DNA from: Candidatus Zixiibacteriota bacterium
GTDB lineage: Bacteria > Zixibacteria > MSB-5A5 > GN15 > PGXB01
DNA length: 33,414 nucleotides
NCBI GenBank assembly: GCA_026397505.1
Contig: JAPLUR010000080.1
Coordinates: forward strand, 1 to 33,414
Direction of reading: 5' to 3'
The notes below the pieces were generated by a model. It worked only from the letters and a program-made list of their open reading frames with translations, was not told the origin of the DNA and did not search any database. The translations under genes and the position numbers were made by a program. This document shows positions 1-33,414 of the stretch, one piece after another (the stretch's first letter is position 1; every line of letters begins with the position of its first letter).

Positions 1-1028
1 GAATTTTCGGCCCTTCACAGGTGGCGGCCGAGATAGAGGGTTCCAAGGCTTTCGCGAAGGAGTTCATGCGGAAATATCATATTCCGACCGCATCATTCCA
101 GATTTTTACGGAAATGTCGGAAGCGATCGCTTTTGTGCGGGCGGCAGCCATGCCGATTGTGATAAAAGCGAGCGGGCTGGCGGCCGGAAAGGGAGTGGTC
201 GTGGCCCAAAATGCCGAGGAGGCGGTTCAGGCCATCGAAAAAATCATGGTTCAGAAAGTATTCGGTGATGCCGGCAGCAGCGTGGTCGTGGAGACTTACC
301 TGGAGGGGCAGGAGGTCTCGGTCATGGCCTTTACCGATGGGAAAACGGTCAAGGTTATGCTTCCCTCACAGGATCATAAACGGGTTGGCGATGGCGACAC
401 CGGCCCCAATACCGGCGGAATGGGCGCCTACAGCCCGGTCAATTTTATCGATGAGGCTACCTTGAAAATGATCAAGGAGCATATTCTGGAGCCGACCATC
501 GCCGGACTGGAAAAAGAGGGACGCAATTATAAAGGGGTATTATATGCCGGGCTGATAATGACTCAGGCGGGACCGAAGGTAATGGAATTCAATTGCCGTT
601 TCGGCGACCCGGAGACTCAGGCGGTACTGCCGCTGCTTAATTCGGATCTGGCCGACATTTTTATCGCCATTGTCGATGGCAATCTCTCTATCATCGATGA
701 GCTGGATTGGAATTCGGGCGCGGCCGCCTGTGTCGTGCTGGCCTCACGCGGTTACCCCGAAAAAGTTGAAACCGGCAAGAGGATTTTCGGTTTAAGAAGC
801 TATAGCGATATGAACTGTTATCTATTTCATTCGGGGACAAGGCGTGACGGCAAGAACTGGATCACCGCCGGTGGAAGGGTGGTCGGACTGACTGCGGTCG
901 ATCATGATTTGCCTTCGGCGCTCGCCCGAGCTTACGATGTTATCGATAATATCAAGTTCGATGGGATGATTTTCAGGACTGATATCGGCTCAAAAGCAAC
1001 AAGCCGAATGAAAAGCTATGGGATTTAG
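1..1028 (+). CDS. purD: Phosphoribosylamine-glycine ligase (GARS), 5' truncated by window edge
   Basis: This enzyme joins glycine to 5-phosphoribosylamine with ATP to make GAR, the second step of de novo purine synthesis, in the cytosol. The reading frame is open to the left edge: codons from base 3 read IFGPSQ before the first GTG, which matches the family's usual IFGPS segment. That GTG at 21 is therefore internal and about 85-95 N-terminal residues lie outside the window. What is visible is the ATP-grasp domain, with GDTGPNTGGMGAYSP and the metal/ATP-binding segment EFNCRFGDPETQ, followed by the C-terminal GARS domain ending in KFDGMIFRTDIG. The coding sequence is intact to its stop. purE follows after 3 nt, so the two form a purine operon. 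I am very sure of the function. Confidence 0.95.
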   Translation, partial: IFGPSQVAAEIEGSKAFAKEFMRKYHIPTASFQIFTEMSEAIAFVRAAAMPIVIKASGLAAGKGVVVAQNAEEAVQAIEKIMVQKVFGDAGSSVVVETYLEGQEVSVMAFTDGKTVKVMLPSQDHKRVGDGDTGPNTGGMGAYSPVNFIDEATLKMIKEHILEPTIAGLEKEGRNYKGVLYAGLIMTQAGPKVMEFNCRFGDPETQAVLPLLNSDLADIFIAIVDGNLSIIDELDWNSGAAACVVLASRGYPEKVETGKRIFGLRSYSDMNCYLFHSGTRRDGKNWITAGGRVVGLTAVDHDLPSALARAYDVIDNIKFDGMIFRTDIGSKATSRMKSYGI

Positions 1029-1031
1029 AAT

Positions 1032-1481
1032 ATGGCTAAAGTATTGATCATGATCGGGTCCAAATCGGACAGCCCCTATGCGGAGGAATGTCAGGCTCTC
1101 CTTCAGAGCCTGGGAATCGCTTCGCAGTTGGAAATATCCTCAGCCCACCGCCAGCCTGAAAGGACCGATGAACTGGCCCGGACGGCGGAAAAAGCGGGAT
1201 ATGAAGTGATTATCTGTATGGCCGGGATGGCGGCGGCACTTCCGGGTGTAGTTGCGGCCAGAACCGAACTCCCCGTTATCGGGGTACCTCTGCCGGCCTC
1301 TCTGGAGGGTCTGGATTCCCTCCTGGCAATTGCCCAGATGCCCTCGGGCGTGCCGGTGGCGACGATGGGGATCGGCAAGGCCGGCGCCAAAAATGCCGCT
1401 TTTATGGCCGCCAGAATCCTGGGGGCACGATATCCCGAAATTAGAGATAAACTTCGGCAGCAAAAAAAATTGAAAGATTGA
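1032..1481 (+). CDS. purE: N5-carboxyaminoimidazole ribonucleotide mutase, class I PurE
   Basis: PurE converts N5-CAIR, the product of PurK, to CAIR in purine synthesis. At 149 residues it has the usual length of a stand-alone class I PurE. The phosphate-binding GSKSD (residues 9-13) and the catalytic SAHR (37-40, His39) are present, as are the GVPLPASLEGLDSLL and MPSGVPVATMGIGKAGAKNA segments. One difference stands out: the glycine-rich loop normally written AGGAAHLPG reads AGMAAALPG (64-72), so the usual His is Ala69. The length and the SAHR motif argue against LarB, which has a longer N-terminal region. The start ATG lies 3 nt after the purD stop. No purK is visible; it may lie outside the window. 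Confidence 0.93.
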   Translation: MAKVLIMIGSKSDSPYAEECQALLQSLGIASQLEISSAHRQPERTDELARTAEKAGYEVIICMAGMAAALPGVVAARTELPVIGVPLPASLEGLDSLLAIAQMPSGVPVATMGIGKAGAKNAAFMAARILGARYPEIRDKLRQQKKLKD

Positions 1482-1506
1482 AAACGAATTGAATCAAAAT
1501 TGTAAA
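1478..1506 (+). promoter_or_regulatory. Weak candidate promoter before the secreted TPR gene
   Basis: TTGAAA (1478-1483, overlapping the purE stop) and TGTAAA (1501-1506) are 17 nt apart. The region is very A/T rich, so chance matches are likely. A strong ribosome binding site, AGGAAGGAG at 1515-1523, follows and supports separate translation of the gene at 1530. Confidence 0.3.
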
Positions 1507-1529
1507 ATAAAAAAAGGAAGGAGAAATTG

Positions 1530-2420
1530 ATGGCTTTGAAAATTCAATCCCGAATGGTTCTGCTGATAATTGTGGTGGCCATGTTTGTGGCATTTCTCGC
1601 CGCTCCGGCGTTTTCCGGCGATCCCAATAAGGCCAAAGAGCATTTCAACGCTGCGCTCAAGGCTTCCGGCGAGAAAAATGATACGCTGGCTATCAACGAG
1701 TACAAGCTGGCCATTCAGGAAGATGACAAGTATGTAGACGCCTATATTAATCTCGGCTCTGTTTACTTCAAAACCGAGAAATACGCCGATGCGGAAGCCA
1801 ATTTCAAGAAGGCCACTGAGGCGGATCCCCAGAATGCCGATGCCTGGGCCAATCTTGGCCGAACCTATTTCAAACTGAACAAGATTGCCGAGAGTGAAAC
1901 CGCTTTTAAGACGGCGCTGACCAACAAGGCTGACTATTATGATGTCTATAAAGACCTCGGATTGCTTTATCAATCGCAGAGCAGTTGGCCGGTTCTGGTT
2001 GAAAACATGAAAATCTTTACCGAGAAGGTCCCGACCGATTACATGGGCTTTTATTTGCTGGGAAAAGGTTATCAGGGGATGAAAAAATATCCTGATGCCA
2101 TTGCCGCCTATAACAAGTCAATCGAGCTGAATAAGGATTATTTTTATACTTACAACAGCCTGGGGAAAATCTATCAGGCCCAGGAAAATTATGCCCAGTC
2201 GTTGAAAGTGTTTGAGGAGGCGGTCCGCCTGAAACCGGAAAATTATCTGGCTGCCCGCGACCTGGCCATCTCTTTCGAACAGGTTAATCAGGGGAAGACT
2301 GACCAAATAATTACCTACTGGAACAAATTCCTGAAAGCTGCCAAGAGTAATCCCAAGGCCCAGAATTTCGTGAAAGAGGCCGAGGATCATGTCAAGGAAC
2401 TTCAGGCCCAGAAAAAATAG
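1530..2420 (+). CDS. Secreted or periplasmic TPR-repeat protein
   Basis: The product is 296 residues with a Sec-type signal peptide (hydrophobic core about residues 9-25, likely cleavage after AFS near residue 29). The rest is tandem tetratricopeptide repeats from about residue 32 to 265, for example AYINLGSVYFKTEKYADAEA, then a short charged tail. TPRs bind other proteins, so a scaffold role in the periplasm is likely, but the partner cannot be read from sequence. I chose the ATG at 1530 over the TTG at 1527 because AGGAAGGAG (1515-1523) is 6 nt upstream of it. It follows purE after 48 nt and may be read through from purDE or from its own promoter. Its 3' end faces the minus-strand gene at 2545-3789. 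Confidence 0.85.
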   Translation: MALKIQSRMVLLIIVVAMFVAFLAAPAFSGDPNKAKEHFNAALKASGEKNDTLAINEYKLAIQEDDKYVDAYINLGSVYFKTEKYADAEANFKKATEADPQNADAWANLGRTYFKLNKIAESETAFKTALTNKADYYDVYKDLGLLYQSQSSWPVLVENMKIFTEKVPTDYMGFYLLGKGYQGMKKYPDAIAAYNKSIELNKDYFYTYNSLGKIYQAQENYAQSLKVFEEAVRLKPENYLAARDLAISFEQVNQGKTDQIITYWNKFLKAAKSNPKAQNFVKEAEDHVKELQAQKK

Positions 2421-2434
2421 CTCTTCTATTTACC

Positions 2435-2469
2435 AAAAAGCGGGAACCGGCCTAAAGGCCGGTTCCCGC
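2435..2469 (-). terminator. Intrinsic terminator between convergent genes
   Basis: A perfect 13-bp stem (arms 2440-2452 and 2457-2469, loop TAAA) is followed on the minus strand by five T residues (plus-strand A run 2435-2439). It therefore best serves the minus-strand gene ending at 2545. On the plus strand the hairpin has no T tract after it but may still slow transcription past the TPR gene. Confidence 0.85.
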
Positions 2470-2544
2470 CGCTTACAATCTGCGCCCCCTCACGACAACA
2501 GGCGTCTCCGCCCTTAAGTCGTCAGGGTATCCGTAAATCCTCCC

Positions 2545-3789
2545 TCATTCGGAAAATTCCACCTTGCCGAAATCTTCCCAATCGACATCAACTTCATCAT
2601 TTCCCGTCCGGACAATGATTCCCTTGTTATCGCTATCGACATCGTTGGAGTCTTTCAGCTTAAAAATCCGGCCGTCTTTAAGAGTGACGCGACTGCTGCG
2701 TGAAGAGATTTTTTCAATCGACTTTATAAAGCCGAATTCAATATCAAAATCAATATCGCCGGAACTCCCGTCAAGCAATTCCCAGGTATATTCCTCATCA
2801 TCATCCCACTTGATATCACCGGTGAATTTATCGCCGTCTTCCGTAAAAACCGTTCCATGGAGCTTCCGCCCGCCATCAAAACTGCTGTACGCGGTACCCG
2901 GCGGTGGATCCTGAAATTCGATAATATCGAATTCATCCCAGTTTACCGTTATCCGGCCCAGAACCGGGTCGGAAATGGCAATGCCGCGATTGCCGCTGTC
3001 GATATCATTGGAATCCTCAAGTTCCAATTCCTTGCCGTCTTTCAGGATCACGCGCGAAGATTGCGATGAGGTTCTCTCAATCGATTTAATCCGGCTGAAT
3101 TCAATCTTACGGCTGTGACGGTCATCGCGACCGTCCAGAATATCGGTATCATATGCCTCATCAACATCCCAGCCGATGAAACCGGTATATTTTTCACCAC
3201 CCCGTGTTGCCACCTTTCCATAAAGTCTCTTGCCGAATTTTGATTCTGCATTGGTGGCGGGTTCGAATTCGATCCGTTCGATATCATCCCAATATAACTC
3301 GAGCGTCCCTTCGCTTTTATCTTCAATAAGTATTTCGCGATTGTCACCCCCTATGTCGGTAGAGCCGTTTTGGAGACGCAATTTCTGGCCCGATTTCAGA
3401 ATCAGTTCCACCTGGTCATCCCCATCCGGAATTAGAGTCTTGATATGCCCTATCCTGATTCCCGATTGAGCCATGTCGGTCCAATCCGAGCCGTGGAATA
3501 TATTCTTATCCGATCCTTCGCTGTAGACAGTTAACCCCATAATGGTAATTCTCCGATTCCTTCGATCTTCATCGCGGTACTTTCTGGGATGGCGATGGTC
3601 GAGATCCTTATAACCATCGAGGATGTCAACCCATGAAACCTCATTCTTATCCCAGCGTATGGCACCCTCAAGAACTTCATTATTCGAGGTATATATCTTA
3701 CCATAAATTTGACCCGGGTCGGCCACCCCCGGCAAAATTAGAAATAGAGTCAGTCCTAATGCCGCCCCCACGATGGTAATTGCTTTCAT
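2545..3789 (-). CDS. Secreted three-repeat beta-rich protein of unknown function
   Basis: I do not recognise a named family. The product is 414 residues with a signal peptide (about 1-22, cleavage likely after GVA). The mature part holds three copies of a roughly 100-residue module, at about 28-156, 188-282 and 309-412. Each copy begins with a G-K/T-V/I-x-T turn, passes through a segment like YTGFIGW and an acidic stretch ending in ILDG or LLDG, then a basic segment like IKSIERTSSQSSRVILKDGK, a D/N-rich turn, and a final strand with W-D/E-D-F/I. The first copy carries a long insertion. The protein is rich in Asp and Glu. A clear AGGAG lies about 6-11 nt before the ATG. It is downstream of the sorting-tail protein at 3927-6791 with a 137-nt gap, so it may be a separate unit. 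A role in the periplasm or cell surface is likely; no catalytic motif is visible. Confidence 0.75.
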   Translation of the reverse strand: MKAITIVGAALGLTLFLILPGVADPGQIYGKIYTSNNEVLEGAIRWDKNEVSWVDILDGYKDLDHRHPRKYRDEDRRNRRITIMGLTVYSEGSDKNIFHGSDWTDMAQSGIRIGHIKTLIPDGDDQVELILKSGQKLRLQNGSTDIGGDNREILIEDKSEGTLELYWDDIERIEFEPATNAESKFGKRLYGKVATRGGEKYTGFIGWDVDEAYDTDILDGRDDRHSRKIEFSRIKSIERTSSQSSRVILKDGKELELEDSNDIDSGNRGIAISDPVLGRITVNWDEFDIIEFQDPPPGTAYSSFDGGRKLHGTVFTEDGDKFTGDIKWDDDEEYTWELLDGSSGDIDFDIEFGFIKSIEKISSRSSRVTLKDGRIFKLKDSNDVDSDNKGIIVRTGNDEVDVDWEDFGKVEFSE

Positions 3790-3926
3790 GCCCTATCTCC
3801 TACTGTCATTATTGATTCCATTGATTATTCGACGACTTTTTGCCCCAGAAAGTTTCAGATGGCCCGAGTTAAATAGATGTGGGAGTAAGTTTTTTCGGTC
3901 TCTTTCACTGACCGATATGGCGCCGC

Positions 3927-6791
3927 CTACTTCAGGAGAACCATTTTCCTTACCTGCACCGTCTCGCCGGCCGTCAGACGATAGAAATAAATTCCGCTGG
4001 GAGCGGCCTTTCCGCCGAATAGGTTCCCGTCCCAGATGATACGTGTTCGACCAGCCGGCAGCAATCCGTCAAAAAGGCGATAAACCTCCTGCCCGAGCAG
4101 GTTGAACACGGAAACCAGGACTTTTCCCCGGCGCGGCAATTGAGCCTCGAAGGAGGTGACAGTGTTGAAAGGATTGGGATAGTTCTGACCCAGTACTACT
4201 CTTTCCGGAAGTTCATCTGCCGTGGTCTCACCGACCGACGATTGGCCGCCTATAACCACTTCGCCCGGAATGACTCTCGGAATGATCCTTTGCCCGGCCG
4301 CATTCAGCAGATAAAGAGCGCTATCGGAGGCCCCGGAATCGACTCTGGTCAATCCGGAGACCGCCCCGGCCGCAAAGAAGAGATTACATATAATATAACT
4401 TCCCGGCTGTATTGAACTGCCCCCGGCGAGTGAATCTATCATGTTGAAAAAGAGTTCCGCCAAACCATTAACGCCGCTGCTTGCGCTCCATGAAACAAAA
4501 GTGGGCAAGGCTTGATAATTCGGGACAATTGAATCAATGGAAATCATGGCGGGGTCAAAAGTGATCGGGATATACCCCCCTTTACAGGATTGATTCAGCC
4601 TCAGTTGAACCGGCATGATTCCTGTTCCTTCCGGCAGGACGTTGGCATTGATAAATTGCAGCGTATCGGCCGTTTTTAATTGCACGCTTAAGGGGATATG
4701 AATAACCTGGTTGAAAGAAGCGCTGTCAGAGAAGGTAATATCGGCAAGATAATTCTCTTTAGTCAGGGAGGCGGTAATCAATTCCACTATGACCTGGCCA
4801 TCGCCTGAACCGCGGTATTTGTCAAGGCTTATCCAGCTCTCGCTCGGCCGTGCTTCCCAATTGAGAACACCTGAACCTAAATCGCTGATCTCGACCGTAT
4901 CGCATAAAGTATCCCCGCGCCAACCTTGGAAATAAAGGGATTCGGGACGCACCGCCATATAGGGCATGTTGCCAATGAGTTCCAGAGAAACCCAGCAGGT
5001 TTCCTGCGCATTGACGGCCTCGGGCGATGACACAACGATTGGCTCGGTAAACCGGCCGTAAGCCAGCCCGGTTATATCGATGCTTACGGAGGAATATTCG
5101 GAATCGACACCGGAGGTTTTATCGAGGCTGAACCATGAGGCCGTTTCGATCGCCGACCAGGTTAGGGCGCCCGTTCCGTCATTAATGAGTTGGCATTTTT
5201 GAGGGGATGGATTTCCTATGGCGGCAAAGACCCGGAAACTCAGGGTGTCGGGAACGATTTTCAAAATGGGTGCCGTGACAGTCAATGTTACCGGCAAGAC
5301 GGTCGCTGAATCGGCATGATCAATATCAATCAGCCGTATGAATCCGGAATAGCGGCCATAAGGCAAGCTGCCCTCTCCGATCGACACCGCAAGAGTATCC
5401 GGGGTGAGACCGCTTGATGGTGCAACTGCGAGCCATCCGACCGTCGGCGCCGCCGTCCAATGCACCTGCCCCAGACCGGCGCCGGACAGCACCAGATTGT
5501 GCGATGGCGGCAGTGTACCTCCGGCCTCCATCGTAAAATTAAGGGCGGTTGGAGTGGAAATTATTCCGGGGCGGTTGTACTGTTTTATGGTCGCATAAAT
5601 ATCGAAATTTCCCGAGCGGGAATCGGCCCAGACAAAAAACAACTTATAACCATCGGAAGCCAGATCCGGCTGCAGCTGGCGACCGGCTGTCGTCTGATGG
5701 ATTTTGAATGAAGCTCCCGAGGGAAGGCCGGCCTCGTCAATAATCTGTGCATACGCATCCCATTGCCCGGCGGAGGAATCTGCCCAGGCCAGGCAAATAT
5801 TGCCGGACCAGTCAGAGGCGAGTGCCACTTCTTTCTGCGAGCGGCCGTTGTCATCCAGATTGGCTCTCGCCGACGGTCCCAGTGGCACGCCAAGGCTATC
5901 AAAACGCCGGAAAAAGATATCGGGATTCTGCGGATATGAGCCGTTGCGCCAATCGACCCAAGCGACAAAAAAGCGGCCGCGGCCATCGGCGGCCGTGACC
6001 GGAAAAGCCTGACGCGCCGTGCCCGGATCATCGCTGATTTTCTGATTGGCGCCGATCGGATTGAATAACGGGTCAAAGCGCTGGGCATAGACATCATCAT
6101 TGCCGAAACGATTATCATACCAGACAACCACAAAACCGCCGTCGGCAAAAGCCGCGACGCGCGGCGAATGCTGCTGGTAAATGCCGGCATCAGTATTGAT
6201 CTTGAAATTCTTTCCTGTCAGTTCGCCGTTGACTCCCAGCCGCTGGCCATAGATATCCCAGTTGCGATTCCTGTAATCGGACCAGACCACAACACCGGAA
6301 CCATTTGGAAAAACCGCCAGGTCAGGCGATTCACACCCCGAATCGGGAGGCTCGGAGGTAATGTTGAGATTGGCGACTGAAACCAAAGTGTCAATTTTCC
6401 CGTAGTATATATCCGGGCGAAATGGATATGTTCCATTGCGATAATCTTTCCAGACGGCGGCCCACTGCCCGAATTGGTTGCCGGCCACCGCCGGTTCAAA
6501 CCGCGGAGCGGTCGAGAATTCATCGTTTACCCGACGATTGATTCCCTGCGCTATTCCGGCACTATCGAGAAACTGACAATATATCTCGCTCCGACCATTG
6601 CGATTATCGACCCAGGCCACCACAAACCCTCCTCCCTGCCCCGCCGCGACGCGCGGCTGAAACATGTCGGACGCGGAATTATCGTCATTGATCAGGATAT
6701 CATATTTGTCCAGGGCGGATAAGGCGGCGCCGTTAATGGAAGATGCCGTTAAAACGACATAGAGAAAAAGAATGGCGGAGATGCTTTTCAT
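3927..6791 (-). CDS. Large secreted protein: beta-propeller, BACON-like, cohesin-like, Por-type sorting tail
   Basis: The product is 954 residues and surface-exposed or released. A signal peptide (about 1-22) is followed by seven propeller-like repeats (about 35-405), each with a core such as VVAWVDNRNG or VVVWYDNRFG and then a D-x-Y-x-Q strand. Three BACON-like Ig modules follow (about 410-690), marked by W-x-x-A/S-P and S-S/T-G turns. Next comes a cohesin-like domain (about 695-830) and, at the end, a FlgD-like/type IX secretion tail with QNYPNPFN, the segment ending in SGIYFYRL, and the closing MVLLK. Seven repeats fit a closed seven-bladed propeller, though this is inference. I chose the ATG at 6791 over the TTG at 6809 because it places a positive charge right before the hydrophobic core; neither has a strong ribosome binding site. 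It starts after the terminator at 6926-6967, so it is likely its own unit. Role: perhaps carbohydrate or protein binding at the surface. Confidence 0.82.
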   Translation of the reverse strand: MKSISAILFLYVVLTASSINGAALSALDKYDILINDDNSASDMFQPRVAAGQGGGFVVAWVDNRNGRSEIYCQFLDSAGIAQGINRRVNDEFSTAPRFEPAVAGNQFGQWAAVWKDYRNGTYPFRPDIYYGKIDTLVSVANLNITSEPPDSGCESPDLAVFPNGSGVVVWSDYRNRNWDIYGQRLGVNGELTGKNFKINTDAGIYQQHSPRVAAFADGGFVVVWYDNRFGNDDVYAQRFDPLFNPIGANQKISDDPGTARQAFPVTAADGRGRFFVAWVDWRNGSYPQNPDIFFRRFDSLGVPLGPSARANLDDNGRSQKEVALASDWSGNICLAWADSSAGQWDAYAQIIDEAGLPSGASFKIHQTTAGRQLQPDLASDGYKLFFVWADSRSGNFDIYATIKQYNRPGIISTPTALNFTMEAGGTLPPSHNLVLSGAGLGQVHWTAAPTVGWLAVAPSSGLTPDTLAVSIGEGSLPYGRYSGFIRLIDIDHADSATVLPVTLTVTAPILKIVPDTLSFRVFAAIGNPSPQKCQLINDGTGALTWSAIETASWFSLDKTSGVDSEYSSVSIDITGLAYGRFTEPIVVSSPEAVNAQETCWVSLELIGNMPYMAVRPESLYFQGWRGDTLCDTVEISDLGSGVLNWEARPSESWISLDKYRGSGDGQVIVELITASLTKENYLADITFSDSASFNQVIHIPLSVQLKTADTLQFINANVLPEGTGIMPVQLRLNQSCKGGYIPITFDPAMISIDSIVPNYQALPTFVSWSASSGVNGLAELFFNMIDSLAGGSSIQPGSYIICNLFFAAGAVSGLTRVDSGASDSALYLLNAAGQRIIPRVIPGEVVIGGQSSVGETTADELPERVVLGQNYPNPFNTVTSFEAQLPRRGKVLVSVFNLLGQEVYRLFDGLLPAGRTRIIWDGNLFGGKAAPSGIYFYRLTAGETVQVRKMVLLK

Positions 6792-6925
6792 CGATGAAAC
6801 TAGAAGCAATTCTGATGCCCCGGCGCCTTGTGACCCCGGGGGGAAAATCGTCGGTAATCGATTGAAAATATAATAGTTACAGTTAGGACAGATTGTGCCA
6901 CCGGGAAGTCTGACGAAAGCTGATG

Positions 6926-6967
6926 AAAAAAGGAAAACGATTCCTGATAAATCAGGAACGGTTTTCC
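6926..6967 (-). terminator. Strong intrinsic terminator of the HU/COX24-like operon
   Basis: The plus-strand segment 6932-6967 folds into a stem of 7 bp, a 2-nt internal mismatch, and 7-8 bp more, with a TAAA-type loop at 6948-6951. On the minus strand the stem is followed directly by six T residues (plus-strand A run 6926-6931). It lies 38 nt past the stop of the 31-residue gene. Confidence 0.88.
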
Positions 6968-7005
6968 TCTATATTATTCAAATGAAAAACAGCCCTGGTA
7001 GCCGC

Positions 7006-7101
7006 TTATCTTATTTTCTTTTTGTGACGATTGGCTCTTCTGCGTTTTTTCAGTTTATGAGTTTTAATCTTTTGACGTTTTCTCTTCTTCCCGCTTGGCA
7101 T
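7006..7101 (-). CDS. Tiny basic AURKAIP1/COX24-domain protein, likely ribosome-associated
   Basis: This 31-codon gene is easily missed. It starts at an ATG (7101) with a perfect GGAGG (7106-7110) 4 nt upstream and ends in TAA. The product begins MPSGKKRKRQKIKTHKLKK and ends RRRANRHKKKIR; more than half of its residues are Lys, Arg or His. This pattern matches the short bacterial AURKAIP1/COX24-domain proteins annotated in many FCB genomes. Relatives of that domain are small-subunit ribosomal proteins (mS38 in mitochondria, bS22 in mycobacteria), so binding to ribosomal RNA is the likely role. That is inference from family, since I cannot align it here. It lies 29 nt downstream of the HU gene and just before a strong terminator, so the two are probably co-transcribed. 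Confidence 0.82.
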   Translation of the reverse strand: MPSGKKRKRQKIKTHKLKKRRRANRHKKKIR

Positions 7102-7130
7102 TAAACCTCCGATTTAAACTGCCATCCGGA

Positions 7131-7415
7131 TCAGACAGGCAGTTTGGTTATCAAATTCTTGAATTCGTTGGAAGGCTTAAAAACTGGGACCTTCCTCCCG
7201 GGCACCGGAACAACATCACCGGTGCGAGGATTCCTGGCCTTTCTTGATTTCCGCAGTTTGACCTTAAAGGTTCCGAAACCACGAATCTCAATGTTGTTGC
7301 CCGATTCCATCGCCTTCTTAACAGTCTCCAAGAATGCATCAACTACCACGGCAACATCGGTCCTTGTCAAGCCGGTTCTTTCGGCAACTTTTTCCACCAG
7401 ATCTGCCTTGGTCAT
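7131..7415 (-). CDS. hup: HU/IHF-family DNA-binding protein
   Basis: HU binds and bends DNA as a dimer and organises the nucleoid. The product is 94 residues, the normal HU length. MTKADLVEKVAERTGLT forms the first helices, IEIRGFGTFKV the central strands, and RNPRTGD (61-67) carries the intercalating proline at the tip of the beta arm. VFKPSNEFK gives the C-terminal signature. I chose the ATG at 7415 because GGAGG (7421-7425) is 5 nt before it; the ATG at 7436 adds seven residues not typical of the family. A good candidate promoter lies at 7442-7471, inside that extension. The 31-residue COX24-like gene follows after 29 nt, and both end at the terminator at 6926-6967. Confidence 0.95.
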   Translation of the reverse strand: MTKADLVEKVAERTGLTRTDVAVVVDAFLETVKKAMESGNNIEIRGFGTFKVKLRKSRKARNPRTGDVVPVPGRKVPVFKPSNEFKNLITKLPV

Positions 7416-7441
7416 CTCATCCTCCCTCGGTAACATGCTGG

Positions 7442-7471
7442 ATTATTCATATCGACTATTCTCAAAGTCAA
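7442..7471 (-). promoter_or_regulatory. Candidate sigma-70 type promoter for the HU operon
   Basis: On the minus strand TTGACT (7466-7471) and AATAAT (7442-7447) are 18 nt apart, each one mismatch from consensus. The expected start, near 7434, leaves a short leader with the GGAGG at 7421-7425. This also supports the HU start at 7415, since the upstream ATG at 7436 would sit at the transcription start. Confidence 0.5.
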
Positions 7472-7594
7472 AATGTTTTTCCCTTATCTCAATTGCTCTT
7501 TCGATGCCTTTATACTTTACGACGCCTTAAGCCTTTGACAGAAATCGCGTTAAACTAAGAAATTTGTTTAAGCAAATCAATATATTTTTAATAT

Positions 7595-8488
7595 TCAATA
7601 CAAATACATTATCCGGGGACCGGTCATTTCTCCGGTGGCCATTTCCCTGACTCCTCCCAGCGTTGTGCCCAGAAGGTCAATCAGGCCCGGCTTTGGTTTG
7701 ATATCCTTCACCACTTTTGGCTCGCCCTTGATTCCGGCCAACTCCGCAGCATACCTGACAGCCTCTTCAAAACCTCCCAGGGTATCGACCAGGCCCAGTT
7801 TTTGAGCCTGCCGTCCGGTAAATATCGAGCCATCAGCCAACTTGAGCACTTTATCTTTTTCCAGCCCCCGCCCTTCCATCACGACATCAACAAATTGCTG
7901 GTAAGTATCCATAATCACGGCCGTGAGCATCTCACGTTCCCGCTCGGTCAGCTTTCGGTCCATCGAACCAACATCCTTCAACTCGCCTGACTTGACTCGC
8001 TCAATTTCCACGCCAACTTTCTCCATCAGCTTGCCTAAAGAATAAAACTGGATTATGACACCTATGGAACCGGTCAGCGTGCCGGGATCGGCCATGATTT
8101 TATCGGCGGCGCAGGATACATAATAACCACCTGAGGCGGCCAGAGAAGACATGGAGGCGACGACTATTTTCCCTTCATCTTCACGAAGGCGCTTTATTTC
8201 ACTATAGATCTCCTGGGAAGGTGCGACGCCCCCGCCGGGCGAATCGACATGGAGGACGATCGCTTTCACGCTGGAATTACCCCATTTTTTCAACTGCTTG
8301 ACTACCGATTCGGATTCGGTGATGGTCCCGAATATTTCCACTACCGCCACTTTCGAACCCAGCCCTCCCATCGCCATCTCACCGTCGGTGGAAAAGACCC
8401 CGATAAACATCAAAGCAAAAAAGGCCATAGTCACCAGAAAGGAAAAACCTATGATAACGCCAATGACAACATCCCTCTTTCTGGCCAT
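7595..8488 (-). CDS. sppA: Signal peptide peptidase SppA, short (36 kDa-type) form
   Basis: SppA is a membrane serine protease that degrades signal peptides after release. The product is 297 residues, with an N-terminal membrane helix (about 7-31) and one S49 peptidase domain, so it is the short form found in Bacillus and archaea rather than the 67-kDa double-domain E. coli form. The oxyanion-hole segment VDSPGGGV (81-88) is present. Ser119 in LAASGGYY is the predicted nucleophile, and Lys171 in GELKDVGS the general base: the 52-residue spacing matches Ser147/Lys199 in B. subtilis SppA. It starts 8 nt after the lytic transglycosylase stop, and its Shine-Dalgarno (GAGG) overlaps that TGA, so the two are translationally coupled. 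The C-terminal end, GPRIMYLY, is unremarkable. Confidence 0.93.
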   Translation of the reverse strand: MARKRDVVIGVIIGFSFLVTMAFFALMFIGVFSTDGEMAMGGLGSKVAVVEIFGTITESESVVKQLKKWGNSSVKAIVLHVDSPGGGVAPSQEIYSEIKRLREDEGKIVVASMSSLAASGGYYVSCAADKIMADPGTLTGSIGVIIQFYSLGKLMEKVGVEIERVKSGELKDVGSMDRKLTEREREMLTAVIMDTYQQFVDVVMEGRGLEKDKVLKLADGSIFTGRQAQKLGLVDTLGGFEEAVRYAAELAGIKGEPKVVKDIKPKPGLIDLLGTTLGGVREMATGEMTGPRIMYLY

Positions 8489-8496
8489 TCATTACC

Positions 8497-10587
8497 TCAA
8501 TCGGAATAGATTATTAATTGCTCACCAGCTCTGATTAAACGGGGATCGGAAAGATCGTTCCAGGAGAGAATTCTGGCCACGGTGGTGTTGAAGAAATTGG
8601 CGATGGCATATATTGTGTCCCCCTGCTTGACCGTATAAGTCTTATAGCTGGAGCCGGAATCACGGCGCGATATCAAAAGCTTCTGCCCGGGATATATCTG
8701 ACTTTGACTTCCGAGATTATTAAGCTTGCGTAAGGATGCGACGGAGATTCCAAACCGCCGGGCAATTTCCCAAACGGTATCGCCCGCACGCACTATATAT
8801 GTACTCATCTCTCCGGACGGATTGGATGACGGATTCTCTTTGATCTGGGAGGGGTTAGGCTTAACCAGGAGTTTCTGCCCCACAAAAATCTGCGAACGCC
8901 GGTTCAGATTATTGATCCGCCTGATTTCATCCGGGGTCATCTTGAAGGCGCGCGCAATATCCGAAACGGTATCCCCGGAGCGCACCGTATAGCTGCCGTC
9001 ATCATCGCGGTAATTGCGGCTCCCCGTAGGGGATGTGCCGGCATAAGTGCGATCACTCGGGACGGGAATAATAATGGATCGTCCGGCAGTCAGCTTCGCC
9101 CGACGACTCAAATTATTCGCTTCCAGAATGGCATATTCGGAAATTCCGTATTTTCTGGCAATGGAAGCGACTGTCTCGCCACGGCGAACCTTGTGCTGCG
9201 CCCAACTGGTCTGTTTGGCGGCGGGCAGGCCGTCATATGCGGCCCAGAATTGGTCTTCTGTCCCCAGGGGAATGCGAAGATCATAATGTTTCTTGTTGGG
9301 CGGCGTGAATTGGCGAAGCAGTTCCGGATTGAGTTCCTGAAGTGATGAGACCGGGCAATTCAGAGCATCGGCCACAGCCTTAAGCTCGATACTTCGGTCA
9401 ATTCTGACCACATCAAATTTCCATTCCGGCTCGTAATTAATTTCGCTGAACCCAAACCGTTCCGGATTCTTGCAGATCATGGAAGCGGCCATAAAGAAAG
9501 GCACATAGTCCATAGTCTGCTTTTTGAGCCGTAATTTCCAGAAATCCTGGGTATTCTGTTTCTTGGTTGTGTTGCGGACGCGCCCGGGACCTCCATTATA
9601 AGCGGCCAGCGCCAGTTCCCAACTGCCAAATTCATCATAAAGATCCTTCAGGAAACGGGCCGCGGCATGGGTCGCTTTTACCGGATCTTTTCGTTCATCA
9701 TACCACCAGGTCCGTTCGAGATTATAGAGGCGGCCGGTTGAGGCGATGAACTGCCACATTCCCATAGCACGCGCCCAGGAATAAGCATGGGGATTATAGC
9801 CCGACTCGACGAGAGCCAGATAGACGAGATCAGTCGGCAGACCGTATTCCCGCAAGATTCTGGTAATCATCGGGATATACTTGGTGGAACGCGATAGATA
9901 CTTTCTAATGGCATCACGTGCGGCGGTTTGATAGTAGATAATGCAGGTCTTGACCCGTTCATTCAAGACCACCGGAACATTATAGGATTCCTTCTCCTGA
10001 GCATAAGTCTCGAGCCTTTCGTACTCGGAAGAATCAATTTTGAAATGATTAATATCCGAAAAACGGGCGATCAGTACATCAGGCGAAATATCACTGGAAA
10101 GCCGCCCCAGCGATACCAGCGTAGTCCGATAGCTGGCAACAATTTCCGCAAGAAGGCGGTTATATTTAATACTCTCTTCAGAAAGAGAATCAGATTCGGT
10201 ATCAATATCCAGTTCACCCAGAGTTGACAGGCTTTTTTCGAAATAATACTCGGCTTCCTCCCAGCTTGCCTCCCGGTTGGCCGTGATACCCATCGTACAG
10301 TATTCCTGGGCGATCGTAAGTCTCTGCCAGATATAATCGTCGATAGATGAAGAAGGCAGTTCCTCCCCGGCCAGAGAATCGGCAATCCGGGCCTGATTTT
10401 CATTAATCCTATCCAGCTCAATCGAATACTCGGTGGTGTCATCAAATGAGGAAGAGACATTCTGCTCATTGATCGGTTCCGACCCCTTTGATTCTCTGCC
10501 AATTCCCCTTGGGCTTGGACTGCTGCAGGAAATCAGAGAAATTCCCAGCGCGGCAATCAATATCTGAAAGTAAATAGACTTCCTCAT
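8497..10587 (-). CDS. mltD: Lipoprotein lytic murein transglycosylase with four LysM domains (MltD-like)
   Basis: The enzyme cleaves the glycan strands of peptidoglycan to form 1,6-anhydro ends. The product is 696 residues. A lipobox LISC puts the lipidated Cys at residue 21, so it is anchored in the outer or inner membrane. Residues 30-230 are a predicted helical region without a clear family. The SLT family 1 domain covers about 240-345, with catalytic Glu261 in ALVESGYNPHAYS, then MGMWQF and AYNGGPGRV. Four LysM repeats follow at about 465-508, 532-575, 597-640 and 651-694, each starting with a V-R/K-x-G-D/E-T turn; E. coli MltD has fewer. It heads a two-gene operon with sppA, driven by the promoter at 10682-10711. 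No strong ribosome binding site precedes the ATG. Confidence 0.93.
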   Translation of the reverse strand: MRKSIYFQILIAALGISLISCSSPSPRGIGRESKGSEPINEQNVSSSFDDTTEYSIELDRINENQARIADSLAGEELPSSSIDDYIWQRLTIAQEYCTMGITANREASWEEAEYYFEKSLSTLGELDIDTESDSLSEESIKYNRLLAEIVASYRTTLVSLGRLSSDISPDVLIARFSDINHFKIDSSEYERLETYAQEKESYNVPVVLNERVKTCIIYYQTAARDAIRKYLSRSTKYIPMITRILREYGLPTDLVYLALVESGYNPHAYSWARAMGMWQFIASTGRLYNLERTWWYDERKDPVKATHAAARFLKDLYDEFGSWELALAAYNGGPGRVRNTTKKQNTQDFWKLRLKKQTMDYVPFFMAASMICKNPERFGFSEINYEPEWKFDVVRIDRSIELKAVADALNCPVSSLQELNPELLRQFTPPNKKHYDLRIPLGTEDQFWAAYDGLPAAKQTSWAQHKVRRGETVASIARKYGISEYAILEANNLSRRAKLTAGRSIIIPVPSDRTYAGTSPTGSRNYRDDDGSYTVRSGDTVSDIARAFKMTPDEIRRINNLNRRSQIFVGQKLLVKPNPSQIKENPSSNPSGEMSTYIVRAGDTVWEIARRFGISVASLRKLNNLGSQSQIYPGQKLLISRRDSGSSYKTYTVKQGDTIYAIANFFNTTVARILSWNDLSDPRLIRAGEQLIIYSD

Positions 10588-10681
10588 TCCAACCCACTGA
10601 TTTCTAGGTTATCCTGCTATTCTGTGTTATCGGCTCTTCCCTATACCTTCTTTACTCACAATTCCGGCTAACTCATTGAGA

Positions 10682-10711
10682 TATATACAAAAAAGGTTGA
10701 ATATGTGTCAA
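10682..10711 (-). promoter_or_regulatory. Consensus-like promoter for the mltD-sppA operon, overlapping the miaA stop
   Basis: On the minus strand a perfect TTGACA (10706-10711) is 18 nt from TATATA (10682-10687). The -35 box overlaps the last codon and TGA of miaA. The expected start near 10675 gives a leader of about 88 nt before the mltD ATG. No terminator hairpin is visible between miaA and mltD, so some read-through from the long upstream operon is likely. Confidence 0.65.
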
Positions 10712-11655
10712 GGCTTTATTTGCCAATATCTCCAGAAATCCAGAAAAAACTCCACCACGTCATCAGCCGTCTCAAAATAGCGGATTTTTTTCATACTATT
10801 AAGCCAAGTAATCTGTCTCTTGGCGTACCGCCGAGAGTTCTGCTTCACGAGGTTCAGGGCTTCCTCGAGGGTAATCTTATCGTCAAAATACTGGAATAAC
10901 TCGCCGTAACCGATGACATTTATCTCATCAATTTTGGCCCGCCATTCGGAATTATGCAGCGTTTCCACCTCGCTTAACAATCCGCCCTTAATCATCCGGT
11001 CGACCCGGTCATTTATATTGTTATACAATCTCATGCGCGAGGGAAGAAGACAGACAATTTCAAAATCATATGACCGTTCCGGCGGCTTTGTCTCGGCAAC
11101 GGCCTGAGACTTGGGGCGCCCGGTGATATAGTAAATCTCCAGAGCGCGGGTGATTCGCCGCAAATTATTGGGATGGATATTGGATGCCTCCTGAGGGTCG
11201 ATTTCCTGCAGTTTCTTATAAAGATATTCCGGGCCCTTTTCGACCGCCTCACTTTCCAGGCGGCTGCGAATGGCAAAATCATTATCCGGAATTTCAACCA
11301 TTCCGTCGACGAGCGATTTTATATATAGCCCGGTGCCGCCGCAGACGACCGGCATCCCCTTGCGATTCAAAGTCTCAGCTATTATCCGCGAGGCATCCTC
11401 AATAAAATCCCAGGCGGTGTACCTCTCCCCCGGCTCCACGATATCAATCAAATGATACTTGTATCGGGCCAAATCTGCGTGGGAGGGTTTATCGGTTCCA
11501 ATATTAAGATTCTTATATATCTGGCGGGAATCGGCCGAGATTATCTGCAGTCGTGGATATACTTCCATCAGACGCGCTATAACCCCACTTTTGCCGGATC
11601 CGGTCGGTCCGGTGAAAATCGGAACAATGGTTTTATTTTCTGCTGAATCTGACAT
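10708..11655 (-). CDS. miaA: tRNA dimethylallyltransferase MiaA
   Basis: MiaA adds the dimethylallyl group to N6 of adenosine 37 in tRNAs that read codons starting with U. The product is 315 residues, a normal length. The P-loop reads GPTGSGKS (16-23), followed by ISADSRQIYKNLNIGTDKP, the substrate-binding region where most relatives have DSMQVY. CGGTGLYIK and the tRNA-binding segment RRITRALEIYYITGRP are also present, and the C-terminal part has RYAKRQITWL. I chose the ATG at 11655 because AGGAG (11664-11668) is 8 nt upstream; the longer form starting at 11697 adds 14 residues without family support. It overlaps the end of mutL by 23 nt, which points to coupled translation. It is the last gene of the lapA-to-miaA operon. 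Confidence 0.96.
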   Translation of the reverse strand: MSDSAENKTIVPIFTGPTGSGKSGVIARLMEVYPRLQIISADSRQIYKNLNIGTDKPSHADLARYKYHLIDIVEPGERYTAWDFIEDASRIIAETLNRKGMPVVCGGTGLYIKSLVDGMVEIPDNDFAIRSRLESEAVEKGPEYLYKKLQEIDPQEASNIHPNNLRRITRALEIYYITGRPKSQAVAETKPPERSYDFEIVCLLPSRMRLYNNINDRVDRMIKGGLLSEVETLHNSEWRAKIDEINVIGYGELFQYFDDKITLEEALNLVKQNSRRYAKRQITWLNSMKKIRYFETADDVVEFFLDFWRYWQIKP

Positions 11656-13483
11656 CAAGCTCACTCCTGGTAATTCTGATGGTGGTAGGACGTCCATGCG
11701 GACAGCAATAATTCTTTTCGGTTAACATCAGGCGGCGCAACAATGAATACGCCTCCTCTTCGCTCAGACGGTCGCCCGCCATGACCGCCGAGCGGCAGGC
11801 AATGGACTGCGCGATCCCCTTTTTAAAGTCATTTCCCGCCTTCTTGATTATCTCCATATCATCAATAATTTCGAGGAAAATCTTTTCGGGGGATTTTTTC
11901 GAGAGGGCGGCTGGAACCGCCGAAAGGATGACTGTTCTGCCGCCGAACGGCGCCAGGATAAAACCGGTCGCCTGAAGACATTCCGCCGATTCTTCAAACA
12001 GCAAATAGCGGTCGGCGGATAATTCAAGGCTCAGAGGGAAAAGGAGATTTTGCGAGATGGCCCCACCCTGCTCCATCACTTTCTGGATTTCTTCATAAAG
12101 GATTCTCTCATGGGCGGCATGCTGGTCGATAATGAGCAGCTGCTCACGGATTTTAAACAGAAGATACATCTCGGAGAATTGCCCAAGATAGCAGGCCGGG
12201 TCGGCATCGCTCAATGATACCGGCTCTTTAGCCTTTTCTGTCCGGGCGGCGCTTGCAATGGGTGCGGGCTCCGGCCCGGGAGATGAAGATTCGGCATGTG
12301 CTTTCACGGAATTGGATGGGCCATATAATTCCCTCAGAAATGAATGGGCTGATCCTGTCATTTTCCCCGGTTCAAATGCTCGTGCCTTTCTGATCGCTTC
12401 ATTGATGGAATAATTCTCCGGCGCTGATTTTTGAGGCGGCGCAATCCCGTCCGCGCCGGATAGGGATTCTCCTCGCAACGACCTCTTGACCGCCTGATAC
12501 AGGAGATCGTGCACCAATTTTTCATCGGAAAGCCTCACTTCCGCCTTTGTTGGATGGACGTTGACATCAACTTTGGCCGGGTCCAGTGTCAGGAAAACCG
12601 CTCCGACCGGATAATTACCCCGCGGAAGCACCTCACCATATCCAGCGGTAACAGCATGATTGAGGCTCTGGGAGCGAATATAGCGGCCGTTGATAAAAAT
12701 AAAAAGGCTGTATTGATTTTGCCGACATTCATCCGGATGCGAGAGAAATCCGGCAATTTCCATTTCCTCGGTCTGAGAAATTATCTCAAACAGCGAGCCC
12801 TGATTCTTGCCCAGAAGCAGATAAGCGGTTCTGGTTTTTAAATCGGCGTGGCTTTCATCGAGTGCAAAAAGCGTCCGCTCATTCAGGGCATAGCTGAATC
12901 GGACGGCGGGAGCACCCAGAGCCAGGGCAATGGCATTGCGCGTCAGGTGTCGGGCCTCGGTCGTCTCGGCTTTGAGAAATTTCCGGCGGGCGGGGGTATT
13001 GAAAAAGAGATTTTCCACCTCCACTTTGGTTCCAAATGAGGCTGTCACCGGTTTGAGACTCTGTTTGACTCCTCCCTCGACAATTATTTCCACCCCGGTT
13101 TCCGCTCCCTCCGCCCGGGAGATCATGCGCGTTCTTGATACCGAGGCAATAGAGGGCAGTGCCTCGCCCCGAAAGCCATAACTGCGAAGATTCTCAAGAT
13201 CATTGAAATCATTGATTTTGCTGGTGGCGTGACGAGCAAAGGCAATTTCAATCTGCTCGGAGGGAATGCCGCAGCCATTATCGGCGACCGCTATCAATCT
13301 CGTTCCCGATTTCTCTATAATCATGTCAATCCGGGTGGCGCCGGCATCAAGCGAGTTCTCAACCAGCTCCTTCAGCACGGCGGCCGGTCGTTCGATTACC
13401 TCTCCGGCGGCGATTTTATTAATCAGCCTTTCCGAGAGGGGCCGAATCCACCGTTTCTTCGCTATCGAAATCTCACTTTTCAT
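11633..13483 (-). CDS. mutL: DNA mismatch repair protein MutL with endonuclease motif
   Basis: MutL couples mismatch recognition by MutS to strand incision. The product is 616 residues. The N-terminal GHKL ATPase has KELVENSLDAGAT (Glu39 and Asn43 are the ATP-site residues), VADNGCGI (67-73), ATSKI and YGFRGEALPSIAS. After a proline/serine-rich linker (about 345-425) the dimerisation domain carries the metal-binding endonuclease motif DQHAAHERILYE (453-464), which fits DQHA-x2-E-x4-E exactly, plus ACRSAV (562-567) and CPHGRP (594-599). It is therefore the nicking type of MutL found in bacteria without MutH. It overlaps mutS by 11 nt and miaA by 23 nt. Confidence 0.97.
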   Translation of the reverse strand: MKSEISIAKKRWIRPLSERLINKIAAGEVIERPAAVLKELVENSLDAGATRIDMIIEKSGTRLIAVADNGCGIPSEQIEIAFARHATSKINDFNDLENLRSYGFRGEALPSIASVSRTRMISRAEGAETGVEIIVEGGVKQSLKPVTASFGTKVEVENLFFNTPARRKFLKAETTEARHLTRNAIALALGAPAVRFSYALNERTLFALDESHADLKTRTAYLLLGKNQGSLFEIISQTEEMEIAGFLSHPDECRQNQYSLFIFINGRYIRSQSLNHAVTAGYGEVLPRGNYPVGAVFLTLDPAKVDVNVHPTKAEVRLSDEKLVHDLLYQAVKRSLRGESLSGADGIAPPQKSAPENYSINEAIRKARAFEPGKMTGSAHSFLRELYGPSNSVKAHAESSSPGPEPAPIASAARTEKAKEPVSLSDADPACYLGQFSEMYLLFKIREQLLIIDQHAAHERILYEEIQKVMEQGGAISQNLLFPLSLELSADRYLLFEESAECLQATGFILAPFGGRTVILSAVPAALSKKSPEKIFLEIIDDMEIIKKAGNDFKKGIAQSIACRSAVMAGDRLSEEEAYSLLRRLMLTEKNYCCPHGRPTTIRITRSELDVRFSRK

Positions 13484-16085
13484 CCAGTTTTTCCTTGAGC
13501 CTGCTCAATATACGCAGGGCATCCAGCGGCGTGAGGGAATTTATTTCTACCTTTCTCAGTTCTTCTTCCAGGGGTGATGGGGCGGTATCAAACAACGATC
13601 GCTGGTTGATACTCTTATGTATCCCCCGGGCCAGTTCCGATTGGGAGAATTTACCAGATTCGAGCAGCCGGAGCAACTCTTTTGAACGATTGATCGTTTT
13701 TTTCGGGATTCCGGCGAGGCGGGCCACCTCAATTCCATACGAGTCATCACACCCCCCGGGGATGATCTTATGCAGAAAAATAATCTGATCCTCCCACCGC
13801 TTGACCGCCACCTGGCAGTTGAGGACTTTATCATACAGAGCCGCCAGCCCGGTCAATTCATGATAGTGGGTGGCAAAAACCGTCCGCGCTTTTATTTGCT
13901 CATTGATATACTCGACCACCGCCCAGGCGATGGAGAGGCCATCGAAAGTGGATGTCCCTCGACCGACCTCATCCAGCAGGATGAGTGATTCATCGGTGGC
14001 GTTATGAAGAATATTCGAGGCCTCTATCATTTCCACCAGGAAGGTCGATTGACCGCGGGCCAGATTATCGATCGCTCCAACCCGGGTGAAAACGCGGTCG
14101 ACCAGACCGACATGCGCCGAATCGGCCGGAACGAAAGAACCGATTTGAGCCAGGATGACTATCAGACCAATCTGACGAAGATAGGTCGATTTTCCCGACA
14201 TATTCGGTCCCGTCAGAATCATGATGCGATCCCGGTCAACGGAAAGAGACAGGTCGTTGGATATAAAGATCCCCTGTGGCAGAAGGTTCTCGATGACCGG
14301 ATGACGGCCGCCGGTGATTTCGATGACAGTACTTGCATCTATTTCCGGGCAGATGTAACCTCTCTCGGCCGCCAGATTCGCCAGGGAAACAATCAAATCG
14401 ATTTCGGAAAGGATGGCCGCGGCCTGAAGCAAGTCTTCCAGTGAGCCGGCCAACTTATCAACCAAATTATTAAACAGCCTCTCTTCGAGCGAAAATATTT
14501 TTTCCTCGGCGGCCAGAATCAACTCCTCTTTTTCTTTGAGCTCCTCCGTGATATACCTCTCGGCGTTGACCAGGGTCTGTTTGCGGATGTAACCCTGCGG
14601 CACTTTATCGAGATGCGTGCGGGTGATTTCTATGTAATACCCGAAAACCCGGTTATATCCGACCTTGAGTGAGGGTATCCCGCTTCGCTCTCTTTCCAGC
14701 TGCTGCAGGGAAGCGATATATTGGCGGGCTTCTTTGATAGAATTCTTAAGAGAATCAAGTTCTTCGGAAAATCCTTCCCGGATAACATTTCCCTTGTTGG
14801 CCGTCAGGGGGGCTTCTTCCACCATGGCCCCGGCGATTAGTTGTTTGAGAAACGAGCAGTCCGGATATGATTTGACCATGGCGGTGAATATTTCGGCCTT
14901 GAGCTCAGCCGCCAGGAGAATGATTTCGCTTCCGGCTTCCAGACCATCTTCAATGGCGACCAGCTGACGCGGATTGATTTTTCGCATTCCGAGCCTCCCG
15001 GCCAGCCGCTCGAGGTCGGGCATTTTTTTCAAAAGTAACGGCAGTCGCAACCCCATTTCGCGATTACAGTGCAGTTCCTTTACCCCCTGCTGCCGGCGAA
15101 TAATTGGCGGCATCTGCTTGAATGGATGCAGTAGGCTTTCCCGCAATTTGCGTGCGCCGCCCGGAGTACAGGTGCGCTTGACGGCGTGAAAAAGAGAGTC
15201 TCTTTCAGTACTATCCGCCAGATTATGAACCAATTCCAAATTCCGAACCGTGTTATAATCGAGCAGCATGAAATCATCGGTATCGGCGACGCTGATTTTA
15301 GTTACGTGGTCCAATTTGGTGCGGTTGTTTTCGCGCAGGTAGCGATAGATGGCGCCGGCCGCAGTTAGGCCATGTTTGAGGTGACTGACGCCGAATCCAT
15401 CCAGCGTGCTGACCTGGAAGAATTCCGACAATTCGCGAACGGCGGCCTTGAGATCAAAGTTCCATTCCTCAAACGGGGTCAGACGATTGCGACCGTAATC
15501 TTTGAGAAAGTCGATCAATTCATGGGCCGAGGGCAAAAGCGGATAGATGATTTCCTGCGGCGAGAGAATTCTGACTTTTTCCAGAATTTTGTCTTTGGGC
15601 CCTTCATCCAGGAAAAACCGACCCGAAAGAAGGTCTATGTATGAAATCCCCAGCGTCGGCGAATCATCAAAATAAAGTGAGGCCAGATAAAGAGGCGTGT
15701 TGTCGTCGGCGACACCCTCAATGGTGGCTGTGCCGGGAGTGAGAATCTCTACCACTTCTCTTTTGACCACCCCTTTGGCGAGTCGCGGGTCTTCCACCTG
15801 CTCCACCACGACCACTTTCTCTCCGGCCGCCAGCAGGCGGGCCAGATATTTGTCGACGGCATGATAAGGAACACCGGCCAGCGGAATTTTCCGGCCGTTG
15901 ATATGGCCGCGTGAAGTCAGGGCGATATTCAAAATCGGCGCCGCCTTGACAGCATCATCGCCGAACATCTCATAGAAATCCCCCATGCGGAAAAAAAGGA
16001 TCTTGTCGGGATACTGCGACTTGATCTTCTCATACTGCCGCATCAGCGGTGTCAGCCCCCCGCTTGCTGAAGTTGACGATTTCAT
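13473..16085 (-). CDS. mutS: DNA mismatch repair protein MutS
   Basis: MutS recognises base mismatches and small loops, then clamps on DNA using ATP. The product is 870 residues, the usual MutS1 length. The mismatch-reading Phe37-x-Glu39 is in GDFYEMF. The connector, lever and clamp domains follow, and the ATPase has Walker A TGPNMSGKST (625-634), the signature segment STFLVEM, and Walker B with LLDEVGRGTSTFDG (703-716). It ends in the helix-turn-helix dimer region and the short C-terminal tail. Its ATG overlaps the stop of the upstream SPOR/TPR gene by 4 nt (ATGA), and its own end overlaps mutL by 11 nt, so it is translated as part of the lapA-to-miaA operon. Confidence 0.97.
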   Translation of the reverse strand: MKSSTSASGGLTPLMRQYEKIKSQYPDKILFFRMGDFYEMFGDDAVKAAPILNIALTSRGHINGRKIPLAGVPYHAVDKYLARLLAAGEKVVVVEQVEDPRLAKGVVKREVVEILTPGTATIEGVADDNTPLYLASLYFDDSPTLGISYIDLLSGRFFLDEGPKDKILEKVRILSPQEIIYPLLPSAHELIDFLKDYGRNRLTPFEEWNFDLKAAVRELSEFFQVSTLDGFGVSHLKHGLTAAGAIYRYLRENNRTKLDHVTKISVADTDDFMLLDYNTVRNLELVHNLADSTERDSLFHAVKRTCTPGGARKLRESLLHPFKQMPPIIRRQQGVKELHCNREMGLRLPLLLKKMPDLERLAGRLGMRKINPRQLVAIEDGLEAGSEIILLAAELKAEIFTAMVKSYPDCSFLKQLIAGAMVEEAPLTANKGNVIREGFSEELDSLKNSIKEARQYIASLQQLERERSGIPSLKVGYNRVFGYYIEITRTHLDKVPQGYIRKQTLVNAERYITEELKEKEELILAAEEKIFSLEERLFNNLVDKLAGSLEDLLQAAAILSEIDLIVSLANLAAERGYICPEIDASTVIEITGGRHPVIENLLPQGIFISNDLSLSVDRDRIMILTGPNMSGKSTYLRQIGLIVILAQIGSFVPADSAHVGLVDRVFTRVGAIDNLARGQSTFLVEMIEASNILHNATDESLILLDEVGRGTSTFDGLSIAWAVVEYINEQIKARTVFATHYHELTGLAALYDKVLNCQVAVKRWEDQIIFLHKIIPGGCDDSYGIEVARLAGIPKKTINRSKELLRLLESGKFSQSELARGIHKSINQRSLFDTAPSPLEEELRKVEINSLTPLDALRILSRLKEKLDEK

Positions 16086-17074
16086 CGCGCTACAACTTGG
16101 AATGATTCCTTTTCCGCCGTCTCCAGGCGCGCCTTTAAAGCCATCGCCTTCTCCGAAGATGTGAATCGCCCCACATACACCACAAAGTATTTCTTACCGG
16201 ATATGATCTTTTCGCTTGTCTCCACTCTCTGCCCATAAGATTTCATCCGCTTAACCATTGTTTCGGCATTGGCTCTGACACCGAAGACGCCGACCTGAAC
16301 GGAATAGATGGTCCCGGTGATCTTTTCGGCTCTTTGATCATCAGCCGTCTCCCGGATATTGCTGAAGCGGTCTTCCAGATCCTCCATGCCGATGGCTCTG
16401 GAATATTGCTCCTTCAGCAGATTATATTCAAAAATGGCATCATCAATCCGGCTCTGTTCCAATGCCGTCAATGAACCGAGGTATAAAGCCGGAACCGCAA
16501 CTTCCTCAAATTTCAGGCCGGAAAGTTTCCGGCTCACTTTGCGTGCTTCATCATATTTCTTCTGCTGGAACAGGAAACGAAATTTATCAAGCCTGGCCAG
16601 GCCCCCATATAGTCCGTTGGGATCTTCTTTAATTATCAGGCCGTACCAGCGATCGGACTTATCCTGTTGATTCATCTTTGAATGGGCCAGCGCCGTCATG
16701 CGAAGCATCACCCCACGGTATTTACCGTTCTCCCAACGCCGCAAATAAACCTCCGCCGAATCGGCCAATTCCCCATATCTCCCGGCTGCCAGAAAATAAA
16801 GAGTACTCAGGTAAAACTCTTCCTGCGCCAGAGCGGGCGGCAGTGCGGCTTCTGCGGCCGCCTGAAGAAATTGCAGGGAGTAGAATCCATCCGATTCCAG
16901 CAATGCCTGGGCATATAAGAGAGTGCCGTCACGGCGAGCGGCCGATGATAGGCCGGCGATATTGCGACGGACCTCGTCCAGTCGCCCCTCCCCTATCAAT
17001 TTCATAAGATCCTCTGCCGCCAGTTGGCCAGCGCCGACCAGCACTAACAGCAAAAAAATGATCGACCGCCGCAT
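16082..17074 (-). CDS. Periplasmic SPOR-domain protein with TPR-like helices
   Basis: The product is 330 residues with a signal peptide (about 1-20, ending LAAED). The middle (about 25-235) is TPR-like helical repeats. The last 75 residues, from about 254, form a SPOR domain with YSVQVGVFGVRANAE and YFVVYVGRFTSSEKA; SPOR domains bind denuded glycan strands at division sites. The ATG at 17074 overlaps the lapB stop by one base (TGATG), which favours it over the upstream start at 17119 that would lie inside lapB. The protein may recruit partners to septal peptidoglycan; that is inference from the domains. It links the lapAB pair to mutSL by overlaps of 1 and 4 nt. Confidence 0.87.
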   Translation of the reverse strand: MRRSIIFLLLVLVGAGQLAAEDLMKLIGEGRLDEVRRNIAGLSSAARRDGTLLYAQALLESDGFYSLQFLQAAAEAALPPALAQEEFYLSTLYFLAAGRYGELADSAEVYLRRWENGKYRGVMLRMTALAHSKMNQQDKSDRWYGLIIKEDPNGLYGGLARLDKFRFLFQQKKYDEARKVSRKLSGLKFEEVAVPALYLGSLTALEQSRIDDAIFEYNLLKEQYSRAIGMEDLEDRFSNIRETADDQRAEKITGTIYSVQVGVFGVRANAETMVKRMKSYGQRVETSEKIISGKKYFVVYVGRFTSSEKAMALKARLETAEKESFQVVAR

Positions 17075-18213
17075 CAGATTACGAAACTGTCGACTGCCTT
17101 GCACGACGGACAGAGCCATTTCTTGGCCTTTGATTTGTGGCCGCAGCGATTGCAGCGATATTCATTTTCAACCGCTTCACGCCGCTCCTCGAGTTTGTTA
17201 ATCAATTCCCCAAGCCTCCCTTTATCACCAATGGTCAGATACAGTTTGGCCAGATCAAGGGTGGGCAGAAGCGAATAGGGATGATCATCAGCGGCAAGGT
17301 TGAGATGCTCCACGGCAATCGAATACTCCCCTTTTTTGAAATGATATTCCGCCAGCGTCAGGCGGGCGTCGATATTTTTGGGGGAAACCTCCAGTATTTC
17401 GGCGCAAATGCTGGAAATTTCGCCGAATTTCCCCAGATCAAACAGGGCTCTTTTGAGCCGGCTCAAGACAAAATGTGCGGCTTCCGGTACCGCCGCGATA
17501 AGCTTCTTCCAGAACTCCACTGCATCTTCTTCTCTGTTTTCGGCCAGATAGGAATCGCCGATGTAGATATAGGCGGGAACACAGGCCGAATCAATGCCGA
17601 TCGCTTCCTTGAGAAGAAGGCGCGCCTTATGATACTCTTTTTCATTAAAGAGCTTTTCCCCCCGGAGAAATTTGTAAATGGCCAGACCGCTCTTGGATTT
17701 GCCTCCCTCGAGCTTGATCAGCTTCTCCTTGATACGGGAAGCTTCCTCCCATTCCTCTTCATGCGCATATATATCAAGCAGCTTCTCGGCCGCCCATTTA
17801 TTATTGCTCTCAATGGAAAGCAATTCCGTCAAGGCCGACTGAGCCGATTTGAAATCACTAAGGGCGGTAAAATCCTCGGCCAGAGCCCGCAGGATAATTC
17901 GCTTATCATCGGGCGTGAGACCATGCCGGATAGTCAGATCTTTGTGTACCTGCAGAGCTTTGTCGGGCTTGCCGTATTTCCTGAGTATGTCGCCGATACG
18001 GACATAGGCATCGACATTGGCGCTGTCCTCGGAGACTGCCTCGCGAAAGCGGCTGAAGGCCACCTCTTCCCTGCGGTCCAGAAGGGCTTTCAGACCCTCA
18101 ATATAAGCGCTGGGATCGGTGGTCTTCTTCTCTCTTTTGAATCGGTCATAGTAGACATAAATGAATATCAGGGCAATAATGGCCAATAAAAATATTATGA
18201 CAATACTATCCAT
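17074..18213 (-). CDS. lapB: Lipopolysaccharide assembly protein LapB (YciM)-like
   Basis: In E. coli, LapB sits in the inner membrane and controls LPS synthesis by presenting LpxC to FtsH. This product of 379 residues has the same plan: an N-terminal membrane helix (about 3-20) followed at once by basic residues, TPR repeats (about 35-345), and a C-terminal rubredoxin-type metal site with Cys354, Cys357, Cys368 and Cys371 in CNRCG and CPSC. LapA lies 3 nt upstream, as in E. coli. A GGAG about 8 nt before the ATG supports the start. Whether it regulates LpxC here is unknown; no lpx gene is in the window. A divergent relative with the same architecture but another target remains possible. Confidence 0.9.
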   Translation of the reverse strand: MDSIVIIFLLAIIALIFIYVYYDRFKREKKTTDPSAYIEGLKALLDRREEVAFSRFREAVSEDSANVDAYVRIGDILRKYGKPDKALQVHKDLTIRHGLTPDDKRIILRALAEDFTALSDFKSAQSALTELLSIESNNKWAAEKLLDIYAHEEEWEEASRIKEKLIKLEGGKSKSGLAIYKFLRGEKLFNEKEYHKARLLLKEAIGIDSACVPAYIYIGDSYLAENREEDAVEFWKKLIAAVPEAAHFVLSRLKRALFDLGKFGEISSICAEILEVSPKNIDARLTLAEYHFKKGEYSIAVEHLNLAADDHPYSLLPTLDLAKLYLTIGDKGRLGELINKLEERREAVENEYRCNRCGHKSKAKKWLCPSCKAVDSFVI

Positions 18214-18216
18214 GTT

Positions 18217-18552
18217 TTACTCCTGCAGGCCGCCCTTTTTCTCCAGCAAATCCCGGGTTTCCTCGATAGGCCGATTGCGCAAAGTGGTCACCTCCGCCTG
18301 CAATCCCTTGATCGCTTTCTGCGCCTCACTGAGCTGATTGGAAATTTTCAGATAAACCGAAATGAAGAGCAGAAGCGAAATCAGCGAACCGAGAACAAAG
18401 GACCAGAAGACGATCGTTATTGCCGGCACATCAAACCGCTTGGCCCAGATGAGGTCGACATCAACCGTCTGGCTCGGGCCGCTGTTATAGACCGCAAAAC
18501 CGACAATGACCGCTATGATTACCAGTATCAGGATTGACCTGAATACCCACAT
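18217..18552 (-). CDS. lapA: LapA-domain (DUF1049) inner-membrane protein
   Basis: The product is 111 residues with two membrane helices (about 5-22 and 46-68) and a charged coiled-coil tail (about 70-108). The PSQTVDVDLIW segment between the helices is typical of the LapA family (IVF/VDL pattern). In E. coli LapA is the partner of LapB. It is the first gene of the lapA-lapB-SPOR/TPR-mutS-mutL-miaA operon; AAGGAGGAAAT directly before the ATG is a strong ribosome binding site. I see no convincing promoter in the 103 nt upstream (18553-18655), so transcription from the 18656-19312 gene may continue into it. Confidence 0.87.
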   Translation of the reverse strand: MWVFRSILILVIIAVIVGFAVYNSGPSQTVDVDLIWAKRFDVPAITIVFWSFVLGSLISLLLFISVYLKISNQLSEAQKAIKGLQAEVTTLRNRPIEETRDLLEKKGGLQE

Positions 18553-18655
18553 ATTTCCTCCTTGGGAGATTTTGACATCGATTCCATTCCCATATTTGTC
18601 AGCGGCACCGTTAACAGCGAGAGCGGAAATCTCCGGCCTGATCGAAAAATCATGC

Positions 18656-19312
18656 CTATTTTTTCAGGAATGTCAGTCCGTTGACGATCTTAATGAAATC
18701 CTGCTCCAGAACGTCAAAATAGCGCCACTCACAAATCATATGCATTATCACAATATTGCTGCCTTCCTTGGCAAAAAATATGGAGCCGCCGTAGAAATCG
18801 GTTACCACATCGCCCCGATCCGATTCCGAGCCCGACCGCTGAACCTCAACCGTGTAGCGCTGCTGACCGGCGATTCTCACGCCGCTGATTTCCCCGGCTT
18901 CCATCTTGGACCGCTTCTTCAACTGGAACGGACCATTGAGAATTTTGAATTCCGAGATGAGCCGGTTTTTCTGTTTGGATTTGTATTTATCCAAGAGAAG
19001 AGAATCCACAAATTGGTCGGCCGTGAGTGAGGTCGTATCTACATACACTGTAATCCGGGGAGCGGTGGTGTAATTGGCCGCCTGCTGAAATTGAATGGGA
19101 GTATCATATTGTTTCTTGGTGAGAATCAGACGAACTTCTCCCATGCTCTTTTTCAACGAATAGTTCCAGGCGTCGGGCATGGCAAGTGAAAAATTATAGG
19201 TGTTATCAGTGTAAACAGCGTTTTCAACATCTCCGGCCAAATCCTTTTTCTTGGCTCCGCAGATGCTGAAGACAAAAATCGCGATGAATACAGCCATTAA
19301 GATTTTCTTCAT
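18656..19312 (-). CDS. Small secreted protein of unknown function
   Basis: I do not recognise a family with certainty. The product is 218 residues with a signal peptide (about 1-20). A Cys lies in FSICGAKK, but the residue before it is Ile, so a lipobox is doubtful. The mature part starts with YTDNTYNFSLAMPDAWNY, a pattern seen at the start of PsbP-like/MOG1-type folds, and ends with VLEQDFIKIVNGLTFLKK, which fits that same fold class. A role as a periplasmic or envelope-bound factor is all that can be said. GGAGG (19322-19326) lies 9 nt before the ATG, and a candidate promoter lies further up at 19341-19369. The lapA operon starts 103 nt downstream. Confidence 0.7.
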   Translation of the reverse strand: MKKILMAVFIAIFVFSICGAKKKDLAGDVENAVYTDNTYNFSLAMPDAWNYSLKKSMGEVRLILTKKQYDTPIQFQQAANYTTAPRITVYVDTTSLTADQFVDSLLLDKYKSKQKNRLISEFKILNGPFQLKKRSKMEAGEISGVRIAGQQRYTVEVQRSGSESDRGDVVTDFYGGSIFFAKEGSNIVIMHMICEWRYFDVLEQDFIKIVNGLTFLKK

Positions 19313-19340
19313 ACTCTTAATCCTCCAGAATGCTATTAAC

Positions 19341-19369
19341 TATTTATCAATTATACAGTTGGTAGTCAA
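19341..19369 (-). promoter_or_regulatory. Candidate promoter for the small secreted protein, perhaps also lapA operon
   Basis: On the minus strand TTGACT (19364-19369) and TAAATA (19341-19346) are 17 nt apart. A perfect TATAAT also lies at 19350-19355, but without a -35 at a fitting distance (nearest TTGAAA is 20 nt away). The start would give a short leader carrying the GGAGG at 19322-19326. Confidence 0.45.
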
Positions 19370-19505
19370 GAATAATTTCAAGAAAATTGGGCCTTTTCGC
19401 GCTTTTATGGGAGATGAACAGGTGGTGTTGTTGAAAATCGGAATTATGCCTCTCCACAGCCCCAATATTCTGCCGGAATGCCATTATCGCCAGTCGTCTG
19501 AATTT

Positions 19506-20594
19506 CTATTGCGACTTATATTTTTCGAACAATTGACCCCATTCCGTCCGGGAATATTTCCGAATAATGGCCTTGCCTATTAACGGGTACCAGAACCAAT
19601 CATGGTAAATATTGCTGGCCAGCGGCGCCCAGACAACCAGAGGGGAGTGAAGAGCAATCTTTTCGAGGAAACGTAGCGGGCCTTTCCGAAGGAGTTGGTC
19701 GCCCCAGATCACAAATGACTTTTTGGTCTTGAATCCAAAATTAAGCCGCGATATGTCATACCCAATCACCTCAATTTGCGCCGGGTCGGCCACACCGAGA
19801 CCTCGTTCATGACACATTCTCAGGTAAGGAATGCTCATCGGATCAAAGCCCATGATCTTGGCCGCAATCGCGTCTATCGCAACCGAATCGGCCGAGGCCA
19901 GCAGGATATTCTTGGAATGCGGGGTCATGGTCCGGGGACCGGCGCCGTCGCCGCAAACGGTGCCGTCCATGACGGCCAGAATGGATGGATGAAGTTCCTT
20001 CTGCATGATCATCAGGTCGACCAGAACCTCGTGCATATGTTTATGAGCATAATGCCGCACCTCTTTGAGCAGACCGCCGAAGGAGTTTTTCACCGCCCCG
20101 GTGGTCGTGGAATGGCCATGGGTTTTCACCGTCGGCAGATGGATTACCTGCCTGCCAATGTACATTTTGGGAATCTCAATTCCCTCGGGGAAAATCTCAT
20201 TCAGCCGGAGAAGCTTTTCCTTGAAGTGGTAGACAACCCAATCCACATCCGGCAGCGGCGTAAAGTCGAGACCATATTTTCGAAACACCGGCATCCAACA
20301 GTTATTTCTGGCCCCCTTAATCGGGTTGGTTACCACGGTCTTATTTTCCAGCGGAAAGAGGTTCTTTCGGGAGAAACCATCTTCAATTAGAGTCTTGATC
20401 ACTCCCTCAACCTGCCAGGGCTGAGAGGAACAGGCCGGAAAATATTTGGTCCAGGAGAGATTAAGTTTGATTAATGTCTCCCGTTTGGGATCGATAATCT
20501 GGCGGTAATCGACCAATTCCAGAAGAGTCCGATAATCATCGAGAACTTTGGTGGAATCGGTTTTTACCGCGGCGACCTTGCTTCTATACGTCAT
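19506..20594 (-). CDS. DUF362-domain protein, end of exopolysaccharide operon
   Basis: The product is 362 residues and has the DUF362 pattern: an N-terminal part with LIKLNLSWTKYFPAC, a middle part with VIHLPTVKTHGHSTTTGAVKN and SFGGLLKEVRHYAHK, then VMDGTVCGDGAGP and SADSVAIDAIAAKIMGFDP. Many DUF362 proteins carry a C-terminal ferredoxin domain; none is visible here, and only scattered cysteines are found. The biochemical activity of the family is not established. Its ATG overlaps the deacetylase stop by 4 nt (ATGA), so it is translated with the exopolysaccharide genes. A role in modifying or synthesising the polymer is possible, but rests only on this position. A short hydrophobic stretch near 310-325 does not clearly form a membrane helix. 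Confidence 0.8.
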   Translation of the reverse strand: MTYRSKVAAVKTDSTKVLDDYRTLLELVDYRQIIDPKRETLIKLNLSWTKYFPACSSQPWQVEGVIKTLIEDGFSRKNLFPLENKTVVTNPIKGARNNCWMPVFRKYGLDFTPLPDVDWVVYHFKEKLLRLNEIFPEGIEIPKMYIGRQVIHLPTVKTHGHSTTTGAVKNSFGGLLKEVRHYAHKHMHEVLVDLMIMQKELHPSILAVMDGTVCGDGAGPRTMTPHSKNILLASADSVAIDAIAAKIMGFDPMSIPYLRMCHERGLGVADPAQIEVIGYDISRLNFGFKTKKSFVIWGDQLLRKGPLRFLEKIALHSPLVVWAPLASNIYHDWFWYPLIGKAIIRKYSRTEWGQLFEKYKSQ

Positions 20595-21454
20595 CGGTCA
20601 AATCCAATCGGTTTTCTTATCATGCTTTCAACATAATTCCTAGCCGGGCAGAAGTCAAACTCGCCGAGGAGCTTGTGCAGTTTGCGGAGCAGTGTGTGGA
20701 TGGAACCATATTGCCGGTATTTCTGTAAAAAGGTCAGTCCCTTCATCCGCGGCAGTTTCGGGTCCAATTCCCAGGGGTGGACATAAACGAGGGCCGGGCG
20801 GCCGGCGCGGTTTAATCTGCGAATTATTCCCGCCGTGTACCATAGCGGGGAATGGCGAAGATATCCCCCGCCGCAGACGGGAAGATTCTTGCCCAGGATA
20901 TTCAGGGTTGTCGCCGGAATTTCAAAGAGAGGGCGGCCGCTGTCCAGCTTCATACGAAAAGTATCCCGAGGTGACATCGGATCCCCATACAGGTCATGTT
21001 TGACGGGAAAGATCGAGGAATCATATAGAAATCCGAGGTCGGCCAGGATTTCGAAGGCCCATGGGGTGGAGGAGTTTATCGACCAGCTCGGCGCCCGATA
21101 TCCGACCGGCGTAATACCGCAGGCTTTTCTTATGGCCGCAATCGCCATTTCGGTATCGGAGCGGAATTCCTCTTTCGATATTTTGCTCACCATGATATGA
21201 CGATAGCTATGGCAGGCGATTTCATGCCCGTGAACGGCAATCCGCTGAATAAGGTGCGGGAAGCGGCCGGCAATCCATCCCAGTACAAAAAAGGTGGCGC
21301 GAACGTTATGGCTTTCAAATAGCTTCAAGAGCTTCTCGGTATTCTCAACCACATGGGATTCCAGATCATCCCACTGCCGGTAGTCGATATTCTCCTTGAG
21401 ATTTTCGACCACAAACCAATCTTCCAGATCGACTGTCAATATATTGGTAACCAT
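20591..21454 (-). CDS. Polysaccharide deacetylase with DUF3473 C-terminal domain (XrtA/EPS type)
   Basis: The enzyme is predicted to remove N-acetyl groups from an exopolysaccharide. The product is 287 residues from the ATG at 21454. NILTVDLEDWF is the first NodB motif (Asp9/Asp12 region), HEIACHSYRH the second (metal ligands His82 and His86), and YRAPSWS the third. The C-terminal part GGGYLRHSPLWY and VYVHPWELDP is the DUF3473 extension typical of the deacetylase found in exosortase/PEP-CTERM polysaccharide loci. No exosortase is in the window. The ATG at 21454 begins right at the family's start, has AAGG about 7 nt upstream, and is preferred over the TTG at 21499. It lies 45 nt after the kinase gene and overlaps the DUF362 gene by 4 nt. 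Confidence 0.92.
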   Translation of the reverse strand: MVTNILTVDLEDWFVVENLKENIDYRQWDDLESHVVENTEKLLKLFESHNVRATFFVLGWIAGRFPHLIQRIAVHGHEIACHSYRHIMVSKISKEEFRSDTEMAIAAIRKACGITPVGYRAPSWSINSSTPWAFEILADLGFLYDSSIFPVKHDLYGDPMSPRDTFRMKLDSGRPLFEIPATTLNILGKNLPVCGGGYLRHSPLWYTAGIIRRLNRAGRPALVYVHPWELDPKLPRMKGLTFLQKYRQYGSIHTLLRKLHKLLGEFDFCPARNYVESMIRKPIGFDR

Positions 21455-21499
21455 AGAAGACCTTGCACTACCCGGCGGGAAAGCGACTCCTTCCGGCAA

Positions 21500-22219
21500 C
21501 TATTTACCGGAGGGTTTATAATGGTAGCCGTAATAGTTGCTGTTATAGTAATAAGGCAGAGTATGTTCAAGATTGTTGATCACGACACCCAAAATTTTGG
21601 CTTTCTGCGGAGCCAGCAGGCTGCAGGCGCGATTGACTACGCCGCGGGGAGTCGCCCCGGCTTTGACCACCAGAATGACACCATCAACCTCCTCCAGAAC
21701 CAGAAGCGGGTCCGAAACCGGCACCAGCGGAGAGGAATCAATCAAAATCAAATCATAATAAAATTTCATTTCCTCAACTATCCGGTGAATGGCCGGGCCG
21801 TTAATCAGGTCGGACGGATTGGCCACGGCTTTGCCCGCCGTCATAATATCCAGCTTCTCGAAATCGGTCGTTTTGATATTGTTTCTGGCAGCAGTTCCAT
21901 CGGCCAGGACTTCCGATAGGCCGTTTTCACGCGGCAGGGAGAAAAGGCGATGAATGGTCGGTCGCCGCAAGTCAAAATCAATCAACAGGGTTTTGCGGTT
22001 CTTATGGCGTACGGCAGTCATGGCCAGAAAGGAGGAAACAATCGATTTTCCCTCCGAGGTCATTGCCGATGTTACCAGAATCGCCCGCTTCTCACCCAGG
22101 CTTTTGACATTGTTGACATTATGAAGCAGCCGCCGAAACTCCGACGCTTCCGGCGCCTCCGGATCAAAATAATCTATTATTGAAAGGGTTTGGCCTTTAC
22201 TCAAAGGAGCTCCTGTCAT
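21500..22219 (-). CDS. BY-type tyrosine autokinase domain protein (CpsD/CapB-like)
   Basis: BY-kinases control polysaccharide chain length and export by autophosphorylation of a tyrosine-rich tail. The product is 239 residues from the ATG at 22219. Walker A is TSAMTSEGKS (50-59), Walker A' LLIDFDLRRP (78-87) and Walker B DLILIDSSP (156-164). The tail (LPYYYNSNYYGYHYKPSGK) has seven tyrosines. It is the stand-alone cytoplasmic kinase type, which needs a separate membrane activator (Wzz/CpsC), and none is visible here. The ATG overlaps the stop of the upstream TPR gene by 4 nt (ATGA), favouring it over the GTG at 22279. Relatives in exosortase loci are called XrtA-associated tyrosine autokinases. 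Confidence 0.92.
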   Translation of the reverse strand: MTGAPLSKGQTLSIIDYFDPEAPEASEFRRLLHNVNNVKSLGEKRAILVTSAMTSEGKSIVSSFLAMTAVRHKNRKTLLIDFDLRRPTIHRLFSLPRENGLSEVLADGTAARNNIKTTDFEKLDIMTAGKAVANPSDLINGPAIHRIVEEMKFYYDLILIDSSPLVPVSDPLLVLEEVDGVILVVKAGATPRGVVNRACSLLAPQKAKILGVVINNLEHTLPYYYNSNYYGYHYKPSGK

Positions 22220-23340
22220 CCATGTTTTTCCGATATATCCACAATGGCGTCGGAAAGTTTCAAATAATAATCCTGGCACAGATCCAGAGAACGCTGGGCT
22301 TTCAAGAGTTTGGGATTTATTTCAAGAGTCTTTTTGAAGTAATCAGTACTCTTCTGCCAGTTAAACCGGGCCTGATGCAGATAGCAGATCCCGAGGTCAT
22401 AGTACAGGTCAACATATCCCGGATTTCTGTTGATTTCATTTTCCAAAAACTTAATGCGGTCGGCAAGATTGCTTTCGGCGATCCAGTCGGTGTAAATCAG
22501 AAAACGATGGAAATAAGAGGATCTTTCCCGGCGAAGTTGCTCCTTTTTTGCTTCCCTGGCCCCTTTTAAAAGCATATAGGCCCGTTTGAGCTCTTTGTTG
22601 TTTAGAGAGGCAATGGCTTCATCGTAGGGCGCAGATTTGTATCCCGGGTATATCAGAACCGCTTTCTTAAGAAGATCGGAGGTTTTTCCGGCTAGGTCGG
22701 CGTAAAGGTTAAAATCCTCTTTGGTAACGGCGTTGAGAATATACGTCAACGCGAGATTGAAATAGGCATCGGCATAATAGATATTCTGCCGGATTGCCTC
22801 ATCAAACTCGATCAGTGCCCGTTTGCAGGAACCGGCGGCCAGATAAGCCTCACCCAGAGCATTTCGGTAATCGGCAAAATTGGGGCGAAGCTCGACCGCT
22901 CTGACACCGGCCTTGATCGCCGGCTCGACATGCCCGAGGGCCGTTTCGGCCTGGGCCAAATAGTAAAACGCCTCGTGATAATCATGATTCAGTTTCACGG
23001 CCGATTGAAACAACTGCCGTGCCTGGGTGTACATCCGTTTGTAGTACAGAGCAGTGCCGAGATGGAACATCATCTCCGGGCGCCCCTGGGCAATGACCTC
23101 CTTGAAGCTCTTCAGGAGATATTCCAGTTCCGATTTCTTCTCGCCGTGGGTCGCTTTGATCAGCTCGAGAATTTCCGGCTCGCCCATCTCTTCCGAATGA
23201 GGCATAATACTGGAATCCAGCAATTCGCCATTGGCGAACAACGACGTCTTAATAATACCTTCCCGGGTATCATTGACCGTCTGTATCAAGAATTCCTTAT
23301 CGTCTTCGACAATACGGCTATCGAGTCGATACGATTCCAT
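22216..23340 (-). CDS. Cytoplasmic TPR protein of the exopolysaccharide operon
   Basis: The product is 374 residues without signal peptide or membrane helix. The first 75 residues form a distinct part with short strands and a helix (IKTSLFANGELLDSSI, then EILELIKATHGEKK) that I cannot assign. TPR repeats follow, at about 85-225 and again at 290-350, for example AFYYLAQAETALGHVEPAI and DLYYDLGICYLHQARF. The ATG at 23340 is chosen because AAGGAGA lies about 8 nt upstream; the TTG/ATG-like starts further up lack support. It sits between the export protein and the kinase, overlapping the latter by 4 nt. In many loci a Wzz-type activator occupies this place, so it may serve as an adaptor for the kinase. 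That is a hypothesis from gene order only. Confidence 0.78.
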   Translation of the reverse strand: MESYRLDSRIVEDDKEFLIQTVNDTREGIIKTSLFANGELLDSSIMPHSEEMGEPEILELIKATHGEKKSELEYLLKSFKEVIAQGRPEMMFHLGTALYYKRMYTQARQLFQSAVKLNHDYHEAFYYLAQAETALGHVEPAIKAGVRAVELRPNFADYRNALGEAYLAAGSCKRALIEFDEAIRQNIYYADAYFNLALTYILNAVTKEDFNLYADLAGKTSDLLKKAVLIYPGYKSAPYDEAIASLNNKELKRAYMLLKGAREAKKEQLRRERSSYFHRFLIYTDWIAESNLADRIKFLENEINRNPGYVDLYYDLGICYLHQARFNWQKSTDYFKKTLEINPKLLKAQRSLDLCQDYYLKLSDAIVDISEKHG

Positions 23341-23439
23341 ATTATCTCTCCTTGCCAAAATATAATTGGCTCGATTTTTTAAATGAAAATTCAACAAACA
23401 TAAGATGACTTCTTCTTCAGAAATGCTCGGCGATCGCGG

Positions 23440-24468
23440 TCAATTCCCTCCCAATCCAAATAGAGACAGCCGGTCGGCAATGAGAATCAGGGAACCGATT
23501 CCCCCAAGCATTCCAATCCAGCCGGCCATGGAGTCTATGCCCAGAAAGCCCCGACCTCGCCGCGAGAGAACAATGGTATCCTCTGGTCTGAGGAAGTAGC
23601 GCCCCGGTCTTCCGGTTTCCTGATATTTTTTCAAGTTGACTTTTAGAATCTGAGCATAACGGCCATCCTTGGTAACCACCCGGACATTTTTGAGGTCGGC
23701 GAATTCGGAGGGACCACCGGCCAGAGCGATGGCATCAAGCAAATCCGTGTTTTTTTCAAGCGTCATGGCTCCGGGGCGGAGGATTTCACCCATAATATAG
23801 AACAGGTTTTTCTGGGTCGTCTGATCGCTTAGGGTGGTGGCCGGCAAACCGGCCGGGGTTCTGGGAATTTCGATTGTGTCGCCGGGTCTGATTTCGGGAA
23901 GGTCCTTCATCCGTCCGGAGGTCACCAGGGCCAGAACATTGACCACTTCAACCTTGCCGGCATCCCCTCCGCCCCGGATAATCATCACCCGACTCAGGTC
24001 GCCGAATTCGGTCACCCCGCCCGCTTCATTGATGATACTCCAGAGGTCGGGAATTTTCTCATAGGTTCTTCGGCCGGGGGATTGAATCTGCCCCGAAACA
24101 AATACTTTCAGATAATTGTATTCAATGACCCGCACGACCGCCTGCGTGATGGCGCCGTTGAATCGGGAAATCTGCTTGACAATTTTCTTTTCGAGGTCGG
24201 CGGTGGTCAGGCCGGCGGCTTCGATCTCCCCGGCGATATCCAGCGATATTTTCCCATCCTCGCGGATCTTAACGACCGCATCAAGCGTGCGATCCTGCCA
24301 GAATTTCACTTCCAGCACGTCACCGGGACCGACTTCGTACGATTGCGCCGAAGAAGGCGCGGTCAGACCCAGCCATAGCAACCCCAGGCCAATAATAATT
24401 TTGAAAACTTCCCTGTGCACTTTTAATATGCTTCCTGATAATAGATTATAGTCTTCCATGACTTCCAT
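23440..24468 (-). CDS. Outer-membrane polysaccharide export protein (Wza/SLBB family)
   Basis: The protein is predicted to form the periplasmic and outer-membrane export channel for a polysaccharide. The product is 342 residues. A signal region (about 21-42, ending SSAQS) is followed by the Poly_export domain (YEVGPGDVLEVKFWQD, 44-115), a first SLBB domain (about 119-200, with VFVSGQIQSPGRRTYE) and a second (about 223-300, with FYIMGEILRPGAMTLEKN). The last 35 residues contain a hydrophobic helix (about 309-335), as in Wza, where this helix crosses the outer membrane. No lipobox is seen, unlike E. coli Wza. Two ATGs (24468 and 24459) are possible; the second gives a shorter leader. It is the first gene of the exopolysaccharide block. 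Confidence 0.9.
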   Translation of the reverse strand: MEVMEDYNLLSGSILKVHREVFKIIIGLGLLWLGLTAPSSAQSYEVGPGDVLEVKFWQDRTLDAVVKIREDGKISLDIAGEIEAAGLTTADLEKKIVKQISRFNGAITQAVVRVIEYNYLKVFVSGQIQSPGRRTYEKIPDLWSIINEAGGVTEFGDLSRVMIIRGGGDAGKVEVVNVLALVTSGRMKDLPEIRPGDTIEIPRTPAGLPATTLSDQTTQKNLFYIMGEILRPGAMTLEKNTDLLDAIALAGGPSEFADLKNVRVVTKDGRYAQILKVNLKKYQETGRPGRYFLRPEDTIVLSRRGRGFLGIDSMAGWIGMLGGIGSLILIADRLSLFGLGGN

Positions 24469-24528
24469 CGCTTCTCAATATAATGAAATCGGCATTATTT
24501 CAAAATTCATTTACATTCTTTTCGGACG

Positions 24529-26175
24529 TCAGCTCTTGTGGCTGAATTCGGACTGATACATGCGGCAACAGTTTCGTCCTTCCGATTTGGCTTTCAAGAG
24601 CGCCATATCGGCGGTATCAATGAGATTATCAATGCTATCGGCATCCAGGGGGAAAACCGCTCCCCCGATCGACACCGAATATTTATGTTTCTGGCCGCTT
24701 CCCTCGATGACGCAGGGGGTAATGGCGATTTTTTCCTGAATTCTCTCCATAAATAGATGAGCTTTTTCCCGACTCGTTTCGGGCATTATCAGGCAGAATT
24801 CATCGCCGCCGTACCTGGAAATCACATCATTGGAGCGAACCGATTCCGTCAGCACGGCTCCAAAACATTTCAGCAGGTTATCCCCGGCCAGATGACCATA
24901 TTTGTCGTTGATATTCTTGAGGTCATCAACATCGAATATCAATAAGGCCAGATTGCGGCCGTACCTTTTGGCTCTCATAAACTCTTCCCGAATCCGCTTC
25001 TGGAAATAACGGAAATTGTAGATTCCGGTCAGGCCATCGGTATAAGAAAGCTCCTCCGCTTTTTCGAAGCGACTGACATTCTCGACCAGAGGCAGGGCCT
25101 CCAATTTGAATCTGCGCAGTTTCTCGGCCACTTCATCAACCATCTGTGAACCGCTCCAGGCCAGAAGAGCTTTGCGGTTGTCTGTCCAGGGGAGAGCGGT
25201 CAGATAGCTGATATTCCCATTCTGCAGCTTGCTCCATTTTCCCTCGAGCGCCTGAAAAGACGGCACCGGATTCTTCATATCACATATCTTGTCAGGTTGC
25301 AGGCGGCTGATTATCGAATCGTAATTTTCCTTGAAAATACGGTCGGTTTCTTCATTCAGGTTCCAGCGGACCGAAACCATGGCCTCATTCGGCTCGTCGG
25401 CCCGCACATAAAAAGCCATTCGGGAAAAGCTGCAGTCCTTCCGCAGCCCATTGATCAACTCGGGAATAAGTTCGCGGCTGTTCCGGATGCGGAGGTATTT
25501 CACTAATTCGCTCCCCGATTCCACATCTCTTGAGGAAACGGCCCTTTCCTTGATCTCACCCAATTGCCTGAACCTGTCCTCATACCTTTTTATCTGTTGT
25601 TCCTGAATACCGATATGGTAGGCGGTCGAGAGATTGAAAGCAAGGGCCGTGGATAGAAACTGCAGTTGGCGATTTTCGGGTGGGAGCGAGGTAGAAATAA
25701 AATAGACGCCATATAAATTTTCGCGAAGGTAGGCCGGAAAGAAATAAGCAAATCCGGTCTGCTTGATTATCTTGGAATAATCGGGAGGCAAAACCGACGA
25801 AAGCTCCTCAATCCGCGATATCTGGTGAAACGACTTCAACTTACTCTGCAAATTGGGCGTAAGCCGGACTCTGAAATCCTCCCTTTCGAATCGCTGCAAT
25901 CCGGAATAGTAATTAAGCTCCAGCGCCCCTTTATAATACTTGAGGAAAATTATCTTATCGCAGTCCAGATATTTTTTGAGAATAAAAGAGACTTTGCCGG
26001 CAATATCCTGAATTTTCCCCGCGCGAATATTATTGACCATGGCGGTCACCAATTCATTTATCGCCTCTTCCTTAATAAAGATCGTCCCTCTGGTGCGGCG
26101 ATAGCGGATGATAATGGACGCCGCCAAGACGATCACCAAGACCGTCAGAATAATGATTAAGATTATCTCTGTCAT
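24529..26175 (-). CDS. Membrane-anchored diguanylate cyclase with GAF-like sensor region
   Basis: The enzyme makes cyclic di-GMP from two GTP. The product is 548 residues: one N-terminal membrane helix (about 4-23), then two regions that resemble GAF domains (about 40-190 and 235-345), and a GGDEF domain (about 378-540). The active site reads YGGDEF (455-460) with FDVDDLKNINDKYGH (414-428) as the metal/substrate region. Arg447 and Asp450 in RSND form the RxxD inhibitory I-site, five residues upstream of GGDEF, so product feedback inhibition is expected. No EAL domain is present. It lies 60 nt before the export gene and 61 nt after the STAS gene, in the same direction, so it may link the signalling block to exopolysaccharide output. 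Confidence 0.93.
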   Translation of the reverse strand: MTEIILIIILTVLVIVLAASIIIRYRRTRGTIFIKEEAINELVTAMVNNIRAGKIQDIAGKVSFILKKYLDCDKIIFLKYYKGALELNYYSGLQRFEREDFRVRLTPNLQSKLKSFHQISRIEELSSVLPPDYSKIIKQTGFAYFFPAYLRENLYGVYFISTSLPPENRQLQFLSTALAFNLSTAYHIGIQEQQIKRYEDRFRQLGEIKERAVSSRDVESGSELVKYLRIRNSRELIPELINGLRKDCSFSRMAFYVRADEPNEAMVSVRWNLNEETDRIFKENYDSIISRLQPDKICDMKNPVPSFQALEGKWSKLQNGNISYLTALPWTDNRKALLAWSGSQMVDEVAEKLRRFKLEALPLVENVSRFEKAEELSYTDGLTGIYNFRYFQKRIREEFMRAKRYGRNLALLIFDVDDLKNINDKYGHLAGDNLLKCFGAVLTESVRSNDVISRYGGDEFCLIMPETSREKAHLFMERIQEKIAITPCVIEGSGQKHKYSVSIGGAVFPLDADSIDNLIDTADMALLKAKSEGRNCCRMYQSEFSHKS

Positions 26176-26236
26176 GTGCTTATGTCAACTCACGCCAAAT
26201 CAAATTATTTGTTTCAATTCCTGCTGTCAACGAAAA

Positions 26237-26932
26237 TCAGAACCGTTTTCTGGTCTGCCGGGCATACCGAAATCGGGCCCGCCGTGATACCAGACGATGT
26301 TTCCTCAAGATTCTGAAAATTCCCCACCAACTTATGCGAGACGCATGCCCCGATTCCTCAAGCACCAGGCGCAATTCCGAAATAGTATAGAAAGGGTCGT
26401 CCCGTATCGCTTCCAACAGCAACTGCTCCGTTCGGTCGATGGGAAAACCAGCGACCTCGGCCCGGCTGACCTCTTCTCTGCGGGTTGAAAAGGAATCCCC
26501 TCCCGGGGGTAATTCCTTAACGACCGTGCGGACGCCTGCTATCGGGTCTTTTTTTTTTACGGGGTCAGCTTCAGCGGGCGCCCCAAAGGCGGTCTTGGCT
26601 GCGTGGACACTCTCATAGGCAGACAGGATATTATCAAACTCGAGGAGCTCGTAAATTTCATATACGTTGGGAACCATATTGGCCAGTTTGATATCACCCT
26701 TATTTTCCCGAATTTCCTTAATACGAGAGATGAAAATACCCCAGCCGGCCGATGAAATATAATCGACTCCGGCCAGGTCAAGAATGATATGGTAGCGGTT
26801 CCGTTTCAGAAGTCGGTCTAAAACCTCCTCGAGCCGGGTGGCGGTAAGAGTATCAATAACACCATCAACGCGAACCTGGGAAATGCTGTCATCACGACCG
26901 CTTTCCGAGACCGATATCTTAATGTTCTCCAT
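26237..26932 (-). CDS. STAS-domain anti-anti-sigma-like protein with C-terminal winged-helix-like extension
   Basis: The product is 231 residues. Residues 1-110 form a STAS domain with the phosphoacceptor region VDYISSAGWGIF, in which Ser61 aligns with the phosphorylated Ser of RsbV and SpoIIAA. Residues 111-160 are a charged linker with three lysines coded by ten consecutive A residues. Residues 165-231 have a predicted helix-turn-helix pattern: a leucine-rich helix, TISELRLVLEESGH, then WGIFRILRKHRLVSRRARF and a very basic end. This resembles the winged helix at the start of many transposases, and is unusual on a STAS protein. It is next to a kinase-phosphatase fusion that could act on Ser61. 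The ATG at 26932 is chosen over the TTG at 26950; neither has a good ribosome binding site. Confidence 0.8.
   Translation of the reverse strand: MENIKISVSESGRDDSISQVRVDGVIDTLTATRLEEVLDRLLKRNRYHIILDLAGVDYISSAGWGIFISRIKEIRENKGDIKLANMVPNVYEIYELLEFDNILSAYESVHAAKTAFGAPAEADPVKKKDPIAGVRTVVKELPPGGDSFSTRREEVSRAEVAGFPIDRTEQLLLEAIRDDPFYTISELRLVLEESGHASRISWWGIFRILRKHRLVSRRARFRYARQTRKRF
26549..26558 (-). other. Ten-base A tract in the linker of the STAS protein, possible slippage site
   Basis: On the coding strand the linker reads GT, then ten A, then GAC, giving Val-Lys-Lys-Lys-Asp. Insertion of one A leads to a stop after about ten codons (TAA), and loss of one A leads to a stop after two more codons (TAG). 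Either change would release the STAS domain without the helix-turn-helix part. Confidence 0.6.
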
Positions 26933-27022
26933 ATTATCAATTATAACCAATATTTCATAAAAGGGAGATAAAAAAATGGGCGGCCCGACCCCGAATTGGC
27001 CGGCTAACAGGAGAAATCTGCC

Positions 27023-29029
27023 TTACTCAAGAGTCTCTGATTCGAGGGGTTGAATTCCCCCCAATGGGCTCTCGCCGCTCGAACAGACCGTTATGAAGGT
27101 AATGTCATCATTTTGGACGGCCATGCCGGCATGCTGGTCAATGTCGCCCATAACCATCTGCGATATCGCCCTGGGATCCTTGGTCCGGCTCCGGACTACC
27201 TTTTCGTTGAATAGATTGCAGAGACGTTCCAGGCCATACTTTTCTTCCAGCCGATTCATCGATTCGGTAATCCCGTCGGTATATATAAAGAGAATATCAC
27301 CGTCCTGAATATCGACACTCTGCTCGACTAATTTCTGAGCAAAGCCGTTATCCGTGGCCAGAGGCAACCCCAACGGTACCCCGGGAGGATTGAGCAGCTC
27401 CGCCCCGTTTCCATTATGTCGACAGTATATGAGGGGATTATGTCCGGCGGAAACAAAATTGATTCTCCTCTTGGTCGTATCGAAGACCGCCAAGAAAATA
27501 GTGATAAATACGCCCGGCGGGATGTCATCCTTGATGAGATTATTGACCGCCACCAGAATATCGTGAGCCGATAACTTATTTCTGGCCTCGATACGAATGA
27601 CGGTACGAAGCATTGACATCACCAGCGAAGCCGGAATCCCTTTACCCGAGACATCGGCTACCAGAAGGCAGTAGTTCTCCCGGTCAATCTGGAAAACATC
27701 GTAGAGATCGCCGCTGATCCGGGAGGCGGCGCGATAAAATGCATCCAGTTTAAGGCCGGGAATTTCGGGAAGTTTGGCGGGCAACAGTGTCTTCTGAATC
27801 TGGCTGGCCACCTCGATTTCTTTGGCCACTCTCTCCCGCTCAACGATATTTTCGTGGTCGCGGCGAAGACGGCTCATCATTTCGTTCAGCGCTTTGGAAA
27901 TCTCGAAATATTCCTCCACCCCTTCCAGAGGAAGTTCGGTCTCGATATCGCCGGAACTGAATTTCCGCACCCTTTCGGTGATTCGGACAATTGGGCTGAC
28001 AAAATAGCTGGATAAAAGATAGATGCCGCCGATCCCGATGAGAAGTCCGATTACGGTGAGAAAAATAATAGTGCGTCGTTCGGCGTTGATTTGCCTGATA
28101 TACGGCTCACTCGAATAAGTGATATAAACTCGGCCGCTCACCCGGTCGCCGTTTTTTATGTAATGAATCTGATAATTCATCTCCTGCCCATTTTCAACGT
28201 AGGTCTGAAGGCGCCCCACCCTGGTCGAATCAATGTCCTTGGGCGGGACATATTTCTTGCGCAGGTTTCTGATATCTCTGGTATCAGCCAGAATGGCATC
28301 GGCCGAGTCGGTGATAACCAGCGTGGTCAATTCGGGATTGGCCCGAATATAACTCATCGCCAGTACATCGAATTCAACATCGGAGCGACGGTTGAGAATA
28401 TAACCCGCTCCCTGCGCCGCCACAGTTTTGGAAAGCGAAGCGACCGTCCCGTGCAGATGTTCTTCGATTCGCTTGACGCTGCGATTATTAATAATAAAAT
28501 AGGCTCCGGCGATTATGGTCAGCATGATCATGAAAGTGTAAACGGAGAATTTTACTCTTAAATTAAACATCCGCCCCATAAACAGGCGGGTCTTCTCCGG
28601 CTGCCGGGTGATGAGCTTGGACATGCGCAATTCATTGAACCCGGGCGTGGATATGTACTCCACCGAGTCCATAATCTTGTTGATCATGTAGAAGCCCAGC
28701 CCGCCTTTCCTTCCGGAATCGACCAATTTCTTCAAATCGAGCTTGATGGCTCCATCGGGTTGAAAAGAGCGCCCGGTATCAATCAGAGAGAAAATGATGC
28801 GGCGTTTGAAGATGATGATTCTTATCCGAATCGTCCCCTTTTCATAAAGATAGGCATGCCGAATAATATTGGTGACCCCTTCCTCCACCGCCAACGTGAC
28901 GGCGCTGACATCGCGGCGGGAGAGATTGGCATTAATACATGATTCCCGCACCAGGTACTGGATGGAAGGGAGGTATTTATCTTCCGCCTGATATTCGGCG
29001 TTGATTTCCTTAATGGGTCTTCTAAACAT
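27023..29029 (-). CDS. Fused RsbW-like ATPase, transmembrane sensor, HAMP and SpoIIE/PP2C phosphatase
   Basis: The product is 668 residues. Residues 8-140 form a HATPase_c_2 domain of the anti-sigma kinase type, with EEGVTNIIRHAY (Asn54 in the N box), LIDTGRSF (G1) and GGLGFYMI (G2). A membrane helix (about 157-181), an extracytoplasmic sensor region of about 140 residues, a second helix (about 321-342) and a HAMP domain (343-395) follow. The C-terminal SpoIIE-type PP2C domain (about 420-650) has metal-binding Asp441 (SGDLYD), Asp459 (ADVSGKG), Asp585 (YTDGITE) and Asp641/642 (NDDITF). Both catalytic parts face the cytosol. The likely substrate is the neighbouring STAS protein, in a partner-switching cycle with kinase and phosphatase on one chain. 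No sigma factor is encoded nearby. No clear ribosome binding site precedes the ATG. Confidence 0.92.
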   Translation of the reverse strand: MFRRPIKEINAEYQAEDKYLPSIQYLVRESCINANLSRRDVSAVTLAVEEGVTNIIRHAYLYEKGTIRIRIIIFKRRIIFSLIDTGRSFQPDGAIKLDLKKLVDSGRKGGLGFYMINKIMDSVEYISTPGFNELRMSKLITRQPEKTRLFMGRMFNLRVKFSVYTFMIMLTIIAGAYFIINNRSVKRIEEHLHGTVASLSKTVAAQGAGYILNRRSDVEFDVLAMSYIRANPELTTLVITDSADAILADTRDIRNLRKKYVPPKDIDSTRVGRLQTYVENGQEMNYQIHYIKNGDRVSGRVYITYSSEPYIRQINAERRTIIFLTVIGLLIGIGGIYLLSSYFVSPIVRITERVRKFSSGDIETELPLEGVEEYFEISKALNEMMSRLRRDHENIVERERVAKEIEVASQIQKTLLPAKLPEIPGLKLDAFYRAASRISGDLYDVFQIDRENYCLLVADVSGKGIPASLVMSMLRTVIRIEARNKLSAHDILVAVNNLIKDDIPPGVFITIFLAVFDTTKRRINFVSAGHNPLIYCRHNGNGAELLNPPGVPLGLPLATDNGFAQKLVEQSVDIQDGDILFIYTDGITESMNRLEEKYGLERLCNLFNEKVVRSRTKDPRAISQMVMGDIDQHAGMAVQNDDITFITVCSSGESPLGGIQPLESETLE

Positions 29030-29050
29030 CGCCGGAAAAGTAAGAAGAAA

Positions 29051-29085
29051 CCGGAACTAATTCCACGATAAAAAATCGATTCCGG
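29051..29085 (-). terminator. Weak hairpin between the PorV-TPR and phosphatase genes
   Basis: CCGGAA and TTCCGG (29051-29056 and 29080-29085) flank a second small stem, CGAT/ATCG with a T5 loop on the minus strand. On the minus strand a T/C-rich stretch follows, without a solid T run. It may reduce read-through from the envelope pair into the signalling genes. Confidence 0.3.
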
Positions 29086-29098
29086 CTGGAACAGATCA

Positions 29099-30928
29099 TT
29101 ATTTGTTCTGCAGCCTCAGTCTCGCCTGCTCGATATTATTCATCGTGTTCTTGTTTCCGGGATAATATTTGAGCACTTCCTCCCAGAGCTTGATAGCATT
29201 GGCATAGTCCTCTTTGCGGAAATACTCGAGCGCCGACAGATAAATCTTCCAGACTCTTTCATCTTTTTGGAGGTCCTGCAACTCGGTGGATTCTTTCATG
29301 AGAAGAGCGATTCTCCCCTCGTAATCCCGGGCGACTTTATTCTGGGGGTCAATCTTAAGGACTTCATCGAACCGTCCTTTGGCATCAGAGTAGAGACCCG
29401 AGGCAAAGAGCTCCGCGCCTTTATTGATGAGCTGCAGTTTATTCAATTCGGTCCCGTCTTTGGCAATCAGTTGCTTGACCTCCACATTGCCCGGAGAAAG
29501 TTCCATAACACGATTATAAGCGGTCAGGGCGTCGGCGTAGCGCCCGTCACGATCGGCACGGGAGGCCTCGTCCATCATTCTACCGATTTCCAGGTCGCGG
29601 CCGGCGGTGACCTGATCCCTTAAAGCAAGGAATTTCTGATCGTCCGGCGACCTGCCCAGCCCGAGGTCGATAATATCAAGAGCCGCCGCAAAGGAGCCCT
29701 TATTGAAGAACAGCTCCGCTTGGGAGTAATATCCGTCAAGAAGCTGCTGCGTCATATCGGCCTGCGGCCGGGCTTTTATTTCCTTCTCGGCCAGAGCCGA
29801 TTTCCGAAGTTCATCGATCTGGTTGACTCTATGACGGGTGTCGCGGTCATCCTCGTTAAAGGCCAGCGCCCTTTGATAATAGGCGTATGCGGAATCAAGA
29901 GAATTATTATGGTAGTACTTGTCGGCAAGCTCTTTAAAGAGACGAAATGACCGCTTGCGGTCTTCCAGTATCAGGGAACTTCCCCGCGCACTCTCAAATT
30001 CCTTTTCGCGCCGGATTTTTTCAGAGACCGAAGTGCCCAGCCGGATCGACAGCCCCAGCCGATGCGAATCGGAAAGACCATCCATGAATTTGTAGGCATA
30101 ATCGAAGCGCAATTTTTGATAGATAATACCCAGTCCGAATGTCAGGTTGTCGCGATCGTAGCCGGCGCGCAAAGATAGATAATCGCGATAAATAGATTCG
30201 GCACCCAGATGAAGTTTGACTGAACGATTTTCGCCCTTCTCCAGCCCCAGACCGATATTATGGCGGAACCCGCTCCCCAGGCGCACATCCTTGGCACCGA
30301 TGCCGGCAACGACCGTCATGGGCGTTATTTCGAGAGCGCTTCCCAATCGCAGACGGGGTGCAATGATATCCTGGAACGAAATTCCAGCCGATATATTTTT
30401 TATGATGCGGCTGTAAAATGAGATATCCAATCCGACGCCATAGGTCGAATTTCTATCAAGTGTTTGATTGACTATTTTCAGACCCGTGCCGAAAGAAAAA
30501 CCTTTTTCCAGCTTATGCCCATATCCTAATATCAGTTGCCAGGTGGCATAGGAGAATTCCCCAACTTCATTCCAGTCCTCACGCCGCATGATATCGCCCG
30601 TGCCGAGCCGCATGAAAGAAACACCGAATCCACCCAGTTTGGGATGGGGATAGACAAAAGAGGCGACATCATATACCGAGCCCTCATAGAGGGTCACATG
30701 CATCAGATTGATTTCCTGATTATCCAGAAGAGTGAGGGCCGCCTGGTTCCAGTAAATAGCCGAGGCGTCATCGGCCAGACCGACAAAGCCACCGCCCATT
30801 CCCAGCGCCCGCACCCCGGAGCCGATGGAAAATTGCGATTCTCTTCCGGCATCACCGGCCCCGACCGACCCGGCCGTGAACAGCATGAAAAAGATGGCGA
30901 TTGCTATTTTGTGCCACGGTGCCTTCAT
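29099..30928 (-). CDS. PorV/PorQ-type outer-membrane barrel fused to TPR repeats
   Basis: The product is 609 residues with a signal peptide (about 1-24). Residues 30-305 form an outer-membrane beta-barrel of the PorV/PorQ (UPF0164-like) type, marked by GVRALGMGGGFVGLADDASA and IYWNQAAL, and by alternating strands up to SDSHRLGLSIRLG. Residues about 320-609 are TPR repeats such as AYAYYQRALAFNEDDRD and AADALTAYNR-like units. A barrel and a TPR array on one chain is not the plan of PorV or PorQ in Porphyromonas, which are barrel only. PorV shuttles type IX cargo to the cell surface, so this fusion may serve a comparable role for the sorting-tail proteins here. Its ATG overlaps the upstream gene's stop by 4 nt, so the two are translated together. 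Confidence 0.88.
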   Translation of the reverse strand: MKAPWHKIAIAIFFMLFTAGSVGAGDAGRESQFSIGSGVRALGMGGGFVGLADDASAIYWNQAALTLLDNQEINLMHVTLYEGSVYDVASFVYPHPKLGGFGVSFMRLGTGDIMRREDWNEVGEFSYATWQLILGYGHKLEKGFSFGTGLKIVNQTLDRNSTYGVGLDISFYSRIIKNISAGISFQDIIAPRLRLGSALEITPMTVVAGIGAKDVRLGSGFRHNIGLGLEKGENRSVKLHLGAESIYRDYLSLRAGYDRDNLTFGLGIIYQKLRFDYAYKFMDGLSDSHRLGLSIRLGTSVSEKIRREKEFESARGSSLILEDRKRSFRLFKELADKYYHNNSLDSAYAYYQRALAFNEDDRDTRHRVNQIDELRKSALAEKEIKARPQADMTQQLLDGYYSQAELFFNKGSFAAALDIIDLGLGRSPDDQKFLALRDQVTAGRDLEIGRMMDEASRADRDGRYADALTAYNRVMELSPGNVEVKQLIAKDGTELNKLQLINKGAELFASGLYSDAKGRFDEVLKIDPQNKVARDYEGRIALLMKESTELQDLQKDERVWKIYLSALEYFRKEDYANAIKLWEEVLKYYPGNKNTMNNIEQARLRLQNK

Positions 30929-33414
30929 TTCATCACCGCCAATTTCAGTTTATATGATTGACCGCTTCTTTCGTCTCTGACAATCATCACATAAGCGCCG
31001 TTTAAAACCACTTTTCCTTCATCATTTCGACCATCCCAGCTGATATAGTTGGAGCCTTCTCTTCCGCCTTCGGAACCGGCCGGGAATGTCTTTTCAAAGA
31101 CTTCCTCACCGGTCAGGGTATAGACTTTCATTGTGATCGGAGCATCGGCTTCAAGGTTGTAAGCGACTTCGGCCATTTGCAGGTCGGGATTAAAAGGATT
31201 ATTCCTGACTATAAATGATCGCTCCAGAGAATGCGCCGTTATCACGAAACTGCCGCCGATGCGGAAATTGCTTTCGTATTTCCCGCGCACCGGGACCGGC
31301 TGGTTGAGACGAGGGCCGGAAACAAAAATAGCCCTTATATCGCGGTTTTCGATGGTGACTTTGAATCCGGAAACGGAAATCTTATCCTTAAAACCGGCAA
31401 TAAAAGCGAGGGTCACTTCATCCTTGGCGCCAAGCCGAAAATCAGCAAAGGTCAATCGCAGCAGATTATCCACCACCTGGGCTGAGGTGATCTTTGTTCT
31501 CCCGGAATAAAAACCGCTCTCTTCCATAATAATGATGGCATCGGGAAGTATCACGCGATCCGCACGATCGGATATATGAATATCAATTGATTTCAGGCCG
31601 ATAACATTGATCGGATTCTCCGTGTTGTTTTTCAATTCCAGAGAGAATAGCTCACGTGAAGCCCCCTCGATCACCAGCGGCGCCTGACTGACAACACCAT
31701 TCACGAGGAGTTCCGCCTGAGCCGGTTCAACATCCAACGGAATTTCGACTGAGTCAACCGCAACTCCGGCCGGAAGTCCGGTGTTCTTGTCGAGCGGCAC
31801 CTGAGTCAGATTAATCTTGAGCCTTACTGAGGCGGTAACCGATGGCGCTATCAGATTCCAATAGGCGGTGGAGTCGGCATCAATGGCAAGAGGTGATGGA
31901 TCCGGCACGCCGAAATCATATCCCCCGGTCGAGAGCGATACTTCCCCTCTCGACACTCCCGCTTCCCCTTCGTTTTCGAGCTTCGCGGCAATCGAGAAAG
32001 TCTCTCCGTAATCGACATAAGGATAACTGCCCAGACCTTCCGGAAATGCGACCAGCTTGATAACAGCCGGCGACTGCACCGTAACGGCGGCCGTGTTGTC
32101 TTCGGCCGGTAGAACGAGTGCTTCGGGAGAGGATATAAACGCCTTGAAGATTTTGATCGGTATCGAGACGTTTTTGGCAGTCATGGGAAGCATCACATCA
32201 ATTCCCGTCAGAGGCGGTATAACCTGGCCGCTCTGCACAGAAAGAGTGTCCTTCCCATTCTCGGAAGTTACAAAAACAGAAACATCATGTATCGTGTCGG
32301 CCGAAAGATTCTGCAGGCCGACCTTGATGGAGAACTGCTGACCATAATTGACAAACGGCGGATTAACCGTCACCAATTCGGTTGAGACAATTTTCATCTG
32401 CGGCAGGCTTGTGACGGTAATAACATCCGACCCGAAATTCATAAGGTCTGTCCGGAAAGAATATAACTCCTTGCCGACGATAGTCAGGCTGGGTCTCAAT
32501 TGTTTCCCTACAAGATTGATAGGAATATTAATTTCATCGGTGACGATATGATTCGCCCCGGCATGCAGAGGTCTCGGAAACTCGGCCAGCGAGGCATAAA
32601 TGACGCCATCGTCATGCACAAATGTCATCACCGAATTCAGGTCGTCAATACTAATAGTCGTGGAACCTGTAAGATTCAGATCAAATTCAAAAGCGTGATT
32701 CATACCGCCCGAAACCATCGCGGGTGACAGAGAGGAGGTCTGATAGGATAGAACCGCCGGGAACAGAACATAGAGGGAGTCAAATCCTTCTAAGATTCCT
32801 CCAAAACGTGAAAGCATATCGGTTCCACTGACGAAAGTGACTGCCGCTTTCAGCGATTTGTACCCTTCCCGGCGATATTCCCCGGCCAGTTCGGGGATTT
32901 GTACCGCGAATTGCTCGAAAATGAAGGTCTGGCTGTCGATAATGGAATCCAGCCTTGGCCACGCGAATTCCGCCCAGGTCGTATCATCCAATTTCATACT
33001 CAGGGAAACACTGCCTCTCAACTGCTCGACATCAATTTTCCTGTTAGACCGTATTTTGATTGAAAGAGTAGGCAGAATAGAAGGGGAAAGCACGGTATCG
33101 ACCGTCAGAGAGCCATCCACATAACTAAAGCTTAATCTGTCTATAATGTGAACGGAATAGGAGCGACTCCGAGTGATGACAATCGTGTCATTGCCATAAT
33201 AGTATTTTGAGGTCACTTCAATCGAGAGAGTATCATCAATATTGGGCTGCGCACTGTCGCTGGGAACGGCGGCACTGACGCGAAATACGCCATTGGGAGG
33301 AATGGAAGAGATTTCACGCTCGACAGCACACTGATTCGGGCAGGAGCCAAGATGCGCCGAGAACAAGACCGCCGGTAAAGTTGGTAAATCTCCTTTATTT
33401 TGCAGTCTCGCATC
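30925..33414 (-). CDS. Large secreted protein with FlgD-like C-terminal domain, 5' end outside the window
   Basis: The frame stays open to the right edge: before the TTG at 33366 it reads DARLQNKGDLPTLPAV, so no start is visible and the N-terminus is missing. At least 829 residues are present. Near the visible start is a Cys pair, GSCPNQC. The middle consists of repeated Ig-like or CARDB-like beta modules, with units such as VNPPFVNYGQQFSIKVGLQN and YPYVDYGETFSIAAKLENEG. The last 90 residues form a FlgD-like Ig domain with NPFNPD, ITMKVYTLTGEEVF, and SWDGRNDEGKVV, ending KLKLAVMK. This tail is used for surface sorting in FCB bacteria. The gene overlaps the PorV-TPR gene by 4 nt, suggesting that the two products work together at the cell surface. 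Confidence 0.85.
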   Translation of the reverse strand, partial: DARLQNKGDLPTLPAVLFSAHLGSCPNQCAVEREISSIPPNGVFRVSAAVPSDSAQPNIDDTLSIEVTSKYYYGNDTIVITRSRSYSVHIIDRLSFSYVDGSLTVDTVLSPSILPTLSIKIRSNRKIDVEQLRGSVSLSMKLDDTTWAEFAWPRLDSIIDSQTFIFEQFAVQIPELAGEYRREGYKSLKAAVTFVSGTDMLSRFGGILEGFDSLYVLFPAVLSYQTSSLSPAMVSGGMNHAFEFDLNLTGSTTISIDDLNSVMTFVHDDGVIYASLAEFPRPLHAGANHIVTDEINIPINLVGKQLRPSLTIVGKELYSFRTDLMNFGSDVITVTSLPQMKIVSTELVTVNPPFVNYGQQFSIKVGLQNLSADTIHDVSVFVTSENGKDTLSVQSGQVIPPLTGIDVMLPMTAKNVSIPIKIFKAFISSPEALVLPAEDNTAAVTVQSPAVIKLVAFPEGLGSYPYVDYGETFSIAAKLENEGEAGVSRGEVSLSTGGYDFGVPDPSPLAIDADSTAYWNLIAPSVTASVRLKINLTQVPLDKNTGLPAGVAVDSVEIPLDVEPAQAELLVNGVVSQAPLVIEGASRELFSLELKNNTENPINVIGLKSIDIHISDRADRVILPDAIIIMEESGFYSGRTKITSAQVVDNLLRLTFADFRLGAKDEVTLAFIAGFKDKISVSGFKVTIENRDIRAIFVSGPRLNQPVPVRGKYESNFRIGGSFVITAHSLERSFIVRNNPFNPDLQMAEVAYNLEADAPITMKVYTLTGEEVFEKTFPAGSEGGREGSNYISWDGRNDEGKVVLNGAYVMIVRDERSGQSYKLKLAVMK

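Follow-up and report, generated by a model that had tools for sequence, protein, structure and literature searches.

A predicted transmembrane kinase/phosphatase sensor of Zixibacteria encoded beside a STAS-HTH protein, a diguanylate cyclase and exopolysaccharide genes

Introduction

The RsbU/RsbW/RsbV and SpoIIE/SpoIIAB/SpoIIAA systems of Bacillus subtilis distribute a PP2C phosphatase, a kinase and a STAS partner over separate proteins and have a sigma factor as their target. Other bacteria join the two opposing enzymes. Vibrio fischeri SypE, which controls polysaccharide biofilm, acts as one chain on a single serine of the STAS-only protein SypA by switching between kinase and phosphatase modes. 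It is a response regulator driven by a phosphorelay, with an N-terminal RsbW-like serine kinase, a central receiver domain and a C-terminal PP2C domain. Pseudomonas aeruginosa HsbR and Shewanella CrsR also carry both enzymes on one chain and target STAS proteins (HsbA and CrsA), in the order REC-PP2C-kinase and without a membrane sensor, and their kinase domain additionally binds RpoS. Mycobacterium tuberculosis Rv1364c has PP2C (RsbU) and RsbW domains joined in a single chain (PDB 3ke6). All of these proteins fuse the two enzymes, but as soluble proteins. The SiaABCD operon of P. aeruginosa instead encodes a TM-HAMP-PP2C sensor, the separate kinase SiaB, the STAS-like SiaC and the diguanylate cyclase SiaD. 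SiaC, which is phosphorylated on Thr68 and for which an HTH domain is not reported, acts on SiaD, and HsbA similarly binds and acts on the diguanylate cyclase HsbD.

Here we describe a locus on the minus strand of a 33,414-nucleotide stretch of DNA from a Candidatus Zixiibacteriota bacterium (the window) that encodes a membrane sensor, here called KP, with a predicted kinase and a predicted phosphatase on one chain. The DNA belongs to a metagenome-assembled genome, whose named relatives are nearly all Zixibacteria. A sequence-only reading of this DNA had rested on the premise that these enzymes are separate in known systems, which the fusions in SypE, HsbR/CrsR and Rv1364c contradict, though its description of the locus and the coordinates were correct.

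Results

Domain layout of KP

Pfam and hydropathy place an RsbW-type kinase, a membrane helix, a Cache-like sensor, a second membrane helix, a HAMP domain and a PP2C/SpoIIE domain in this order along KP:

27023..29029, minus strand: KP, predicted dual kinase/phosphatase membrane sensor, 668 aa (Pfam; full-length orthologues in most Zixibacteria)
28616..28987, minus strand: RsbW-type GHKL serine kinase domain, aa 15-138 (HATPase_c_2, E 2.6e-21; RsbW 6m36)
28490..28552, minus strand: TM helix 1, about aa 160-180 (hydropathy; model)
28109..28474, minus strand: sCache-like sensor domain, predicted to be periplasmic, aa 186-307 (Pfam match to sCache_3_2 at E 9e-5, below the cut-off)
28013..28075, minus strand: TM helix 2, about aa 319-339 (hydropathy maximum 2.6, peak at about 319-340)
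27863..28015, minus strand: HAMP domain, aa 339-389, with a helical linker after it (PF00672, E 4.2e-7)
27086..27682, minus strand: PP2C/SpoIIE phosphatase domain, aa 450-648 (PF07228, E 4.1e-42; Foldseek)

The 668-residue protein is matched by HATPase_c_2, HAMP and SpoIIE, and Pfam and hydropathy agree with the earlier proposal that a single chain carries the kinase N-terminal to its first membrane helix and the PP2C domain behind HAMP. Only a short linker without HAMP separates the kinase from the first membrane helix. The kinase sites in the sequence are the catalytic E50, N54 of the N box, D84xG86 of the G1 box and G109-G112 of the G2 box. B. subtilis RsbW (6m36) aligns with KP residues 18-130 (phmmer, E 3e-8) such that the N, G1 and G2 boxes coincide, with its N box matched by E50/N54. 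The C-terminal part of KP aligns with Rv1364c and SpoIIE (phmmer), and Foldseek matches the fold of the phosphatase to SpoIIE, RssB, SiaA-PP2C and Rv1364c. Its metal-binding aspartates are D441 (just ahead of the Pfam match), D459, D585 and D642. The AlphaFold model of KP has a moderate mean pLDDT of 68 and was used for secondary structure and fold matches only; it contains a long helix (145-212) spanning the TM1 region and, in the sCache-like region, a helix followed by strands (pLDDT about 80).

KP shares with SypE the N-terminal RsbW-like serine kinase, the C-terminal PP2C domain and the STAS partner, but differs in having a pair of TM helices, a Cache-like sensor and HAMP. KP is not a SypE orthologue because it lacks the receiver domain. 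Its locus resembles SiaABCD in combining a TM-HAMP-PP2C sensor, a kinase, a STAS protein and a diguanylate cyclase; yet the system is not Sia, since the kinase is fused to the sensor, and the SiaA model NF038263 matches KP 321-647 at 44.7 bits against a cut-off of 700. Rv1364c, in which PP2C precedes the kinase and which is not known to be a TM-HAMP sensor, differs from KP in both respects. What distinguishes KP is that the kinase/phosphatase pair flanks a membrane sensor, which would make the receptor itself the dual enzyme. No description of this arrangement was found in a limited literature search, and our genome survey covered the Zixibacteria.

A STAS partner with an HTH-like domain

As had been noticed from the sequence, the product of the gene next to KP is a STAS protein, and it contains the usual phospho-serine motif:

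26237..26950, minus strand: STAS-HTH protein, 237 aa from TTG (PF01740, E 7e-18)
26597..26893, minus strand: STAS domain with the motif DYISSAGWG (Pfam; Foldseek to SpoIIAA, RsbV and TM1442)
26243..26440, minus strand: C-terminal domain of four helices, winged-helix-like and ending in a basic tail (the domain alone matches HTH_Tnp_Tc3_2 at E 0.0007)

This ORF, which also matches the TIGR00377 anti-anti-sigma model, lies 72 nt from that of KP, or 90 nt when measured to the ATG at 26932, the likely start (231 aa) where most homologues begin in the alignment. The predicted phospho-serine at 26750-26752 had been called Ser61, which is right from this ATG and becomes Ser67 if counted from the TTG; S66 and S67 (TTG count) are kept in 47/47 homologues. 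Together, KP and its neighbour provide a GHKL kinase with intact boxes, a PP2C domain with metal aspartates and a STAS domain with a phosphorylatable serine, i.e., the components of a partner-switching module with the same folds and predicted activities as those of B. subtilis.

The sequence-only reading overlooked the C-terminal HTH-like domain of the STAS protein. Its model shows helices at 171-236 (pLDDT mostly 60-80), and the orthologues share the consensus DPFxTIxEL...GWWxVFxxLRxxxLLSxRSRFRxAR. Weak matches to HTH_Tnp_Tc3_2, HTH_24 and HTH_32 fall among transposase-type and winged HTH families, and a PDB profile search with this domain gave nothing significant (best match E 0.095). Several genomes of family f4 and one of f1 encode the HTH-like part in a small ORF of its own, adjacent to a STAS ORF of 130 aa (in f4, e.g., L076:4601-5283, L110:12435-13138 and L111:8142-8824), while in deeper families the two are fused. 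That both parts are retained, fused or split, suggests a function for each.

Conservation and co-occurrence

KP was found in 73/83 Zixibacteria genomes (at least 90% complete; E <= 1e-60), mostly as one full-length chain, and orthologue identity ranges from 73% down to about 30%. The same chain in so many good genomes, and in several single-contig genomes, led us to reject a chance fusion or assembly artefact. A search for full-length relatives on plasmids gave none that covers 80% of the query.

Across 55 homologues, the most distant at about 30% identity, positions E50, N54, H58, D84, G86, G109, G110 and G112 of the kinase are identical throughout, as are D441, D459, D585, G586, D641 and D642 of the phosphatase (G462 in 54/55). 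The N and G boxes are thus intact and the metal-binding aspartates present, as first read, and a degenerate ATPase was rejected on the grounds of this invariance. The unvarying catalytic residues and STAS serines imply that both enzymes are under selection, and identity in 55/55 and 47/47 homologues, respectively, argues against chance.

KP and STAS-HTH also occur together. At a threshold of about E 1e-25, which was chosen after the hits had been seen, both are present in 67 and absent from 10 of 79 genomes (60 close relatives and 19 more distant ones; counts tallied by hand), several double absences being incomplete genomes. KP alone was found in G022 (76% complete) and STAS alone in G063. 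The association (Fisher p 8e-11, with genomes treated as independent and without correction for phylogeny) bears out the expected link between the two genes. It extends to family f2, in which the STAS gene has been relocated within the genome, and to f17, f18 and part of f16, where it lies on other contigs or elsewhere, while both proteins are missing from the tested genomes of families f11-f13. The neighbour of the relocated f2 gene resembles an NtrC-type response regulator in its first 60 residues and length (L085:3298-4635, L091:9423-10775).

A cyclase and exopolysaccharide genes follow, and no sigma factor

The KP and STAS genes belong to a conserved gene order, PorV-KP-STAS-GGDEF-SLBB-TPR-CpsD-deacetylase, whose remaining members in the window are:

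29099..30928, minus strand: PorV/UPF0164-like plus TPR protein, encoded just upstream of KP (Pfam; comparison of KP loci)
24529..26175, minus strand: diguanylate cyclase with one N-terminal TM helix and intact GGDEF and RxxD I-site (GGDEF, E 3e-44)
23440..24468, minus strand: SLBB/Poly_export outer-membrane polysaccharide exporter (Pfam, synteny)
22216..23397, minus strand: TPR protein of the exopolysaccharide block (Pfam, synteny)
21500..22279, minus strand: CpsD-like ATPase of exopolysaccharide assembly (orthologue matches ParA/AAA_31; synteny)
20591..21499, minus strand: polysaccharide deacetylase with DUF3473 (orthologue in locus L100; synteny)

Across 53 KP loci, the PorV/TPR gene lies directly upstream of KP in 50. 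The first or second gene downstream of KP is STAS in at least 38 (a lower bound, as ORF selection missed, e.g., L078 and L114). The diguanylate cyclase comes next in line at 43 loci and the SLBB exporter at 39. Beyond SLBB come Wzz in some loci and then TPR, CpsD-like and polysaccharide deacetylase genes. The cyclase orthologues conserve GG(D/E)EF, and their RxxD inhibitory site is invariant (43/43).

The absence of a sigma factor gene near KP, already remarked upon from the sequence, holds for the neighbours examined. The genome has 13 sigma-70 region-2 matches elsewhere and no SigB/F/G-family member (TIGR02980) over the curated cut-off. Without a cognate SigB/F/G-type sigma factor, adjacent or over cut-off, we do not class the locus as a SigB/SigF-type partner switch. 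The cyclase and exopolysaccharide genes and the HTH-like domain of STAS, all overlooked before, point to an output other than a sigma factor.

Discussion

The reading that we favour, and hold to be reasonably probable, is that KP represents a SypE-like dual enzyme turned transmembrane receptor that operates a Sia-like switch over c-di-GMP and exopolysaccharide. Gene order, co-occurrence, conservation, intact active sites and the order of the domains are observations, while we infer the enzyme activities and dimerisation of KP, the sign of its signal and the output. KP is probably a dimeric transmembrane receptor with the RsbW-type serine kinase as its cytoplasmic N-terminus, while the opposing PP2C phosphatase would form the C-terminus, linked via HAMP and the helical linker; signals from sensors are believed to reach PP2C dimers through HAMP and coiled-coil linkers. 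By analogy with the characterized systems, the kinase would phosphorylate and the PP2C domain dephosphorylate the same STAS serine, Ser67 (Ser61 from the likely ATG). A signal sensed in the periplasm by the Cache-like domain would shift the balance between the two. With kinase and phosphatase on one membrane sensor, both reactions could be set by one external signal. A simple idea for how it would reach the kinase is that TM1 and TM2 move jointly in the dimer. The phosphorylation state of STAS would then determine its choice of binding partner. The output is where this model is least secure. The membrane diguanylate cyclase encoded nearby seems the most likely target, with the exopolysaccharide export genes acting downstream of it, since the STAS proteins of SiaABCD and HsbRAD, which come closest in gene content, bind a cyclase and the cluster has a cyclase followed by exopolysaccharide genes. 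The winged-helix-like domain probably serves a second output that may be DNA-directed or scaffolding.

It is unlikely that the switch is mainly transcriptional, i.e., that STAS phosphorylation governs DNA binding by the winged-helix-like domain next to a merely co-transcribed cyclase. Most STAS orthologues keep the HTH-like domain and its basic tail, some lineages retain it in a gene of its own next to STAS, and the families matched are HTH families. However, these matches are weak, with the best PDB profile match at the E value given above, some species have STAS and HTH as two proteins, and the related HTH on membrane sensors of deeper families (see below) suits protein contacts as well as DNA. 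Classical anti-sigma control, with the kinase domain as a membrane-tethered anti-sigma factor for a remote sigma factor and STAS as the antagonist, strikes us as quite unlikely. The kinase and STAS do resemble RsbW/SpoIIAB and RsbV/SpoIIAA, the kinase domains of CrsR and HsbR bind RpoS, and sigma factors are present elsewhere in the genome, but the conserved neighbourhood lacks a sigma factor gene and the genome lacks a SigB/F/G-family member over the curated cut-off. We regard it as very improbable that the GHKL domain turns the phosphatase on by binding, in the manner of RsbT, while another kinase phosphorylates STAS. RsbT activates RsbU through binding to its linker, and the genome has other RsbW-like genes; yet the nearest solved match and the family models are RsbW rather than RsbT, STAS has the serine motif, the ATP residues of the GHKL domain are invariant, and KP and STAS co-occur.

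If true, the favoured reading, a SypE-like receptor with a Sia-like switch, would describe a serine-phosphorylation analogue of bifunctional two-component sensors, with one transmembrane protein setting the on and off reactions, and it would become testable how one conformational signal splits between a kinase at the first helix and a phosphatase at the second. It also offers a concrete hypothesis for the control of biofilm or exopolysaccharide in Zixibacteria, a phylum known here from metagenome-assembled genomes only, and would add a STAS effector whose output may include direct binding to DNA.

Deeper families extend and qualify this comparison. Neither STAS nor a diguanylate cyclase adjoins KP in f17, f18 and part of f16, and the link to the cyclase is therefore weaker than that to STAS. 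Deep-family orthologues of KP carry a C-terminal HTH_23/HTH_32 module (L122:3758-6580, L123:4472-7300, L129:7138-10047 and L131:3387-6041). Sensors of 900-1070 aa from these families had been considered as STAS or GGDEF fusions, which was rejected as the extra C-terminus is HTH_23/HTH_32-like. This HTH compares with the HTH-like domain of STAS at an hhalign probability of 77% (single-comparison E 2e-5), and judging from sequence the two modules are probably related. Deeper families also have a gene for a ParA/MinD-like ATPase between KP and STAS that is not there in the window (L122:3001-3780, L123:7297-8088, L129:6398-7141, and others). Rather tentatively, KP could exemplify a phylum-wide receptor class, a serine-based counterpart of the bifunctional histidine kinase. 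Its kinase before TM1 and its PP2C domain behind HAMP would be under the reciprocal control of one periplasmic signal, and the STAS-winged-helix effector driven by such a receptor would link c-di-GMP with exopolysaccharide export and, in deeper lineages, with a ParA-like ATPase.

The PorV/UPF0164-like plus TPR protein neighbours KP more constantly than any other, also at loci that do not have STAS and the cyclase next to KP, and might belong to the signal input of KP. One of the loci compared, L119 (DYGG01000026.1), is labelled Ignavibacterium sp. but matches the Zixibacteria family of the window in sequence and synteny and is probably mislabelled.
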